A stretch of DNA of 64,000 nt from Atopobacter sp. AH10 (GTDB taxonomy: Bacteria; Bacillota; Bacilli; Lactobacillales; Aerococcaceae): assembly GCF_003664595.1 (NCBI RefSeq), contig NZ_QXPZ01000019.1, positions 62,001 through 126,000 on the forward strand. The letters are read 5' to 3'. The position numbers were made by a program, and so were the translations under genes. Every line of letters begins with the position of its first letter. The stretch's first letter is position 1. The notes beneath the pieces are model-generated. The model did not search any database, was not told the origin of the DNA, and saw only the letters and a list, made by a program, of their open reading frames with translations. Of this stretch, positions 1-64,000 are shown in pieces.

Positions 1-1269
1 TATCATAAAAATTTAATGTATGTGCAATTAGCGGTGATTCCTATCTTGCTCATTTTGCGGATCATTGAAGGGGAGGTTAATTATCGGATCCAATACCAAG
101 CCCAATACCGTTTGTCTAAATTTACGGAGTATATGGCGGAAATTTTGACCAATGTACCTTTGATCAAGTCTTTTGTGAAGGAGAAGTATGAGGGAGATCG
201 AGCCTCTAAAGTCATTGATGATTACAATAATATCCATTTCAAATCATCAGCTATTGGTCTTCTCTTTATAGTGGGAGATAACATCCTGCAAATTTTAGTT
301 CGGGTAGTTGGTATCCTCTATGGGGGCTACTTGATCAAGACTGGTGAATTGGATATGGCTTCTTGGATTGCTTACTTTGGCCTTTCTGGGGGCTTATATT
401 TTACGATTAACCAAATTTTACAACAATGGTCTATCTTAAAAGGGGTTCAAAGTGCGGTCGCTCGTTTGGTGCAAATTTTTGAATTGCCTGAAGAAGATCG
501 AAAAGGGCAAATGCCAGAAGATCGTGTCGGAGATTTAAATGTGCATCAGGCTCAGTTGCAATTGTCAGGGCAGGTCGTTCTCGATGATTTGTCCGTCACA
601 TTTGCTCCTAAAGGTAAACAAGTGATTGTTGGCCCTTCTGGAGCAGGGAAATCTAGCCTTTTGAATAGTTTATTACGCTTCCATGATTTGAATGAAGGAA
701 GTATAACATTAGGGGGTCAAGACATCAGTACACTTGACTTGTTGGCTTATCGGCAAGAATTTGTGTATGTCCCTCAAGAACCTGTTTTGTTCTCACGGAG
801 TTTAAGAGATAATCTGTGCTATGGTTTGAAAGAAGCTGTAAAGGATGATGAGATACTGGCTTTATGTCATCGTTTATGTCTCGATGAATTATTAGACCGC
901 CTGCCAGATGGCTTGGATTCTTTATTAGCTGAAAGTGGGCAAAATCTATCTGGTGGTGAACGGCAAAAAGTGGCTATGGTTCGGGCTATTTTGCAATTGC
1001 AAGAAGGGCATAAACACTTCTTACTATTGGATGAAATAACGGCGAATTTAGACCCTGAGTCAGAAGAAAAGATCAGTCAAGTCATCGATGAGCTTTCACA
1101 TGATTATGCGGTGATTATCGTGACCCACCGGATGCACTTAGCCAAGGATGCCAAACAAATTGTCGTCTTAAAAGAAGGGCGTTTATGTGGGATGGGGCAA
1201 CACCAAGATTTACTCTCGACTTGCCCTATTTACCAACAGCTCGTTTGGAATACAGGAAAGGAGGACTAG
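1..1269 (+). CDS. ABC exporter half, permease plus ATPase (5' end cut)
   Basis: Half-transporter of a type IV (MsbA/LmrA-like) ABC exporter. The reading frame is open to the first base, so the true start and the first transmembrane helices lie outside the window. Counting from the first visible Met (base 16), the last transmembrane helices occupy about residues 80-135. The nucleotide-binding domain follows, with Walker A GPSGAGKS near 206-213, signature LSGGERQ near 311, Walker B ending LLLDE near 340, and a THR switch. It ends three bases before the next half-transporter, with which it probably forms a heterodimer. The substrate is unknown; peptides, lipids and drugs are all possible. Family certain, cargo not. 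Confidence 0.9.
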   Translation, partial: YHKNLMYVQLAVIPILLILRIIEGEVNYRIQYQAQYRLSKFTEYMAEILTNVPLIKSFVKEKYEGDRASKVIDDYNNIHFKSSAIGLLFIVGDNILQILVRVVGILYGGYLIKTGELDMASWIAYFGLSGGLYFTINQILQQWSILKGVQSAVARLVQIFELPEEDRKGQMPEDRVGDLNVHQAQLQLSGQVVLDDLSVTFAPKGKQVIVGPSGAGKSSLLNSLLRFHDLNEGSITLGGQDISTLDLLAYRQEFVYVPQEPVLFSRSLRDNLCYGLKEAVKDDEILALCHRLCLDELLDRLPDGLDSLLAESGQNLSGGERQKVAMVRAILQLQEGHKHFLLLDEITANLDPESEEKISQVIDELSHDYAVIIVTHRMHLAKDAKQIVVLKEGRLCGMGQHQDLLSTCPIYQQLVWNTGKED

Positions 1270-1272
1270 GAT

Positions 1273-3099
1273 ATGGATTTAAAGATTAGTAAACGGCAAC
1301 AATATAGGCCTTGGCAACGGATGATTCTCTTTTTCCGTTCTGTCAAATTGCCATGGATTCACTTTATCCTCTCCTCTTGTGTCGGTGTTTTAGGGGCTTT
1401 CCTCTTTACGACTTTGCCTGAGATTGAAGGGCAGATCGCTGCAGGGAAAATTTTCAATCATTCCTTGATTGTTCGCTATAGCATTTTATCTGCTTTGATG
1501 GCCTGCACCCATTTTCTAGCGGTTTATTCGACTTGGGTAAAATTTCAATTTGACCGTCGTTTTCAAAAGATGACCTTTAGGAAGATTTTGACCCTGCCAA
1601 TGAATTTGTATCAACGTTTCCAACCGTCTCAATTGATTTCACGGGTAACGGACGATCCATCTATGGCCAGTGAATTGATCAATATCATGACAACGCTAGT
1701 GACGGATGTTTCGACAGCTGTGATGATGGTTATTGGGATGTTCCAACAAAACTTAACTTTGGCTAGCCTGACCCTTCCTTTATTTATCGTTAATGCCTTA
1801 GCCTTGTATTATGCGAGCACTCGAGGCTATAGCGTGGGGTATGGGATTCAAAATTCTATTTCTAAAATGTTGGCTTTCCTAGCAGAACGTTCTGGGCATA
1901 TTGCTTATATTAAAGCAGCTGGACAAGAAGAAGCCGAATATGAAGCTGGTGTAAAACAATCCAATCGCTGGTTTAATGCAGAGGTCAAAGGCATCTTTTT
2001 GCAATTAGTTATCGATGGCGCACTGCAAATGAGTACCTTACTTTTGAATGCGGGTGTTTTAATTGGGGGGGCTTACTTAGCCAGTCGTCATCAATTAAAA
2101 ATGGAAGATTTGATTAGTTTCTATATCTACTCGGCTTATTTACCATCTACTCTTCAAGGTTTACTTTGCGATGTCCAGTTGGTCAAAGGCTATCAAGGTA
2201 GTCTGGATGTAATTACTGCCGTGAATAGCTTGCCAAGTGAAGATGTGACATCTGGAGAAGCTGTCCTTGAGAATTTATCAGCGGGAGACTTAGCCTTAGA
2301 GCAAGTATCATTCGCTTATGGAAAAACTCAGGGAACGGATCCTGAGATTATCAAACTGTTAGATGAAGCTAATGTAGATGAAGGAGAAAGAAGCGATTTC
2401 GCTGATCGAAAAGCAATTTTTGAGAAGCTGAATGTGACCATTCCATCCGGTAAGACGACAGGGATTCTTGGCCCATCAGGTTCAGGGAAGTCCACTTTGT
2501 TAAAAATCTTAATGCAAATGTTACCTGCTACAGAAGGACAAGTCACTTTTCAAGGGAAAGATTTGAGCCAATTCCAATTGAGTGATTTTCGTCACCGCTT
2601 GGCTTATGTCCAACAGAATGCCCCACTTCTCTCTGGAACGATTCGGGATAACTTGCTCTATGGCGCCAAACGTCAGTATAGTGATGAGGAATTAGCTCGT
2701 ATTTGCCAGAAGGTGAATATTTATGATTATATTCAAAGTTTGCCTGAAGGGTTTGATAGTCCAGTTAAGGCAAAAGCTTCCAATATGTCAGGTGGACAGG
2801 CTCAACGTCTGGCTATAGCCCGGGCTTTGTTATCTGAACCAGAAATTTTGGTGTTGGATGAAGTGACTTCTAGCTTAGATGCTGAAAATGCCCATTTGGT
2901 TGAAACTGCCTTAATGGAGTTAACGAAAGGCATGACAGTGATCATGATTTCTCATGATGTCCGGAGTTTAGCCGCTTGTGATCACTTGCTTGTGATCAAT
3001 AATGGTCATTTAGAAGCAGAAGGTAGCCCTGAAGAACTCGGAAAATCTGATACAGCCTATGCCCATTTTTGCCGTTTGCAAGGGCTAGAACAAGCTTAA
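1273..3099 (+). CDS. ABC exporter half, permease plus ATPase
   Basis: Complete 608-residue partner of the preceding half-transporter. It has six predicted transmembrane helices in about residues 25-310 and an ATPase domain with Walker A GPSGSGKS near 400, signature MSGGQAQ near 506 and Walker B ILVLDE near 530. Both halves keep the catalytic Glu and signature, so both ATP sites look canonical. Odd feature: about 30 charged residues (roughly 353-383, around DPEIIKLLDEANVDEGERSD) are inserted just after the aromatic A-loop strand, before the strand that leads to Walker A. The ribosome binding site AAAGGAGGAC overlaps the end of the upstream gene, so translation is probably coupled. Substrate unknown. 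Confidence 0.9.
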   Translation: MDLKISKRQQYRPWQRMILFFRSVKLPWIHFILSSCVGVLGAFLFTTLPEIEGQIAAGKIFNHSLIVRYSILSALMACTHFLAVYSTWVKFQFDRRFQKMTFRKILTLPMNLYQRFQPSQLISRVTDDPSMASELINIMTTLVTDVSTAVMMVIGMFQQNLTLASLTLPLFIVNALALYYASTRGYSVGYGIQNSISKMLAFLAERSGHIAYIKAAGQEEAEYEAGVKQSNRWFNAEVKGIFLQLVIDGALQMSTLLLNAGVLIGGAYLASRHQLKMEDLISFYIYSAYLPSTLQGLLCDVQLVKGYQGSLDVITAVNSLPSEDVTSGEAVLENLSAGDLALEQVSFAYGKTQGTDPEIIKLLDEANVDEGERSDFADRKAIFEKLNVTIPSGKTTGILGPSGSGKSTLLKILMQMLPATEGQVTFQGKDLSQFQLSDFRHRLAYVQQNAPLLSGTIRDNLLYGAKRQYSDEELARICQKVNIYDYIQSLPEGFDSPVKAKASNMSGGQAQRLAIARALLSEPEILVLDEVTSSLDAENAHLVETALMELTKGMTVIMISHDVRSLAACDHLLVINNGHLEAEGSPEELGKSDTAYAHFCRLQGLEQA

Positions 3100-3163
3100 A
3101 ACTGACCTGCTTTTTTCGCATGCAAGGTCTAGAATAAGGAAATCAAGCCTGAATGATTCAAGG

Positions 3164-3264
3164 GATCTATTAACAAAAATAGACTAAAAAAGAAAAGGAA
3201 AACGCTAAAGAGTTTAGAGATGAACTCATGATCTATTAAGAAAAATAGACTAAAAAAGAAAAGG
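3164..3264 (+). repeat. 35-bp direct repeat in the thioredoxin leader
   Basis: Bases 3164-3198 and 3230-3264 are the same 35-mer with one mismatch (gatctattaac/gaaaaatagactaaaaaag...). The unit includes a purine-rich AAAAGG segment. Only the second copy is placed to act as the ribosome binding site of the thioredoxin gene. A local duplication is the simplest reading. Confidence 0.85.
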
Positions 3265-3270
3265 GGAACG

Positions 3271-3588
3271 ATGATGATTAAGGAAATTAAACAAGAAGAA
3301 TTTAAAGAAGCTATTGCAGAAGGTTTTGTTTTATTGGATGTTTACGGCCCTCACTGTGGCCCATGCCGTATGCTCGATAAGACTTTGCATATTTTGGAAA
3401 GAGAATATCCAGATATGACAATTTTGAAATTGGATTCTAGCCTGAATGAACAATTTTGTGAAGAAAACCATATCGTAGGGGTACCAACCCTCTTCTTCTT
3501 CTTCAACGGAGAATTAAAAGAACGTCTAACAGGAGCTTTGAGCGAAGATGAGCTCATGGAAATTGCAGGGCCTTACCTGTACGCTTAA
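3271..3588 (+). CDS. Thioredoxin family protein
   Basis: Cytoplasmic thiol-disulfide oxidoreductase of 105 residues, the normal thioredoxin length. The active-site CGPC is at residues 29-32, preceded by YGPH instead of the usual W-A-P-W. The cis-proline loop reads GVPT near 73-76. No signal peptide is seen. The start follows AAAAGGGGAACG; a second ATG directly follows and could be used. It is monocistronic: a strong hairpin terminator lies about 70 bases downstream. It is more divergent than a housekeeping TrxA, so it may be an auxiliary thioredoxin. Confidence 0.9.
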   Translation: MMIKEIKQEEFKEAIAEGFVLLDVYGPHCGPCRMLDKTLHILEREYPDMTILKLDSSLNEQFCEENHIVGVPTLFFFFNGELKERLTGALSEDELMEIAGPYLYA

Positions 3589-3659
3589 TCAATAGTCTAG
3601 AAAAGTAGTCTTGATTTAGTTAGAGTCAAAGCTCTCTTTCCTGAATGGTTTGGAAAATG

Positions 3660-3708
3660 AAAAGCACGTCGATCGTCCTTTAATGAGGGCTGTCGGCGTG
3701 CTTTTTCT
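3660..3708 (+). terminator. Intrinsic terminator after thioredoxin gene
   Basis: AAAGCACG pairs with CGTGCTTT, extended inward by CGA/TCG and CC/GG pairs around a short loop, followed by TTTTTCTT. Good strength. Confidence 0.85.
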
Positions 3709-3934
3709 TATAGGGGAAATATTCTTGACGATGAACGGCTATTATGCGTAAGTGCTTGCCTTATGACGGTAAGCGGTCAATCGCTAGCTACATTGCATAG
3801 ATGAGTTAGCAAATCGGCACTTGCTTAACTAGAGTCTCAATGCTGTTATAGGCATGTATAGATCTGTTTCAAATTCTCCTTTCTAAGAGCGATCATATGA
3901 AGATAAATTGTTTAAGACAAGCAATTCTAAACGC

Positions 3935-3963
3935 TTGCAAGAAAGGTAGTGCTCTGTTATAAT
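3935..3963 (+). promoter_or_regulatory. Sigma-A promoter of the thiamin transport operon
   Basis: TTGCAA (3935-3940) and a perfect TATAAT (3958-3963) are separated by 17 bases. The predicted start lies just ahead of the TPP riboswitch. Confidence 0.8.
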
Positions 3964-3987
3964 GTGGGCGAATTAAATGTAAGAGAG

Positions 3988-4077
3988 TATCACAAGGGGA
4001 GCCTTAAAGAAGGCTGAGAAACGCTAGCGTTGACTCTTTGGACCTGATGAAGTTAGTACTTCCGTGGGGATGTGATC
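3988..4077 (+). promoter_or_regulatory. TPP riboswitch (THI element)
   Basis: It contains the diagnostic THI-box blocks in order: AGGGGAGCC, GGCTGAGA, the GACTCTTTGGACCTGATG segment with GTTAGTAC, and the closing GGGATGTGAT. Helix P1 forms between ATCACA (3989-3994) and TGTGAT (4071-4076). It precedes a hairpin terminator and then the pyrimidine transport genes, so thiamin pyrophosphate should switch the operon off by premature termination. Confidence 0.95.
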
Positions 4078-4092
4078 ATGATGTAGACTTTT

Positions 4093-4139
4093 CACCTCCG
4101 AGGCTTCTTTTGTGAACCTATTGGGGGTGTTTTATTTTT
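4093..4139 (+). terminator. Riboswitch-controlled terminator
   Basis: CACCTCC (4093-4099) pairs with GGGGGTG (4123-4129), followed by TTTTATTTTT. It lies directly after the TPP riboswitch and before the first structural gene, as expected for attenuation. Confidence 0.8.
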
Positions 4140-4245
4140 GGCTAAGAAGGTCTGGAATATACTGAAGCTACTGACTGGATAAGGGGAAGTTACTTAGGGG
4201 ATATAGCATATAGCTAGGGAATCGAAAATGGAAAGGGGGCCTGTG

Positions 4246-5013
4246 ATGAAGCTAATGAAAAAAGCTCAATCTCTCATAGGAATTGCCGTGATATTGATCT
4301 TATGGCAAGTGCTAACGGGTTTAGAGATTGTTCCATCTTTTATCTTACCTAGTCCACTGGCTATTCTAGAAGCGATGGTCGAAAAGCGGGAGTTACTTTT
4401 CTATCATGCAGAGGCAACGTTACTGGAAGCTTTTTTAGGCTTAACTATAGGGGTAGTCTTGGGATTTACTCTAGCGCTTACGATGGAACGCTTTAGTCTC
4501 TTCTATCAAATGCTTTACCCTATTTTGGTGATTTCTCAAACTATTCCCATTGTAGCGATTGCGCCTGTTTTAATCATTTGGTTTGGCTATGGCATCTTGC
4601 CCAAAGTAGTGATTGTTGTCGTATCTAGTCTTTTCCCCATTGCTATAGGGCTATTGGATGGCTTTCGATCTGTAGATCCCGATCGGATTCTTTTATTGAA
4701 ATCGATGCAGGCGACAGATAGACAAATTATTCGCTATGCTAAGTTGCCAGAAGCTCAACCCTATTTTTTCTCAAGCTTGCGTATTTCAGCTACTTATGGT
4801 CTCATCGGGGCTGTTTTAGCGGAACTCTTGGGAGGGAATAGTGGCCTTGGGGTTTACCTGACTAGAGCAAGGAAATCTTATGCTTTTGATGAAATGTTTG
4901 CCATTATTTTTTTGACGACCTTGATTAGTTTAGCCTTGGTCTGGCTGATTAAGAGGATTGAAAAATTTGCTACACCTTGGAAAAAAGAAGAGGAGAGAAG
5001 AAAACATGTGTAA
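4246..5013 (+). CDS. thiX: ABC permease for thiamin pyrimidine precursor (ThiX-like)
   Basis: Inner-membrane permease of about 255 residues with six predicted helices and a binding-protein-dependent EAA-type loop (LPEAQPYFFSSLRIS, around 170-185) that docks the ATPase. It belongs to the SsuC/TauC/ThiX group. The preferred start is the ATG at 4246, preceded by GGAAAGGGGGCC; an in-frame ATG at 4228 lacks a ribosome binding site. Its end overlaps the ThiY-like gene by eight bases. Position behind a TPP riboswitch and next to an NMT1/THI5-type binding protein assigns it to uptake of hydroxymethylpyrimidine-type compounds. Confidence 0.88.
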   Translation: MKLMKKAQSLIGIAVILILWQVLTGLEIVPSFILPSPLAILEAMVEKRELLFYHAEATLLEAFLGLTIGVVLGFTLALTMERFSLFYQMLYPILVISQTIPIVAIAPVLIIWFGYGILPKVVIVVVSSLFPIAIGLLDGFRSVDPDRILLLKSMQATDRQIIRYAKLPEAQPYFFSSLRISATYGLIGAVLAELLGGNSGLGVYLTRARKSYAFDEMFAIIFLTTLISLALVWLIKRIEKFATPWKKEEERRKHV

Positions 5014-6004
5014 AAAATTTCGCTTTTATCTGTTGAGTATTGTAGCTTTAGTCTTCGTTTTTAGCTTAGTCCCATTAGGAACAATTGAAGCAAAAGAAAA
5101 ATTAACGGCCATTGATTTTGTCTTGGATTATACGCCAAATACCAATCATACGGGGATTTATGTGGCTCAGGCAAAGGGTTATTTTAAAGAACAAGGGCTT
5201 AAAGTGTCCATTATTCAACCACCTGAAGATGGGGCACCTGCTTTAGTGGCATCTGGCAAGGCTAAATTTGGGATCGATTATCAAGACACCCTAGCGCCTG
5301 CTTTTGCCTTGAAAAAAGCGCTACCAGTGACAGCTATTGCGTCTCTTGTTCAACATAATACATCTGGGATTATTTCATTAAAAGATAATCCTGTTCAAAG
5401 GCCAAAGAATATGGAGGGGAAAGCTTATGCCACTTGGGGATTACCGATCGAACAAGCCATTGTTAAAAATGTTGTGGCTAAAGATGGTGGGGATCCTAAA
5501 AAAGTGAAATTTTTACCAGAAGCTTCTGCCAATATCTACAACATGTCTAAATCTGATTATGATTGCGTTTGGGTTTTTTATGCTTGGGATGTTATGTCTG
5601 CAAAAGCTAATCATATCGACTACCAATACTTTGCTTTTAGGGATATCAATGATACCTTTGATTACTACACCCCAGTTATCATTGGAAACAATAGTTACAT
5701 GAAGCAACATCCTAAAGAAACAAAGAAATTTTTAGCTGCGGTGAAGAAGGGTTACGAATATGCCATAGCCCATCCTAAAGAAGCGGCAGATATTCTTTTA
5801 AAAGCTGCGCCAGAGTTGGATAAAGAAACAGTATATAAGAGTCAAGACTATTTGAAGGATCAATATATTGCGGATGCCAAACGTTGGGGAGAATTTGACA
5901 AAGACCGGTGGAATCGTTTCTATGAGTGGTTAGCTAAGGAAAAACTAATTGATAGGAAGATCCCTAAAGATTTCGGCTTTAGCAATGCTTATTTGCCGGA
6001 GTAG
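5006..6004 (+). CDS. thiY: Pyrimidine-binding protein of thiamin precursor ABC importer (ThiY-like)
   Basis: Extracellular solute-binding protein of 332 residues, NMT1/THI5-like family, expected to bind formylaminopyrimidine or a related thiamin breakdown product. The start at 5006 follows GAGGAGAGAAGAAAAC and overlaps the permease stop. It has a signal peptide of about 28 residues ending ...TIEA-KEK. No lipobox Cys follows the hydrophobic core, which is unusual for a Gram-positive ABC receptor; Cys2 lies before the core. The mature part starts with the family pattern F-V-L-D-Y-T-P-N-T-N-H-T. Operon: thiX-thiY-thiZ under the TPP switch. Confidence 0.9.
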   Translation: MCKKFRFYLLSIVALVFVFSLVPLGTIEAKEKLTAIDFVLDYTPNTNHTGIYVAQAKGYFKEQGLKVSIIQPPEDGAPALVASGKAKFGIDYQDTLAPAFALKKALPVTAIASLVQHNTSGIISLKDNPVQRPKNMEGKAYATWGLPIEQAIVKNVVAKDGGDPKKVKFLPEASANIYNMSKSDYDCVWVFYAWDVMSAKANHIDYQYFAFRDINDTFDYYTPVIIGNNSYMKQHPKETKKFLAAVKKGYEYAIAHPKEAADILLKAAPELDKETVYKSQDYLKDQYIADAKRWGEFDKDRWNRFYEWLAKEKLIDRKIPKDFGFSNAYLPE

Positions 6005-6008
6005 AGCC

Positions 6009-6746
6009 ATGTTACTTTTAGAAGCGGAGCAGTTGAGTAAAAGTTACCAAGGGCAGCTAATTATTTCTGATATATCTATTCAACTTCTTGAAGGGGAAAT
6101 TGTTGCTTTATTAGGGACGTCTGGTGTAGGGAAAACCACCCTTTTTAATTGCTTAGCAGGGTCAGTTCAGGCGGATAAAGGGCATGTTTATTTAAAGGGC
6201 AAAGATATCACAGGGCAAACAGGCCATTTTTCCTATATGCTTCAAAAAGATCTCCTCTTTGAACAGATGAAAATGATAGATAATGTGAGTTTGCCTTTAC
6301 AAATTTCAGGCATGAAAAAAAAGGAGGCTCGCGAAATAGCCCAAAGTTATTTCAAACAATTTGGCTTAGAAGGGCGAGAGATGGATTATCCCAATCAACT
6401 GTCTGGAGGCATGAGGCAAAGGGCAGCTTTTTTGAGGACTTATTTAGCATCTGGTTCCTTGATGCTATTAGATGAACCTTTTAGTGCCTTGGATAGCCTA
6501 ACCAAAGAGGATATTTACTATTGGTATTTAAAAACTAGTGCACGCTATAAACTCTCGACTTTGTTTATTACGCATAGTGTGGATGAGGCCATTACCTTGT
6601 CAGATCGCATCTATGTTATGAAAGGAAGACCCGGTAAAATTATAGGGGAATTTCTGATAGAAGCAGCTCCTGATCGGCAATCTTTTGCTTTGACCAAGGA
6701 ATTTTTAGACTATAAGAAGGCTATTTTAGAGGCGATTCAGTCTTAG
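6009..6746 (+). CDS. thiZ: ABC ATPase for thiamin precursor import (ThiZ-like)
   Basis: Cytoplasmic ATPase of about 245 residues. Walker A reads GTSGVGKTT, the signature is LSGGMRQRAAFLRT and Walker B is LMLLDEPFSALD, typical of the SsuB/TauB/ThiZ group. The start is the ATG at 6009, four bases after the ThiY stop, with GGAG overlapping the end of thiY. The Q-loop region reads SYMLQKDLLF. It powers the ThiX permease. Confidence 0.9.
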   Translation: MLLLEAEQLSKSYQGQLIISDISIQLLEGEIVALLGTSGVGKTTLFNCLAGSVQADKGHVYLKGKDITGQTGHFSYMLQKDLLFEQMKMIDNVSLPLQISGMKKKEAREIAQSYFKQFGLEGREMDYPNQLSGGMRQRAAFLRTYLASGSLMLLDEPFSALDSLTKEDIYYWYLKTSARYKLSTLFITHSVDEAITLSDRIYVMKGRPGKIIGEFLIEAAPDRQSFALTKEFLDYKKAILEAIQS

Positions 6747-6817
6747 AGAGTCTACAATAAGATATTTTCTCTTTTATCTTATATAAAAAAGCCTTGTTTT
6801 AAAGGAGACGGTCACTG

Positions 6818-7549
6818 ATGTTAGTAAATGCGCATGATCATCTGAGTCATTATAAAGAGAATACGGCAAAAGCCTTGGACATGATAAATAATTTGCAGAT
6901 AATAACCTTGGCAAATGGACAAACAGTGGAAGAATATGCCAGTATTCAAGCTGTAGCAGAGAAGTGCCCTTATATTAAGAAAGGTTTTGGGATCCATCCT
7001 TGGTCTGTGGATGAGCAAACGTCTTTAGAAAATTTAGAGCCGTATTTAGCGGATGCTGATTTTTTTGGAGAAATTGGCTTGGATTATTTTTGGGAAAAAC
7101 GGAGTCAATTTTATGGACGCCAACGAGAAGTTTTTGGCTTTTTCTTAGAACAAGCGGAAAAATATCATAAGCTCGTGAATATCCATACCAAGGGAGCAGA
7201 GAGGGAAATTCTTTCCTATTTGAGAAGCCACCAACTAGAGGCGACTATTATTCATTGGTATTCTGGCCCCTTAGACTTAGTAAAAGATTATTTAGACTTA
7301 GGGATTTATTTTACGATTAGCGTGGATGCAGGTGTGTCAGCTTTAACGAAAGAATTGATCCGTCGTTTACCAATGGATCGTATCCTAACTGAAACAGATG
7401 GACCAGATTCGTCGGAATGGCTGGGCCTTGGCTATGGCTTCCCAGATCGGCTCTTGGCCATTATGGATCAGATAGCAAAAGTGAAGGGCATTAGTGAAAG
7501 AGAAGTAGAAGAAAGAGTATATGCTAATTACCTTCGTTTAGGTCTGTAA
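6818..7549 (+). CDS. TatD-family metal-dependent hydrolase
   Basis: Amidohydrolase-fold (TIM barrel) protein of 243 residues. The TatD metal ligands are present in order: H-D-H near residues 5-7, Glu in FGEIGLDY near 84-91, His in NIHTKGA, His in IIHWYSG, and Asp in TETDGPDS. TatD proteins are usually called 3'-5' DNases, but many are uncharacterised hydrolases. The gene follows thiZ by about 70 bases with no terminator, so it is probably read from the TPP-controlled promoter. That context hints at a role in processing the imported pyrimidine, comparable to the deformylase YlmB, but this is inference. The start follows AAAGGAGACGGTCACTG. Confidence 0.85.
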   Translation: MLVNAHDHLSHYKENTAKALDMINNLQIITLANGQTVEEYASIQAVAEKCPYIKKGFGIHPWSVDEQTSLENLEPYLADADFFGEIGLDYFWEKRSQFYGRQREVFGFFLEQAEKYHKLVNIHTKGAEREILSYLRSHQLEATIIHWYSGPLDLVKDYLDLGIYFTISVDAGVSALTKELIRRLPMDRILTETDGPDSSEWLGLGYGFPDRLLAIMDQIAKVKGISEREVEERVYANYLRLGL

Positions 7550-7620
7550 AAGCTTGGGCTGGATACTTGTCCAGTGCTTACCATTTAAATTAGCTCCTTT
7601 TCGGACGGCAAAAGAGATAG

Positions 7621-7661
7621 ACTCAGCTGATAGTATCTGTTTAAAAGCTGGGTGCTTTTTC
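7621..7661 (+). terminator. Terminator after tatD-like gene
   Basis: ACTCAGCT (7621-7628) pairs with AGCTGGGT (7646-7653) with one G-T pair, followed by GCTTTTTCT. Moderate strength; probable end of the thiamin transport operon. Confidence 0.6.
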
Positions 7662-7830
7662 TGGCCTAGGCATAGAGAAGTGATAAAATAAGGTGAGTAG
7701 AAATTTAAGCACTCAGCTTATAGAATGGCTGGGATAAAGAGGAGCCAAGCTTTCCCATCAGCTGGATTGAAGCATTAGGAGGATTCAGCTAGACGCTAAG
7801 GAAGCGAATGGCTAGAGTAGAGGTGGAATG

Positions 7831-8769
7831 ATGAAGATCACAATTGCTGGTGCAGGGGCTATGGGGATGAGATTTGGCTTGATGTTGCACCGTAGTGGGG
7901 AAGAAGTTACATTTATTGATGGCTATAAGGCCAACGTTTTGGCTTTAGAAGAAAAGGGCTTGCAGGCGAATTATAATGGGGAAGAAGTGATTGACCAGAT
8001 TAAAGCCTATGATATGACGGCTATTCCAACTGACTTGACCATTGATCTGTTGATCCTATTTACCAAGTCCACCCAATTAGAAGACATGTTACAAGCCGTT
8101 TCAGGAAATATTAGTAAAAATACCAAATTATTGTGCTTATTGAATGGAATCGGCCATGAGAAAGTGATTGAAAAGTATCTTTCTCTAGAACAAGTTTTCA
8201 TTGGGACGACCATGTGGACAGCTGGAATGGAAGGCCCTGGACGAGTGAAACTTTTTGGGAAGGGATCCGTTCATTTGGGGGCTGTAGATAAAAGTCAAGA
8301 AGCTGTTGGAAAAGAAATAGCGGCTGTCTTAACAAAAGCAGGCTTAAATGCGCATTATGCTAGTCATATTAAGGAAATGATTTATCGGAAAGCTTCCTTA
8401 AATGGCTGTATGAATAGTCTTTGCACCATTTTGGAGGCGAATATGGCTGAAGTGGGGGCATGCCCAAGTACGGAAAATATGATTCATTCTATTGTGGATG
8501 AGTTCTTAGCTGTAGCGGCCAAAGAAGATGTTCATTTAGAAAAAGAAGAAATTCTTGCCAACATTCACTCCTGTTATGACCCACAAACCAATGGGAAGCA
8601 TTACCCTTCTATGTACCAAGATTTGATAAAGAATCATCGGCTAACGGAAATTGATTACTTAAACGGGGCGATTAGTGAAAAAGGGAAAGCCTATGGGATT
8701 CCTACGCCTTATTGTGATCTGATCACTAACTTAATACATGCTAAAGAAAAATTGTTAGAGGCGAAATAA
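7831..8769 (+). CDS. 2-dehydropantoate 2-reductase family protein (PanE/ApbA)
   Basis: NADPH-dependent ketopantoate reductase family, 312 residues. The N-terminal Rossmann motif is AGAGAMGMRFG near residues 6-16. The C-terminal helical domain carries the family Lys/Asn region EMIYRKASLNGCMNSLCTI (about 185-203). Of two adjacent ATG codons, the second (7831) has the better distance from AGGTGG. No panB or panC gene is adjacent, so pantothenate synthesis is only the default guess; many paralogues reduce other 2-oxoacids. It stands alone between two terminator-like regions. Confidence 0.85.
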   Translation: MKITIAGAGAMGMRFGLMLHRSGEEVTFIDGYKANVLALEEKGLQANYNGEEVIDQIKAYDMTAIPTDLTIDLLILFTKSTQLEDMLQAVSGNISKNTKLLCLLNGIGHEKVIEKYLSLEQVFIGTTMWTAGMEGPGRVKLFGKGSVHLGAVDKSQEAVGKEIAAVLTKAGLNAHYASHIKEMIYRKASLNGCMNSLCTILEANMAEVGACPSTENMIHSIVDEFLAVAAKEDVHLEKEEILANIHSCYDPQTNGKHYPSMYQDLIKNHRLTEIDYLNGAISEKGKAYGIPTPYCDLITNLIHAKEKLLEAK

Positions 8770-8888
8770 GTTAGGGGAAGTTGTAGGGGATAAAAATTTT
8801 CAAAAAAATATCCTCTAAAAAGTCCCTAAATAGCAAGCTTTTATAGTGGTTTTTGATACTAGACTTAAAAGAAATTTAAAGAAATGGC

Positions 8889-8917
8889 TTGACAGGGTAT
8901 AATTGCCTTGATATAGT
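8889..8917 (+). promoter_or_regulatory. Promoter of the opp leader
   Basis: Consensus TTGACA (8889-8894) and TATAGT (8912-8917) with a 17-base spacer. Transcription would start near 8923, at the beginning of the T-box leader. Confidence 0.8.
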
Positions 8918-8922
8918 AAAGC

Positions 8923-9221
8923 ACAAGTTAAGAGATGCGTTGAAGAGATAAGTAATTAGTGGAACTTGCTCAGAGAGTCGGCGTTAGGTGGGAGTCGATC
9001 GAGGAAAGCTAGTGAAAATGGTCTTGGAGCAGTACAGTTGCAAGCTTCCAGTGAGTGATTGTCGGGATCTCCCGTTACAGAGAAAGAGTATAATCAGATC
9101 ATTCTGACGTACTTAATGAGGTAGTATTAGTGATAATACTATAAAAAAAGGTGGTACCGTGGAAGCTTTGGCTTTCATCCTTTTGCATTATAAACGTGCA
9201 AGGGGATGAAGGCTTTTTTTG
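8923..9221 (+). promoter_or_regulatory. T-box leader, probably methionine-specific, with terminator
   Basis: Classic T-box leader. The Stem I distal motif AGAGAG...GGTGGGAG is at about 8972-8993. The T-box AGGTGGTACCGTGG is at about 9149-9162. A terminator follows: GCTTTCATCC...TTGCA pairs with TGCAAGGGGATGAAGGC, then seven T (9171-9221). Pairing ATTAG (8955-8959) with CTAGT (9009-9013) leaves a specifier loop with AGTA on one side and GAAAATGG on the other, so the codon can be read as ATG. The antiterminator bulge TGGT pairs with a tRNA whose discriminator base is A, which fits tRNA-Met and excludes tRNA-Asn (the AAT reading). Uncharged tRNA should permit transcription of opp. Confidence 0.9.
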
Positions 9222-9258
9222 TTTCATCCTTGGGCACATGTATCAAGGAGGAATATTT

Positions 9259-10935
9259 ATGACCAAAAAATTACCTATTCGTCTGGCTAGCGTCGTAGCT
9301 TTAGGCCTTTTGACCATTTCTGGAGCACAAGAATTAGTGTTGAAACCTATTCTTCATCCGCAAAGCATCGAAGCTAAAGAAAAAGAAGAAAAGATAGTGG
9401 TAAAGGCTATTGAAACGGCTGAAGTGACGGCTTTTGATTCAGTGAAATGTTACGATGTTATTTCTCAAGACGCTTTATCTAAAATTGGCGAGGGCTTAGT
9501 GAAGTTCAATGATGAAGGAAAGATTGTTCCTGCTGGAGCGATAGAATTACCAAAAGTTTCAGAAGATGGGCTAACTTACAGCTTTAAACTTCGCCCAGAA
9601 GCTAAATTCTCTAATGGTGAGAAAATTACCGCTAAAGATTATGTTTATGCTTTCAGACGTTTAGCGGATCCTAAAACAGCTTCTGCCAATGCACGTAAAG
9701 CAACTTTTTTGAAAAATGGGGAAGCTATCGTAGATGGAAAAGCTAAACCGGAAACATTAGGGGTTGAGGCAATTAGCGATGATGAATTAAAAGTAACAGT
9801 CGAAAAAGCTTTGCCTAATGTGTTGAACTTGTTAGCTGGTACGAATTTCTTCCCTCAAAGTCAAAGTTTTGTTGAAAAAGCTGGAGAGGGCTATGGGACA
9901 AGTTCGGATAAGATCCTTTCTAATGGGCCTTTCGTGGTCAAGGGGTGGGATTCGACGAGTATGAATTATAGCTATGAAAAGAACCCAAATTACTATGATA
10001 CGAAGAAGGTTCAAGTGGATGAAGTACAGGTCGCTATTGTGAAAGATCCTAATACTATTGTCAATCTTTACGAATCAGGGGAAGCAGACATTGCACCAAT
10101 TTCAGGATCTTTATTGAATCAGTATCGAGGCAAAAAAGAATTAAAATCTTTCCCAGGATCATCTCATTCCTATCTAGAATTAGGTATTGGCTATGCGAAA
10201 GCTTTAAACAATGAAAACTTACGGCAAGCTTTATCTTATGCGATCGATCGCAAGACTATAGCAGAAAAAATTCTCTCTGGTAATGCTACTCCAGTTAAAG
10301 GCTTAGTAGCACCAAACTCGGTATTTGATCCAAAATCTGGTAAAGATTTTACAGAAGATTCAAAAGATTTTGGAAAGTATGACTTGAAAAAGGCTAAAGC
10401 TTATTGGGCTAAAGCGAAGAAAGAGCTGGGAGTGGATAAAGTAGAATTTGATTTGTTAGTGACTGATGCGGAAGGGCCTAAAAAGATTGGAGAATATATC
10501 CAAGGGCAAGTGAATAACAACTTGAAAGGGATTAAGATTAACCTGCTTCCTCTTCCGGCTAAAGCTCGCTTTAAGAAACTATTAGCCCATCAGTTTGATT
10601 TAGCTCTAGGTGGTTGGCAAGGGGACTCTGGAGATGCCTTGGAATATATTGCTAACTTTAGAACTGGCGTGACCCACAATCATGGTCAATATGTTGATAA
10701 AGCCTTTGATGAACAACTGGATAAGATTGAAGGAGAATTATCTCAACCAGGCAAAGAAGTTGAACGAGAAAAGGCTCTGCATGAAGCTGAAAATTACTTG
10801 GCGGAACATAAAGCTTTTATCCCAACGATTCAAAACAATTCCAGTTACCTAGTGGATAAGAAAATTAAAAAGATTGCCACTATCCCAGGCAAAGCTATTG
10901 ACTATACCACTTTACGGGTTGAAGAAAAGAAATAG
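9259..10935 (+). CDS. oppA: Oligopeptide ABC transporter substrate-binding protein (OppA-like)
   Basis: Extracellular peptide-binding protein of 558 residues, SBP_bac_5 family. The start at 9259 is preceded by AAGGAGGAATATTT. An upstream in-frame start falls inside the T-box terminator and is not credible. An N-terminal hydrophobic segment (about residues 8-22) is followed by ...SIEA-KEK, but there is no lipobox Cys, so the usual lipid anchor is missing. Family landmarks include LRPEAKFSNGEKITAKDYVYAFRR and the C-terminal peptide-pocket region GGWQGDSGD. It heads the opp cluster, controlled by the T-box leader. Amino-acid supply, probably methionine, is the likely physiological role. Confidence 0.92.
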   Translation: MTKKLPIRLASVVALGLLTISGAQELVLKPILHPQSIEAKEKEEKIVVKAIETAEVTAFDSVKCYDVISQDALSKIGEGLVKFNDEGKIVPAGAIELPKVSEDGLTYSFKLRPEAKFSNGEKITAKDYVYAFRRLADPKTASANARKATFLKNGEAIVDGKAKPETLGVEAISDDELKVTVEKALPNVLNLLAGTNFFPQSQSFVEKAGEGYGTSSDKILSNGPFVVKGWDSTSMNYSYEKNPNYYDTKKVQVDEVQVAIVKDPNTIVNLYESGEADIAPISGSLLNQYRGKKELKSFPGSSHSYLELGIGYAKALNNENLRQALSYAIDRKTIAEKILSGNATPVKGLVAPNSVFDPKSGKDFTEDSKDFGKYDLKKAKAYWAKAKKELGVDKVEFDLLVTDAEGPKKIGEYIQGQVNNNLKGIKINLLPLPAKARFKKLLAHQFDLALGGWQGDSGDALEYIANFRTGVTHNHGQYVDKAFDEQLDKIEGELSQPGKEVEREKALHEAENYLAEHKAFIPTIQNNSSYLVDKKIKKIATIPGKAIDYTTLRVEEKK

Positions 10936-10959
10936 ACTGGGCTTTTAACGAGGCAACTT

Positions 10960-10991
10960 GGCTAAATGTGCCAAGATGAGTGCATTTAGCC
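10960..10991 (+). other. Stem-loop between oppA and oppB (intergenic 10936-11256)
   Basis: GGCTAAATG (10960-10968) pairs perfectly with CATTTAGCC (10983-10991) over a 14-base loop. No T-run follows, so it may be a processing or stabilising hairpin that lets oppA be expressed above the permease genes, rather than a full terminator. No clear promoter was found in the remaining 270 bases before oppB. Confidence 0.5.
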
Positions 10992-11256
10992 TCATTCAAT
11001 GAGTTACTTGATTCTTGCTTAGGCCTATTCTAGCGCTCTTTGTAAAACTCATCTCCCCCCGATTTTTTCCACTGTTTTACCCTTACTGATAGCTAGAGGG
11101 TTAGGGAAGTAGTCGGTTTGGTTCCTACTGGAGTGCTAGTTTAGGCTTAGGTGAGCAACGCCCCTATCAGTTTAAGAGACGTGAGGGGAAATATATTAGG
11201 ATTGAGCGCTACTTCCTCCTTGATTGGCTTTTGATGTTGTGTGATCAAGGAGGCAA

Positions 11257-12228
11257 GTGGTGTTCTTTATTAAGGAGGTTTATCGTTTGACTTATCGACG
11301 CTATTTGATTCAACGAGTGATCTATCTTTTGATCACCTTGTGGCTTATCGTTTCTCTAACGTTTTTCTTGATGAAATTTCTCCCAGGTTCACCATTTGCT
11401 AATGAAGAAATGTTAACCGCTTCTCAATTGGCTAGTTTAAAGGCTAAATACCATTTAGATTTGCCCCTTTGGCAACAATATGGTCACTATTTGGCCAATG
11501 CCTTGAGAGGGGATTTAGGTATTTCTTTCCAATTCAATAACACGCCAGTGACGGACTTGATTAAAGCTCGTGCTCTCCCTTCTATTCAATTAGGCTTACA
11601 GGCAATGTTATTGGGAACAATAGTAGGGACTTTATTAGGCTGTATTGCAGCCGTAAAGCACAATTCTTGCTTAGATTATTTGACTTCGGTTTTGGCAATT
11701 GGGGGAAGATCGGTTCCTAATTTTGTTTTCGCTGTCGCCTTACAATTTGTTTTTGCTGTGACTTTGCATTGCCTACCTATTGCTTTTTGGAAGGACGGGT
11801 TTCTATCGACCATTTTGCCTACTTTAGCTTTAGCTATTGGGCCAACAGCAGATGCCGCTCGGTTTGTCCGGACAGAGATGGTAGAGGTCTTGAACACGGA
11901 TTATATTGAATTAGCCACAGCAAAAGGATTTTCAAAGAGCTATGTAATTTTTTCACATGCATTACGTAATGCGATTATTCCCCTTTTAACTATCTTAGGG
12001 CCTATGACAGCTGGGTTGATGACAGGGTCTTTAGTGATTGAAAATATCTTTTCCATTCCTGGGATTGGGGAGCAATTTACGAAATCTATTTTAGTGAATG
12101 ATTATCCAACTATTATGGGGATCACTATTTTATACTCCAGCTTTCTTTTAGTGTTTATTTTATTGGTAGATATTTTGTATGGGTGGATTGATCCTCGGAT
12201 GAAGCTTTCAGGAGGTGAAGCTGAATGA
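11257..12228 (+). CDS. oppB: Oligopeptide ABC transporter permease OppB
   Basis: Membrane permease with six predicted helices and the OppB-type ending (EAA-like loop near ATAKGFSKSYVIFSHALRNAIIPLL). The start is ambiguous. GTG codons at 11257 and 11260 follow CAAGGAGGCAA, while a TTG at 11287 follows a second TAAGGAGGTTTATCG and would give the usual OppB N-terminus (LTYRRYLIQRVIYLL). The two Shine-Dalgarno copies lie 25 bases apart. It overlaps oppC by four bases (ATGA). Confidence 0.92.
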   Translation: MVFFIKEVYRLTYRRYLIQRVIYLLITLWLIVSLTFFLMKFLPGSPFANEEMLTASQLASLKAKYHLDLPLWQQYGHYLANALRGDLGISFQFNNTPVTDLIKARALPSIQLGLQAMLLGTIVGTLLGCIAAVKHNSCLDYLTSVLAIGGRSVPNFVFAVALQFVFAVTLHCLPIAFWKDGFLSTILPTLALAIGPTADAARFVRTEMVEVLNTDYIELATAKGFSKSYVIFSHALRNAIIPLLTILGPMTAGLMTGSLVIENIFSIPGIGEQFTKSILVNDYPTIMGITILYSSFLLVFILLVDILYGWIDPRMKLSGGEAE

Positions 12229-13367
12229 ATCAGATAGATGATTTTTCTAGGCGTGATTTAGGAAAGGCTAGACATACGCAAGGGGTGGCAACAGCGACAC
12301 TTCCTAAAATGCCTGATACAGCCTACAATAAGGCCTTGCTATCTTCCTACCCTCGTTTAAGTCCAGATGATTTTCGCTTTGATGAGGGACTTAATCAGCA
12401 AGAGTTAGAAGAAAGGGAAAGTCCTTCTCAAGACTTTTTTCAAGATGCTTTTAGACGTTTAAAAAAGAATAAGGCAGCTTTGCTTTCTCTTTTAGTGCTA
12501 CTTATTTTAATAGGGATTGCCGTCTTAGCGCCTGTTTTGTCGCCACGTTCGCCTATTGCGCAAGAGCCATCTTTCGCCAATTTGCCACCAAAGATACCGG
12601 CTTTAAGTCATTGGTCACTTTTCGATGGATTTAACCATACAAAAGGATCTGCTCCGGTTGATGCCTATCAATTAGCGCAAGTTCCAAAAGGCCAATATTT
12701 CTATTTGGGGACAGATGCCTTGGGTAGGGACTTGCTCTCACGTATTTTGTACGGCTTGCGTATTTCTTTATTGATCGCCTTTGTGGCTGCTTTCTTGAAT
12801 GTGATTTTTGGAGTGACTTATGGTTTGGTGTCTGGATGGCTAGGTGGGAAGGTAGATACACTCATGCAACGGGTGATTGAGATTCTTTCTGGCGTACCTA
12901 ATCTAGTCATCGTTATTTTATTACTTTTGGTGCTAAAGCCTGGCTTACTGTCCATTATCCTTACGATTTCCTTGACCTCATGGATCTCGATGTCTCGAGT
13001 GGTTCGGGCGAAAACCTTGCGTTTAAAACAACAAGAATATATCCTTGCGGCACGTGTCCTAGGGCAATCTACGCCGAGTATTTTTCTAAAACATTTATTG
13101 CCCAATATGCTAGGTCTGATTATTGTTCAAGTCATGTTCGCCTTGCCAAGTGCTATTTTCTTTGAAGCTTTCTTGAGTTTTATAGGGATTGGCCTACCAG
13201 CTCCAGCAGCTTCTTTAGGGACTTTGATCAATGATGGCTATAAAACTTTCAGATTTTATCCTCATCTCATGTGGTATCCAGCAGCTGTTATTTCCATATT
13301 AATGTTGGCATTTAACTTGCTGGCAGATGGGCTTCGGGATGCTTTTGACCCAAAAACGAAAAATTAA
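12225..13367 (+). CDS. oppC: Oligopeptide ABC transporter permease OppC
   Basis: Permease of 380 residues with six helices. The OppC N-terminal segment (FFQDAFRRLKKNKAALLSLLVLL) begins only near residue 72, and about 70 polar, charged residues precede it, longer than in most OppC proteins. The periplasmic loop carries the typical GTDALGRDLLSRILYG. The EAA loop lies near EYILAARVLGQSTPSIFLKHLLPN. Translationally coupled to oppB by an ATGA overlap. Confidence 0.92.
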   Translation: MNQIDDFSRRDLGKARHTQGVATATLPKMPDTAYNKALLSSYPRLSPDDFRFDEGLNQQELEERESPSQDFFQDAFRRLKKNKAALLSLLVLLILIGIAVLAPVLSPRSPIAQEPSFANLPPKIPALSHWSLFDGFNHTKGSAPVDAYQLAQVPKGQYFYLGTDALGRDLLSRILYGLRISLLIAFVAAFLNVIFGVTYGLVSGWLGGKVDTLMQRVIEILSGVPNLVIVILLLLVLKPGLLSIILTISLTSWISMSRVVRAKTLRLKQQEYILAARVLGQSTPSIFLKHLLPNMLGLIIVQVMFALPSAIFFEAFLSFIGIGLPAPAASLGTLINDGYKTFRFYPHLMWYPAAVISILMLAFNLLADGLRDAFDPKTKN

Positions 13368-13430
13368 ATAACTAAGGCATAAAAGATAATGCATAAATAA
13401 ATTTATACGATATCAGAAAGAGGTGATGTG

Positions 13431-14642
13431 ATGACAGGAGGAAAAAAGCAAGAAAAAGTAGATACTTTTGAAAATGAGGCAAATCAAGGAGCTGGTCTAA
13501 AAAAAGTAAGAGAAGATGTTTCAGGAAGAGCAGATCAAGCAGTAAATGCTTCTGCGCAAGAAGATATTTTGCTGGAAGTGAAGGATTTAGAAATTCATTT
13601 TCATAGTCAGGATGGTGAGGTGGAAGCGGTACGTTCGATTAGTTTTCACTTACGGCAAGGGGAAACTTTGGCTATTGTTGGGGAATCAGGTTCAGGGAAA
13701 ACAGTCAGTTCAAGAAGCCTAATGGGTCTTTTAGGGAAAAATGCGGAAATTGTAGCGGGGTCTATTCAATATCTTGGACGAGAGCTAACGACATTAGACG
13801 ATAAAGGCTTTCAAAAAATACGGGGGAGCGAGATCGCCATGGTCTTTCAAGATCCAATGACTGCTTTGAACCCGACATTAACCATTGGTCGGCAAATTGA
13901 AGAAGTATTGCTCTATAAGCGGGGATTTTCAAAGAAAGAAGCTAGAAAAGAAGCGATCCATCTATTGGAGAAATGTGGGCTGACGCAAGCCGAAGAACGT
14001 CTTTTCCAATACCCCCATCAATTATCAGGAGGGCAAAGGCAAAGAATCGTGATTGCTATAGCTTTAGCGGGCAAGCCAAAGCTTTTGATTGCGGATGAAG
14101 CTACTACCGCTTTAGATGTGACGATCCAAGCCCAAATCATTGAGCTTTTAAAGAAATTACAAGAAGAAGCTGGAATGGCGATGATATTTATTAGCCATGA
14201 TTTAGGAGTGGTTGCTAGAATTGCGGATAGAGTAGCCGTGATGTATGCAGGCAAAATTGTAGAAACTGGTCGAGTGGATCAAATTTTCTATCATCCTCAA
14301 CACCCCTATACTTGGGGTTTACTAGCTTCTTTGCCCACACTTGAAACAAAAGGCCGATTACATACCATTCCAGGGACACCCCCAGTATTGATTCATCCTC
14401 CAAAAGGAGATGCCTTTGCGGCAAGAAATGCTTATGCTTTAGCTATTGATTGGGAGATGGAACCCCCTTTATTTCAAGTGGAAGAAGATCATTATGCGGC
14501 GACTTGGCTTTTGCATCCTCTAGCCCCACGACTCGTTTTACCAGAGCATATTCAAAAACGATTCGCTTATTATCAAGCGAGGAAGGAGGAGAAGATAGAT
14601 GACCAAAATCGATTGGAGCAAATCAGCGACAGAAGAGCGTGA
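13431..14642 (+). CDS. oppD: Oligopeptide ABC transporter ATPase OppD
   Basis: Cytoplasmic ATPase of about 403 residues. Walker A is GESGSGKT, the signature is LSGGQRQRIVIA, Walker B is LLIADEATTALD, and the C-terminal OppD/F extension contains the HPYTWGLLASLPT region. The preferred start is the ATG at 13431, spaced from AGAGGTG; a GTG lies one codon earlier. The first ~47 residues are a Lys/Glu/Ala-rich, probably disordered extension ahead of the usual ILLEVKDLEIHF start. It overlaps oppF by 44 bases. Of the four C-terminal Fe-S Cys known in some OppD proteins, none is seen in the tail. Confidence 0.92.
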   Translation: MTGGKKQEKVDTFENEANQGAGLKKVREDVSGRADQAVNASAQEDILLEVKDLEIHFHSQDGEVEAVRSISFHLRQGETLAIVGESGSGKTVSSRSLMGLLGKNAEIVAGSIQYLGRELTTLDDKGFQKIRGSEIAMVFQDPMTALNPTLTIGRQIEEVLLYKRGFSKKEARKEAIHLLEKCGLTQAEERLFQYPHQLSGGQRQRIVIAIALAGKPKLLIADEATTALDVTIQAQIIELLKKLQEEAGMAMIFISHDLGVVARIADRVAVMYAGKIVETGRVDQIFYHPQHPYTWGLLASLPTLETKGRLHTIPGTPPVLIHPPKGDAFAARNAYALAIDWEMEPPLFQVEEDHYAATWLLHPLAPRLVLPEHIQKRFAYYQARKEEKIDDQNRLEQISDRRA

Positions 14643-15549
14643 AGAATATAAGCAAGCTGAAAAAGAACAAAGCACTCCTATACTGGAACTAGATCATTTA
14701 GTCAAAACCTTTCACTTAGATAAGCACCATGAAGTAAGGGCAGTAGATGGAGTGAGTTTTCAGGTCAATAAGGGAGAAAGTTTTGGACTGGTTGGGGAAT
14801 CTGGTTCAGGGAAATCAACTATCGGGCGCTTGATTGCTCGTTTATATCCCGCTAGTTCAGGGAAGATTATTTACGAAGGAAAAGAAATCAGTCGATTGAA
14901 AGGGAAAGAACTCCTGGCTTACCGAAAAAAAGTGCAAATGATCTTCCAAGACCCTTATGCCTCTTTAAACCCTCGAATGAAAGTGAGAGACATTATCGGT
15001 GAAGGGATAGATATTCATGGATTAGCGGCAAGTCCCAAAGAAAGGGAAGAGAAAGTGGACGATTTGTTGGAATTAGTGGGCTTACAAAAAGTGCATGGCT
15101 CACGTTATCCTCACGAATTTTCAGGGGGACAAAGACAAAGGATTGGAATTGCGAGAGCATTAGCAGTAGAACCAGAATTTATCATCTGCGACGAGCCTAT
15201 TTCAGCCTTAGATGTTTCCATTCAAGCCCATATTGTTAATTTACTATCCGATTTACAAGAAAAGTTAGGCTTAACTTATCTCTTTATTGCCCACGATTTA
15301 TCGATGGTGAAATATTTTTCTGATCGTATAGCTATGTTGTATCATGGGCATTTGCTCGAATTAGCCGAGGCAGAGGAACTCTATCGCAATCCCCAACACC
15401 CTTATACGAAAAGCCTTTTGTCAGCCATTCCTTTACCAGATCCCGACCATGAAAGGGAAAGAAAAAGGCTTATTTTTGATCGAGAAGTGTCTAATACAGG
15501 GAAGTGGCTAGAAGTTACGCCAAATCATTACCTAAGACAAGAGGCTTAG
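14599..15549 (+). CDS. oppF: Oligopeptide ABC transporter ATPase OppF
   Basis: Second ATPase of the peptide importer, 316 residues. Walker A is GESGSGKST, the signature is FSGGQRQRIGIARAL, Walker B is FIICDEPISALD, and the HPYTKSLLSAIPLPDP motif of OppF is present. The start follows AAGGAGGAGAAGATAG within the 3' end of oppD, so the two ATPases are coupled. It ends the opp cluster. Confidence 0.93.
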   Translation: MTKIDWSKSATEEREEYKQAEKEQSTPILELDHLVKTFHLDKHHEVRAVDGVSFQVNKGESFGLVGESGSGKSTIGRLIARLYPASSGKIIYEGKEISRLKGKELLAYRKKVQMIFQDPYASLNPRMKVRDIIGEGIDIHGLAASPKEREEKVDDLLELVGLQKVHGSRYPHEFSGGQRQRIGIARALAVEPEFIICDEPISALDVSIQAHIVNLLSDLQEKLGLTYLFIAHDLSMVKYFSDRIAMLYHGHLLELAEAEELYRNPQHPYTKSLLSAIPLPDPDHERERKRLIFDREVSNTGKWLEVTPNHYLRQEA

Positions 15550-15961
15550 TTAGTCTATCAATCATATCCTCAGATAAGAGTTTGAGGGATTCCGCTTTTA
15601 ATAGACTATAAAAGAAGCAAAATTTAAGAAAATTGCTCTGATCGTTATAGAGTTTGGAATGAGAAAATTTTTATCTAGGTAAAAAGAATATAGAAAAGTA
15701 GGCCCTAAATGCCCTCATCTGGTAAGAAAAGATAGGTCATAAAAAAGTGAAGAGATCTGTAGGAATGCAGAAAAGTGGGAGCTACCTTTTTTTAGGAAAG
15801 ATCTAGTCAGCTAGCTGGACGTTCTTCTTTTAGATATTAAAAGGAAATAAGACAGATGTAAGCGCCTTTTTCACCTGTTGACAAGTCCTTAAAATGGGTC
15901 TAGGCTATAGGGTGTAAGTGCTTCAATATCTTATATCATTGATTAAGGGGGTTTCTTTCTT
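15550..15961. other. Intergenic region oppF-dipeptidase
   Basis: 412 bases without a convincing gene. It holds a weak hairpin, ATCCTCA/TGAGGGAT (15566-15590), with a short T-run that may end the opp transcript. A TTGACA (15878-15883) with a poor -10 (TAGGCT, 15901-15906) may be the dipeptidase promoter. Confidence 0.4.
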
Positions 15962-17422
15962 ATGTCTTGTACAACAATTCTTGTTGGTAAAAATGCTAGT
16001 TATGATGGATCAACTATTGCGGCTAGAATTGAAGATTCAGCATCTGGCATGTTTAAAGCAAAGAAATTTATCGTTGTTGAGCCAAAAGATCAACCGATCC
16101 ACTATAAATCTGTTCGGACAGATTGCGAAATTGAGCTACCAGACAATCCAATGCGCTATACTTGTGTCCCAAATGTTAAGAAATGGAGAGGTGTTTGGGG
16201 GGCTTGTGGCGTTAACGAAAAGAATGTTGCTTTAACAGCTACTGAAACCATTGCGGTAAATGAATTAGTTCTTGGAGCCGATCCTCTTGTAGAATATGTT
16301 GAAGGTGAAGTGAAGAAGGGCGGTATTGGAGAAGAAGACTTTGTGACGATTGTTCTTCCATATATTTCAACAGCTCGTGAAGGTGTGTTAAGACTGGGCG
16401 CTTTGTTGGAAAAATATGGTACCTATGAAGTCAATGCTATCGCTATTCATGATGTAGACGAAATTTGGTGGTTAGAAACGATTGGTGGGCATCATTGGAT
16501 GGCTAGACGAGTTCCAGATGATGCCTATGTTGTGAATCCTAATCAATTAGGAAGTGACTATTTTGACTTTGAAGACAAGGAAAACTTCCTATGCTCTGAC
16601 GATTTGAAAGAATTTGTTGAAGAAAATCATTTGAACTTGAACAAAGATGGGAAATTTAACCCACGTCTTGTTTTTGGAACGAATAGTGACTCCGACAAGG
16701 TTTACAACACTCCTCGTGCTTGGATTATGTTGAGATACTTTAACCGCAATTCTTACAAGTGGGATGGACCAGATGCGGATTATCGACCAGATTCTGAAAA
16801 CTTACCTTGGTGTTTAGTGCCGGAACGCAAGATCACTATTGAAGATGTCAAATATGTGATGAGTCATCATTATCAAGGAACACCATATGATTGCTATGGG
16901 AACAACACCAATCCGAATGAAAAAGGGATATTCCGTCCAATAGGGATTAGCCGTAATGATGTTTTAGGGATTACGCAAATTCGTCCATATATGCCAGAAG
17001 CCATTCGTTCGATTCAATGGCTAGCTTTTGGCTCTAATGTCTATAATGCTATCGTGCCATTTTACCCTAACGTGCGGAAGACACCAGAATATTTGAGCAA
17101 TACGACGCTTAAACCAAGCGTTGAAAATGTTTACTGGGCTAATCGGATTATAGCTGCTTTATGTGATCCGCACTTTAACACGACTAATCAACATGTGGAA
17201 CGTTACCAACTGGCTGTCCAATCTAAGGGGCATGAAATCATCAATAAGACAGATAAGAAATTCTTGGCAGAAGAAGGTCAAATTGATGTGCATGATTTGC
17301 TAGAAGAAGCTAATGAAGAAATGGCAGCTTACCTAGAAGAAGAAACCACTGATCTATTAGATACAGTGCTTTATGTCGCTAGTATGGCTATGAAGAATGG
17401 CTTTGCACGGTCAGATAATTAA
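15962..17422 (+). CDS. pepDA: C69 family dipeptidase
   Basis: Ntn-hydrolase dipeptidase of 486 residues, MEROPS family C69 (lactobacillar PepD type). The nucleophile is Cys3 in MSCTTI, exposed after processing of the first two residues. Further family regions are the SASGM block, KKWRGVWGACGVNEKNVA and WCLVPERKI. It is cytoplasmic with broad dipeptide specificity. Placed directly after oppABCDF, it would hydrolyse dipeptides derived from imported peptides. The ribosome binding site is AAGGGGG. A strong terminator follows. Confidence 0.92.
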   Translation: MSCTTILVGKNASYDGSTIAARIEDSASGMFKAKKFIVVEPKDQPIHYKSVRTDCEIELPDNPMRYTCVPNVKKWRGVWGACGVNEKNVALTATETIAVNELVLGADPLVEYVEGEVKKGGIGEEDFVTIVLPYISTAREGVLRLGALLEKYGTYEVNAIAIHDVDEIWWLETIGGHHWMARRVPDDAYVVNPNQLGSDYFDFEDKENFLCSDDLKEFVEENHLNLNKDGKFNPRLVFGTNSDSDKVYNTPRAWIMLRYFNRNSYKWDGPDADYRPDSENLPWCLVPERKITIEDVKYVMSHHYQGTPYDCYGNNTNPNEKGIFRPIGISRNDVLGITQIRPYMPEAIRSIQWLAFGSNVYNAIVPFYPNVRKTPEYLSNTTLKPSVENVYWANRIIAALCDPHFNTTNQHVERYQLAVQSKGHEIINKTDKKFLAEEGQIDVHDLLEEANEEMAAYLEEETTDLLDTVLYVASMAMKNGFARSDN

Positions 17423-17458
17423 AATTTAGCTAGTAATTGATATCACAACTCCTTAATA

Positions 17459-17494
17459 AAAAGGCTATTCTCATGTAGAGGATAGCCTTTTCTT
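17459..17494 (+). terminator. Terminator after dipeptidase
   Basis: AAAAGGCTATTCTC pairs with GAGGATAGCCTTTT around a five-base loop, followed by CTT. It has T-runs on both strands, so it may work both ways. Confidence 0.85.
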
Positions 17495-17599
17495 AATGGG
17501 AGGAAATATTGTTTTGCCTTCAGTTGTTGGTCTTTTTTCCCTACTATGGATGAGGGATTCATGATAGAATAAAAAAGAATAAAGAAAGGGAGTTTGGTC

Positions 17600-18001
17600 A
17601 TGGAAAAAAGGAAAAAAGACAACTTTTTTAGCCTATTTGAAAGGGGCATGCTAGTCTTCATGGCAGTGTGTACTGCCTTTGCCTTTTGTCGTCCGGCAAA
17701 GACTCTTGTGGTGAAAAAGCCATTCGGATCAAATATGACCTATACGGGAATTATTAAGCAAGATAAATTTACGGATCAGGGCTTTTTGACGGTAGAAAAA
17801 AAAGGTCGTTACGAAGGAAAGTTTAAAGATGGTCGTTTTTATGGGAAAGGTGAATTCCGATTTGATGATGGTTCTGTTTATAAGGGGACTTTTAATGGAA
17901 ATAAAATGGCCAAAAATGTAAGCTATACTGCTCCAAAAGGAACGGTTTGGCTGAAAGGTAAAGGATATTGGGTGAGAAAGGCTGTAAAAGATGAGAATTA
18001 A
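17600..18001 (+). CDS. Membrane-anchored MORN-repeat protein
   Basis: Protein of 133 residues with one N-terminal hydrophobic segment (about 13-32). It is followed by two to three MORN-like repeats (RYEGKFKDGRFYGKGEF, SVYKGTFNGNK), which are beta-hairpin modules. The start is the ATG at 17600, seven bases after AAAGGGAG. The gene overlaps the O-acetyltransferase gene by 11 bases, so the two are translated together. The role is unknown; an accessory role in cell-envelope modification is a guess from context. Confidence 0.75.
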   Translation: MEKRKKDNFFSLFERGMLVFMAVCTAFAFCRPAKTLVVKKPFGSNMTYTGIIKQDKFTDQGFLTVEKKGRYEGKFKDGRFYGKGEFRFDDGSVYKGTFNGNKMAKNVSYTAPKGTVWLKGKGYWVRKAVKDEN

Positions 18002-19802
18002 AGGTTTAGATACACTGAGAGTTTTTGCTATTGTAGTGATCCTTATCTACCATTTCTTTGATAAGATCCTTCCTGCTGGTTTTTTAGGGGTGAACATTCT
18101 TTTTGTTTTGTCTGGTTATTTGCTCATGCGCAATTTTTTAAAAGAGATTAATCAGACGGGACATATTCATCTAGGGCGGTTTATAAATAGACGTTTTATT
18201 CGTATTGTTCCAGCTATTTTGCTGATGCTGATCATTTCTTTAGTCTTTGTTCAATTTGTGTCAACAGATTATTTGGTCGGCTTACCCCAACAAGTTGCTG
18301 CTGTATTATCCTTTAATACGAACTGGTATGAAATTCTCAATGGTGGCTCATATGAAGCGCAATTTATTAAGCATATTTTCCTCCATACCTGGTTTTTGGC
18401 CTTGGAAATTCATTTTTATATCTTAATGCCTGTCCTTATACTGGCTATCCTCCAAGTGGCAAAGAAGAAAGCTTTAGATTTTAAAGGCATAAAAATTTAT
18501 TTGAAACGTCTCTTACTGGCCTTGACTCTTATTTCCTACCTTATTTTGTATATAGGGGTGTTAACTGGGAAGCTCGGCACCTCATTTAATTATTTCTCTG
18601 ATTTTACTCGGATGAACTCCTTGTTCTTAGGGGCTTTCTTGGCAGTCTTTTTAGAAGATCATCAAATTCCTCGTTTATCGCCAGCCTTAGCTCTAGGAAC
18701 TTTAACTGTGGTTACTTTAATTTTGTCCTTGCTACTGAATTATAATGACCAACAAACCTATCTCGTCGGCTTTTTCGTTATCGATATACTGACAGCTTTT
18801 GCGATTGCTCAATGTCTGAATGCTGAACATGTCTATGAGCCAAAACTGATCACTAAATTAGCCAGTTACACTTATGGGGTCTATATTTTCCATTATCCTT
18901 TTATGGTGATGGTCTCTAGTTTAACCAGTTCCTTCATCAAATATCCGATAATTCTATTTTTAATCATAGGGGCAGTTATCCTTAACCAAAAAATATGGGA
19001 ACCCTTGTTTAGAGGAGAAGAGATTGCTTTTCTACCATTAAAACCGAAATCCTTTAGGGCAAGATTACTTGTTCTAGCTAGTCCATTTTTGATCATCGCT
19101 TTAAGTGGCTTGGTGCGCTATAGAGAACCAGACATGCTCAGTTTGGAAAAACAAATTTGGGAAAAGACGGTTGAAGGAGATGTGCAGAAGATTGAAGCGG
19201 ATATTAACAACTTATCGCAAAGTGTTAAAATGGCAGGGGGAGACGCTCTAGCTGATAGCAATCGGGACGTCAAGATCTTGATGCCAGCGGATATGCACAA
19301 AAAAGGATCCATTTCGGTTATTGGGGATAGTGTAGCGCTTGGACCAAAGAATTATTTGGAAAGTAGCGTAAGCAATCTGAGTGTTGATGCTAAAGGTAGT
19401 CGTCTGCTGGAAGTGGGAGCAGATGTGATTAGAGAATTGAGGCAGCAAAATCAATTAGGCGAGTATGTTGTTGTGGCTTTGGGAACGAATAATCAAGATT
19501 CACCGAAGTACTATCTAAAAGAAATACTCAAGGCAATTCCAGCTGGACGAAAAGTTGTTTTTGTGACCCCTTATAATGGACGAGATAATCTGACCTATGT
19601 GGCTGAAGCCATGCGGAAGATTGCCAAGGCCAACAAGTATATAGCGATCATGGATTGGCAAGCTTTTTCTGAAAAGCATCCAGAATTCTATGAAGGAACG
19701 GATAAAATCCATTTTTATGGGAAAGAAGATGCTTATAAGGCTTACAAAAATCTCTTGATGGAGGCTCTTCAAGAGGCTAAGAAGAAGGGAGCTAAACCTT
19801 AA
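17991..19802 (+). CDS. Acyltransferase-3/SGNH O-acetyltransferase (OatA-like)
   Basis: Two-domain membrane protein of 603 residues. The N-terminal acyltransferase-3 domain has about ten helices (roughly 1-370) and begins IKGLDTLRVFAIVVILIYH, with the catalytic His. The extracellular SGNH hydrolase-type domain (about 440-600) shows block I VIGDSVALG with the Ser, block III VVALGTNNQ and block V DKIH with the Asp-His pair. This architecture is that of OatA, which moves acetyl groups outward onto peptidoglycan muramic acid and gives lysozyme resistance. Other wall polymers are possible acceptors. Confidence 0.88.
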   Translation: MRIKGLDTLRVFAIVVILIYHFFDKILPAGFLGVNILFVLSGYLLMRNFLKEINQTGHIHLGRFINRRFIRIVPAILLMLIISLVFVQFVSTDYLVGLPQQVAAVLSFNTNWYEILNGGSYEAQFIKHIFLHTWFLALEIHFYILMPVLILAILQVAKKKALDFKGIKIYLKRLLLALTLISYLILYIGVLTGKLGTSFNYFSDFTRMNSLFLGAFLAVFLEDHQIPRLSPALALGTLTVVTLILSLLLNYNDQQTYLVGFFVIDILTAFAIAQCLNAEHVYEPKLITKLASYTYGVYIFHYPFMVMVSSLTSSFIKYPIILFLIIGAVILNQKIWEPLFRGEEIAFLPLKPKSFRARLLVLASPFLIIALSGLVRYREPDMLSLEKQIWEKTVEGDVQKIEADINNLSQSVKMAGGDALADSNRDVKILMPADMHKKGSISVIGDSVALGPKNYLESSVSNLSVDAKGSRLLEVGADVIRELRQQNQLGEYVVVALGTNNQDSPKYYLKEILKAIPAGRKVVFVTPYNGRDNLTYVAEAMRKIAKANKYIAIMDWQAFSEKHPEFYEGTDKIHFYGKEDAYKAYKNLLMEALQEAKKKGAKP

Positions 19803-19826
19803 TCGCTTAGGAATAGCTAATAATTT

Positions 19827-19863
19827 AAAATGTTCGTGACCTCTTAGGAAGCGAACATTTTTT
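19827..19863 (+). terminator. Terminator after O-acetyltransferase gene
   Basis: AAATGTTCG pairs with CGAACATTT around a 15-base loop, followed by TTTA. Confidence 0.8.
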
Positions 19864-19977
19864 ATGAGAGTGGCTTGTCCGGATAACTTACTGGTGAAAG
19901 TCTACAAAAAATAAGATTGGAAAGTCAGTCAGTAGTATTTTTGAACACAAGAGCAGATCTTCGAAAGAGGTAGGAAC

Positions 19978-20826
19978 ATGTCAGAAAAAACAAAGGGAAT
20001 GTTGGCTATTCTAATGGCGACATGTGTATGGGGTGGAGGATTTGTCGCCTTGTCTAAGTCACTAGAAACTGTGGATACTATGGCACTTTTGGCCGTCCGT
20101 TTTTCTTTGGCAGCCCTCATCATGCTAGCTTTATTTTTTAAGGAAATAAAGACGATCCAGTGGAAAGAATTTAAACAAGGGATACCCTCTGGATTTTGCT
20201 TATTTATGGGTTTTACGACGCAAAGTTTTGCCTTGAAATTGACTACAGTGGCTAACAATGCTTTTTTATCCGCACTAAATGTTATTTTTACTCCGTACTT
20301 TCTTTGGTTCATCTATAAAAAGCATCCAGGGAAAAAGATATTTATGGCCAGCCTTCTTGCCTTGATAGCGGTGGGATTTCTGACCTTAAATAGTGCCGGC
20401 CTTGCCCTTAATTTAGGAACAGTTTTGTCTTTGATTGACGCGGTTTTCTTTTCTTTGCACCTTATTTTTTCTTCTCGAATGAAAGGGAGCAGTGTCAAGC
20501 TGATTACCTTTATCCAATTTAGCGTGACAGCTGGCTTGGCTTTTCTTGCTTGCTTTTTGTCTGGCGCACGAATAGCTTTCCATACCCCACTGGAAATAGG
20601 CTTGTTGGTTTACTTAACGCTCTTTTCGACCATTATGTGTTATGTCCTGCAAATATATGGGATTAAACGACTTCCAGCTAGTTTGGCAGCTATCATTTTG
20701 ACCTCTGAAGCTATGTTTGCGACTTTTTTTGCCAGCATATTTTTACATGAAGCTTTAACTTTGAATATCTTAGTCAGCATGATTCTTTTAATCTCTGCTG
20801 TTCGTTTGGCGACTAAGCGAGATTAA
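19978..20826 (+). CDS. EamA/DMT-family transporter
   Basis: Ten-helix drug/metabolite transporter superfamily protein of 282 residues with two EamA repeats (about 6-135 and 150-280). The first helix carries the family W-G-G-G-F. The second repeat has the LPASLAAIILTSEAMFATFFA signature region. Ribosome binding site AAAGAGGTAGGAAC. Probably an efflux pump for small metabolites or amino acids; substrate unknown. Its own terminator follows. Confidence 0.85.
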   Translation: MSEKTKGMLAILMATCVWGGGFVALSKSLETVDTMALLAVRFSLAALIMLALFFKEIKTIQWKEFKQGIPSGFCLFMGFTTQSFALKLTTVANNAFLSALNVIFTPYFLWFIYKKHPGKKIFMASLLALIAVGFLTLNSAGLALNLGTVLSLIDAVFFSLHLIFSSRMKGSSVKLITFIQFSVTAGLAFLACFLSGARIAFHTPLEIGLLVYLTLFSTIMCYVLQIYGIKRLPASLAAIILTSEAMFATFFASIFLHEALTLNILVSMILLISAVRLATKRD

Positions 20827-20863
20827 AGGGAATAGGATGCTAGTCTTTTATAGGAGGAGTCAG

Positions 20864-20894
20864 TGGCTTATCTCACATAGATAAGCCATTTTTT
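20864..20894 (+). terminator. Terminator after EamA gene
   Basis: TGGCTTATCT pairs perfectly with AGATAAGCCA over a five-base loop, followed by a run of T. Confidence 0.9.
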
Positions 20895-21070
20895 TATAGC
20901 TAATTTTAGCGAAAAAAGTGAGCAGAATATTTTTAGATGAAGATCGTTTGCTAAGGTAAATGACTTAAGCAATCTATTTAATAGCATGGTAAATGGAAAT
21001 TAAGTTAATAAAGTATGAATAAATGGACTTATTTAGGTATTAAATGAAATTGACTTACTTATGATGTTTT

Positions 21071-21086
21071 TTGAAAACGATTTCCA
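21071..21086 (+). promoter_or_regulatory. Probable CcpA cre site upstream of yedF-like gene
   Basis: TTGAAAACGATTTCCA matches the catabolite-responsive element consensus WTGNAANCGNWNNCAW at all but one position. It overlaps the likely -35 region; a TAAAAT -10 candidate is at 21104-21109. This suggests catabolite repression of the yedF-like gene. The intergenic stretch 20827-21148 otherwise holds only the upstream terminator and AT-rich DNA. Confidence 0.55.
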
Positions 21087-21148
21087 CTATCGATTAAAGG
21101 TGCTAAAATAAGCGTGTAGTAAATGAAAAACTGAGGAGGAAGAAACTT

Positions 21149-21484
21149 ATGGCATACGATGTTGTTATTGTTTCTAAAGAAATGGGTAAAGGGGAAGAAT
21201 CTCTAACTCAAACCTTGATGCTTGGTTTTATTCATACTCTTGCTGAAAGAGAAGAAAAACCTAAAAACATCATTCTTTATGGTGAAGGGGTTGCTTTAAC
21301 TTGCAAGGGGTCTGAAGCTATTGATGACTTGAAAGCTTTAGAAGCAGCAGGAGTTAATATTCTTTCTTGCGGTATTTGCTTGAACTTCTTAGAATTGGAT
21401 AAGAAGTTAGAAGTTGGTGGCGTGACAACCATGGGTGAAGTGGTTGACATTTTAGCAGCTAGCGATCACATCATCAAACCTTAG
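21149..21484 (+). CDS. YedF-like DsrE-family protein (selenium-metabolism-associated)
   Basis: Small cytoplasmic protein of 111 residues matching the C-terminal DsrE-like domain of YedF, the sulfurtransferase-like protein often found with selenium genes. The start GKGEESLTQTLMLGFIHTL, the central GVALTCKGSEAIDDLKALEAAG and the motif LSCGICLNFLEL with Cys74 and Cys77 are all recognisable, plus an extra Cys52. The usual N-terminal TusA-like domain of full YedF is absent. The ribosome binding site GAGGAGGAAGAAACTT is strong. Its neighbour downstream has an in-frame TGA. Role in sulfur or selenium transfer is inferred. Confidence 0.8.
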   Translation: MAYDVVIVSKEMGKGEESLTQTLMLGFIHTLAEREEKPKNIILYGEGVALTCKGSEAIDDLKALEAAGVNILSCGICLNFLELDKKLEVGGVTTMGEVVDILAASDHIIKP

Positions 21485-21526
21485 TCCAGAATTGTTCATT
21501 ATGTCATCTTAAAAAGATTTAGCTTT

Positions 21527-21570
21527 AGACAAGTTACTGGACTGATCTGGTAGCTTGTCTTTTGCTTTTT
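21527..21570 (+). terminator. Terminator after yedF-like gene
   Basis: AGACAAGTTAC pairs with GTAGCTTGTCT (one G-T pair) over a 12-base loop, followed by TTTGCTTTTT. Confidence 0.8.
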
Positions 21571-21667
21571 GGACTTTTAGCTCCTTCGTTTTTCAGGCCT
21601 GTATAATAGAATTTTTGAATAATTAGCGGTATGATATCATGTAGATGAATAGTAAAGGGGGAGAATT

Positions 21668-22858
21668 ATGGCCAAGACCTATCAGGCGTTTACGACTTCT
21701 TTAATGGGGAGTATGCCGAGAAGTCAAGACTTGTTAAAGGCTAAAGCCAAAGCGATGGATCAGACAGAAGAAAGTAAAACTGCCTATCAAGCTTTGCTAG
21801 CAAAAGAAACCGAAGAAATTGTTCGCTTTCAAGAGGAATGTGGCATTGATGTAGTGGTTAATGGGGAATTAGATCGGGATAATTACATGTCTTTCGTGGC
21901 TGAAAAAGTCCCAGGGATTCAATTAATGTCTTTGGAAGAAATTTCTGCTAGTTTGGAAGATCGGGAGCAATTTGAAAAAAGTCGGGCCAATATGGATGCT
22001 TTGGATGATACATTAAGTAGCCCGGTGATTGTCGATAAGATTGCTTTAGATGCAGAACTGGATTATAAAGAAATGCAGCAATTAAAGAAAATGACAGATC
22101 ACCCGATTAAGGCCACTATTCCAAGTCCTTACCTACTGACTCGTTCCATGTGGATGGATGAGATGGCAGGGAAATTTTACGATAGTCGGAAAGAATTAGG
22201 GAAAGATATTCAAGAAATGGTCTTGAATGAAACCAAACGTTTGATTGATTTAGGAGTAGATATTATTCAATTGGATGAGCCTATCCTTTCTGATGTGGTT
22301 TTCAACTGTGCTGAAGCAGGTTCTTCCTTCTACTGAGGGGCTTTATCAGCGAAGGTCAAGGTTGACCGAGAATTGAAATTTGCCGAAGAATTGATGAAAC
22401 CTGTTTTAGACTTGATTAATGCTTCTGGTTCTATTGGGGCTATCCACGTTTGTCGGGGGAATTGGACCAAGGATGAATCAGCACTCCTTGAAGGGGCTTA
22501 TGACAAGTTATCCAAATTCTTTACCAAGGTTGGCGCTAAGATGTTGAATCTTGAATTTTCTACGCCACGTGCAGGGGATGTCGGCCTGCTTTTTAAAAAT
22601 AATGACTTAGCTGACGAAATTATTTTAGGTTTAGGAGTCATCAACCCTAGAAGTGATGAGGTGGAAAGTGTAGAGGACATTGTCAATCGGGTAGAAGAAG
22701 CGCTGAAATACCTGCCAGCTGAACGGATTTGGCTGAATCCAGACTGTGGCTTTGCAACCTTTGCACAAAGGCCACTTAATCCTTATCCAGTGATCCAAGA
22801 AAAATTGAAGCATATGACGGAAGCAGCCCAAATCCTTCGGGATAAATATGTGAACTAG
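21668..22858 (+). CDS. MetE-like methyltransferase with in-frame TGA (candidate selenoprotein or broken gene)
   Basis: Cobalamin-independent methionine-synthase family protein (short MetE-C type) of 396 codons if the TGA at 22334-22336 (codon 223) is read through. Both sides stay in the same frame with no other lesion. The family's zinc ligands are intact downstream: HVCRGNW, the Glu in NLEFSTP and the Cys in NPDCGFATF. The TGA lies in GSSFY-x-GALSAK; I recall homologues having Cys at this point (F-x-C-G-A-L-S), so Sec for Cys is plausible. A GGU-loop hairpin sits 17-31 bases after the TGA. The part after the TGA has no ribosome binding site of its own. Alternatives are a recent nonsense mutation or a sequencing error. 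Ribosome binding site AAAGGGGGAG. Methyl acceptor unknown. Confidence 0.75.
22334..22367 (+). promoter_or_regulatory. TGA codon with SECIS-like hairpin
   Basis: After the TGA (22334-22336), GGTCA (22354-22358) pairs perfectly with TGACC (22363-22367) across the loop AGGT. The loop GGU begins 24 bases after the TGA, inside the 16-37 base range described for bacterial SECIS elements. It resembles the AGGUCU loop of E. coli fdhF. The stem is short, only five pairs. Confidence 0.5.
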
Positions 22859-23004
22859 GGGTTAGTTTGGTAAGGATTAGCCCAGTAGATTTGGAATTTT
22901 TTAGAGAAGTAGCTAGTCTCTCAGCCTAGATGAAATAAATGATAGAGATAGAACTAGAGGACGAATATAATCTCTTAGTTTAAGTAAGATACACGAATCC
23001 CCAT

Positions 23005-23041
23005 ATCACCTTTCAAGAGTGACTTGAGAGGTGATTTTTTT
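23005..23041 (+). terminator. Terminator after MetE-like gene (intergenic 22859-23186)
   Basis: ATCACCTTTCAAG pairs with CTTGAGAGGTGAT (one mismatch), followed by seven T. Nothing else convincing is seen in this 328-base spacer. Confidence 0.85.
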
Positions 23042-23186
23042 GAATAAAAAAACTATCATTTAAGGATAAATCGCATATAAGAGTAGGAATAGGGCGTCTA
23101 GTTGCTTTTCCTGTTTTTTTCTAGACGGGTGATGGATTTATTTGTTAAACTGAAAGGGAACTATTGCAGAGAAAGGATGAGGTCTA

Positions 23187-24377
23187 ATGGTAAAAAAATT
23201 AACCGATCAAGTTACTTTTCGCCATGGAGCAAAGATTAATGGTCGGATTGTACAACCTCCAATGTTAACAAATTCAGGTTTGAGTGGAGGCTTTGTGAGT
23301 CAGGATACTTTAGACTATTATGCTGTTCGTCCGGAATCAGCTTCTATGATCATTGTGGAATATTGCTATGTCATTAAAGATGGCGGGCCTTCTCACACTT
23401 GGGGAGCAAATAAGGAACAATTGGGGATCCAAAGTGACGAACATATCGAAGGTTTGGCTAAGATCGCGAAATTATTAAAGGCTAAAGGGAATAAGGCTAT
23501 TCTTCAAATCAACCACTCGGGGAGAGAATCTAATTATCCTGCTCGACACGGGGGACGTGCTTTAGCACCAAGTAAGATCGATTTTAGCTTCTTGGATTAC
23601 CCAGTAGAAGAAATCACTGAAAAAGAAATTTATGAAGTCATTGAAGCTTTCGGTGCAGCAGCTCGTCGGGCTATTAAAGCTGGTTATGATGGTTTAGAAA
23701 TTCATGGGGCTAATCATTATCTGCACCAACAATTCTTCTCTAAATGGTCAAATCAACGGACAGACCAATGGGGAGGTTCATACGAAAATCGGACGCGCTT
23801 TATCCGGATGGTCAATGATGCAGTCTTTAAAGTGATTCGTGAAGAAGCGCCAAAAGACTTTATCGTGGGTTATCGGATCAGCCCAGAAGAAATTCATGGG
23901 GAAAATGTCGGTTACACGATTGAAGATTCCAAGCAATTAGTGGAAGATTTGGGTAAGAATTATGACTTTGACTACATCCATGTGTCTAATTTGAACTACA
24001 AGAATATTCCAGCTGGCTATGATAAATCCTATTCACAAATTTATAGAGAAGTCTTGCCAGATGATGTGAAATTGATTGTGGTTGGTGGCGTGACCAATGA
24101 AGAAAAAGCTCAAGATGCCTTGAACTATGGGGATTTAGTGGCAGTAGGTCGGGGTACTTTAATTGACCCAGAATTTGGGAAGAAGATTATGGAAGGGCGA
24201 GGAAATGAAATTGTAACGGCGATTTCTCCGGAACAAATTAAGATTTCTAAATTGCCACCAGCTTTAATCACTCTCTTTTCAGATCCACGGATGCCACTAC
24301 AAATGCCTGGACGGGAATCTATTTTTAGCTTGCATGACCTTTATAAAGGAGACGACTACTATCGAGAAGGTTATTAA
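23187..24377 (+). CDS. Old Yellow Enzyme family NADH:flavin oxidoreductase
   Basis: FMN-dependent TIM-barrel oxidoreductase of 396 residues. Seen: QINHSGRESNYPARHGGRALAPS in the middle, the active-site pair in EIHGANHYLHQQFFSKWSNQRTDQWGGSYENRTRF (H-x-x-N/H region and R-x-D-x-W/Y-G-G), and the FMN-phosphate region VVGGVTNEEKAQDALNYGDLVAVGRG. No C-terminal Fe-S/FAD domain, so it is the single-domain class, like YqjM/NamA, which reduces activated C=C bonds. Ribosome binding site AAAGGATGAGG. Physiological substrate unknown. Confidence 0.9.
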   Translation: MVKKLTDQVTFRHGAKINGRIVQPPMLTNSGLSGGFVSQDTLDYYAVRPESASMIIVEYCYVIKDGGPSHTWGANKEQLGIQSDEHIEGLAKIAKLLKAKGNKAILQINHSGRESNYPARHGGRALAPSKIDFSFLDYPVEEITEKEIYEVIEAFGAAARRAIKAGYDGLEIHGANHYLHQQFFSKWSNQRTDQWGGSYENRTRFIRMVNDAVFKVIREEAPKDFIVGYRISPEEIHGENVGYTIEDSKQLVEDLGKNYDFDYIHVSNLNYKNIPAGYDKSYSQIYREVLPDDVKLIVVGGVTNEEKAQDALNYGDLVAVGRGTLIDPEFGKKIMEGRGNEIVTAISPEQIKISKLPPALITLFSDPRMPLQMPGRESIFSLHDLYKGDDYYREGY

Positions 24378-24435
24378 GCTGTAAGGTTGAATCTTCTACA
24401 AATCTCTACTGATGTTGTAGTAAAGATAGGATAAG

Positions 24436-24483
24436 AAAAGACCTCTGATGCACTTTTATAAGGTGCGTTAGAGGCCTTTTTAG
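24436..24483 (+). terminator. Terminator after Old Yellow Enzyme gene
   Basis: AAAAGACCTCTGATGCAC pairs with GTGCGTTAGAGGCCTTTTT around a nine-base loop. T-runs on both strands. Confidence 0.85.
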
Positions 24484-24595
24484 TTTGAAAAATTTGACTG
24501 ATCAGTAGGGGAGTTTATTGTTTTTGAATGTTAGTTTTTCTCGATTATTACATCTTCTAGGTCTTGTATAACTTTCTGATCCTTTTTTTGGAATA

Positions 24596-24922
24596 CTAGT
24601 TTTTCTCGATGATGACAGCTGTTCCAGAAGAAGTGACCATCAGCATACCATTGTCAGCGCCCAAAACTTCATAGTCCATTTTAACGCCTATGACAGCATT
24701 TGCGCCTAAAGCTTTTGCTCGTCTGCTCATTTCTTCCAAGGCTTCTTCACGCGCTTTGGTTAATTCTTCTTCATAGCCAGCAGACCGTCCCCCGAAAATA
24801 TTGCGAAGACCTGCACCGATATCTTTTAAAAAGTTAACCCCAGAGATGACTTCCCCAAATACGATTCCCTTGTAGCTTGTTACATGATAATCTGCAATTT
24901 CGTTTGTTGTAGTAACAATCAT
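24596..24922 (-). CDS. YbjQ family (heavy-metal-binding domain, DUF74) protein
   Basis: Small cytoplasmic protein of 108 residues, YbjQ/DUF74 family, known from structures as an oligomer; function unresolved. Family blocks: [38 protein letters not shown], then ARAEAL-type helix and [20 protein letters not shown]. The start is the ATG ending at 24922, nine bases after AAAGGAG. The last five codons and stop are echoed downstream (24530-24546) in a partial duplicate. Confidence 0.88.
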
Positions 24923-25186
24923 TCTTTTCAACTCCTTTTCTATAGCTAAGTATACTTGAATGTGACGTAAGTGTATACTAGGCTTGAGGCGGATTTTTCT
25001 GAAGATTTTGCGTTTAGGAGAGGTAACTTTAAAAGTGTAAACGCTTTATTATAACGTGGACGCTTCTACAATCATCGGTTACAATGGGATTAAGCTAGTG
25101 AGGGCGTTGATTGGGATAAGAATGCTGTTATTAGTGATCAACAAAAAATTGATTGAAGCTTATAAAAGTAAAATAGGAGGTCAGCA

Positions 25187-25855
25187 ATGATAGATTTGAG
25201 TCGGAAGAAGATGATCATTTTTGACTTGGATGGAACCCTTATTGATAGCGAACGCTTGTACAAAGAAGGATGGAAAAAAGGTTTTCAGGCTTTAGGATAT
25301 AAAGAGTCGGAAGAATTTTTTGAGGCTATGTCGGGTAACTCGGTGGAGCAAAATAACAAAATTGTCTTGCAATGTGTGGGGGATGCTGATCTAGTTCAGA
25401 AGATTCGCCAGGTTCGGGAGGACTATTTTAACCAAATAGCCGATCATGGTGGAGTAGCTCTCATGCCAGGTGTGTTAGAAAGCTTAGATAGCCTACATCA
25501 GAGAGGGATAATTTTGGCTTTAGCGACCCTATCGTCTAAAAAAAGGGCAGATCGAATTTTTGCGCAAAGGGATATTCGTCATTACTTTAGCTATATGGAG
25601 TATCAAGACACGATTCATCAGCAAAAACCAGATCCAGAAGTTTATTTGAAGGTGATTGATCGCTCTGGATTCAAAAAGGAAGAAGTATTAATTGTAGAGG
25701 ATTCCCAAAATGGCTATCAAGCAGCAATGAATGCTAAAGTGGACACTCTCCTGGTATCTGACCATGTGATTCGTGATCAAGGCAAGGAACATGTTCAAGT
25801 GATGTCTTTTCCAGACTTTGAGACAGCTGCAAGAGAAGTTTTTACAAGAGCCTAA
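25187..25855 (+). CDS. HAD-family phosphatase (beta-phosphoglucomutase-like)
   Basis: HAD superfamily subfamily IA hydrolase of 222 residues. Motif I is IFDLDGTLIDSE near residues 11-22 with the nucleophile Asp. The motif II Thr/Ser lies in LALATLSSKKRA, the motif III Lys in HQQKPDPEVY, and motif IV in LIVEDSQNGYQAA. A helical cap lies between motifs I and II. Ribosome binding site AGGAGGTCAGC. It resembles sugar-phosphate phosphatases and beta-phosphoglucomutases; substrate unknown. Separated from the RpiR gene by a bidirectional terminator. Confidence 0.88.
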   Translation: MIDLSRKKMIIFDLDGTLIDSERLYKEGWKKGFQALGYKESEEFFEAMSGNSVEQNNKIVLQCVGDADLVQKIRQVREDYFNQIADHGGVALMPGVLESLDSLHQRGIILALATLSSKKRADRIFAQRDIRHYFSYMEYQDTIHQQKPDPEVYLKVIDRSGFKKEEVLIVEDSQNGYQAAMNAKVDTLLVSDHVIRDQGKEHVQVMSFPDFETAAREVFTRA

Positions 25856-25873
25856 TAAAAAGAATGATGGAAT

Positions 25874-25918
25874 AAAAAAGACGAGCTTTTCCAAGAAAAA
25901 GAAAAGTTCGTCTTTTTT
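25874..25918. terminator. Bidirectional terminator between HAD and rpiR-like genes
   Basis: AAAAAAGACGAGCTTTTC pairs with GAAAAGTTCGTCTTTTTT, with A-runs and T-runs on both sides. It serves convergent genes. Confidence 0.88.
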
Positions 25919-25944
25919 GTTGTGCCTAGCGCTATAATAGAGGG

Positions 25945-26829
25945 TTAATCTTTAGGCGTTTGCAGTATTTTTCGGCTGGATAGTGTTTTTCGTAACTGCT
26001 TAAGGGATTGGTAGTTGTTATCGTAGTCTAAGTACATGAGGTTGACATAGAGGATATCCATGATGGTGATGTAACTGATTCGAGACATCATCGCTTCTGT
26101 TCGGAAGATAGCTTCTTCCGTCACTACCAGGATCACCTCATCTGCATATTTACATAGAGGAGATGCCGCATTACCTGTGAGGACGATAATTTTGGCGGGA
26201 GTTTCTCGAATAGCTTTGGCTACGTGCAAAATTTCGCTGGAGAGACCAGAATGGGAAAAAAGAAAAATACAATCGTCTTTTGTGTATTTATGGGCGACGG
26301 ATAGTTGGAGATGGGTATCGCTAATATAATTGCACCAATATTTTGACCGTAAAAAAGTATGGTAGCTATCGTAGGCTGTGATAGATGACCCACCAACACC
26401 AAAAAAATGGAAAGCTTTAGAATGCGAAATGCTTTCTAGTATATGAGTTAATTTTTCTTCATCTAAATATTCTAGAGAGTTGGATAGGGAATATAAGTTT
26501 GCATTTAATACCTTTTGGGCAATGATATGAGGAGAATCTTCTTTTTCAATGGTTTGAAAATTGGGGAAAAAATTGGCATAAGGATTAGTAGAAGTATTTT
26601 GATTGGTGGCGATGGAGACACGAAAATCTTGATAGCCATTGTAACCTATTTTTCGAACAAACTTGTAAAGGGAGGAATTTGAAACGCCAATTTCGTTGGC
26701 TAAGTCATCAAGTGTACAAGTGGCTAGATTACGAGTGGTTTGAATGAGATAGTCCGCAATTTTATTTTCTAACTCTGTAAAACTGCTTTGGAAAGGACGA
26801 ATAACTTTTTTTAAGTAATGGTTGTTCAT
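25945..26829 (-). CDS. RpiR/MurR-family transcriptional regulator
   Basis: Sugar-phosphate-sensing regulator of 294 residues. The N-terminal HTH_6 domain (about 1-77) contains LDDLANEIGVSNSSLYKFVRKIGYNGYQDFR. The C-terminal SIS domain (about 105-240) contains FFGVGGSSITAYDSYHTFLR and SHSGLSSEILHVAKAIRE. The start ending at 26829 is seven bases after AAGGAGG. It is transcribed divergently from the PTS/hexonate operon, so it most likely controls it; a large palindrome lies in that operon's promoter region. The effector is probably a phosphorylated sugar acid from the pathway (inference). Confidence 0.88.
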   Translation of the reverse strand: MNNHYLKKVIRPFQSSFTELENKIADYLIQTTRNLATCTLDDLANEIGVSNSSLYKFVRKIGYNGYQDFRVSIATNQNTSTNPYANFFPNFQTIEKEDSPHIIAQKVLNANLYSLSNSLEYLDEEKLTHILESISHSKAFHFFGVGGSSITAYDSYHTFLRSKYWCNYISDTHLQLSVAHKYTKDDCIFLFSHSGLSSEILHVAKAIRETPAKIIVLTGNAASPLCKYADEVILVVTEEAIFRTEAMMSRISYITIMDILYVNLMYLDYDNNYQSLKQLRKTLSSRKILQTPKD

Positions 26830-26947
26830 GGACAAGCCTCCTTCTTGTTTGATAGGAAAGTGATGAGTAGGCGAAAGTGTAGAGGAAGTAGTTAAAATAA
26901 TTTCTTCTTGGTCGAATATTAGCTTAATTCCCCGTCAATTATAGCAC

Positions 26948-26977
26948 GCTCGCTTTGAGAAGTAGCGGGCTTTTTTT
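26948..26977 (+). terminator. Plus-strand terminator-like hairpin with no upstream gene
   Basis: GCTCGCT pairs with AGCGGGC (one G-T pair), followed by TTTTTTTG. No plus-strand gene lies upstream, because the rpiR-like gene runs the other way. It may end a short leader or small RNA. The minus strand carries a TATAAT (26938-26943), a possible -10 box for the rpiR-like gene. Confidence 0.5.
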
Positions 26978-27008
26978 GTTTGACCATACTTATTTTAGCA
27001 TAAATAAA

Positions 27009-27048
27009 AAACTTTTTTTATCGAAAGTGTTTACAATAAAAAAAGTTT
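27009..27048 (+). promoter_or_regulatory. Long palindrome and promoter of the PTS/hexonate operon
   Basis: AAACTTTTTTTAT (27009-27021) and ATAAAAAAAGTTT (27036-27048) are perfect 13-base inverted repeats with a 14-base centre. The centre holds TTTACA (27030-27035), a possible -35; TAGTTT (27053-27058) sits 17 bases on as a weak -10. The palindrome overlaps the promoter, so it is the best operator candidate for the divergent RpiR-like regulator. Confidence 0.6.
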
Positions 27049-27129
27049 ATGGTAGTTTAATGGTGTAAAACAAATAAAATGTGAAAAAATGATTTTATTA
27101 CAGTTAGAAAAGAAAAGGAGTTGTCAAAA

Positions 27130-28245
27130 ATGATTCAAGGTTTGAAAGTCAAATTAGGACCTCAGCTGTACCAATATTGTACAGATGCCATTGATTTTGT
27201 TCCTAATGTCTTGGTTGAATACAAAAGTGAAAACGTTTTGATTGTTCATGGCGAAAAGTCTTGGGAAAAAGCCAAGCCTTACCTCAAATTTTTAAATGAA
27301 AAAGATTTTTCCTTCTCCTTTTACCAATATTTAGGGGAATGTAGTTATGCAGATACTGAAAATATTCGACAAAAAGTGCTAGAAAATGACATTGATTTTA
27401 TCATCGGTGTTGGCGGAGGGAAGTTAGCTGACTTGGTAGGCTATGCGGCTCATTTAGCCAATAAACCATTTGGCTTGATCCCAACTTTAGCCAGTAATTG
27501 TGCGCCATGGACGCCTTTATCTGTCATGTATAAAGAAAATGGAGAGTCTGAAGGGAAAAGTGAACACTTTTTAAGACAAGCGGCCTTTTTGATTACCGAT
27601 CCTGCTTTGGTAATGGATGCTCCAGTTCGCTATTTTATAGCAGGTATTGTAGACACTTTAGCCAAATGGTATGAGTCAGATGCGATTTTATCACAAGAAA
27701 ATTTACAAGATGAAACGCCATTAATGTTAGCTCGTTATGTAACCGTCTTCACTAAAGAGAAAATTATGGAGCAAACTTTTAAAGCTATCGATGATATGAA
27801 GCATCAACGCATGAGTAAGGAATTTTACAATATGTCGGAGATTGTTTTTGCGATAGCAGGTTTAATTGGGGGACTAGGGGATAAATATGCGAGAAATGCA
27901 GCAGCCCATGCCCTTCACGATGGGTTAGGTAAGTATTGCCCAGAAATACATGAGTATTTGCATGGTGAAATTGTTGGTTATGGAATGCTATACCAAATGG
28001 CCTTGGAAGATCGGTATGACCAAGTGGATCAATTGGCTCATTTTTACCGGCAAATTCATTCACCAATTAGTTTGAAAGAAATGGGGGTGGAAATGAGCGA
28101 AGAACAAATAGAAAAAGTGGTTCAATTTATGGATAGTAAGGAAAAAGTACATTTGATTCCTGTAGACACGACGCCTGTTGCTTTAAAATCTGCATTAATT
28201 CGTTTAGAAACTTATATGAACAAGCATTATCTTGAGGAGGATTAA
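27130..28245 (+). CDS. Iron-containing alcohol dehydrogenase (GldA/HcxA-like)
   Basis: NAD(P)-dependent dehydrogenase of 371 residues in the glycerol-dehydrogenase branch of group III metal-dependent alcohol dehydrogenases. The nucleotide-binding GVGGGKLADLVGYAA is near residues 95-110. Metal ligands are the Asp in AGIVDTLAKWYE, the His in AAHALHDGLG and the His in YLHGEIVGYG. The start is the ATG at 27130, nine bases from AAAAGGAG; an upstream TTG is too close. It heads the PTS operon and ends one base before the PTS IIC start. In this setting a hydroxycarboxylate or sugar-acid substrate is more likely than glycerol (inference). Confidence 0.85.
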   Translation: MIQGLKVKLGPQLYQYCTDAIDFVPNVLVEYKSENVLIVHGEKSWEKAKPYLKFLNEKDFSFSFYQYLGECSYADTENIRQKVLENDIDFIIGVGGGKLADLVGYAAHLANKPFGLIPTLASNCAPWTPLSVMYKENGESEGKSEHFLRQAAFLITDPALVMDAPVRYFIAGIVDTLAKWYESDAILSQENLQDETPLMLARYVTVFTKEKIMEQTFKAIDDMKHQRMSKEFYNMSEIVFAIAGLIGGLGDKYARNAAAHALHDGLGKYCPEIHEYLHGEIVGYGMLYQMALEDRYDQVDQLAHFYRQIHSPISLKEMGVEMSEEQIEKVVQFMDSKEKVHLIPVDTTPVALKSALIRLETYMNKHYLEED

Positions 28246-28246
28246 T

Positions 28247-29104
28247 ATGTCCACATTAACGGTTACGCAAAGTTTGCTTATCGCTCTTTGGGTTGCTTCA
28301 GTAATGTCTCGTTGGCTTGGTGGTGGGGCTACTTTAACTCTGCGCTTTTCTCCACTCATGACTGGTCTTTTCGTTGGGATTGTGATGGGTCGTGTGGGTG
28401 AAGCTATGGTGATTACCGCTGCCTTGCAGTTGATCTACATGGGGGTTTTCTCACCAGGTGGACAAATGCCATCAGAACCAGCTGTTGCGGCTGCAGTAGC
28501 GGTGCCAGTTGCTCTTTTAGGTGGCTTATCAGCTAAAGCGGCCATAGCAGTGGCCGTACCAGTTGGTTTGTTGGGGAGCTATCTTTACCAATTCCGCTTT
28601 TTCCTCAATACCTTTATCGGGAAAGCAACGGATAAGGCTGTAGAGGATATGGATGAGAAAAAAATTGTTCGCTCAATCATTTGGTATCCTACCATCGTTT
28701 CTTTCGCTTTGTTTGTTCCATTAATCTTTGCTGCTCTTTATTGGGGAGCGCCAGTGATTGCCAGTGTTATTGCTAAGTTACAAGGTACAGTGATTATTCA
28801 TATATTAGAAGTGACTGGTGGTGGCCTTGCTGCTATAGGTATTGCGACAACGATCTATGTTATCGGACGGCGTGAATTAATGCCATTCTTCTTCCTAGCT
28901 TATTTTGCTAGTGTCGCTTTTGCATCATTGAAAATTACCATGGTTACCTATGCTATTTTCGGGATCTTAATCGCTCTTATCTTTGTCAATGCTAAAGGAA
29001 GCGGTAAGGCCAAAGTAGCTGCAACAGCAAGTTCAGATGATAAAGCTGTTAGCTCAGGGGAAGCAACTTTTGATGATGGCCTTGATTTTGACGATGGATT
29101 CTAA
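28247..29104 (+). CDS. PTS mannose-family IIC component
   Basis: Membrane component of a mannose-family phosphotransferase system, 285 residues, with several helices. Family regions: WVASVMSRWLGG at the start, and ITAALQLIYMGVFSPGGQMPSEPAVAAAVAVPVALL. It transports sugar or sugar acid together with IID. The start at 28247 follows GAGGAGGATTAAT. The C-terminus is a long hydrophilic tail ending DDGLDFDDGF, unusually acidic; a shorter acidic tail occurs on the operon's IIA. Confidence 0.92.
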   Translation: MSTLTVTQSLLIALWVASVMSRWLGGGATLTLRFSPLMTGLFVGIVMGRVGEAMVITAALQLIYMGVFSPGGQMPSEPAVAAAVAVPVALLGGLSAKAAIAVAVPVGLLGSYLYQFRFFLNTFIGKATDKAVEDMDEKKIVRSIIWYPTIVSFALFVPLIFAALYWGAPVIASVIAKLQGTVIIHILEVTGGGLAAIGIATTIYVIGRRELMPFFFLAYFASVAFASLKITMVTYAIFGILIALIFVNAKGSGKAKVAATASSDDKAVSSGEATFDDGLDFDDGF

Positions 29105-29124
29105 AAAGGAATAGGAGGATTAAC

Positions 29125-29967
29125 ATGACGACCAAATTAGCACCTGAAAAAATTACCGAAAAAGATGTAACTAAAGCCTATTTAAGATGGCACTTCGCTA
29201 ATGAAATTCCTCATTCCTTCGAACGTTATATCGCAGCATCATTACTTTATGCGATGATGCCAATTCTTCGCAAGCTCTACAAAGATAAAGATCGCCTACA
29301 AGCAGCCTATCGCCGTCAACTACTCTTTTTTAATACGCAGTTGACTTGGGGCGGTGGGGTTATTACAGGTTTGATGTCTTCTATGGAAGAAGCTAGAGCT
29401 AACGAAGAATATGAAAATAAAGAAATTTCTATGACAGATGATTTGCTTTATAACACTAAAGCTGGGTTAATGGGAGCTTTAGCAGGTATTGGGGACGCTA
29501 TCGACTCAGGGACTGTGCAATATATTTTTATTGCGATTGCTATTCCTTGGGCACAAAAGGGGAGTGCTTTAGGTGCTTTGTTCCCATTTGTTACTTTTGC
29601 CCTCTACCAATTTATGATTGGTCTCTTCTTCGCTCGTAAATCCTTTGCTTTAGGTCGTAATGCGAACGAGTTGATGCAAGGGGTTGGGGTTCAAACGATG
29701 ATTGAAACCTTGTCTATCTTAGGGTTATTCATGATGGGGATTCTAGCTGGTAACTATGTCAGTGTCAAGTCAGGCTTAACCTTTACGCTGTCTGGTCGAG
29801 AATTTGTCCTACAAGATATTTTAAATAAGGTCATGCCAGGTATCTTACCACTAGCAACTGTTATGGGGGTCTACTTCTACTACGATAAGAAGGGTCTAAA
29901 AGTTACACAGGCTTTGATTTACCTTACCCTCATCCTTGTCGTATTAGCAGCAGTTGGTATCTTATAA
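29125..29967 (+). CDS. PTS mannose-family IID component
   Basis: Second membrane component, 280 residues. Typical IID start: ITEKDVTKAYLRWHFANEIPHSFERYIA, then the conserved region around YNTKAGLMGALAGIGDAIDSGTVQYIF. One or more C-terminal transmembrane helices. It forms the translocation complex with the IIC just upstream. Ribosome binding site AATAGGAGGATTAAC. Confidence 0.93.
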   Translation: MTTKLAPEKITEKDVTKAYLRWHFANEIPHSFERYIAASLLYAMMPILRKLYKDKDRLQAAYRRQLLFFNTQLTWGGGVITGLMSSMEEARANEEYENKEISMTDDLLYNTKAGLMGALAGIGDAIDSGTVQYIFIAIAIPWAQKGSALGALFPFVTFALYQFMIGLFFARKSFALGRNANELMQGVGVQTMIETLSILGLFMMGILAGNYVSVKSGLTFTLSGREFVLQDILNKVMPGILPLATVMGVYFYYDKKGLKVTQALIYLTLILVVLAAVGIL

Positions 29968-29989
29968 ATCACGAAAGGAAGATCTATTC

Positions 29990-30502
29990 ATGGGAGAAGT
30001 TAATTTAGCTCGAGTGGATGAACGCTTAATTCATGGACAGGTGATGATGACCTTATCACAAAAAAGTGGTGTGAATTCTATTTTTGTTGTGGACGATGTG
30101 GTCGCTAAAGATAAATTCATGCGTGAATTGTATATGAACGCGGGTAGCCGGACAGGGCAAAAAACGGTTGTCACAACTGTAGAACGGATGAAACACTATT
30201 GGAATGAATACCAATTAAAAGATTATAGTTGTATTTTACTGACCAAGACTATCGGCACCATGTATGACTTAGTGAAAAGTGGTTTGCCGTTAAAGGAATT
30301 AAATATTGGCGGGATTGCGCAGAAAAATAGTGAAACAGATAAACAAGTTTCCAGATCTGTGTATATGAATCAACAAGATGCCCAAATGTTGAAAGAGTTA
30401 TATCAGGAGTATCAGGTGAAGGATATCTATTTCCAATCCACTCCAGCAGCAGAAAAGACGTCCTTAAAAGACGGACTGAAACTGTTTGATTTGAGCTTGT
30501 AG
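29990..30502 (+). CDS. PTS mannose-family IIB component
   Basis: Cytoplasmic phosphocarrier of 170 residues. The phosphorylated His is in VDERLIHGQVMM near residue 14. Start at 29990 (MGEVNLARVDER), preceded by AAAGGAAG. It takes phosphate from IIA His and passes it to the substrate during transport. Typical PTSIIB sorbose/mannose subfamily fold length. Confidence 0.92.
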   Translation: MGEVNLARVDERLIHGQVMMTLSQKSGVNSIFVVDDVVAKDKFMRELYMNAGSRTGQKTVVTTVERMKHYWNEYQLKDYSCILLTKTIGTMYDLVKSGLPLKELNIGGIAQKNSETDKQVSRSVYMNQQDAQMLKELYQEYQVKDIYFQSTPAAEKTSLKDGLKLFDLSL

Positions 30503-30504
30503 AG

Positions 30505-31380
30505 ATGAAGGAAGTGAATAAGCCACAAACCGTATGGAAGGACTGGTTGGTGAGATATCATGGCCTTTTATCGATCAGATATAGCAAAAAGCAAATGGAG
30601 CGAGCGATTCATAGCTTGGTCAAAGATATCTCTCAATATCGTCAGGATGTGCGTGTCAAGGCGTTTTCAAGGGGATCTACTGATTTAGGTCAATTTATTT
30701 TAGTCGGGAAAGTTGATCAGGCAGATCGTATTATTTGCAGTTATTATGACACGCCTATGCGCCATTTCGGGTCTTATGTCTTCTTTGATCATCAAGGTCA
30801 GCAAAAAAAGACTTTGGCTCTTACTTGTCTAAGCAGTGCTCTTGTCTTTTTATTAGGTATGCCACTAATTTTAGCTTACAGGCATTTGTTAAGTCATGGA
30901 ACACAGGCTTATTGGACGAATCTCCTACTTATTTTGATGGCTTTCCTTTACTTTTTCACTTTGGGTAAAGTAGCCAAAGGGTTGCCAAGAAAAAAGAATG
31001 GGGTACGGAATACTTCTTCTCTTTTGGCCATGTTAAGGCTTATTGCGACTGACCAGTCTAGGGATAAGGCCTACATATTTTTCCCAAACGGGTCTTATGG
31101 AGACTATTCATTAAAAGTCATCGAAGGATTGATTAAGGAGAAAGCTGAGTTAATTTGCTTAGATAGTATTGGATCAGGTCAGAATCTGTATTTCTTTTCA
31201 AAAAAATCTTACCCGAGAGGAAAGAATATTGAAGTCGTTCCAACAAAAGAGCGTATATCTTATCTGATCAGCGCACGATCAACAGAGGGAAAGTTCTATT
31301 TAAGGCCTGAAGATTTAAATGATGTGATGGTAAATGAAGAAAGAATTCATACAGTTTGTGATTTTCTAAGGAGGAAGTGA
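30505..31380 (+). CDS. Unknown membrane protein in PTS operon (degenerate M28-like)
   Basis: Protein of 291 residues that I do not recognise as a named family. Two hydrophobic segments lie near 108-130 and 141-158, and a soluble stretch lies on each side. ADRIICSYYDTPMRHFGSYVFFD resembles the metal-site strand of M28 peptidases (I-x-x-HYDT), but the His is replaced by Tyr, so catalysis of that kind is doubtful. RKKNGVRNTSSLLAMLRLI resembles the D-N-A-S-G-x-x-x-x-L helix of the same fold. It lies two bases after IIB and one base before IIA, so it is co-translated with the PTS. The ribosome binding site is weak. Confidence 0.6.
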   Translation: MKEVNKPQTVWKDWLVRYHGLLSIRYSKKQMERAIHSLVKDISQYRQDVRVKAFSRGSTDLGQFILVGKVDQADRIICSYYDTPMRHFGSYVFFDHQGQQKKTLALTCLSSALVFLLGMPLILAYRHLLSHGTQAYWTNLLLILMAFLYFFTLGKVAKGLPRKKNGVRNTSSLLAMLRLIATDQSRDKAYIFFPNGSYGDYSLKVIEGLIKEKAELICLDSIGSGQNLYFFSKKSYPRGKNIEVVPTKERISYLISARSTEGKFYLRPEDLNDVMVNEERIHTVCDFLRRK

Positions 31381-31381
31381 C

Positions 31382-31825
31382 ATGTTTCATATTGTGATTG
31401 CTAGCCATGGTAGTTTGAGCCAAGGACTCAAGGATGCAGCAGATGTGATTATTGGCAATGTTGACCATATCAGTACGATTAGCTTAAACAAGGGTGAAAG
31501 TATTGAAGCATTTGGAAGTCAGCTCAAAAGTCTAATTGAAGAAAAGAATAGTGAAGATGGGGTCTTGGTCTTCACTGATTTGCTGAGTGCCAGCCCTTAT
31601 AATCAAAGTGTGATGGCTATTTATGAGATGGAACAAGTTGATAAAGTTCATATCCTAACTGGAGTGAATATGCCAATGCTCTTAGAAGCTGTTAACCATC
31701 AATTACTAGCGACTTCCTTAGAAGAGGCTATTCCTTTGATTCAAGAACAAGGAGCAGCAAATATCAGTCATTGGCATATTTCAATGTACAAAGCTGAAGA
31801 AGATGACTTTGTTGACGATTTTTAA
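31382..31825 (+). CDS. PTS mannose-family IIA component
   Basis: Cytoplasmic phosphocarrier of 147 residues. The phosphorylated His is in IVIASHGSLSQGL near residue 9. The FTDLLSASPYNQSV region matches the EIIA-Man fold. Ribosome binding site AAGGAGGAAGTGAC. The C-terminus EEDDFVDDF is acidic and is repeated, out of frame use, in the bases after the stop. Confidence 0.9.
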   Translation: MFHIVIASHGSLSQGLKDAADVIIGNVDHISTISLNKGESIEAFGSQLKSLIEEKNSEDGVLVFTDLLSASPYNQSVMAIYEMEQVDKVHILTGVNMPMLLEAVNHQLLATSLEEAIPLIQEQGAANISHWHISMYKAEEDDFVDDF

Positions 31826-31856
31826 AAGAGATGAGTTTGTCGACTATTTTAAAAAG
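31802..31856 (+). repeat. 27-bp tandem duplication at the end of the IIA gene
   Basis: 31802-31828 (coding the last residues and stop) and 31830-31856 (after the stop) are imperfect copies, 28 bases apart: GATGACTTTGTTGACGATTTTTAAAAG and the same with a few substitutions. The second copy supplies no new reading frame. Confidence 0.8.
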
Positions 31857-31870
31857 AAGGGAGAACTGCT

Positions 31871-32932
31871 ATGAAATGGTCCTTTAGATGGTACGGAAAA
31901 GATGATCCGATACCTATCGAATATGTTAACCAAATTCCTCAAATGGATGGAGTTGTTGGGACTCTTTTGAATAAGTTGCCAGGGGATGTTTGGGAAATAG
32001 ATGAAATAAATGAATTGAAAGCTCAAGTGAATAAAGTAGGCCTTAAGTTACATGGAATTGAATCCGTTTCTATTCACGAATCTATTAAAGCAGGCCTGCC
32101 GGATCGTGACCAATACATTGAAAACTATCGCCAAACGATCCGAAATTTGGGCGCATGTGGGGTCAAAGTCATTTGTTATAGCTTTAAACCAATCTTTGGC
32201 TGGTTAAAAACATCATTGAATTATGAATTCCCAGATGGGTCAATTGGTTTAGTTTATGATCAAGCTGTTATCGATCAAATGAAACCTTGTGAAGTTTTTA
32301 ATCATGTTAAAAAGCAAACAGGAGGATTTAATTTGTCGGGCTGGGAAGAAGAGCGACTGAAAAAATTTGATCGCTTAACAGCTCTTTATGACGGGATGAC
32401 TGAAGACCAGTTATTTGAAAACTATCGTTACTTTATTGAGCATATTATAGATGCTTTGGAAGAATCGGACGTTTATATGGCCATTCATCCGGACGATCCA
32501 CCTTGGGAAGTATTTGAATACCCACGAATTACGAAGAATTTGTCCGATCTAAAACGCATTCTATCGATTAGCGATTCGAAACATCATGGATTGACGATTT
32601 GTACAGGATCTTTAGGAGCCAATCCGGATAATGACGTGGTAGAAATCATTAATGAAGTGGCAGATCGAATTAATTTTGTCCACTTCCGTAATGTGGGCTT
32701 TATGGGGCCTAAGAAATTTGCTGAAACGGCTCACTACACTCCGGAAGGTTCTCTAGATATGTATGAGATTATGAAAGCCTTGGTTGATAATGGCTATGAT
32801 GGAATAATTCGCCCTGACCATGGAAGAGCTATTTGGGGAGAAGTCGCTCGACCAGGATATGGGCTGTATGACCGTGCCTTGGGGATTTCTTATATGCAAG
32901 GCTTGTATGAAGCGCTCAGTAAAAAGCATTAG
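31871..32932 (+). CDS. uxuA: Mannonate dehydratase UxuA
   Basis: Enzyme of 353 residues matching D-mannonate dehydratase, which converts D-mannonate to 2-keto-3-deoxygluconate. Family landmarks: MKWSFRWYGKDDPIP at the start, GLPDRDQYIENYRQTIRNLGACGVKVICYSF, MAIHPDDPPW and IIRPDHGRAIWGE with metal ligands. Ribosome binding site AGAAGGGAGAAC. In this operon a PTS delivers the substrate and no KDG kinase is present, so a phosphorylated substrate is worth considering. The sequence itself looks like canonical UxuA. Confidence 0.92.
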   Translation: MKWSFRWYGKDDPIPIEYVNQIPQMDGVVGTLLNKLPGDVWEIDEINELKAQVNKVGLKLHGIESVSIHESIKAGLPDRDQYIENYRQTIRNLGACGVKVICYSFKPIFGWLKTSLNYEFPDGSIGLVYDQAVIDQMKPCEVFNHVKKQTGGFNLSGWEEERLKKFDRLTALYDGMTEDQLFENYRYFIEHIIDALEESDVYMAIHPDDPPWEVFEYPRITKNLSDLKRILSISDSKHHGLTICTGSLGANPDNDVVEIINEVADRINFVHFRNVGFMGPKKFAETAHYTPEGSLDMYEIMKALVDNGYDGIIRPDHGRAIWGEVARPGYGLYDRALGISYMQGLYEALSKKH

Positions 32933-32955
32933 GCACTAGAATAAGGAGATCCATA

Positions 32956-33588
32956 ATGGATGTATTAGAACAACTTAAAGCAGTTAAATTAATGCCTCTT
33001 TATACGGCGACAGATTTAACGATTTTAGATCAAGTGGCAGAAGTATTGATCACTCATCATGTTCCCTTTATTGAAGTGACCTTTCGAAGTGATTTAGCTG
33101 GACAAGCTATCAAGAAACTGTCTGAATACCCTGAATTAGTCGTCGGAGCAGGGACGGTAACGACTATAGATCAAGCTGAAGAGGCCGTTAGAAATGGGGC
33201 TAAATTTATTGTTACCCCAGCTATATCTCGGCCAGTAGTGGAATATTGTTTAAAAGAAAATGTTCCGATTATACCAGGGACTGCCACTCCTAGAGATATC
33301 CAAATAGCCTTGGAATATGGCTTAGATACCGTTAAATTTTTCCCAGCCAATATTTATGGAGGGATAAAAGCTTTGAAAGCTTTATCAGGGCCTTTCCCAC
33401 AGGTAAAATTTTTACCAACTGGTGGGGTGAATGAAGAAAATCTCAAAGAATATCTTGACTTAGATGCTGTTGTGGCGGTTGGTGGCTCCTTCATTCTTTC
33501 AGAAAAGGCAGTCTTAAAGGATAATGGGCAAACAGCAAAAGCGCATTTAGGGGAGATTGTTCAAGCTATTTCATCAATTACTAGATAA
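32956..33588 (+). CDS. eda: 2-keto-3-deoxy-6-phosphogluconate aldolase
   Basis: Class I aldolase of 210 residues that splits KDPG into pyruvate and glyceraldehyde 3-phosphate. Seen: the Glu in PFIEVTFRS, VVGAGTVTT, and the Schiff-base Lys in DTVKFFPAN with the following GGIKALKAL, then FLPTGGVNEENLKEYL. Ribosome binding site AAGGAGATCCATA. It follows uxuA by 23 bases and supplies the final step of the pathway. Confidence 0.93.
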   Translation: MDVLEQLKAVKLMPLYTATDLTILDQVAEVLITHHVPFIEVTFRSDLAGQAIKKLSEYPELVVGAGTVTTIDQAEEAVRNGAKFIVTPAISRPVVEYCLKENVPIIPGTATPRDIQIALEYGLDTVKFFPANIYGGIKALKALSGPFPQVKFLPTGGVNEENLKEYLDLDAVVAVGGSFILSEKAVLKDNGQTAKAHLGEIVQAISSITR

Positions 33589-33601
33589 AGGAGCAATGAA
33601 A

Positions 33602-34597
33602 ATGTCTGAATATCACATTGCTGTGGTCAATTCGAGTAGTTTCGGTCAATGGTTTCCAACACATATGGAACGTCTTAGGAAGATAGGGCCGGTCAAGCAT
33701 TTCCGGTTTGATAATCATGTCGATGGTAAGACCCTTGCCAAAGCACTTCATGGCTATAACATCATTATTTCGAGCGTGACGCCATTCTTTACTAAAGAAT
33801 TTTTTGAGGAGAAAGACGAGCTTTTGATCATTTCAAGGCATGGGATAGGTTTTAACAATATAGACCTTGAAGCGGCGGAAGAACATGGGACAATGGTGAC
33901 CATCGTGCCTCCTCTAGTCGAAAGGGATGCGGTTGCTGAAAATGCCGTGACCAACCTTTTAACACTTATTCGTCAAACCTTGCCTGCTCAAGAAAAAGTT
34001 AAGGATGATGCTTGGGCTAGTCGGGCGTCTTTCATGGGGCATAATTTGACTGGGAAAACATTTGGTGTTATTGGTTGTGGGAACATAGGCAGTCGGGTCG
34101 CCGAAATCTTTAAATATGGGTTTAATGGGCGAGTCCTAGCTTGTGATCCTAAGTTGAACCTAGAATGGGCAAAAAAACATGGGATCGAGCAGGTGGAATT
34201 GGAGCAGTTATTGGCAGAAGCCGATATCATTTCGATGAACGCTTCCTTGAATGATACGAGTTACCATATCTTAAATGAAGAAGCATTTGACAAATTAGCT
34301 AAACCAGTCTATATTACCAATACCGCTAGGGGAGCTTTAATTGATGAAGAAGCTTTATTAGTGGCTATTGATCAAGGTAAAGTTCTCGGCTTGGCAACGG
34401 ATGTGATGACAGAAGAACCAGCTTTTAGTAGTCATCCTTATATTGGACATGAAAAAATATTAGTAACACCACATACCTCTGCCTATACCTTTGAATGCTT
34501 GGAAGGCATGGGAGATAAATGTGTGACTGACGTTGAAACTGTAGTAGCGGGCGGTCAACCTCAAAATCAGGTTAAAGCTAAAGATGTTGTGAAATAA
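33602..34597 (+). CDS. D-isomer specific 2-hydroxyacid dehydrogenase
   Basis: NAD(P)-dependent dehydrogenase of 331 residues. The nucleotide-binding GCGNIGSRVAE is in the middle, the catalytic Arg in NTARGALID, the Glu in DVMTEEP and the His in TPHTSAYTFEC. The ATG at 33602 is eight bases after AAAGGAG; an ATG two codons earlier is too close. It is the last gene of the PTS operon and overlaps nothing. It may interconvert keto and hydroxy sugar acids feeding the dehydratase (inference). Confidence 0.9.
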   Translation: MSEYHIAVVNSSSFGQWFPTHMERLRKIGPVKHFRFDNHVDGKTLAKALHGYNIIISSVTPFFTKEFFEEKDELLIISRHGIGFNNIDLEAAEEHGTMVTIVPPLVERDAVAENAVTNLLTLIRQTLPAQEKVKDDAWASRASFMGHNLTGKTFGVIGCGNIGSRVAEIFKYGFNGRVLACDPKLNLEWAKKHGIEQVELEQLLAEADIISMNASLNDTSYHILNEEAFDKLAKPVYITNTARGALIDEEALLVAIDQGKVLGLATDVMTEEPAFSSHPYIGHEKILVTPHTSAYTFECLEGMGDKCVTDVETVVAGGQPQNQVKAKDVVK

Positions 34598-34830
34598 AGC
34601 AGGTCTACAGAAAAAAGCTAGCCTGTTTTGATTAAAAAAATCAGAGAATGGCTAACTTATATATGAAACTTAAGGTAAAATTGGCTAGCTACTGGCTGAT
34701 TCGACTGAGTTTTAAAAGAGGATGAATAAGTGATTAAGCTTGATGAGCTTATAGATCTGATCATTCTAAGTATTTAGAGGCATAGTAAATCTGATGCCTT
34801 GAAGGATCCGTAAAATAGTTCGAACAGTTT

Positions 34831-34868
34831 AAGTGTTGATGACTCCCTAGTTATCAACACTTTCTTTA
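34831..34868 (+). terminator. Terminator after PTS/hexonate operon (intergenic 34598-34971)
   Basis: AAGTGTTGAT (34831-34840) pairs perfectly with ATCAACACTT (34853-34862), followed by TCTTTAT. A weaker AGCAGG/CCTGTT hairpin lies right after the stop near 34598-34635. No other feature is seen in the 374-base spacer. Confidence 0.75.
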
Positions 34869-34971
34869 TAAAGTATATCTGAATAGGAGAAGAGGATTGA
34901 CAATAAACTTCGTATAACTTTACTAGAAAGTTGTGAAACAAGACTATTTTTAGAAGAGGAGGAAAAGCTTA

Positions 34972-35616
34972 ATGGTTCAAGTAGCTATTTTTGATTTAGA
35001 TGGTTTGTTGGTAGATACAGAGCTCATTTCTTGGAAAGTTTATCAAGAGGTTTTGAAAGAAAGTCATCAGACCATGACTAAGGAAGAGTATGCAGAATAT
35101 TATAGTGGAGTTAGTCATGAAAACAATGTGAAGAGGTTAAAAGAAAGCTACCAGTTAGAAGATTCTATTGAGCTATTGGATAAAAAGTCTAGTGAATTAG
35201 AAAAGAAGTTAATTCAAGAAGGAGTAGACTTGAAAAAGGGAGCCAAAGAACTCCTTCGTTATTTAAAGTCAAAAGGATTTTTACTAGCCTTAGCAAGTTC
35301 AAGTACGCCTGATCGAGCGGAGACTATTCTCAATCAACATCAGCTTGTTCATTACTTCGATTGCTTTGTATTTGGACAAGAAGTAGTTAAGGGGAAACCC
35401 TATCCTGATATCTTTTTAAAGGCTTGCCAAAAATTAGGCGCAGGAGTTAAAGAAGCTATTGTATTTGAAGATAGTGATGCTGGAATTCGAGCTGCATTTT
35501 CTGCTGGCATTCCTGTTATTTGTATCCCGGATTTGAAAGAACCGGCTAAGGAAATAAGAGAGTTGACAGAGGCTATTTATCCCAATTTACTTGAGGCGAT
35601 GACTTATTTTGAATAG
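34972..35616 (+). CDS. HAD-family phosphatase (beta-phosphoglucomutase-like)
   Basis: HAD subfamily IA hydrolase of 214 residues. Motif I is IFDLDGLLVDTELIS, motif II LALASSSTPDRAETIL, motif III GKPYPDIFLKA and motif IV AIVFEDSDAGIRAAFSAG. A helical cap lies at about 20-85. Ribosome binding site AGAGGAGGAAAAGCTTA. Likely a sugar-phosphate phosphatase; substrate unknown. A separate transcript from the operon upstream. Confidence 0.88.
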   Translation: MVQVAIFDLDGLLVDTELISWKVYQEVLKESHQTMTKEEYAEYYSGVSHENNVKRLKESYQLEDSIELLDKKSSELEKKLIQEGVDLKKGAKELLRYLKSKGFLLALASSSTPDRAETILNQHQLVHYFDCFVFGQEVVKGKPYPDIFLKACQKLGAGVKEAIVFEDSDAGIRAAFSAGIPVICIPDLKEPAKEIRELTEAIYPNLLEAMTYFE

Positions 35617-35661
35617 TTTCCTTTAGAGGAGAATTCGGATGTGCCTTTTTATTTATACGTA

Positions 35662-35939
35662 GTTGTTGGTGAATGTAAGCAATGATGAATATAAAACTCA
35701 GTCTGACCGAACTGGAGGAAAGAGTCCTTCATCGGGAGCAGCGTAAAAGGAAGTCAAGCGAATTACTTGCTGTGCCGAAAGGCTTACAGCAAGTTTGAGA
35801 CTGACTAGCTGGGAGACCAAGGCTCCCAGTGGTCCCGCTGCATTTTCCCGGATGAAGGTAACTCTTATCCGAAAGAATCGGTCATTTTTGTGCTTTATAT
35901 TACATGTACAGACAACCGTCTGTCTCTTTCACCAACAAC
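35662..35939 (+). ncRNA. Large structured RNA of unknown class
   Basis: A 278-base element closed by a perfect 12-bp helix: GTTGTTGGTGAA (35662-35673) with TTCACCAACAAC (35928-35939). Further nested helices are TATAAA/TTTATA (35690-35695, 35894-35899), TGACCGA/TCGGTCA (35704-35710, 35878-35884), CCTTCATCGGGA/TCCCGGATGAAGG (35726-35737, 35846-35858) and GCAGCG/CGCTGC (35738-35743, 35836-35841). Hairpins lie at 35765-35794 (GAAA tetraloop), 35809-35829 and 35908-35923. TCAGTCT/AGACTGA (35698-35704, 35798-35804) could form a pseudoknot. Strand shown is the one with G-U compatible pairs and gene direction; strand is inferred. No protein gene is credible here. I could not match it to RNase P, tmRNA, SRP, 6S or a known riboswitch. 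Confidence 0.65.
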
Positions 35940-36288
35940 AAAAAGTTGTCAGCGCTTTATTTTATGGATGGAAAAAATTATTCATCTCTTCTATACTGAA
36001 GTTGACGAATAAGAGGGAAAAAGCAGGAGGAAAACTACTGGCAGTACCCCTTTTTCTAAGTATAAGAAATAATTGATGAAAAACTTTTTATAAAGAGGTA
36101 TTATAGTGGATAAGACTAACTTGAAGAAGTATAGTCGATAAAATCATTTTTAAAATAGGGAAATAGAGGGGATCATTCTCTGCCGTAGAACGAGAGGTTA
36201 GGGTGATATCTCGATCAAGCAGGGACAGCCTCTATTGCTCATTGATCGTTGCCTGTCAATTGATGAAGCAAGAAAAGGAGGGAATCAA

Positions 36289-37521
36289 ATGGAAGAAAAA
36301 GAATTTTTGGATAAGTATTTAACAGATAGAAGGAATACTTCATGTCTTAAATGGGATTATCTTAACACACGTTATGGCGAAAAGGATTTATGGCCAATGT
36401 GGGTTGCTGATATGGAGTTTAAAAGTCCGGATGGCGTTATTGAGGCTCTAAAGAGGCGGGTGGATCATGGCGTATTTGGCTATAGCTTTTGTTGGGATAG
36501 TTACTATGAAGCCTACTCCAATTGGATGGAGGAAAACTTTAATTATCCGATAAAGAGTGATTGGGTTAGAACTTCTGTTGGGGTTGTGCCAGCCTTGTAT
36601 TGGTTTATCCATTGCTTTACTGAGGAAGAGGATGGTGTTTTGATTATGCCACCCGTCTATTATCCTTTTCATCAATGTATTACGGATACCAATAGAAAGA
36701 AAGTACTGGTGGATTTGATCCATCAAGACAATCAATATGCCATTGATTATGCAAAGGTAGAAGAAAAGATTCAAGAAGAGAAGGTTAAACTGCTCATTTT
36801 CTGTTCGCCACACAATCCTGCTTCTAGAGTATGGAAAGAGGAGGAGTTGGATAGATTATTTGCTATTTGCCAAAGACACGGTGTTTTAATTGTGAGCGAT
36901 GAAATTCATCAAGATTTCACCTTTAATGGTCACCAGCATACACCAGCTCCAAGGGTTCATGATGGGAAATATAAAGATCAAATAATCTTAGTGAATGCTG
37001 CGTCTAAAACCTTTAATCTTGCTGGCTTAGTTCATTCAAATATCGTGATTGAAAACGAGGAGCTAAGACTACAGTTTGATGATTATCAAAAATCTCATGT
37101 GCCGATGGAGGTCAATATTTTGGGTCATTTAGCGACTGAAGAGGCCTATCGCCATGGGAAAGACTGGCTCAAGGCACTCAAGGGTGTCATTTGGTCTAAT
37201 TATCTTTACCTCAAAGAAAGCATTGAAAGAGAATTGCCAGAAGTAAAAGTAGCCGATTTACAAGGGACTTATTTGCCGATGATCGATCTGTCTCATCTCA
37301 TTGATACAGAAGGGGATGAAAAGGTTATTGTCAATAACATGCCAGTTCCTAAGAAGTTAAAGCATTTTGTTCAAGACAAGTGTCGACTGGCAGTGGATTA
37401 TGGCGCTTGGTTTGGCGATGCTTATCAAGGTTACATTCGCTTCAATTTGGCCACAGATCCTCAAATTGTCAAAAAAGTTGTTGATACGCTCATTAGTCAG
37501 GCCAAAGAATTGAAGGCATAG
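36289..37521 (+). CDS. PLP-dependent MalY/PatB family lyase
   Basis: Fold-type I PLP enzyme of 410 residues, MalY/PatB family, members of which act as cystathionine/cysteine beta-lyases. Start region LKWDYLNTRYGEKDLWPMWVADMEFKSP is diagnostic. The PLP Lys is in NAASKTFNLAGL, the Asp in VSDEIHQDF. The start at 36289 follows AAAAGGAGGGAATCAA. The leader between 35940 and 36288 shows a small hairpin CGAGA...TCTCG but no recognised riboswitch. Downstream NhaC-type antiporter is probably co-transcribed (75-base gap). Confidence 0.88.
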   Translation: MEEKEFLDKYLTDRRNTSCLKWDYLNTRYGEKDLWPMWVADMEFKSPDGVIEALKRRVDHGVFGYSFCWDSYYEAYSNWMEENFNYPIKSDWVRTSVGVVPALYWFIHCFTEEEDGVLIMPPVYYPFHQCITDTNRKKVLVDLIHQDNQYAIDYAKVEEKIQEEKVKLLIFCSPHNPASRVWKEEELDRLFAICQRHGVLIVSDEIHQDFTFNGHQHTPAPRVHDGKYKDQIILVNAASKTFNLAGLVHSNIVIENEELRLQFDDYQKSHVPMEVNILGHLATEEAYRHGKDWLKALKGVIWSNYLYLKESIERELPEVKVADLQGTYLPMIDLSHLIDTEGDEKVIVNNMPVPKKLKHFVQDKCRLAVDYGAWFGDAYQGYIRFNLATDPQIVKKVVDTLISQAKELKA

Positions 37522-37596
37522 ACTAGGTGTTAGCAATTCGTCGTAACCCTTGTCGAATGAATTTATTCACAATAGCAGAAAGTAAGGGAGGATGTT

Positions 37597-38922
37597 ATGG
37601 AAAAAACGAAAAAACTGGATTATTGGGCATTTTTACCACTGATCATTTTTTTAGCGATTTATGTCGGTGTCGGTTTATTTATGGTTCTACGAGGGGTTGA
37701 AGACCCTTTTAAGCAATTTCCAAGGCATGTGGCGCTTTTAGTCGGATTAGCTGTAGCACTCTTGTTGGAAAGAGAAACCCCTATTGGTAAAAAAATTGAT
37801 ATTTTGTGTGAACATATGGGTAATTCTGGAGTGATGATGATTGTCCTCATTTATTTATTGGCTGGAGGTTTTCAAGGAGCAGCTGCTTCTATGGGAGGTA
37901 AAGATTCCGTTGTCAATTTCTGCTTAAATCATATTCCAGCCCAGTTTTTGGTTCCAGGTATCTTTTTGATGGGGGCTTTTATATCGACGTCAATTGGGAC
38001 ATCTATGGGGACAGTAGCTGCTTTGGCGCCAGTTGCCCTTAGTGTCGCCCAAGGAGCACATTTGAATGTCCCATTGACCTGTGCAGCTGTTATTGGTGGG
38101 GCTTATTTTGGGGATAACCTCTCTATGATCTCGGATACGACTATTTCTGCGACACAAGGTGTAGGGGCAGAAATGAAAGATAAATTCAAAATGAACTTTT
38201 ATATTGCTCTTCCAGCTGCTATTGTCGCAACTCTCCTTTATGGTATTTTAGGAGGATCTGCTGGAATAGTGGATAAACCATCTTATGATTTTATTCAAAT
38301 CGTTCCTTATATCTTGGTATTGGTCACAGCACTAGTGGGAATGAATGTGGTCTTAGTCTTGTTTTTAGGGATTGTCGTTGCTGGTGTGATCGGTTTAGTT
38401 CAAGGGCATGTGACTTTTATTGGCTATGTTCAGGCAACTGGCGAGGGAATGGCGGATATGTTTAGTATCAGTATCGTTGCCATCTTGATTTCTGGGATGA
38501 TTGGTTTAGTGAAATACTACGGAGGGGTGGAATGGTTAGTCAAGTCGATTACTAACCGAATCCATACGAGACGTGGAGCAGAGTACGGGATTTCTTTTCT
38601 ATCAGGTATTTTGTCGGCAGCCTTGATTAACAATACTATCGCCATTATTATTGCTGCACCAATGGCTAAAGAAATAGGTCAAAAATTCAAGATTGCGCCT
38701 AAACGCTTGGCCTCATTATTAGATATATTTGCCTGTGCCTTTATTGCTTTAATGCCTCATGATGGTGGGATGCTGATGGTGACAGGTCTAACTAAAGTTT
38801 CACCACTTGAAGTATTAAAATATTCCTTCTATTTCTTTGCACTGATCATAGCTAGTCTATTAACGATACATTTTGGGCTTTTACGGACGAAAGAGGAAAA
38901 AGAAAGTCTGGTTCAAAACTAG
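37597..38922 (+). CDS. NhaC-family Na+/H+ antiporter
   Basis: Membrane transporter of 441 residues with 10-12 helices, NhaC/MleN family. The conserved region GAFISTSIGTSMGTVAALAPVA and GGAYFGDNLSMISDTTISATQGVG are present, with the Asp pair typical of the family. Some members exchange Na+ for H+, others couple to organic acids (malate/lactate). Ribosome binding site AAGGGAGGATGTT. Context with a beta-lyase could suggest an amino- or keto-acid exchange, but this is not shown. Confidence 0.85.
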   Translation: MEKTKKLDYWAFLPLIIFLAIYVGVGLFMVLRGVEDPFKQFPRHVALLVGLAVALLLERETPIGKKIDILCEHMGNSGVMMIVLIYLLAGGFQGAAASMGGKDSVVNFCLNHIPAQFLVPGIFLMGAFISTSIGTSMGTVAALAPVALSVAQGAHLNVPLTCAAVIGGAYFGDNLSMISDTTISATQGVGAEMKDKFKMNFYIALPAAIVATLLYGILGGSAGIVDKPSYDFIQIVPYILVLVTALVGMNVVLVLFLGIVVAGVIGLVQGHVTFIGYVQATGEGMADMFSISIVAILISGMIGLVKYYGGVEWLVKSITNRIHTRRGAEYGISFLSGILSAALINNTIAIIIAAPMAKEIGQKFKIAPKRLASLLDIFACAFIALMPHDGGMLMVTGLTKVSPLEVLKYSFYFFALIIASLLTIHFGLLRTKEEKESLVQN

Positions 38923-38975
38923 TTAATTGCTCGTAAAGTACGGAGGCAGTGCTAGTGGGAAAATAATTCAAAATG

Positions 38976-39106
38976 AAAAAGCGAGTATAAATGCTCCTGT
39001 CTGTGACACTTAAAAAAGTGAGGCTCTATACTTAGTACTGACTGTGATACTTAAAAATTGGAAAAGCGAGTATAAATGTTGATAGAACAACGTTTATACT
39101 CGCTTT
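38976..39106 (+). repeat. Dispersed hairpin repeat, full copy plus partial copy
   Basis: Full copy 39036-39106: TACTGACTGTGATACTTAAA..., then a long hairpin AAAGCGAGTATAAATGTTG (39063-39081) with CAACGTTTATACTCGCTTT (39088-39106). A partial copy occurs at 38976-39016 (GCGAGTATAAATG... then TGTGACACTTAAAAA). A second full copy in reverse orientation is at 45907-45976. The hairpin probably also terminates the convergent nhaC-like and DUF2207 genes. Confidence 0.8.
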
Positions 39107-39215
39107 AATGTTGGGCTGGTTACTGGATAATTTTTCTTATAGGGTTATAGGGTAAGGAGAGCAATTCACCCCTTGTATGAGATGAACTGATGAAGCAAAA
39201 TACATAGCTATGGAC

Positions 39216-41120
39216 TTAGAAAGCTCCACCGCCACCGCCTCCACCAGAGCCAAAGGATGAACCACTAGAGAATCCACCGCCAAAGCCAGAAGAATTGTCG
39301 CCAGAATAGTTATCTGAAGAAGAAACAACCGACTGGGCGGTATGGTAACCCTTGTTGATGCTTTGGTTGAATAAGATATAGTCGACACTTGGGTTTGTTG
39401 TGACAACAGCCAAGTTACTTTCCGCTAAAACATCTTCTGGGAAGACATGAGAGAGTTCTTTGGCCACTTGTTTGGCTTGACCCAGTACGAGAGCATAAAC
39501 GAGGTATTGTTCCCATATGATCAAGGATTGGTGTTTGGCTCGGTCGAGATGGGCTATGTCCTTGAGCATTTGTTGGAAGGCTTGCCACTTGTTTTTCTCA
39601 TATTTCCCCTTAGCAGTTAAATGTTGACTGAGTGGAAGGAAAAGAAAGATTAGCTGTAAAAGGGAGAGGATGAAGAGGCTTAGATGGATTTTTGTAAAGA
39701 AAGTATTGCTTGCTATAGTGTAGAAAATTAAGTAGAGCACTTCTACTATTAGCAGTATGCCAGATAGAATTTTAAAGAGAAGGATCCCTCTTTCGGCCTG
39801 ATCACTAGCTGAACGGACATAGTCTAATTCTTGCATCTCTTTGTCGGCTTTTTCTGCAATTTGATCCAGCTGGTTTAGGTAGCTCCTAGCCTTTTGCCTA
39901 GCATAATGTTTTATATTGGCAGTGGTCACCGTATGCTCTTTACCAATTTTTTGAAAGAGTAAATTGAGAACAGCTTGTTCAACTGCAGGTAATTTTTCGC
40001 TAGAGTTAGGTCTCTTTAATAAGTTCATCCGGAATTCTTTGCCTGCTTTTTTAGATCGCTTGGCACCTTTTGGAGTATAACTTTCCATACTCATCCAATT
40101 CTTTCGGACGAGATTGAGTACTACGGAAGATAAAAGATTACCATCAAGGGGCATGTCATAGAGACCAACGCCTAAGCTAATAGGGTTAAGGTCTGATGGA
40201 GGTTCAAACAAGTGTTGAGGAATATGGGGGAAATCTTTTAGAGCATGTCTTCGATAATTTCTTAACCAAGCGAGGAAAGCAAAAGCAGGAAGAACTAGAA
40301 AGCTTAGACCAGCAATTAAGATTTGACTGATCTGCTTTAGCTTTTGTAAGAATCTTTGCCGTTTTTGTGCAGCTCTTTTGTCTGCTTCAACCAAGGCTTT
40401 TTCTGCTTTTAGAATCTGATGGAATTTATCCTGATCCTTGATGTTTTTATTTTGTGGCACTAAATAAGTTGGGAAAAGAACATGGGCTTCTAAAAATTGC
40501 CCTTTTGGATTATGGGGAAGGGTCATTATCACCGTTTGACGATCTTTTCCCCGCTTAATGCGACCATTTGGATCACCATGCCCAAAAACACGGAATTTAT
40601 CCAAGTCATCTTCAGTTACGGCTTGTGGGAGTTTTATAGTGGCAGTAATGTTTTGAAGAGAATTTTCCCACTGCGATCCAATCAGTCGGCGATTCAATTC
40701 TGCCGTGTCTCTGTATGAGGTGATGAGGTAGGGCAAGCGATAAGTGACGAGTAAGGTCACTTGATCATTTTTCCCAGGATAAAAAATTTTATAGCGCCAC
40801 ATACCTTGGGAGTTTTCTTTTGTATAGCTTCCTGTAGCCTTTGAATCGGCTTCTTTTACCTCTGTTTGATTCACTTTAAAGCGGACATTTTCGGGTTCTT
40901 GGTAAAGATGAGTGGGATCGAGCTGATAGATTAATCCCTTGTGCGATCCGCTAAACTGATAGCGGTAGGACTCTTTTACTTCAGCTGTCCCATCAGATTG
41001 TATTATATAATCAATATTTACTTGATCAATCTTGTAAGAAACGGCTAAAAGACTGGAGTTGAAGCTCAAGAAGGCAACAAATCCGACAAATAGACTGATC
41101 CATAATTGACGAATTTTCAT
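39216..41120 (-). CDS. DUF2207 family membrane protein
   Basis: Surface/membrane protein of 634 residues. Signal peptide (about 1-26), then an extracellular beta-rich DUF2207 domain (about 30-235) starting YKIDQVNIDYIIQSDGTAEVKESYRYQF, a transmembrane helix near 270-292, a cytoplasmic stretch, two further helices near 460-510, and a cytosolic part ending in a Gly/Ser-rich tail (F-G-S-G followed by seven Gly). Ribosome binding site AAAGGGGAAAGC. Family function unknown. The preceding gene on this strand encodes a HerA-like ATPase, about 220 bases upstream. Confidence 0.87.
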   Translation of the reverse strand: MKIRQLWISLFVGFVAFLSFNSSLLAVSYKIDQVNIDYIIQSDGTAEVKESYRYQFSGSHKGLIYQLDPTHLYQEPENVRFKVNQTEVKEADSKATGSYTKENSQGMWRYKIFYPGKNDQVTLLVTYRLPYLITSYRDTAELNRRLIGSQWENSLQNITATIKLPQAVTEDDLDKFRVFGHGDPNGRIKRGKDRQTVIMTLPHNPKGQFLEAHVLFPTYLVPQNKNIKDQDKFHQILKAEKALVEADKRAAQKRQRFLQKLKQISQILIAGLSFLVLPAFAFLAWLRNYRRHALKDFPHIPQHLFEPPSDLNPISLGVGLYDMPLDGNLLSSVVLNLVRKNWMSMESYTPKGAKRSKKAGKEFRMNLLKRPNSSEKLPAVEQAVLNLLFQKIGKEHTVTTANIKHYARQKARSYLNQLDQIAEKADKEMQELDYVRSASDQAERGILLFKILSGILLIVEVLYLIFYTIASNTFFTKIHLSLFILSLLQLIFLFLPLSQHLTAKGKYEKNKWQAFQQMLKDIAHLDRAKHQSLIIWEQYLVYALVLGQAKQVAKELSHVFPEDVLAESNLAVVTTNPSVDYILFNQSINKGYHTAQSVVSSSDNYSGDNSSGFGGGFSSGSSFGSGGGGGGGAF

Positions 41121-41158
41121 AAGTTCAGCTTTCCCCTTTCTATTGATTTTAGCCTTTC

Positions 41159-41351
41159 TAAATGAATAGTTTTCATGATTAAGGAAGGCTATTCCCTAAA
41201 TGAATAGCTCTCGTGAGCATGGGCGATCTATTCCCGACAGAATAGTTTTCATGATGAAGGGATGTCGGTTGCCTAACTGAATAATTTTCATGAGTCGAGG
41301 AGGCCAGTTTCCTGATAGAGTATTTCTTGTGATGAAGGAGAGGCTATTTCC
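41159..41351. repeat. Degenerate 38-39 bp tandem repeats
   Basis: About five imperfect units (starting near 41159, 41196, 41235, 41273 and 41312) share a core like AATAGTTTTCATGATGAAGG followed by GGCTATTTCC. The last unit runs into the 3' end and stop codon of the HerA-like gene. No reading frame is maintained. Confidence 0.75.
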
Positions 41352-42900
41352 TTTTCATGATGGAACCGAGAAGGCCACGAGCGATCTCTCGACCAATAGA
41401 ACGAGTGATAGTGCCTAACATGGAGTCGATTCCCTTGTCTAAATAGGATTTCTTGCGACGATTAGAAACTTTTTGTTGGCGTTCTAATTCCTTTTCTTGA
41501 CGTTTCCTTTCAGCAGCTTGTTCTTTTTCCCATTTTTCTTTGGCAGCATTAGCTTCTTTTTCTCTTTGCTTCCATTCGGCTTCTTGTTTCTCTAAAAGAG
41601 CTGCCTGTTCTTGTGCTAATTTATCTTGTTCAATCCGCTTGAGGAGGACTTCATAGGCGCTTTCTCGATCGATTGTTGTTTTGTACTTAGTATAAAGAGG
41701 AGATGATGAAATCAGTGAGGCGTATTCAGCATCCGTCAAAGCCGTAAAGGAAGAATGCGGAGGCATAATGGTTGTCTTGTCCGCTACTTGAGGAGCACCA
41801 GTTTCATCTGGGAAAGACACGATGGCTTGACCTGTTTTCAATCCAATCAATTCTTCTTTAATGTCTAAAGTTCCGTCTTGACGGAAGGTATTAGCGACGG
41901 CATTGATGGCTTTTAATTCTTTCGGTGAGTAGGCGCGTAATTGGTGGATGATGCGATTGGCCAATTGCGAAGAAACATCTTCTGGAATGTCTAGAGGGTT
42001 TTGGGTGATAAAGAATACCCCAACTCCCTTACTTCTGACTAGACGAACAATTTGGATAATCTTATCCTGCAATAAACTTGGGGTGTTGTTGAAAAGGGTG
42101 TGCGCTTCATCAAAGAAGAAAACTAATTTTGGTTGGTCTAGGTCGCCGACTTCTGGGAAATTTTCGTAAATTTCTGAAAGAAGGTAGAGAAGTAGCATGG
42201 AATAGATCAAAGGATTAGCGATGAGCTTGTCTGCTTGTAGAATGTTGACGGTACCTTTTCCCGTGCTATCTTGTCTCAGGAGATCATTGATTTCTATAGC
42301 AGGTTCCCCGAAGAATAAATCGCCACCTGCATCTTCTAAAGTGAGCAACTTCCTGGAAATAGCGGCTAAACTTTGGCTAGACACATTTCCATAAGTTTGG
42401 CTAATTTCTTTGCTGTGTTCTGTGGCATAAAGGATCATTTGCCTTAAGTCTTTGAGGTCGATTAACAAGAGGCCATTTTCATCTGCCACTTTAAAGACGA
42501 TGGTTAAAACCCCAGTTTGGGTATCATTTAAGTCGAGAATGTTCGCTAACATCAATGGTCCCATTTCGGAAACGGTCACCCGAAAAGGAATCCCTTTTTG
42601 ACCATAGACGTCCCACATCGTGACAGGATAGGCATGAAAGTCAAAATCTTCTACCCCAATGCTTTTTAAACGTTCTGCTATTTTATCATTAGAGCTACCT
42701 GCTTGTGAAAGGTTAGCTAGGTCACCTTTGACATCTGCTAAAATACTCGGGATACCAGCATCTGATAGACCTTCAACTAAGACTTTTAAACTAATGGTTT
42801 TCCCTGTTCCTGTTGCTCCAGCAATGAGTCCATGGCGATTTACTTTGTTGAGAAGAATTGACTGTTCTTTTGTCCCTTTACCCATTAAAATTTTATCCAT
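41344..42900 (-). CDS. HerA-like/DUF853 ATPase
   Basis: RecA-fold ATPase of 518 residues of the HerA/DUF853 (YjgR-like) group. Walker A is GATGTGKT near residues 26-33. Walker B is KLVFFFDEAHTLF. The sensor region is FFITQNPLDIPEDV. A C-terminal coiled coil of about 70 residues is rich in Lys, Glu and Gln (roughly 400-490). The start ending at 42900 follows AGGAGGTCAAACTA; the upstream in-frame ATG has no such site. Family members may be DNA translocases or helicases; cellular role unclear. Confidence 0.87.
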   Translation of the reverse strand: MDKILMGKGTKEQSILLNKVNRHGLIAGATGTGKTISLKVLVEGLSDAGIPSILADVKGDLANLSQAGSSNDKIAERLKSIGVEDFDFHAYPVTMWDVYGQKGIPFRVTVSEMGPLMLANILDLNDTQTGVLTIVFKVADENGLLLIDLKDLRQMILYATEHSKEISQTYGNVSSQSLAAISRKLLTLEDAGGDLFFGEPAIEINDLLRQDSTGKGTVNILQADKLIANPLIYSMLLLYLLSEIYENFPEVGDLDQPKLVFFFDEAHTLFNNTPSLLQDKIIQIVRLVRSKGVGVFFITQNPLDIPEDVSSQLANRIIHQLRAYSPKELKAINAVANTFRQDGTLDIKEELIGLKTGQAIVSFPDETGAPQVADKTTIMPPHSSFTALTDAEYASLISSSPLYTKYKTTIDRESAYEVLLKRIEQDKLAQEQAALLEKQEAEWKQREKEANAAKEKWEKEQAAERKRQEKELERQQKVSNRRKKSYLDKGIDSMLGTITRSIGREIARGLLGSIMKRK

Positions 42901-43092
42901 TAGTTTGACCTCCTGTATAAAATGTATTGAGATAGTATGTATGAGGGAAGATCCCAAGTCAGACTAATAATAGGAGCTTCTTTCTCATATTATAGCAAAT
43001 TGTATGGCGTGGGTGGAATATCAAGAAGTCCTTGAGCGTTCTCTTCTCTTACTAGTAGTTTTTTATAATAGCTTTTTCCCACTAGGAGGGTT

Positions 43093-43101
43093 TGCTATAA
43101 T
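43093..43101 (+). promoter_or_regulatory. Extended -10 promoter for EamA gene (intergenic 42901-43197)
   Basis: TGCTATAAT is an extended -10 element; a similar TATAAT lies about 33 bases upstream. No good -35 is needed for this type. Nothing else is seen in the 297-base spacer between divergent genes. Confidence 0.5.
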
Positions 43102-43197
43102 AGCTAGTACTTTATATCATAGAATTTAAAATAGTTTTTGGACTGGATAATGGATCAGATAGAGAGGGCTAAAGATAGTTAAAAGGGAGTGGATAGA

Positions 43198-44097
43198 ATG
43201 AAAAGGCAAACAAAAGGGATGGCTTTGGCAGCATTTGGGGGGAGTCTATGGGGCTTAGCTGGGATAATGGTTGAACTGTTATTTAAGCATAAGGCCTTTA
43301 GCCCAGAGTGGGTGGTCTCTAATCGATTAGTCTATGCAGGAGTACTGATTTTGGCCTATGCCAAATTAATCATGGGTCAGAAGATATGTCGTGTGTTTAA
43401 ACAGAAGAAAGATGCTAGTTCCCTTCTTGCTTTTGCTCTTATAGGGATGGCTGGAGTACAATATTTATTTTTCAAGGCTATCGAAAGTTCTGGAGCAGCT
43501 TTAGCGGCTATCCTGCAATTTACAGCACCTATTTTTATTTATCTCTATCAGTTGCTAGCGAGGGAAAAAGCTTTATATTGGAAAGAATTTTTGCTGATCC
43601 TTGGAGCGGTTTTTGGGGTAGGCCTCATGGTAACTAATGGCTCTTTAAATAGTTTAAACTTTTCAAGTACAGGGGTATTCGCAGGGATAGGTTCAGCTGT
43701 TGCTGGGGCATTCTATATTTTACAGCCTAGAAGAATACAAGCTATATACGGCTCAGCAACCGTAGTTGGCTGGGGGATGCTTCTTGCAGGGATATTTTTT
43801 CAAGGAATAGCGCCTATATGGTCAGTTAAAGAAATTCTAGATCTCTATAGTCTCATCTTGTTAGCTGGGATCATTGTCTTTGGTACGGCTTTTTCTTTCT
43901 TGAGTTATTTATCATCAACGGCCTATATTTCACCCAGTCTTGCTTCTGTCATGACTGCCCTTGAACCTATTCTATCGGTTATTTTAACGGTTTTGATCTT
44001 TAAGAAATCTTTCGGTTTGTATGAAATAATTGGTATGGTGTTGGTCTTGAGTATGGTGATCTTCCTATCACAGATGGAAAGTAAGGGAGAAAACTAA
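43198..44097 (+). CDS. EamA/DMT-family transporter
   Basis: Ten-helix transporter of 299 residues with two EamA domains; the first helix has GGSLWGLAGIM. The start is the ATG at 43198, spaced from AAAAGGGA; a GTG three codons earlier is too close. Related to RhaT/YdzE-type permeases. Substrate unknown. It is not closely similar to the other EamA protein at 19978. Confidence 0.85.
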   Translation: MKRQTKGMALAAFGGSLWGLAGIMVELLFKHKAFSPEWVVSNRLVYAGVLILAYAKLIMGQKICRVFKQKKDASSLLAFALIGMAGVQYLFFKAIESSGAALAAILQFTAPIFIYLYQLLAREKALYWKEFLLILGAVFGVGLMVTNGSLNSLNFSSTGVFAGIGSAVAGAFYILQPRRIQAIYGSATVVGWGMLLAGIFFQGIAPIWSVKEILDLYSLILLAGIIVFGTAFSFLSYLSSTAYISPSLASVMTALEPILSVILTVLIFKKSFGLYEIIGMVLVLSMVIFLSQMESKGEN

Positions 44098-44307
44098 AGG
44101 CTTATAGGCATAAGGAAAGTTTGAAAGTATATTAAGAGAAGTGAAAAGTATAATGAAAGCGAGACTATAATGAGCTTTATTAGCTATGAAGGATAAGCTT
44201 AGCTAAAAAAGGCTATAATAGTGGATAAAATTAAGAAATAGAAGCTAGAGAAGCATAGAACAACTATGGTATAGTGAAGTTAAGGCAAATAGAAAAGGAG
44301 ATGACTT

Positions 44308-45597
44308 ATGGAAAATAAGGCGATTCAGTTGTCCAAAAAAGACAAGTCCAAACTTAAACGGCAAGCTTTTATCACCTATAGTATCTATGCTTTGATTTAT
44401 GTATTTGTTGCCTTTCATAGAAATAGCCCTGGAGTTTTAAAAGATCCGATTCAAGCCACTTTTGGGGCATCGATTCAGGATTTTGCTTTAATTACTGGCT
44501 TCTTTTTCTATCCTTATCTTCTGATGCAACTGCCAGCAGGAATCTTAACGGATAAATTAGGCCCGAAGAAAATTATGTTTATCTCTAGTTTGGTGACTGG
44601 ATTAGGCTCTTTTCTCTTTAGCATCGCACCGAATATGATGATGATGTATTTAGCTCGTGCTTTAGTGGGGCTAGGGGTCTCTACTGTTTTTGTGAGCTTG
44701 GTAAAAGTTCAACATACTTGGTTTTCTTCCAAACAACAAGGCTTGATGATGGGGGTAACAGGTATTGCGGCTAATTTAGGGGCATTGATGGCTCAAGCCC
44801 CACTTGTTCTATTATCCAAAACGTTTGGTTGGCGGATGACTTTTGCCACATTAGCTTTGGGATCACTGCTTTTAGCTGCTTTAAGTCTCTTCTTTGCTAA
44901 AGAAAAGCCAAGTGATATTGGCTTACCGAGTATGGCAGAAATTGAAGGACGAATTGTTCAGAAACCTACTATTCACATTGGGGAAGCTTTGAAGTCGGTT
45001 TTAAGCAATAAAAACACTTGGTTAGCTGCCTTAAGTTTTTTAGGCCTTTATACATCTTATATTGTCCTCTTTGGAGCTTTTGGCGCTGCCTTCATTCAAG
45101 AAGCTTATGGATTAGAATTAGAGTTAGCCTCATCCTATTTAATGTTAGCGACTTTAGGCGCCTTATTGGCTGGACTAGTGGTTGGGGGCTTATCTGATAA
45201 ATGGAAAAGACGTAAATGGCCATTAATTGGCCTTAGTTTAGCGACCTTAGCGGTATGGGTGATTTTTGTCTTTGTGAAATTGCCATTGCCACTGTTACTG
45301 ATTGTCTTGTTCCTTTTAGGCTTTACTATGTCAGGATTTTCTTTATGTTGGCCCATTGCTAACGAAACCAATGATCCACGTTATGCGGGTATTTCATCAG
45401 CTACTGTTAATACGATAGGTTATATGGGGTCAGCTTTCGTGCCACAAATGATGGCGAAAATTATTCATCAGACGCCTAGCTATATAGGTTATCAACGTGC
45501 TTTCCTTGTGTTGATTGGCCTAATTGCTTTTGGTTGTATAGTGACTTTCCTTATTCCTGAAACCAAGGCTAGAAATATTTATCATGGTGAGGAATAA
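44308..45597 (+). CDS. MFS transporter
   Basis: Major facilitator protein of 429 residues with 12 predicted helices. The loop 2-3 motif appears as GILTDKLGPKKIMF, and the mirror motif in the second half as GGLSDKWKRRKW. The start at 44308 follows AAAAGGAGATGACTT. It resembles the nitrate/hexuronate/oxalate-formate branches; the substrate cannot be assigned. A tandem repeat begins at its stop codon. Confidence 0.85.
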   Translation: MENKAIQLSKKDKSKLKRQAFITYSIYALIYVFVAFHRNSPGVLKDPIQATFGASIQDFALITGFFFYPYLLMQLPAGILTDKLGPKKIMFISSLVTGLGSFLFSIAPNMMMMYLARALVGLGVSTVFVSLVKVQHTWFSSKQQGLMMGVTGIAANLGALMAQAPLVLLSKTFGWRMTFATLALGSLLLAALSLFFAKEKPSDIGLPSMAEIEGRIVQKPTIHIGEALKSVLSNKNTWLAALSFLGLYTSYIVLFGAFGAAFIQEAYGLELELASSYLMLATLGALLAGLVVGGLSDKWKRRKWPLIGLSLATLAVWVIFVFVKLPLPLLLIVLFLLGFTMSGFSLCWPIANETNDPRYAGISSATVNTIGYMGSAFVPQMMAKIIHQTPSYIGYQRAFLVLIGLIAFGCIVTFLIPETKARNIYHGEE

Positions 45598-45722
45598 GCT
45601 TATTATTTAGAGAGATAAAGCCTATTATTAAAGGAATCAAGCCTATTCTTTAGAAGAATAAAGCCTATCATTAAAGGAATAAAGCCTATTGTTTAGAGAA
45701 ATAAAGTTTATTGTTTAAAGGA
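45593..45722 (+). repeat. Degenerate 21-22 bp tandem repeats after MFS gene
   Basis: Six imperfect units of the type AATAAAGCCTATTATTTAGAG. The first unit includes the TAA stop of the MFS gene. They occupy the first quarter of the 511-base spacer before glpF. A hairpin (about 45756-45790) follows. Confidence 0.85.
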
Positions 45723-45820
45723 AGTCAGTTAAAAATTTTGTGGGAAATGACCTAGCATAATACCCTCTCGTATTTTCGGGAGAGTATTAGTCAAATGATT
45801 CAGCTAGCAGCTTTACCAGC

Positions 45821-45851
45821 ATTCCTCTGTCCCATGGGCAGGGGATTTTTA
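45821..45851 (+). terminator. Terminator downstream of MFS gene
   Basis: ATTCCTCTG pairs with CAGGGGAT around CCCATGGG, followed by TTTTTA. Confidence 0.7.
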
Positions 45852-45906
45852 TAAATCTGGAAGAAGCACACAAGTGAAACTCTAGTATATACAGATCAAA
45901 AAAAGC

Positions 45907-45976
45907 AAAGCGAGTATAAACGTTGTTAAATCAACATCTATACTCGCTTTTTTAATTTTTAAGTGTCAAAGTCAGT
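45907..45976 (-). repeat. Dispersed hairpin repeat, second full copy
   Basis: The same element as at 39036-39106, inverted: AAAGCGAGTATAAACGTTG...TCTATACTCGCTTT followed by TTAAAAATT-type sequence and the GTGTCAAAGTCAGTA flank. Homology covers about 70 bases, including 25 bases outside the hairpin. Confidence 0.8.
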
Positions 45977-46019
45977 AAAAAGACCAACAACAAAATTTGA
46001 CAAAGGGCCTATAAATAAA

Positions 46020-46056
46020 GAAGCTAGCTTTCACCCTGTGGCAAAAGCTAGCTTTC
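46020..46056 (-). terminator. Terminator of the dhaKLM-glpF operon
   Basis: GAAGCTAGCTTT pairs with AAAGCTAGCTTTC over a 12-base loop; on the minus strand it is followed by TTCTTTATTTAT. Confidence 0.7.
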
Positions 46057-46064
46057 TTCTTGAC

Positions 46065-46091
46065 CGGGCAGAAGTGATTGCCCGTTTTTTT
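46065..46091 (+). terminator. Plus-strand terminator facing glpF
   Basis: CGGGCA (46065-46070) pairs with TGCCCG (46079-46084), followed by seven T. It would stop plus-strand transcription before it enters the dha operon from behind. Confidence 0.75.
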
Positions 46092-46108
46092 GCGTTAAAT
46101 GAGCTGGA

Positions 46109-46831
46109 CTATAAGCTACTGATGAGCATTTGGTAAAGAATAGCGGCAATAGAGCCCCCTACGATTGGACCAAAAACTGGGATCCAAGCATAAGACCAGT
46201 CGGAATCTCCTTTGTTTGGAATAGGAAGTAGGGCATGCATAATACGAGGCCCTAAGTCACGAGCAGGGTTAATGGCATAACCGGTTGTTGCCCCAAGAGA
46301 GAAACCAACTGCAATAACGACTAAACCAACGATTATAGGACCGAATCCATCAGCTAGTTTATTCATACCGAGGGCTTGGATAGTGATGACTAATACCCCA
46401 GTCCCAATAGCTTCATCTAGGAAGTTAGACCAAGTGTGTTTAATAGCAGGACCTGTTGAGAAGCAACCCAAAATAGTGGCAGCATCTTTTGTCCTTTCCC
46501 AGTATGGGTAATAGTGTAGCCACAAGATAAAGGCTCCTAGCATGGCACCCAATGTTTGGGCGAGAATAAAACCTGGAACATTAGCCCATGGGAAGGCTCC
46601 TGTAGAGGCCATTGCAATGGTGACGGCAGGATTTAAGTGGGCAGGGCAGAAGAAACCAGAGATGTAAACGGCGATAGTGACCGCAATCCCCCAACCTAAA
46701 ACGATGGCAGTCCAACCTGTACCTTCTTCTTTTGTATCTTTTAAAATATTCCCACAAACAACCCCATCACCTAAGAGAACAAGGATAAAGGTGCCTAGGA
46801 ATTCACCAAATAAGGCGGACATATTTTTCAC
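46109..46831 (-). CDS. glpF: Glycerol facilitator (aquaglyceroporin)
   Basis: MIP-family channel of 240 residues with six helices. The two pore motifs are HLNPAVTIAMA near residues 65-75 and INPARDLGPR near 188-198; the Arg and the Asp after the second NPA are typical of glycerol-conducting members. Last gene of the minus-strand dhaK-dhaL-dhaM-glpF operon, so it probably supplies glycerol or dihydroxyacetone. Ribosome binding site AAAGGAGTGAAAAAT. Confidence 0.92.
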   Translation of the reverse strand: MKNMSALFGEFLGTFILVLLGDGVVCGNILKDTKEEGTGWTAIVLGWGIAVTIAVYISGFFCPAHLNPAVTIAMASTGAFPWANVPGFILAQTLGAMLGAFILWLHYYPYWERTKDAATILGCFSTGPAIKHTWSNFLDEAIGTGVLVITIQALGMNKLADGFGPIIVGLVVIAVGFSLGATTGYAINPARDLGPRIMHALLPIPNKGDSDWSYAWIPVFGPIVGGSIAAILYQMLISSL

Positions 46832-46851
46832 TCCTTTTGAAAATGAACGAC

Positions 46852-47226
46852 TTACTTTTCAATAGTCATGGCTTTTAATTGCGCTAAGATATCTTCTTTA
46901 TTAGCACCAGCTTGAATTAAAGCAACTGCTGCGAAACTCCCTTCAACAAGAGGGACATATTGGACGAGAATTTCTTTATCGGTAAATTCAGCAGCCATTT
47001 CTAGATTCATTTTGGCAGAACCTAAATCAAAGAAAGCGAGTAGTTCTTCCTTTTCGTTGCTTTCGATAGCATTTAAGACCCGATCCATGCTAGAGCCAAT
47101 GCCTCCATCTTCAGTGCCTCCTACATAAGTGACACTGACATCTGGACCAGCTTGTTGAACTAATTTGGCTACTCCTTCAGCAATTTCCGATACATGAGAT
47201 ACAATGACAACACCTAATGATGACAT
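46852..47226 (-). CDS. dhaM: Dihydroxyacetone kinase phosphotransfer subunit DhaM
   Basis: EIIA-Man-like protein of 124 residues with the phosphorylated His in VIVSHVSEIAEGV near residue 11. It carries phosphate from HPr to ADP bound on DhaL. A single-domain DhaM as in lactococci, without the HPr and EI domains of the E. coli form. One base separates it from dhaL. Confidence 0.93.
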   Translation of the reverse strand: MSSLGVVIVSHVSEIAEGVAKLVQQAGPDVSVTYVGGTEDGGIGSSMDRVLNAIESNEKEELLAFFDLGSAKMNLEMAAEFTDKEILVQYVPLVEGSFAAVALIQAGANKEDILAQLKAMTIEK

Positions 47227-47227
47227 C

Positions 47228-47812
47228 TTATTCCTCCGCTTCTAATAGGGATTCAAACAAGAGACCAGATGAAGCTGAACCTGGATCGATATGGCCGATA
47301 GAACGTTCGCCAACATAGGACGCCCGACCTTTTGTGGCCTTTATATCTTTAGTCGCTTCGACATAGGACTTGATTTTTTCTTTTGTTAAATGATTTGCTT
47401 TTAAGTCTTCTACTACTGGGAGCCAGACATCGACCATGGTTTTTTCACCGGCCGTAGCTTTACCACGTTTCATGATTTGGTCTAAACCAGCTTTAAGTGC
47501 ATCGCTAAGTGGGAGATCTTCTGCCAAGGCTTTCGATAAACCGAGAAAGGCTGATCCATATAAAGGACCTGATGCGCCCCCAACATGGCTTAAGAGTTGC
47601 ATAGCGACTATTTTAAACAGGTCAGCACTTGATGGAACTTCTTTAGAAGAGAGAGCCTCTGAAACTTTAGCCATCCCCCTAGCCATATTGCCACCGTGGT
47701 CGCCGTCCCCGATTGGTGTATCTAATTCGGATAAATAATCTTTGTTTTCTTGAATCTTTTGATTGAAAAGATCCATCCATTTTTTAGAAGTTTGTACATC
47801 CATTGTTTTCAC
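47228..47812 (-). CDS. dhaL: Dihydroxyacetone kinase ADP-binding subunit DhaL
   Basis: All-helical subunit of 194 residues. The Mg-ADP-binding Asp residues are in DTPIGDGDHGGNMARGM. GGASGPLYGSAFLGLSKAL and the C-terminal KATKGRASYVGERSIGHIDPGSAS are conserved. It binds ADP permanently as coenzyme and is rephosphorylated by DhaM. Confidence 0.94.
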   Translation of the reverse strand: MKTMDVQTSKKWMDLFNQKIQENKDYLSELDTPIGDGDHGGNMARGMAKVSEALSSKEVPSSADLFKIVAMQLLSHVGGASGPLYGSAFLGLSKALAEDLPLSDALKAGLDQIMKRGKATAGEKTMVDVWLPVVEDLKANHLTKEKIKSYVEATKDIKATKGRASYVGERSIGHIDPGSASSGLLFESLLEAEE

Positions 47813-48799
47813 CTACCATGCAATAGTTTCGACTGGAGCTTTAAGGGCATCAACCCATTCATCCTCTAATTGAATCAAAGTTAAGGATAAGCCAGCCATA
47901 TCAATAGAGGTCATGTAGTTTCCTATTTTTTTGAAAGAAACATCCAAACCTGCTGCTTCAAGAATAGCTTTGACATCATTAGCAAAAATATATTGTTCCA
48001 TTAAAGGAGTAGCACCCATACCATTGACTAAAATACCGACTTTCTTCTTGCTGGAGAAGTCGAAACTTGAGATGAGTTTATCTGCTAATTCTTTTGCCAA
48101 ATCTTTGGATTCGTGTAGTTTTTCACGACGGTAACCAGGTTCACCGTGGATACCAATCCCAAATTCCATTTCATCTTCTGCTAAGACAAAGCCAGGTTTG
48201 CCCACTTCAGGAACTGTAGCTCCGCTTAAAGCTAAACCTAGTGTATGAATATGAGGGACAAGTTTATCGGCAAGGGCTTTAATATCTGCCAGAGATTTTC
48301 CTTCTTCTGCAGCTGCACCTAAAATTTTGTGTACTAAAACTGTCCCAGCAACACCACGACGACCTTGAGTATAGAGGGAATCTTCTACAGCGATATCGTC
48401 ATCGACGACAACACTAGCGACCTCGATACCTTCCATTTCGGCTAATTCTTGAGCCATTTCGAAGTTCATGATATCACCAGAATAATTCTTGATAACCATG
48501 AAGACACCGGCACCTTCGTTAACTTCTTGGATAGCTTTTAGAATTTGGTCTGGAGTAGGGGAAGTAAAGACTTGGCCACAGATAGCGGCAGAAAGCATCC
48601 CTTTTCCTACAAAACCTGCATGTGAAGGTTCATGACCACTTCCTCCACCAGAAATGATAGCAACTTTTCCTGATTTTTCTGCTTTTCTAGCAATAATATC
48701 ATGATCTTTTACGCGATAAACGAGGTCCTTATGCATATAAGCTAATCCGTCCAACATTTCTGTCACAACATTTTCTGGAGCATTAATGATTTTTTTCAT
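47813..48799 (-). CDS. dhaK: Dihydroxyacetone kinase substrate-binding subunit DhaK
   Basis: Subunit of 328 residues that binds dihydroxyacetone covalently through a His in GIGIHGEPGYRRE. GGGSGHEPSHAGFVGKGML and DDIAVEDSLYTQGRRGVAG form the rest of the site. First gene of the minus-strand operon dhaK-dhaL-dhaM-glpF. Two DhaS-type operators lie upstream. Ribosome binding site AAAGGATGGATCTCC. Confidence 0.95.
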   Translation of the reverse strand: MKKIINAPENVVTEMLDGLAYMHKDLVYRVKDHDIIARKAEKSGKVAIISGGGSGHEPSHAGFVGKGMLSAAICGQVFTSPTPDQILKAIQEVNEGAGVFMVIKNYSGDIMNFEMAQELAEMEGIEVASVVVDDDIAVEDSLYTQGRRGVAGTVLVHKILGAAAEEGKSLADIKALADKLVPHIHTLGLALSGATVPEVGKPGFVLAEDEMEFGIGIHGEPGYRREKLHESKDLAKELADKLISSFDFSSKKKVGILVNGMGATPLMEQYIFANDVKAILEAAGLDVSFKKIGNYMTSIDMAGLSLTLIQLEDEWVDALKAPVETIAW

Positions 48800-48829
48800 G
48801 GAGATCCATCCTTTCCCTTTTATGCTTTT

Positions 48830-48858
48830 AGTATAGCGTTTACAAAAGGAAGCCTTAA
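48830..48858 (-). promoter_or_regulatory. dhaK promoter
   Basis: On the minus strand TTAAGG (48853-48858) and TATACT (48830-48835) are 17 bases apart. A cre-like TTGTAAACGCTATACT half-match overlaps the -10; operator IR1 begins at 48860, right behind the -35. Confidence 0.65.
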
Positions 48859-48859
48859 G

Positions 48860-48913
48860 GGACAGAAAGACTATTTTGTCCGAATTCTATGGGACAGATT
48901 AAGCGATTTGTCC
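48860..48913. promoter_or_regulatory. Two tandem DhaS operators
   Basis: IR1 (48860-48881) is GGACAGAA-N6-TTTTGTCC and IR2 (48892-48913) is GGACAGAT-N6-ATTTGTCC. Both match the palindrome I recall for Lactococcus DhaS (GGACACAT-N6-ATTTGTCC). Their centres are 32 bases apart, three helical turns. They lie between dhaK and dhaS, upstream of the dhaK promoter, as expected for an activator. Confidence 0.8.
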
Positions 48914-49024
48914 GTGTGTTGACTGAGAGTGAAATAGGAGTTGCCTATTTAAAGAATAGAGCATTGAGATCTTTTGACTTTCAGATTACAATGAATGAAA
49001 GCTAGTAGATCGCTTGCGCTAAGA

Positions 49025-49217
49025 ACTGTTATTGAAGCTAAGAGAGAAAGTCATTGGTGTTAAGACAGCTGTTATTGGTGTTAAGATAGCTATTAATGTA
49101 GTTAAGATAGCTGTTATTGGTGTTAAGATAGCTATCATTTAAGTTAAGACAACTATCATTGGAGTTAAGATAGGAAGTCATTGAAGCTTAGGCGAGTCAT
49201 CGCTTGAGCTAAGAGAG
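49025..49217 (+). repeat. Degenerate 21-bp tandem repeats upstream of dhaS
   Basis: About eight units of the form GTTAAGATAGCTGTTATTGGT, period 21-22, increasingly degenerate at both ends. The frame is broken by stops. They fill most of the spacer between the operators and the dhaS start. Confidence 0.85.
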
Positions 49218-49253
49218 ATTGGAACGTATGGCCAACCATGTAGGGGGAGACCA

Positions 49254-49817
49254 ATGTTGGAAGGTATTATTACGAAAAAGAAAATTGTCAAGGCTTTCAA
49301 AGATGAATTAAAAGAAAGAGACTTTGACAGTATATCGGTTAGTCAGTTGATGAAACGATCAGGGATTAGGCGACAAACCTTCTATAATTATTTTGTGGAC
49401 AAGTTTGAACTATTGGAATGGACCTTTTTAAATGATCTGAATGAGCAAATTTCAGACCATTTAGATTATTTATCTGGGGTAGAGCTTTTGAAGGAATTGC
49501 TGTATTTCTTTCAGCAGAATCAGCAATTTTATGGGAAGCTTTTTCGCATTGTGGATCAGAATGATTTTACCAGCTATTTTTGCCAGTATTGTGAGCAATT
49601 AGTTGGGAAAATTTTTAGGGAAGAATTAGCTAAGCGTGGACTATTGATAGATGAAAGTCGATTGGATGGCTATATCAGTTATCATAGTCTAGCCCTTTCT
49701 TATATGATCCAAAAGCAAGTCGTTTCGGGATCTTTTGATGAAGTTGAATTATACCAGACCTGTTATAATAGTTTAATGGCATCTATTGATTTGTTAGAAG
49801 AAGAGGAGGAAGCTTAA
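49254..49817 (+). CDS. dhaS: TetR-family activator of dihydroxyacetone genes (DhaS)
   Basis: Regulator of 187 residues. The N-terminal TetR HTH (about 10-55) includes ISVSQLMKRSGIRRQTFYNYFVDKFELLEWTF. C-terminal helical ligand domain follows the DhaS type (TetR_C_8). In Lactococcus, DhaS activates dhaKLM together with DhaQ when dihydroxyacetone is present. It lies next to dhaQ and divergent from dhaK. Ribosome binding site GGGGGAG. Confidence 0.9.
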   Translation: MLEGIITKKKIVKAFKDELKERDFDSISVSQLMKRSGIRRQTFYNYFVDKFELLEWTFLNDLNEQISDHLDYLSGVELLKELLYFFQQNQQFYGKLFRIVDQNDFTSYFCQYCEQLVGKIFREELAKRGLLIDESRLDGYISYHSLALSYMIQKQVVSGSFDEVELYQTCYNSLMASIDLLEEEEEA

Positions 49818-50834
49818 GTGACAAAAATTGTGAATGATCCATCTGAAATGGTAGGGGTCAATTTAGAAAGTTTGACCAGGCTTTATCCTCATTTAAGGGG
49901 AGATAGAGCATTAGGGGCTATTTTTTCAACAACCAGTCCAGATGATGTCGTCCCTATTTTATCCGGAGGGGGATCTGGACATGAACCCGCCCATTTTGGC
50001 TATGTTGGTCGTGGCATGTTAACTGCAGCCGTTCAGGGGCCTATATTTATTCCTCCTTGTAGTGAGGCGATTTATCAAAGTATGAAACAGATTTACAAGG
50101 AAGATAAGGGCATTCTTTTGATCGTGAAGAATTTTGAAGCCGATATGAAAGAATTTTCTGAGGCCATCCATCGTGGAAGAAAAGAGGGCATGAAGATCAG
50201 TTATGTGGTCTCTCATGATGATATTTCTAAAGAAACCAATAGTTTTAAAACAAGGCATCGTGGGGTGGCCGGAACCGTCCTTTTGCACAAGATTTTAGGC
50301 GGAGCAGCCCTCAGTGGATTGACTTTGGAAGAACTAGAAGCAATAGGCTGGGACTTATCCACCAGTATAGCCACTCTTGGAGTAGCCACACGTTCAGCTA
50401 CCTTGCCGGGGATGAAAGAGCCTATTTTTGACTTACCAGAAGCTTTCATTTCTTATGGGATTGGGATTCATGGCGAAGCTGGTTATAGGACAGTGGCTTT
50501 TGAGTCCAGTGAACGTCTTGCGGTAGAATTGGTGAATAAGCTCAAGCTGAAGTTTCGATGGAAAGAGGGGGATGACTACATCCTTTTGGTCAATAATCTT
50601 GGGGGATCAACCCAGTTGGAAGAAATGGTCTTTACGAATGATCTCTTACAGCTTTTAGAATTAGAAGGCTTAAACTTAGTGGATGTGCGTTGTGGAAAAT
50701 TTGTCAGCAGTTTGGATATGGCAGGCCTTTCTGTCACCCTATGTGAAGTGAAAGATAGAAAGTGGATAGACTATTACAAAGCTCCTACAGATGCCTTTGC
50801 TTGGCCAAATCATAGCTTGAATGGGAAAATATAG
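49818..50834 (+). CDS. dhaQ: DhaK-like coactivator DhaQ
   Basis: DhaK paralogue of 338 residues that acts as ligand sensor for DhaS. It keeps GGGSGHEPAHFGYVGRGML and the dihydroxyacetone-binding His in GIGIHGEAGYR. Compared with DhaK it has HDDISKETNSFKTRHRGVAG in place of the catalytic DDDIAVEDS region, as expected for a non-enzymatic paralogue. The start is the GTG at 49818, immediately after the dhaS stop, with GAGGAGGAAGCTTAA ahead. Confidence 0.9.
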   Translation: MTKIVNDPSEMVGVNLESLTRLYPHLRGDRALGAIFSTTSPDDVVPILSGGGSGHEPAHFGYVGRGMLTAAVQGPIFIPPCSEAIYQSMKQIYKEDKGILLIVKNFEADMKEFSEAIHRGRKEGMKISYVVSHDDISKETNSFKTRHRGVAGTVLLHKILGGAALSGLTLEELEAIGWDLSTSIATLGVATRSATLPGMKEPIFDLPEAFISYGIGIHGEAGYRTVAFESSERLAVELVNKLKLKFRWKEGDDYILLVNNLGGSTQLEEMVFTNDLLQLLELEGLNLVDVRCGKFVSSLDMAGLSVTLCEVKDRKWIDYYKAPTDAFAWPNHSLNGKI

Positions 50835-51088
50835 GCTGGATTTAAAATGAATTTTGCCTTGAATGAAAAAGCATCAACTGGATTTGCTTTAAGCTCAGCC
50901 TTGAAGAAACTCAAATAAGCGTGTGAGAATGAACCACTAGGGGCTTGTTCTGACACGCTTTTAGGATAGGTGAGTTAGAATTCCCACAATTTAGCTAGCG
51001 ACTTGAACATGGGTAGGTGTAAAGCTAAAGAGGGCAGTAGGAGTAGTTCCTAATGATAGACTACTTGAGCTAAGAATGGAGAGGGAGA

Positions 51089-51961
51089 TTAGAACACGCT
51101 GATGCTGTATGAACCGATCCATTCTTGTCCAGCTGCTAGATGGGTGATGGCGAATTTATCTGGCAAATTTTGACTTGTATCCTTGCTGTCGGTCATTCCA
51201 GTCCAAGCTTCCAGTGAGAGAAAAGGAGCGGCTGGGTGAAATTTCGTCCAAATGCCAAGATAGGGGAAATCTCCTGTATGAAAACGCACACCGTGTTCTC
51301 CGTCTACATCAGTTAGGGTCAGGTTTATCGGCCTTTCTGCTTCATAAATTAAGGCGTCATTCTTGAAGAGGTCATGGGTCAAAGGGAAATTTTTTAGCAA
51401 CACTTGCTTTCTTTTATCAAGGTCAAGGAAAGGCCCATCCAAGGTGTATTGAGTAGCTGATGGATTTCCCTCAAATTGTAGTCTATAGTCTTCAAAAGTT
51501 CGTCCTGAAGTCAAGGGTAAATTAAAAGCAGGGTGCCCTCCTATAGAAAAATACAGGCTTTTTAAAGAAGGATTCTTCACTTTATAAGTCACTAGTAGTT
51601 TTTCATCTTGAAGCAGGTAGCTGACGATCAAGTTAAAATCGAAGGGATAGCTTTTTTTACTTTCGCTATTGGCTGATAAAATAAAGCTGATTTCATGCGC
51701 AGATAGTTGTAAAAGCTCAAAAGTTTGCCAACGAGCGAAACCATGCTGCTTAGAAGGGTAACTTTTTCCTTCATAGAAATAGCAATCATCCTTTAATTTG
51801 CCTACATGAGGAAAGAGGATAGGGGCTTGCCAAGCCCAAAAGGAAGGGTGACCTTGATAGAGGTACTCAATAGCGTTATCTTTTCGGCGAATAGATTGCA
51901 ACTGTGCGCCTAAATTAGAGACGTTGATGGTTAAATAGTTGTTTTCTAATAAATAGTCCAT
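51089..51961 (-). CDS. Aldose 1-epimerase family protein
   Basis: Galactose-mutarotase-like beta-sandwich protein of about 290 residues, LacX-like. Family signs: HGFARWQTF with the His, GGHPAFNLPL with the catalytic-region His, and LSLEAWTGMTDS in the C-terminal part with the Glu. The start ending at 51961 follows AAAGGAGCTCTAAC; longer in-frame starts have no ribosome binding site. It likely interconverts hexose or hexose-phosphate anomers. Single gene. Confidence 0.86.
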   Translation of the reverse strand: MDYLLENNYLTINVSNLGAQLQSIRRKDNAIEYLYQGHPSFWAWQAPILFPHVGKLKDDCYFYEGKSYPSKQHGFARWQTFELLQLSAHEISFILSANSESKKSYPFDFNLIVSYLLQDEKLLVTYKVKNPSLKSLYFSIGGHPAFNLPLTSGRTFEDYRLQFEGNPSATQYTLDGPFLDLDKRKQVLLKNFPLTHDLFKNDALIYEAERPINLTLTDVDGEHGVRFHTGDFPYLGIWTKFHPAAPFLSLEAWTGMTDSKDTSQNLPDKFAITHLAAGQEWIGSYSISVF

Positions 51962-52362
51962 GTTAGAGCTCCTTTTCACTAAGAAAGAGTGGGGATAATG
52001 ACTAATTTTAGTATAGTCTTTTAAAAGCTTGGGAGCTAGAAGGTAAAGTAAAAGTAGGAACAATCTATGTGACTAGACTAGCCATCTATCATTTATAGGA
52101 AGGCAAGTGCTTGGTTAATGGATGGCAAGTAAGCCTAGCTTATTGGAAGAAAACTCGCTGCCTTTTCAATGGATGTAGGAGTAAGCGAAAGCGAGCAAGC
52201 CAAAAAGGATCCAGACGGTGGCTTTCACAATGGATGAATGAGCAAGCGGTGTAGCTGGTCGATGGATTGCCCATCACGTCTAAGGTATTTTAGAGGACTA
52301 ATGAACAATAATAGTCTAGGAATGGTATAATAAAAAGAAATTTATAGTAGGGAGTTATAACT
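51962..52362. other. Intergenic region before nucleoside phosphorylase
   Basis: 401 bases without a gene. It contains degenerate copies of AATGGATG (near 52115, 52166, 52227, 52259) with GCAAG/AAGC blocks between, possibly a decayed repeat array. A weak promoter is possible near 52318-52335 (AATGGTATAATAAAAAG, -10 TATAAT). No terminator was recognised. Confidence 0.4.
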
Positions 52363-53139
52363 ATGGCGATTCGCAAACATCTTTATCCCTTATTAGAATT
52401 TGATGACCAAAAAAGAGCTGTGATTGAACCTGATCATGAAGGATTGGACATACGGTTTCCTCCAAAATGTGCTTTTGTTTTTTTAGGGGACTATGTGGAT
52501 GAGTTTGCTAGGAAGCATCAGGCGAAAGTTTTGGCACATTTTATTTCGGCAACGAAAAAGTTTCCTATTTACCAAATAGAGCATAAAGGGGAAACGATTT
52601 GCTTAGTGCAAGCACCGGTAGGCTCTTCGCCTAGTGGACAATTAATGGATTGGCTTATTTCCTATGGGGTAAGAGAAATTATATCAACTGGTACATGTGG
52701 GACTTTAGTGGATTGGCCAGCGGGATATTTTATTGTGCCAAATAGGGCTTTACGGGATGAAGGGACATCTTATCACTATTTGCCAGCAAGTCGTTATGTA
52801 GATCTGCATCCCCTTGCCTTGAAAGCTATTGAAGAAACCATGTTAGCGCATAGCTTGCACTATCAAGAGGTGATGACTTGGACGACAGATGGCTTTTATC
52901 GAGAAACACCGGATTTAGTGAGTTATCGCATAGAAGAAGGTTGCCAGGTGGTTGAAATGGAATGTTCAGCCTTAGCAGCTGTTGCGCAGTTTAGAGGGGT
53001 TATTTTTGGTCAAGTGCTTTATACAGCGGATTCTCTAGCCGATATCGATCAGTATGATCAACGTGACTGGGGAGAGACGGTTAAAAAATATTCCTTAGAT
53101 TTAGCAATGGATTGTTTACTTTCGATTAAGGAGGGATAG
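52363..53139 (+). CDS. Nucleoside phosphorylase (PNP/UDP family)
   Basis: Phosphorylase of 258 residues of the PNP/UDP phosphorylase superfamily. Phosphate/ribose region ISTGTCGTLVDW, VQAPVGSSPSGQ, and the substrate region VVEMECSALAAVAQFRG (Met-Glu binding ribose) and the Asp in YTADSLADID. It cleaves nucleosides with phosphate to base and (deoxy)ribose-1-phosphate; purine or uridine preference cannot be told. Ribosome binding site TAGGGAG. It is followed two bases later by a PfkB-family kinase. Confidence 0.85.
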   Translation: MAIRKHLYPLLEFDDQKRAVIEPDHEGLDIRFPPKCAFVFLGDYVDEFARKHQAKVLAHFISATKKFPIYQIEHKGETICLVQAPVGSSPSGQLMDWLISYGVREIISTGTCGTLVDWPAGYFIVPNRALRDEGTSYHYLPASRYVDLHPLALKAIEETMLAHSLHYQEVMTWTTDGFYRETPDLVSYRIEEGCQVVEMECSALAAVAQFRGVIFGQVLYTADSLADIDQYDQRDWGETVKKYSLDLAMDCLLSIKEG

Positions 53140-53141
53140 AT

Positions 53142-54065
53142 ATGGCTAGTATTACGGTGATTGGATCCAATATGATGGATTTGAATACTTATGTGAAACG
53201 GATGCCTCTGTTAGGAGAAACTTTTGTAGGTGATGCTTTTGCGATAGGCTTTGGAGGAAAGGGAGCCAACCAAGCTATAGCGATTTCTCGTTTGGGAACT
53301 CCGGTTCATTTGATTACGATGGTTGGGAACGATAATTTTGGTCAACAACAATTAGACAATTATGAGCAGAACCATATCAGCTTAAAGGGCGTTGGTGTGG
53401 GTCATCAATCGAATGGTGTGGCCTCTATTTTTGTGGATGAAAATGCCGAAAATAGTATAGTAATCGTCAAAGGGGCTAATATGGAACTGACTCCAGAATT
53501 TTTGGAGGAGAAAGTCGATCTGATCCAAACGGCAGATTTGCTTGTTTTGCAACAAGAAATTGCACTTGAAACGAACTATCGAGCCATAGATTTGGCTAAT
53601 CAGTACGATGTGCCCGTCCTTTTGAATCCTGCTCCTGCTAACAAGGATTTAGACTTGGCTTATGTGGCGAAGGTAGATTATTTTACGCCGAATGAAACAG
53701 AATTGGCTGCCTTGACAGGGATGGCAACAGATAGTATTGAATCGATTGAAGAGGCTGGAAGAAGCCTTATCGCTAAAGGGGTAAAGAATCTCTTGGTTAC
53801 CATGGGGTCAAAGGGTGTACTTTATTTAAGTGACAAAGATTCTGTTCTTGTGCCAGCTATGAAAGTTGAAGCAGTGGATTCTACTGGAGCAGGGGATGCT
53901 TTTATAGGAAGCTTTGCCCATTATTTAGTCAATGGCGCCAATATCCCAGAAGCTATTCAAAAGGCTAATCGTTACGCTGCTGTGACCGTGACCCGTAGAG
54001 GAACTCAAAAATCTTATCCAACAGAAAAAGAATTTCAAGATATACTGAAGGAATGGGAAGACTAA
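53142..54065 (+). CDS. PfkB-family sugar kinase (ribokinase-like)
   Basis: Kinase of 307 residues, ribokinase subfamily. N-terminal GFGGKGANQAIAISRLG, the central LLNPAPA and NETELAALTG, and the C-terminal DSTGAGDAFIGSFAHYL with catalytic Asp. It follows a nucleoside phosphorylase by two bases with a ribosome binding site in its end (AAGGAGGG). Ribokinase is the best name, but a nucleoside phosphorylase yields ribose-1-phosphate, which ribokinase does not use, so the substrate is open. Confidence 0.87.
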   Translation: MASITVIGSNMMDLNTYVKRMPLLGETFVGDAFAIGFGGKGANQAIAISRLGTPVHLITMVGNDNFGQQQLDNYEQNHISLKGVGVGHQSNGVASIFVDENAENSIVIVKGANMELTPEFLEEKVDLIQTADLLVLQQEIALETNYRAIDLANQYDVPVLLNPAPANKDLDLAYVAKVDYFTPNETELAALTGMATDSIESIEEAGRSLIAKGVKNLLVTMGSKGVLYLSDKDSVLVPAMKVEAVDSTGAGDAFIGSFAHYLVNGANIPEAIQKANRYAAVTVTRRGTQKSYPTEKEFQDILKEWED

Positions 54066-54100
54066 AAAAGTATAAAGCCAAAATCTGAAGAAATAGATAT

Positions 54101-54222
54101 AAGGGGCTGGGACAAAAGTCCTAAAAATGAAAAAAGTACGTCAATCGAAGCTTTAAAAGCTTGATTTGACGTACTTTTTTATTGGAGCTCTCTCGATTAG
54201 CAGACTTTTGTCCCAACCCCTT
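54101..54222. repeat. Inverted-repeat element with nested hairpin
   Basis: Outer arms AAGGGGCTGGGACAAAAGTC (54101-54120) and GACTTTTGTCCCAACCCCTT (54203-54222) are near-perfect inverted repeats. A second long hairpin lies within (AAAAAGTACGTCAA/TTGACGTACTTTTT, about 54130-54178). I recall this TGGGACAAAAG-type repeat as common in Lactobacillales. It may terminate the kinase gene. The remaining 54223-54543 contains no gene that I can support. Confidence 0.75.
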
Positions 54223-54543
54223 TTAGAATTTCCACAGTTCGTAGGAGGGTTAGCTAAATAGATATTTACTTAACTAGAGCCAAAAGAGAATGGTCATCTG
54301 CTAGCCATGTTAAGCACGCCAATGAATGACAAACTGTTGCAAGCTCTGCTTTTATACAGCTTGTTTGAGGCTGGCGAGTTGAGAGACCGTGGCTCGAAAG
54401 GGTGCCATGGCTGTTGAACAGATGACCAAGTCTCTAAAAGCTCTAGCTGTTGGCTAAAAATAATTAATAACCCGAAATAATAAGCATTGTAGCTGGCTAT
54501 CGACCGCTTACAGAATGTTTATCATGAAGAGATCGAGAAAAGA

Positions 54544-56643
54544 TTAAAATTGATAGACGAGGGTCTCTTTATGTTGCTTGAGTTGACTTAGGATGTCTTG
54601 GTAAATATGTTCAGAAGAAGACTGATAAGATAATCCCAGAAGGATAGCTTGTCCTATAATCTTTTCAATAGCGATCGTATGGAATATATAATGCTTGTCC
54701 TGATATTGCAGGCGCTGACTATTCATAAAATGATTCTTTGAAAAGGCTAGGAAGGGGTAATTTCTTTGGATGCTACGTTCTTGATAGAGGTGGGTTCTTG
54801 GCACACAAACCCCAGAATTAGCTAAGAATTCTTGGGTTCGATATTGATATAACCATTTAAAAAATAGAACAGCTTCCGATATTTTAGGAGAGGCTTGACT
54901 AATTCCCATGACACCACCACCGAATGCAGGGCAATTACCAGGGATAGAAGTGTAAAGACTATTTTTATTCCTGATTTGGTTTAAATGGTTGGAATAGCCA
55001 ATGATCAAAGATGATTCTCCCGCATTATAAGCTTTAATTTCGTCAGACCACCAAGAACTATTAAGCTTTTTGGCATAGCTAGAGATTTCCCGATAGCAGT
55101 TAAGAACCTTTAGAAAAGTAGAGCGAGAGAGAATAAATTCTCCCTCTTTATAAGAAATTTCTCCTCCTTCAGAAAAATAGTAAGGTAAAAATTCAGAAGC
55201 TAGTAAAATCGCTGTTTGACTTGTAATAGCTAAAGGGTAGGCAGTCGTTTTTTCTGGAATATGGAGTTGATGGAAGAAACGGCAAAATTCTAAGAGATCG
55301 AAATAAGAACTAGGCGGACTTAGCTTTTTATTGTAGGAGTCTAAATAAGCTTTTTGTATCACCGGATCATTAAAGATATCTTCTCTGTACATCATGAGCT
55401 GAACAGAAGGATCGACCGGCAAGGCTAAGAAGTGATCCTGAACTGAGCAATAACGGGGATCGAAGTTAAGAGAGTTTCGAAGAATAGTCAAATCCTCTAA
55501 CTGATCGAGAGGGCGAAATAATTGTGACCCATACCAAGGAAAATAGCTGACGTCCAGGCGAATTAAATCGTAGTCTTTGGAAGAATTGCTTTCTAAAGTT
55601 TGGTTTAAATCTTGGAAGTTCATACAGGTAAGGTCTAAGTGAATATTTGTTTCTGAGTAGCAACAAGAAACAAGTTGCCTCAAAACTTTAGCAAAAGGAT
55701 TATCCAGTAATAAAATGCGCAGCTGAGTTTCTTTAGCTAATGGTCTAACGGTTAAGGAATTTGTGGAATAAATAGGGATGGACTTAGGAAAAGTTTTTGC
55801 CTCGGTAGATGAAAGCTTTGTAGCTGATAGGTAGTGGTCAATGTTAGAGGCAATCGCATTACTGGAAAAATAAAAGTGATGGCTCACGAGAGAGTCATAG
55901 CAATATTTTTGTTCCTTGCTAGAAATGAGCCAAATAGATCCAAGAGGGGAAGAGTGAATTTTTGCGGATAAAAGCAAATCTTCCAAATCAGATTCAGAGC
56001 AGACGATAAAGTTATCGGTAGATTTTAAGGGAAAGATATTTGTCAATTGAGCTTTAGTTAAACAGATTAATTGATCCTTATCTTTGAAATTCTGCATGAG
56101 GGCATTAGAAATGTTAAAACCAGAAGAATCGTCAAGAATATAATATCTTTCATTTTTTGAGATCTGTTCTGTCAATTCTGTGGCATCAAATGCTAAAGAT
56201 TGACCGTATTGACTTTCTCCGATCACTAAAAGCTTTGACTGAGGAACAAGTTGTAAGAGTTCTTCAGAAGTATGGGTGGTCGTTATAAGAGCTTTGTATT
56301 GGCCACTTTTAAGTAAATTGCGTAAGTCGGATAAATCAAAAAGATTATCTATTTCAATGACTTTAAGAATAAGCGATTGTTGTTCTAAATGATGCAATAA
56401 GTCTGTTATTAAGGGCTCTAGACAAGAAGAAAGGTGATGAATTAAAAAAATTATTTCATTAGACTCATTTGCCTTCATTGTTTGAGCAGTGTTGTTTTTG
56501 ATATAACCGAGTTCTTTAACGGCTTGTTCGACTTTTCGAATAGTAGAAATTTTAACATTACCTTTTTTGTTTAAGACATTTGAAACAGTTCCTATGCTGA
56601 CGCCTGAAGCCTTGGCGATGTCTGCTATAGTAGCGCCTCTCAT
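54544..56643 (-). CDS. LacI-type regulator fused to ABC solute-binding domain
   Basis: Protein of 699 residues. A LacI HTH occupies residues 1-55 (ATIADIAKASGVSIGTVSNVLNKKGNVKISTIRKV). A middle part of about 60-290 is weakly like a LacI ligand domain. The region of about 310-690 resembles a family 1 extracellular solute-binding protein: FLALPVDPSVQLMMYREDIF, AYNAGESSLIIGYS, PAFGGGVMGIS, AVLFFKWLYQYRTQEFL and NSGVCVPR. No signal peptide, so it senses ligand in the cytoplasm. The start ending at 56643 follows AAGGAAGGTGCCCC. Divergent from an ABC importer with twin LacI-type operators, which it surely regulates. Confidence 0.85.
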   Translation of the reverse strand: MRGATIADIAKASGVSIGTVSNVLNKKGNVKISTIRKVEQAVKELGYIKNNTAQTMKANESNEIIFLIHHLSSCLEPLITDLLHHLEQQSLILKVIEIDNLFDLSDLRNLLKSGQYKALITTTHTSEELLQLVPQSKLLVIGESQYGQSLAFDATELTEQISKNERYYILDDSSGFNISNALMQNFKDKDQLICLTKAQLTNIFPLKSTDNFIVCSESDLEDLLLSAKIHSSPLGSIWLISSKEQKYCYDSLVSHHFYFSSNAIASNIDHYLSATKLSSTEAKTFPKSIPIYSTNSLTVRPLAKETQLRILLLDNPFAKVLRQLVSCCYSETNIHLDLTCMNFQDLNQTLESNSSKDYDLIRLDVSYFPWYGSQLFRPLDQLEDLTILRNSLNFDPRYCSVQDHFLALPVDPSVQLMMYREDIFNDPVIQKAYLDSYNKKLSPPSSYFDLLEFCRFFHQLHIPEKTTAYPLAITSQTAILLASEFLPYYFSEGGEISYKEGEFILSRSTFLKVLNCYREISSYAKKLNSSWWSDEIKAYNAGESSLIIGYSNHLNQIRNKNSLYTSIPGNCPAFGGGVMGISQASPKISEAVLFFKWLYQYRTQEFLANSGVCVPRTHLYQERSIQRNYPFLAFSKNHFMNSQRLQYQDKHYIFHTIAIEKIIGQAILLGLSYQSSSEHIYQDILSQLKQHKETLVYQF

Positions 56644-56716
56644 GTGGGGCACCTTCCTTTCATAATTATCAAGAAAAATACTGATGGGACGAGCTTTTAC
56701 CCATATTTTACAATAA

Positions 56717-56804
56717 AAATTAAAACGTTTCAAATTTCATGTTGACGTTTTCAAAAATACAGGTATAATGAACTTGCGAGCGAAAATTAAAACGTTTCAA
56801 TTTT
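56717..56804. promoter_or_regulatory. Twin LacI-type operators and promoter
   Basis: Operators 56717-56737 and 56784-56804 share the palindromic AAATTAAAACGTTTCAA core with CG centres at 56726/27 and 56793/94, 67 bases apart. Between them are TTGACG (56742-56747) and TATAAT (56764-56769), 16-base spacer, driving the importer. The central CG is typical of LacI-family sites. This arrangement suits looping repression. Confidence 0.85.
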
Positions 56805-56823
56805 GGAAAGCGAGGAGAAAGAA

Positions 56824-57882
56824 ATGAAAAAAGTTTTGAAAGCCGTTGCATTATTGTCCGCTATTACTATTGGTAGCTTTGCATGCGGAAAAGCTGGTCA
56901 GGCAGAGAACAGTGCCTCTAAGTCGGATTCGAATGAAAAAATTGTCGTTTATTCCAACTCTGTTAGTGATGGACGGGGAGATTTTCTAAAAGAAGAAGCT
57001 AAAAAGGCTGGCTTCGATATTGAAATTGCCGATCTAGGAGGGAACGATCTTCTCAACCGGGTTATTGCGGAAAAAGATGCTCCTGTTGCAGATGTTGTCT
57101 TTGGGATGAATCAAATGATGTTTTCAAAAGTCGCTAAAGAAGGCATATTAGAAAGTTATAAACCAAAATGGTTAAAGGATGTTGATCCACAATTGGTGGA
57201 TACAAAAAATGAATTTTCTCCACTTCAAGAGCAACGGGTATTTATGATCTATAATGCTGATAAGATCAAGCCTCAAGATGCACCGAAGTCTTGGGAAGAA
57301 TTAGCCAAGAGTGGTAAAAAATATATTGTGCCCAAAGGACTTGGAGGGGCAACTTCTAATGCTATTGCCTATAGTATGTTGATGAATTATCGCGATAAAG
57401 GTGGGAAATATGACATTTCTAAAAAAGGATGGAAAGCTATCCAAGATTACTTTAAAAATGGGAATGTTCCAGCAGAAGGGCAATCAGAAATTGCCGAGTT
57501 AGCTAATGGGAAGGCAGACTATTCTTATACTTGGTTAAGTAATGTGCCAATCGTTGAAAAGAGCTTCAATATGAAGTTAGGTATTGTCAACCCAACATAT
57601 GGCGTCCCTCAAACTGTGGAACAAGTGGGGATTATCAAGAAAAAGGATAGCAATAAGAAAGTTAAAGCCTTTGTTGACTTTTTGGGAAGCGATAAATTAC
57701 AGGCTGAATGGGCTAAGAAATTTGGATCAGCTCCAGTGAACAAGAAAGCGCAAGCGAACATCAATCCACGGATAAAACAAATTTTGAAAGAAACCACTCC
57801 TCAAAAGAATGATTACAAATTTATCAACGCTCATTTAGATGATTGGGTGGAACATATTGAATTAAACGTCTTGTCTCATTAA
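56824..57882 (+). CDS. ABC transporter substrate-binding lipoprotein
   Basis: Solute-binding lipoprotein of 352 residues. The signal peptide ends with a true lipobox (GSFAC, Cys21). The mature part resembles the iron/phosphonate/thiamin/polyamine-type family 1 binding proteins: IVVYSNSVSDGR at the start, VADVVFGMNQMMF, VFMIYNADK and SWEELAKSGKKYIVPKG. The start at 56824 follows GAGGAGAAAGAA. In an operon with ATPase, fused permease and glycerophosphodiesterase, so a phosphodiester such as a glycerophosphodiester is a plausible ligand (inference). Confidence 0.88.
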   Translation: MKKVLKAVALLSAITIGSFACGKAGQAENSASKSDSNEKIVVYSNSVSDGRGDFLKEEAKKAGFDIEIADLGGNDLLNRVIAEKDAPVADVVFGMNQMMFSKVAKEGILESYKPKWLKDVDPQLVDTKNEFSPLQEQRVFMIYNADKIKPQDAPKSWEELAKSGKKYIVPKGLGGATSNAIAYSMLMNYRDKGGKYDISKKGWKAIQDYFKNGNVPAEGQSEIAELANGKADYSYTWLSNVPIVEKSFNMKLGIVNPTYGVPQTVEQVGIIKKKDSNKKVKAFVDFLGSDKLQAEWAKKFGSAPVNKKAQANINPRIKQILKETTPQKNDYKFINAHLDDWVEHIELNVLSH

Positions 57883-58021
57883 AAGACATAGTTGTGAACT
57901 ATTCAACTCGATGACTTGTTTTAAATATGTAGATCAATGAGTATCAGAAGAGGAGATAATCAGCTGGAACATATTGAACTTATGCTAGTGTTGGACAAGA
58001 AGATGAAAGGCGGTTTTAGTT

Positions 58022-59038
58022 ATGATCACTTTTAAGGATGTGGAAATTCGGTACGGCGATTTTGTCGCTGTACCGAAGCTCAATTTTACGGTTCAAGAAG
58101 GGGAATTTTTCACCTTATTAGGCCCTTCTGGTTGCGGTAAAACGACTACCCTTCGTGCTTTAGCAGGTTTTTTAAAACCTAGCCATGGAAGGGTAGAAGT
58201 AGATGGAGTGGATATTACAAATGTGCCAATTGACGAGCGACAAATTGGGATGGTTTTTCAAAGTTATGCTCTTTTCCCAACGATGACAGCCTTCGATAAT
58301 ATAGCCTTTGGGTTAAAAGTAGAGAAAAGGCCAGCAGCTTATATTAAAGAACGTGTGCATGAATTAGCCAAGATGGTTGATTTGAATGAAGAACAATTGG
58401 AGAAAAACGTGTCCAATATGTCTGGTGGTCAACAACAACGTGTGGCTATCGCAAGAGCTTTAGCCAAAAAGCCAAAAATTTTGGTAATGGATGAACCTTT
58501 ATCTAATCTGGATGCTAAATTAAGAAAAAGTCTTAGGAAAGACATCAAAAATTTTCAACAAAAATTTGGGATTACTACCGTTTATGTTACACATGATCAG
58601 GAAGAAGCTTTGATGTTATCTGATCGAATAGCTGTCTTTAATAAAGGTAAAATAGAACAAATTGGTCATTCAGATGAAATATATAATCAATCAGCAACTG
58701 AGTTTGTATGTAACTTTATAGGTGAAGCCAATCAATTGACTGTTAAGGATTTGGAACGATTGAAGCTAGATATTCCTGAACAAGATAATTATGATTCCTT
58801 CTACATTCGTCCAGAAAAAGTTTCATTTTCAAGAGAGTGTAGTGACGAAAGGCAATTAGAAGGAAAAATCGTGCATAAAGAGTTTTATGGGATGTACGGC
58901 TATTATTCTATCGATATTCAAGGGACACAATTACTTTCTTTTCAACGGGAATCTAAAGCTGGTCACCATCAAATTGGTGAAGTGGTTTTTGTAGATGTGA
59001 AATCAGACAATGTATTGAAATATCAATCTAAAAAATAG
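58022..59038 (+). CDS. ABC transporter ATPase
   Basis: Cytoplasmic ATPase of 338 residues of the PotA/FbpC/UgpC type. Walker A is GPSGCGKTT, the signature is MSGGQQQRVAIARAL, Walker B is ILVMDEPLSNLDAKLRK, and the C-terminal TOBE domain covers about 240-338. It energises the following permease. The ribosome binding site is moderate (AAAGGCGG). Confidence 0.9.
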   Translation: MITFKDVEIRYGDFVAVPKLNFTVQEGEFFTLLGPSGCGKTTTLRALAGFLKPSHGRVEVDGVDITNVPIDERQIGMVFQSYALFPTMTAFDNIAFGLKVEKRPAAYIKERVHELAKMVDLNEEQLEKNVSNMSGGQQQRVAIARALAKKPKILVMDEPLSNLDAKLRKSLRKDIKNFQQKFGITTVYVTHDQEEALMLSDRIAVFNKGKIEQIGHSDEIYNQSATEFVCNFIGEANQLTVKDLERLKLDIPEQDNYDSFYIRPEKVSFSRECSDERQLEGKIVHKEFYGMYGYYSIDIQGTQLLSFQRESKAGHHQIGEVVFVDVKSDNVLKYQSKK

Positions 59039-59050
59039 GGGGGGAGAAAG

Positions 59051-60814
59051 GTGAAGTTACATAAAAAAATAAGCAGAGGCTCCAAAAAAATGAATAGCAC
59101 TATCGCTATGATGATTTTTATGTCCTTCCTCATGTGGTTTATTGTGGCCTTTATTCTTTTCCCTAATCTTGAAGTCTTGAAAAGCGTATTTATTTCTAAT
59201 GGTGGATTGTCTCTTGATGTTATTCGAAAAATCATTCACTCAGAACGAGCCATGAGAGGGATCGGTAATTCCTTCTTGTTAGCTGTTTCTCTAACGATCA
59301 CTACAAGTATTATTGGTATTCTAGAAATTTTGTTTTTGGAATATTTTGAGATTAAAGGGAGAAGATTTCTTAATCTATGTTATATGATCCCCTTGATATT
59401 TGGTGGGATTATGCTAGCAAATGGGTATTTATTTACTTATGGGTCTATGGGTTATGTGACGAAATTTTTGCTTCAACTGATGCCTAATTTACCAAGGAAT
59501 TGGTTTAGTGGCTATGGTGCTGTTCTTTTCTTAATGTCATTTGCGTGTACGACAAATTATATGATATTCTTTCGTAATTCATTTAAGAGTTTGGATTACC
59601 AAACAATTGAAGCAGCTAAAGGCCTAGGTGCGAGTGACTGGATGGTCTTGACTAAGGTTGTTCTACCAACGTTAAAACCCATATTGATGACCTGTATGAT
59701 TCTTCTTTTCCAAACAGGTTTAATGGCTATGTCTGCTCCGTTGATGGTGGGAGGTCCAAAGTTTGAGACGATTGGTCCCTTAATTTTGACCTTTACCCAA
59801 CGGCCAGCTTCACGATCTTTAGCGGCTGTATTATCCTTGTTTTTAGGCTCATTCCAATTATTACTCTTATATATCATTCAACGTAATGAAAAGAAGGGGA
59901 ACTACTTATCCGTATCTAAGGTTAAAACACATATCAAGCGTGTGGCTATTGCTAGTCGAAGCTTTAAAATAATTGCTTACGTTCTAGCCTATGCGTTTGC
60001 TTTAATTAATTTGATTCCTTTACTTATTGTCGTCCTTTTCTCTTTTACCAATTATCAAACGATCATTACAAGAGAATTGAGTTTATCCTCCTTCACCTTG
60101 AGTAATTATGCAAGTATCTTTTGGGATAAAACGGCTTACAATCCATTTGTCTCTAGTGTGCTGTATTCAGCTTTAGCAGCTATTATTGCTGTATCGCTTA
60201 TGACAGTGACTGCACGTATTATTTTTAAACATAGGAATCGTTGGACAGATATGTTGGAACTAATGCTTCATATTCCATGGGTCTTACCTAGTCTCATGTT
60301 TGCTTTAGGATTAGTGCTTACTTATTCCTTGCCAAGAGGGATCATGTTTAATTATGTATTGACAGGATCTTTGGTGATTATGCTGATGGCTTATATCGTC
60401 GTTATGTTGCCTAACACCTATAGATTCCTAAAAGCCTCCTATTTTGCCGTAGATGCTAATTTAGAAGACGCAGCCAAGATTTTAGGAGCCAATCCTGTTT
60501 ATACCTTCTTGAAAATTGTTTTTCCAATTATTTTACCGACTGTTCTAGCCATGCTAGCGATTAATTTCAATGGTAAACTAGGGGATTACGATTTATCCGT
60601 TTTCCTATATAACCCAATTGCTAAACCAGTTGGGGTAGTAATCAGGGCTAATTCAAATCCTGAAAATGGCGTGCAAGGACTAGCTATGAATTTTGTTTAT
60701 TCGGTTATCTTGATGATGATTAATGCCTTAGTCTTCTTCTTTGTCTATGCAGATGGAAAAGAGAAGATCAAAAATATATTTGTGGGAAGAAAGAAGTTGA
60801 AAGGGAATGCTTAA
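59051..60814 (+). CDS. ABC transporter permease, two fused domains
   Basis: Membrane protein of 587 residues made of two fused permease domains, as in FbpB/PotBC fusions. The two EAA loops are QTIEAAKGLGASDWMVLTKVVLPTLKP (about 182-208) and NLEDAAKILGANPVYTFLKIVFPIILP (about 470-497). About 12 helices. The start is a GTG at 59051 after GGGGGAGAAAG. It overlaps the phosphodiesterase gene by eight bases. Confidence 0.88.
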   Translation: MKLHKKISRGSKKMNSTIAMMIFMSFLMWFIVAFILFPNLEVLKSVFISNGGLSLDVIRKIIHSERAMRGIGNSFLLAVSLTITTSIIGILEILFLEYFEIKGRRFLNLCYMIPLIFGGIMLANGYLFTYGSMGYVTKFLLQLMPNLPRNWFSGYGAVLFLMSFACTTNYMIFFRNSFKSLDYQTIEAAKGLGASDWMVLTKVVLPTLKPILMTCMILLFQTGLMAMSAPLMVGGPKFETIGPLILTFTQRPASRSLAAVLSLFLGSFQLLLLYIIQRNEKKGNYLSVSKVKTHIKRVAIASRSFKIIAYVLAYAFALINLIPLLIVVLFSFTNYQTIITRELSLSSFTLSNYASIFWDKTAYNPFVSSVLYSALAAIIAVSLMTVTARIIFKHRNRWTDMLELMLHIPWVLPSLMFALGLVLTYSLPRGIMFNYVLTGSLVIMLMAYIVVMLPNTYRFLKASYFAVDANLEDAAKILGANPVYTFLKIVFPIILPTVLAMLAINFNGKLGDYDLSVFLYNPIAKPVGVVIRANSNPENGVQGLAMNFVYSVILMMINALVFFFVYADGKEKIKNIFVGRKKLKGNA

Positions 60815-61643
60815 TAAAGCGTTAAGTCAATTATTAGATCAAAAGAAAACATTGATTATGTTGCATAGAGGATCTCATGGTGGTAATATTATCGAAAATA
60901 CATTAAATGCTGTTGAAATCGCTGGGAAAAGAGGGGCTGATATCGCAGAAATTGATGTGGTTCAATCGACAGATGGGATATTTTATGTTTTTCATGACGG
61001 GCGAGAACCCGAGCTTTTAAAGGAAGAAAAAAATATCAATCAAATGAGCTCAGAAGAAATTGATGCCTGCTCTTACTACAATGAATTAAATTGTAAACTT
61101 CATAAGAAGGTTGAAAGACTAGGAGATTTGCTTAGCCAGTTAGAGCCAGGGCATTTGATCAATATTGATCGATCTTGGACGCACTGGGATAAATTGCTGG
61201 ACTTCTTGGACCAATTTAAAGAACATCGGGACTACCTTTTGTTGAAATCCCCAGTTCAAAAAGAATATTTAGACCTATTGGACCAACATGAGGTGAAGTA
61301 CCCTTATTTTCCAATTATTAAGAATGTAGAAGAGTTAAAGCTAGTTGAAAGTTACCAAAATATTAATTTGATAGGTTTTGAAGTCATTCAACGAGAAGGC
61401 AATTTAGACTTCTTTTATTCAGAAGAATTCACTCGATACAAAAATGGCGACTATTTTATCTTGGCCAATGCGATTAATTTAGATGATGATATAAAACTAT
61501 TTGGCCCGTATACTGATGAATTGGCGATCACAAAAGATCCAGATCTCGCTTGGGGGAAATTGATGGATATGGGAATTAACTGCATTCAAACCGATTGGGT
61601 GGATTTGCTATATAGATACCGGAAAGAGAGATATGGTTTGTAG
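60807..61643 (+). CDS. Glycerophosphodiester phosphodiesterase family protein
   Basis: GDPD-family TIM-barrel hydrolase of 278 residues, no signal peptide, so cytoplasmic. Catalytic/metal motifs in order: HRG (LHRGSHGG near residue 20), ENT (IIENTLNA), E-x-D (EIDVVQSTDG) and HD (VFHDG). Start overlaps the permease gene by eight bases, so it is translationally coupled to the importer. It would hydrolyse imported glycerophosphodiesters to glycerol-3-phosphate and an alcohol, as UgpQ does in the Ugp system. Confidence 0.88.
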   Translation: MLNKALSQLLDQKKTLIMLHRGSHGGNIIENTLNAVEIAGKRGADIAEIDVVQSTDGIFYVFHDGREPELLKEEKNINQMSSEEIDACSYYNELNCKLHKKVERLGDLLSQLEPGHLINIDRSWTHWDKLLDFLDQFKEHRDYLLLKSPVQKEYLDLLDQHEVKYPYFPIIKNVEELKLVESYQNINLIGFEVIQREGNLDFFYSEEFTRYKNGDYFILANAINLDDDIKLFGPYTDELAITKDPDLAWGKLMDMGINCIQTDWVDLLYRYRKERYGL

Positions 61644-61654
61644 GGGATGAAGAA

Positions 61655-62362
61655 ATGTTGAAATTAAGTCTATTGGACATGAGTATCCGCTTAAGTCTAG
61701 CGCTTGTTATTGGGGGCGTGGTTGGCTTTGAAAGGGAAAAGAAAAATAGACCAGCCGGAATAAGAACCCATATTTTAGTTTGTTTAAGTGCATGCCTTTT
61801 AGGTTTAGTTCAACAGTCTATCAGTTTAGAAGCTTTAGATATTGTCCACCATTATAAGGAACTAGCTGGTGTAGTTAAATTTGATCAGGCGAGATTGGTT
61901 TGTCAAGTCGTTAGTGGGATTGGTTTTTTAGGTGCAGGGACGATCATCGTTTCAAAACATCAAGTCTTAGGATTGACGACAGCAGCTTCATTATGGGCTA
62001 GTGCAGCAGAGGGGATAGCTATTGGTATGGGCTATTATCAAGTAGCTATTCTGGGGATTATCTTTATCATGATTTCACTACTAGCCGTGAAAAAAGTTAT
62101 TGTTGTGCCAAAGATCAGAAATTTAGAAATTCAATACATTCATCGTGTGGCGACCAAAGAGTTCCTTAACCAGTATTTTGAACGTAATGGCATATATATT
62201 GATGATGTGACTTTTGATCTCAGTATACGAAATGGACAAAAAATTTATAAAAATACCTACACGATCAATTTGCCTAAACATATGACCTATACGGAAGTCA
62301 TTGAGGATATTTCCATGTTCTCTAATGTCCAAAAAATCCGTTTAGTGACGATTGCTGACTAG
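61655..62362 (+). CDS. MgtC/SapB family protein
   Basis: Membrane protein of 235 residues. N-terminal MgtC/SapB domain of about four helices: LSLALVIGGVVGFEREKKNRPAGIRTHILVCLS, the conserved VVSGIGFLGAGTIIV and GLTTAASLWASAAEGIAIGMG. The C-terminal part (about 145-235) looks like the ACT-like cytosolic domain. Ribosome binding site AGGGGATGAAGAA. Last gene of the phosphodiester operon, 11 bases after it. Links to Mg2+ or phosphate homeostasis are known in the family; role here is open. Confidence 0.88.
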   Translation: MLKLSLLDMSIRLSLALVIGGVVGFEREKKNRPAGIRTHILVCLSACLLGLVQQSISLEALDIVHHYKELAGVVKFDQARLVCQVVSGIGFLGAGTIIVSKHQVLGLTTAASLWASAAEGIAIGMGYYQVAILGIIFIMISLLAVKKVIVVPKIRNLEIQYIHRVATKEFLNQYFERNGIYIDDVTFDLSIRNGQKIYKNTYTINLPKHMTYTEVIEDISMFSNVQKIRLVTIAD

Positions 62363-62449
62363 CTTTTGATTGGAATGGTTTAATAAGTAGCAGCTTGTTG
62401 AAATCTAGAAAAGAGACTAGTTGAGCGAGAAGAATTTTTCATACGAAAA

Positions 62450-62604
62450 GTAGATAGGATTGCTCTATAGGAGAAAGCCTAATAAAAGTAGACAGGATTA
62501 ATCTATAGAAGAGAGCCTCCTAAAAGCAGGCAGTATTAATTTATAGAGGAAAGCCTTTTAAAAGCAGTAGCCAGGATTGATCTATAGAAGAAAACCTCCT
62601 AAAA
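62450..62604 (+). repeat. Degenerate 38-bp tandem repeats
   Basis: Units at 62450-62487, 62488-62525, 62526-62563 and 62564-62604 share GTAGACAGGATTAATCTATAGAAGAGAGCCTCCTAAAA. The last unit runs into the stem of a terminator. Stops interrupt all frames. Confidence 0.85.
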
Positions 62605-62634
62605 GTTGATTTGAACAGCTTTGGGAGGCTTTTT
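62593..62634 (+). terminator. Terminator after mgtC-like gene
   Basis: CCTCCTAAAAG pairs with CTTTGGGAGG, followed by CTTTTT. It lies over the end of the repeat array. Confidence 0.7.
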
Positions 62635-62858
62635 GCTTTCAAAATTGCGAAAGATACTCAAGTTTATACGGAGGGCTAATGGCTATGTTAGTCGCTTGGT
62701 TATTCAGAATGGATAGGAGGAATAGCTAGTGAAATGATTAAGGCTAGGAGCCCATTTTTTAAGCCTTTATTGTCTCTTGCGTTTAATGATTGACTTCTTT
62801 TTTAAATGGTTTATCCTAGTAGTGACTTGCTTTAATGAAAGAGCAATGATGGAGTTGA

Positions 62859-62968
62859 TCATAGCAGAATGTACACTTGTAGTTGCCTTTGCAGATGTAA
62901 ATTTGTAGTCATCATAGCAGAATGTACGCTTGTAGTTGCCACTGCAGATGTACGCTTGTAGTCGCTAC
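62859..62968 (+). repeat. Degenerate 24-26 bp repeats before the potassium transporter
   Basis: About four units of GCAGAATGTACGCTTGTAGTTGCC type. TAGTGACTTGCTTT occurs on either side (about 62819 and 63003). Region 62635-63210 otherwise has no gene. A few GATCAAATGAAGATC-like repeats near 63053-63190 add to the impression of decayed duplications. Confidence 0.7.
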
Positions 62969-63210
62969 TTCTGAATAGCTAGTTTTGTCAAGTTTAGTAA
63001 AATAGTGACTTGCTTTCATAAAAGAAATTCGGCAGTGAATGGCTATATCAGGGATCAAATGAAGATCAGGGCTAAAAAAGAAGAGGACGGATCCAATGCC
63101 TTTGATGGTGATATGCTAGATCTTGCTCAAATGAAGATCAATGATCCAATGAAATGAATAGTGACAGCTAGATCAAGGATTAAATGAGATTTGCAATGAA
63201 AGGAAGGCTT

Positions 63211-64000
63211 ATGAAGGAATATTTTCAACGATTGACCAATTCACAAAAAATTGCCATGAGTTTTTTCTTGGTCATTCTAACGGGATCTCTTCTCTTGAGT
63301 TTACCGATTAGTCAGCTACCAGGATCCAAGGCTACTTATTTTGATCATTTATTTATTTCGGTGTCAGCGGTCTGTGTAACGGGACTTTTTACTCAGTCCA
63401 TCCACGATTCTTATAGCACTTTTGGACAAGTGATCATGCTATTATTAATCCAAACAGGTGGCTTAGGGCTGATGACCATTATAGGAGCTATTTATCATTC
63501 GATGGGGCAGACCATTGAGTTAAAAAATCAAATAGCTGCTGGGGAAGCCTTGAATCGGACGGAGAATAATCAGCTAGGTCGTTTTGTGAGTCGAATTGTC
63601 AAATACACTGCTTGTATTGAAGCTTTGGGGGCTTTTTCTCTATCCTTCTTCTTTGTCCCTTTGCTTGGCTTTAAAAAAGGCTTGTGGAATAGTCTTTTTA
63701 CAGCTATTTCAGCTTTTTGTAATGCGGGTTTCGATTTATTAGGGAACGATAGTTTAGTGCAATACCAAACCAATCCAATTTTAAATTGGACCATAATGGC
63801 CTTAATCGTCCTTGGGGGAATCGGCTTTTCTGTTTGGTTTGATATCAGCCACATGGTGAAACGTTATAAGGGTAAAAAGTATGGGGAGAATTGGCTCCTT
63901 TACGGCAAACACTTACGCCCTCATACGAAATTGGTTCTGAAAGTGACTGGCTTAATCATTGCTATAGGAGCTTCGCTTTTTTTAGTAACAGAGTGGAACA
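63211..64000 (+). CDS. TrkH/KtrB-type potassium transporter (3' end cut)
   Basis: First 263 codons of a membrane K+ translocation subunit; no stop before the window end. The first pore loop has SAVCVTGLFTQS, the second SAFCNAGFDLLG, both with the filter Gly. N-terminal helix LTNSQKIAMSFFLVILTG. The start at 63211 follows GAAAGGAAGGCTT. It resembles KtrB more than TrkH because of its short N-terminus, but the rest is missing. The cytosolic KtrA/TrkA partner is not in the window. Confidence 0.88.
   Translation, partial: MKEYFQRLTNSQKIAMSFFLVILTGSLLLSLPISQLPGSKATYFDHLFISVSAVCVTGLFTQSIHDSYSTFGQVIMLLLIQTGGLGLMTIIGAIYHSMGQTIELKNQIAAGEALNRTENNQLGRFVSRIVKYTACIEALGAFSLSFFFVPLLGFKKGLWNSLFTAISAFCNAGFDLLGNDSLVQYQTNPILNWTIMALIVLGGIGFSVWFDISHMVKRYKGKKYGENWLLYGKHLRPHTKLVLKVTGLIIAIGASLFLVTEWN

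Follow-up and report, generated by a model that had tools for sequence, protein, structure and literature searches.

The gene at positions 21668..22858 (forward strand) of the analyzed DNA (the window, a stretch of 64 kb) appears to be split by an in-frame TGA codon; it is, with high confidence, a single intact MetE-like gene of the PF01717 family that encodes a predicted selenoprotein of 396 amino acids. The reading frames and the homologues place selenocysteine (Sec, U) at codon 223 (22334..22336, +), and recoding of this UGA is strongly supported by comparative evidence, so that we regard it as very likely. The gene begins with an ATG at 21668, preceded by the ribosome-binding site GGGGGAG, and its own stop codon ends at 22858. 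There are 222 codons 5' and 173 codons 3' of the TGA, and translation through it gives a single 396-aa PF01717 protein. A six-frame scan of the whole window identified this codon as the sole TGA with an open stretch of 90 or more codons on each side; five further stops divide such stretches, and all of them are TAG or TAA. By kinship, the source genome belongs to the family of Falseniella (Aerococcaceae, Lactobacillales).

Conservation of the UGA codon among homologues

An initial search among 60 relatives yielded two further genes interrupted by a single TGA (53 and 48% identity; from another family and another genus), both with the TGA aligned at the identical codon, where the Cys homologues have Cys. 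The scan was then extended to 84,980 species genomes and yielded 80 homologues which, together with the window gene and two more Cys copies, make up an alignment of 83 rows. In this alignment, the column of codon 223 is invariant in the sense that it contains either TGA (18 rows) or a Cys codon, TGC or TGT (65 rows), and never another residue, a pattern that chance is far from explaining; each of the 18 TGA genes contains exactly one stop. The sequence-only reading had placed the TGA at a conserved-Cys position of a gene intact on both sides and had suggested an alignment of homologues as a check; the alignment bears this out, with Cys in most homologues and TGA at the same column in other genera. 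The Cys itself was correctly anticipated; the sequence context proposed for it, F-x-C-G-A-L-S, needs a minor correction, as the homologues mostly have F-M-C-A-x-L-S, although FMCGAL does occur in Bacillaceae.

The TGA genes form two groups. Group A includes genes from Companilactobacillus (3), Tissierellia KA00581, Atopococcus, Gemella (2), Facklamia (2), Vagococcus and Falseniella as well as the window gene, and group B consists of genes from MAGs assigned to Pirellulaceae (Planctomycetes), Bacteroidetes, Eisenbacteria, Verrucomicrobiia and Proteobacteria. Among 395 Lactobacillales genomes, the family is present in 10, with seven TGA places and four Cys places, and this MetE-like subfamily is the only one for which the Lactobacillales scans showed a single TGA within a strong full-length match. 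Both forms occur together in the genome of Falseniella ignava: the Sec form (L063) adjoins a YedF-like gene, whereas the Cys paralogue (L051) is located in an operon of the acyl-CoA-dehydrogenase/PhnD-like/OsmC type.

Protein identity 3' of the TGA is similar to or higher than that 5' of it, and in group A it is higher (64% versus 55% between the window gene and Companilactobacillus). The dN values for the 3' part are 0.13-0.29, with dS mostly saturated. Taken together, these values point to strong purifying selection on the sequence downstream of the TGA, and because of this selection truncation and pseudogene formation are both rejected. Of the alternatives to recoding, the best surviving one, still very improbable, is a programmed truncation in which the UGA terminates translation, each half is made on its own, the second from an internal TTG at 22373, and the halves then assemble. 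An open reading frame with this start does exist downstream, but the break would fall precisely in the invariant Cys/Sec column of the family, within a loop that precedes the zinc ligands, with neither a conserved start nor a visible ribosome-binding site, and in a gene that comes with a SECIS-like hairpin and Sec machinery (see below). We assign an even smaller chance to a nonsense mutation from TGC or TGT that abolished the enzyme, the main alternative considered in the sequence-only reading: these codons are one base away from TGA, and Cys predominates in the column and is probably its original state, but the idea is refuted by the presence of the same TGA in 18 relatives from several families and phyla without a second stop in any of them, by purifying selection that is equal on the two sides of the codon, and by conservation of the hairpin and of the zinc-site residues. 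A sequencing or assembly error at a single base, conceivable given that the source genome is a 2.2-Mb draft in 77 contigs, has a negligible probability and is excluded in practice because the same TGA is found in the independently sequenced Companilactobacillus, Facklamia, Gemella, Vagococcus and Falseniella.

A bSECIS-like hairpin downstream of the UGA

Just 3' of the UGA, the window RNA can form a bSECIS-like hairpin (22354..22367, +; GGUCA-AGGU-UGACC), with 22 nt between the UGA and the apical loop and the invariant G as the second loop base. In group A, the hairpin is possible at one fixed place, with the same distance of 22 nt, in all 13 distinct sequences, and its loop consists of four bases, of which the second is always G (13/13). 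This geometry fits what is generally described for bacterial SECIS elements, and the two features by which a bSECIS is recognized, namely a hairpin just after the UGA and a G within the first two bases of the apical loop, are both present in group A.

Four of the five base pairs in group A show changes on both sides. In Vagococcus, the outer G-C pair is flipped to C-G, and in Falseniella the segment is recoded (KVKVD to RALES), with three neighboring pairs altered and the pairing kept. The covariation in group A is above that in every shuffle and every slid control; it is carried mainly by two distant rows (L062 and L063), and some outer pairs fail. For the window sequence, a random choice of synonymous codons yields an equally good hairpin with p of about 0.002. 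A single fold of the 47 nt 3' of the UGA has a stability that is not unusual compared to shuffled sequences (z -0.30); because the raw folding energy is unremarkable, the case for the hairpin rests on its position, the loop G and the covariation. The hairpin of group B is different, with a six-base loop and a CCCGC/GCGGG stem, and is strong in five of the six members and weak in the sixth (L121). None of the bSECIS families in Rfam matches the window. The eukaryotic SECIS model (RF00031) gives no match either, which is uninformative given that it finds none in all the control genomes.

Selenium machinery in the genomes with the UGA form

The source genome encodes SelB (358 bits, above the cut-off) and tRNA-Sec (66.8 bits; SeC(tca) according to ARAGORN), along with a cluster of selA, selD and a full-length yedF, and has two classical selenoproteins read by UGA, GrdA (CFVU) and GrdB (UGTCTRC). 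Thus, selA, selB, selC and selD, which the sequence-only reading had listed as genes to look for, are all found, and none of the observations that it had named as fatal to the candidate (lack of selB or selC, TGA in no other genome, or correction of the base) holds; its candidate selenoprotein is supported by the TGA column (18 of 83), the hairpin, the sel genes and the purifying selection. Under the proposed mechanism, tRNA-Sec and SelB would decode UGA 223 as selenocysteine, guided by the bSECIS hairpin directly 3' of it. Among the other 17 TGA genomes, 16 have selB above the cut-off, and the same 16 have a tRNA-Sec of at least 60 bits. The remaining TGA genome is a fragmentary MAG of 1.6 Mb (L128), in which no selB scores above the cut-off and the tRNA-Sec match is marginal. 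Given that SelB is also frequent in genomes with the Cys form (17 of 25), its presence is a requirement for the Sec form but does not set it apart. The source genome also contains glycine/betaine-reductase-type genes (L047:4604-18626 and G000:C11:85991-87025), including GrdA and GrdB, both with UGA, GrdC/GrdD-like genes and a thioredoxin system, located near selA, selB, selD, tRNA-Sec and yedF.

Protein family, fold and predicted zinc site

The protein matches the PF01717 profile with 108.6 bits (cut-off 21). By homology to MetE, the zinc ligands are predicted to be H260 and C262 of the H-x-C motif (codons at 22445..22453, +), E296 (22553..22555, +) and C360 (22745..22747, +); all four residues are invariant in 68 sequences and align to the MetE zinc motifs, in agreement with the earlier claim that the zinc-site motifs are retained. 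A structure search retrieved Thermotoga maritima MetE (1XDJ; Z 37.5, rmsd 2.4 A over 337 residues (VIA)) and 3RPD (Z 37.5). The AlphaFold model has a mean pLDDT of 89, with values of about 55-58 for the Sec loop (residues 211-230). This family-specific loop, which contains residue 223, directly follows the DEP strand and is flanked by the substrate-binding strand and the zinc H-x-C motif; it is placed on the barrel side that carries the zinc site in MetE, a placement to be read with the low confidence of the loop.

The protein is accordingly described here as a predicted single-domain barrel of the MetE superfamily with a putative zinc site, distinct from canonical MetE. It shares with the latter (PF01717/TIGR01371; T. 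maritima 1XDJ) the catalytic-domain barrel and, by alignment, the H-x-C...E...C zinc ligands, but lacks the N-terminal domain, is only about 23% identical and has its own Cys/Sec loop. With 396 aa and 101 bits, it falls outside TIGR01371 (canonical MetE, about 750 aa, cut-off 930 bits), and the source genome has a canonical MetE of 760 aa encoded by a separate gene; its sequence shows a gap at the place of the Sec loop. The short MetE-like 'methionine synthases' (PRK04326, PRK06233/YxjG type; 3RPD, 1YPX) are similar in being single-domain PF01717 proteins of 340-400 aa but differ in their gene neighbors, and the scores of the NCBIfam methionine-synthase models all remain far short of their cut-offs, the best being PRK04326 with 138.5 bits against a cut-off of 406. 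The June 2026 release of NCBIfam has no model that scores above its cut-off for the MetE-like selenoprotein.

Evolution of the Cys/Sec exchange

In the IQ-TREE phylogeny, which covers all 83 rows, the members of group A form a single clade (support 100/100), and group B is a separate clade (100/100) that contains one Cys member, from Verrucomicrobiales (L130:1858-2994). At least three changes between Cys and Sec are needed on this tree. Cys is the commonest residue in the column and probably the ancestral one, so the history that we infer has Sec arising from Cys twice and reverting once. The Cys form nested within the Sec clade of group B likely reflects a return from Sec to Cys once the machinery had been lost; such a reversal would be expected to leave no selB, in agreement with the finding that no selB scores above the cut-off in this genome. 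The family thus shows Cys-to-Sec exchange in two clades, with a probable return to Cys in one of them, and its hosts include the human-associated Gemella and Facklamia.

Relation to known selenoproteins

The MetE-like selenoprotein family appears to be new to the list of selenoproteins, with the recoding mechanism itself being known and an unpublished or GenBank-only annotation being possible. The 2026 inventory (PMC13188914), which covers 119 families of prokaryotic selenoproteins, has no PF01717 or MetE-type entry, in agreement with the suggestion of the sequence-only reading that MetE-like proteins are absent from the standard list, and no such selenoprotein is among the nine new families in the deep-Sep paper (PMC12013277); a search of the literature, including other reviews, for a MetE-type selenoprotein found none. 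The mentions of 'methionine synthase' in PMC8318568 and PMC9402790 refer to MetH, not to the MetE-like family.

The known bacterial selenoproteins (GrdA, GrdB, FdhA, HesB-like; PMC13188914, Table 1) resemble the MetE-like family in that the UGA is located at the Cys column of relatives, a hairpin lies just downstream, and selA, selB, selC and selD are present in the genome. They differ in that none has the PF01717 zinc barrel, most being thioredoxin-fold or redox proteins with UxxC or CxxU motifs; unlike these, the MetE-like Sec context is F-Y/M-U-x-x-L-(S/A), without a neighboring Cys. The family thereby adds a selenoprotein to the MetE zinc-barrel fold, where none is listed. Its Sec genes are easily missed because annotation will probably treat them as pseudogenes or as genes for truncated proteins.

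Gene neighborhoods and possible function

Upstream of the selenoprotein gene, the window encodes a short YedF (21149..21484, +), a selenium-metabolism protein with the CGIC motif that scores 119.3 bits against TIGR03527 (cut-off 110) and covers only the DsrE half (profile positions 88-194). In group A, YedF is encoded directly upstream in 10 of the 12 loci and adjoins the gene in the 11th; in the 12th, a rhodanese-type gene is upstream. A hairpin resembling an intrinsic terminator is located between yedF and the selenoprotein gene (21527..21570, +), and similar intergenic hairpins are visible in the group A loci L053, L055, L056, L058 and L060, so the two genes may be only partly co-transcribed.

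The Cys forms are found in two operon types. The first combines genes for acyl-CoA-dehydrogenase-like, PhnD-like, MetE-like and OsmC-like proteins, and the second consists of TusA, DsrE, a TusA-OsmC fusion and the MetE-like protein. Several Cys forms, in Alloiococcus, Siminovitchia, Chloroflexi and Nitrospinota, adjoin selD, selB or selA. The Alloiococcus otitis locus (L074:3474-13174) encodes YedF, acyl-CoA-dehydrogenase-like and PhnD-like proteins, the Cys form, an OsmC-like protein, two further acyl-CoA-dehydrogenase-like proteins, SelD and SelB. In Paracoccus ferrooxidans plasmid pFER4 (L143:3881-9627), a TusA domain is fused to the N-terminus of the Cys form, as is also the case in P. versutus pBEN (L142); the plasmid gene run consists of TusA, DsrE, two unknown proteins, the TusA-MetE-like fusion, selA and trxB, with a cysteine desulfurase nearby. 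An acyl-CoA-dehydrogenase-like gene paired with a PhnD-like gene lacking a signal sequence is conserved upstream of many Cys forms (L081:4023-5999 and relatives). The nearest NCBIfam models of this pair are mycobacterial Rv1679 (FadE16) and Rv1680, far below cut-off, and a literature search on ergothioneine degradation and on Rv1679/Rv1680 for these neighbors yielded nothing usable.

Because the neighbors include YedF, TusA, DsrE, OsmC, rhodanese and selA/selB/selD, along with the Paracoccus TusA fusion, we tentatively propose a role in selenium/sulfur relay or in dealkylation. Under this proposal, Sec together with the zinc site would take or pass selenium or sulfur, or a methyl or alkyl group bound to either, the exchange partners of Sec would be persulfide carriers of the YedF/DsrE/TusA type, and the net role would be supply or recycling of selenium (or sulfur) rather than methionine formation. 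The more specific version, a MetE-type zinc barrel repurposed as a relay in which Sec/Cys 223 supplies or reclaims selenium, is somewhat more doubtful; methylated or betaine-type organoselenium or organosulfur compounds are examples of possible selenium sources. The neighborhoods resemble those described for YedF (TIGR03527), YedE, OsmC and SelD (PMC5322559), with yedF upstream and several Cys forms next to selD, selB or selA; the MetE-like gene is not named among the selenium-metabolism candidates of that study. Counting against the relay, some of the Cys operons with acyl-CoA-dehydrogenase-like and PhnD-like genes have no known link to selenium.

The main functional rival, which we rate as rather unlikely, is a Sec-enhanced methionine synthase that transfers a methyl group to homocysteine from folate, a corrinoid or another donor, with no relay involved. 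The fold of the MetE catalytic domain, the zinc ligands and the annotation of relatives as methionine synthases are compatible with such an activity, but the source genome already has its 760-aa MetE, canonical MetE lacks the Sec loop, no NCBIfam methionine-synthase model comes near its cut-off, and the neighbors are selenium/sulfur carriers, not methionine genes. If the relay is real, it would represent an unrecognized step of selenium metabolism whose enzyme turned into a selenoprotein on two or more occasions. Through its conserved association with selA, selB, selD, yedF, TusA, DsrE and OsmC, the family makes the question of selenium delivery upstream of SelD testable on a concrete enzyme.

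Elsewhere in the window, a TPP riboswitch and a T-box leader (3985-4087 and 8931-9185, respectively) both score above the Rfam gathering threshold and are ordinary.
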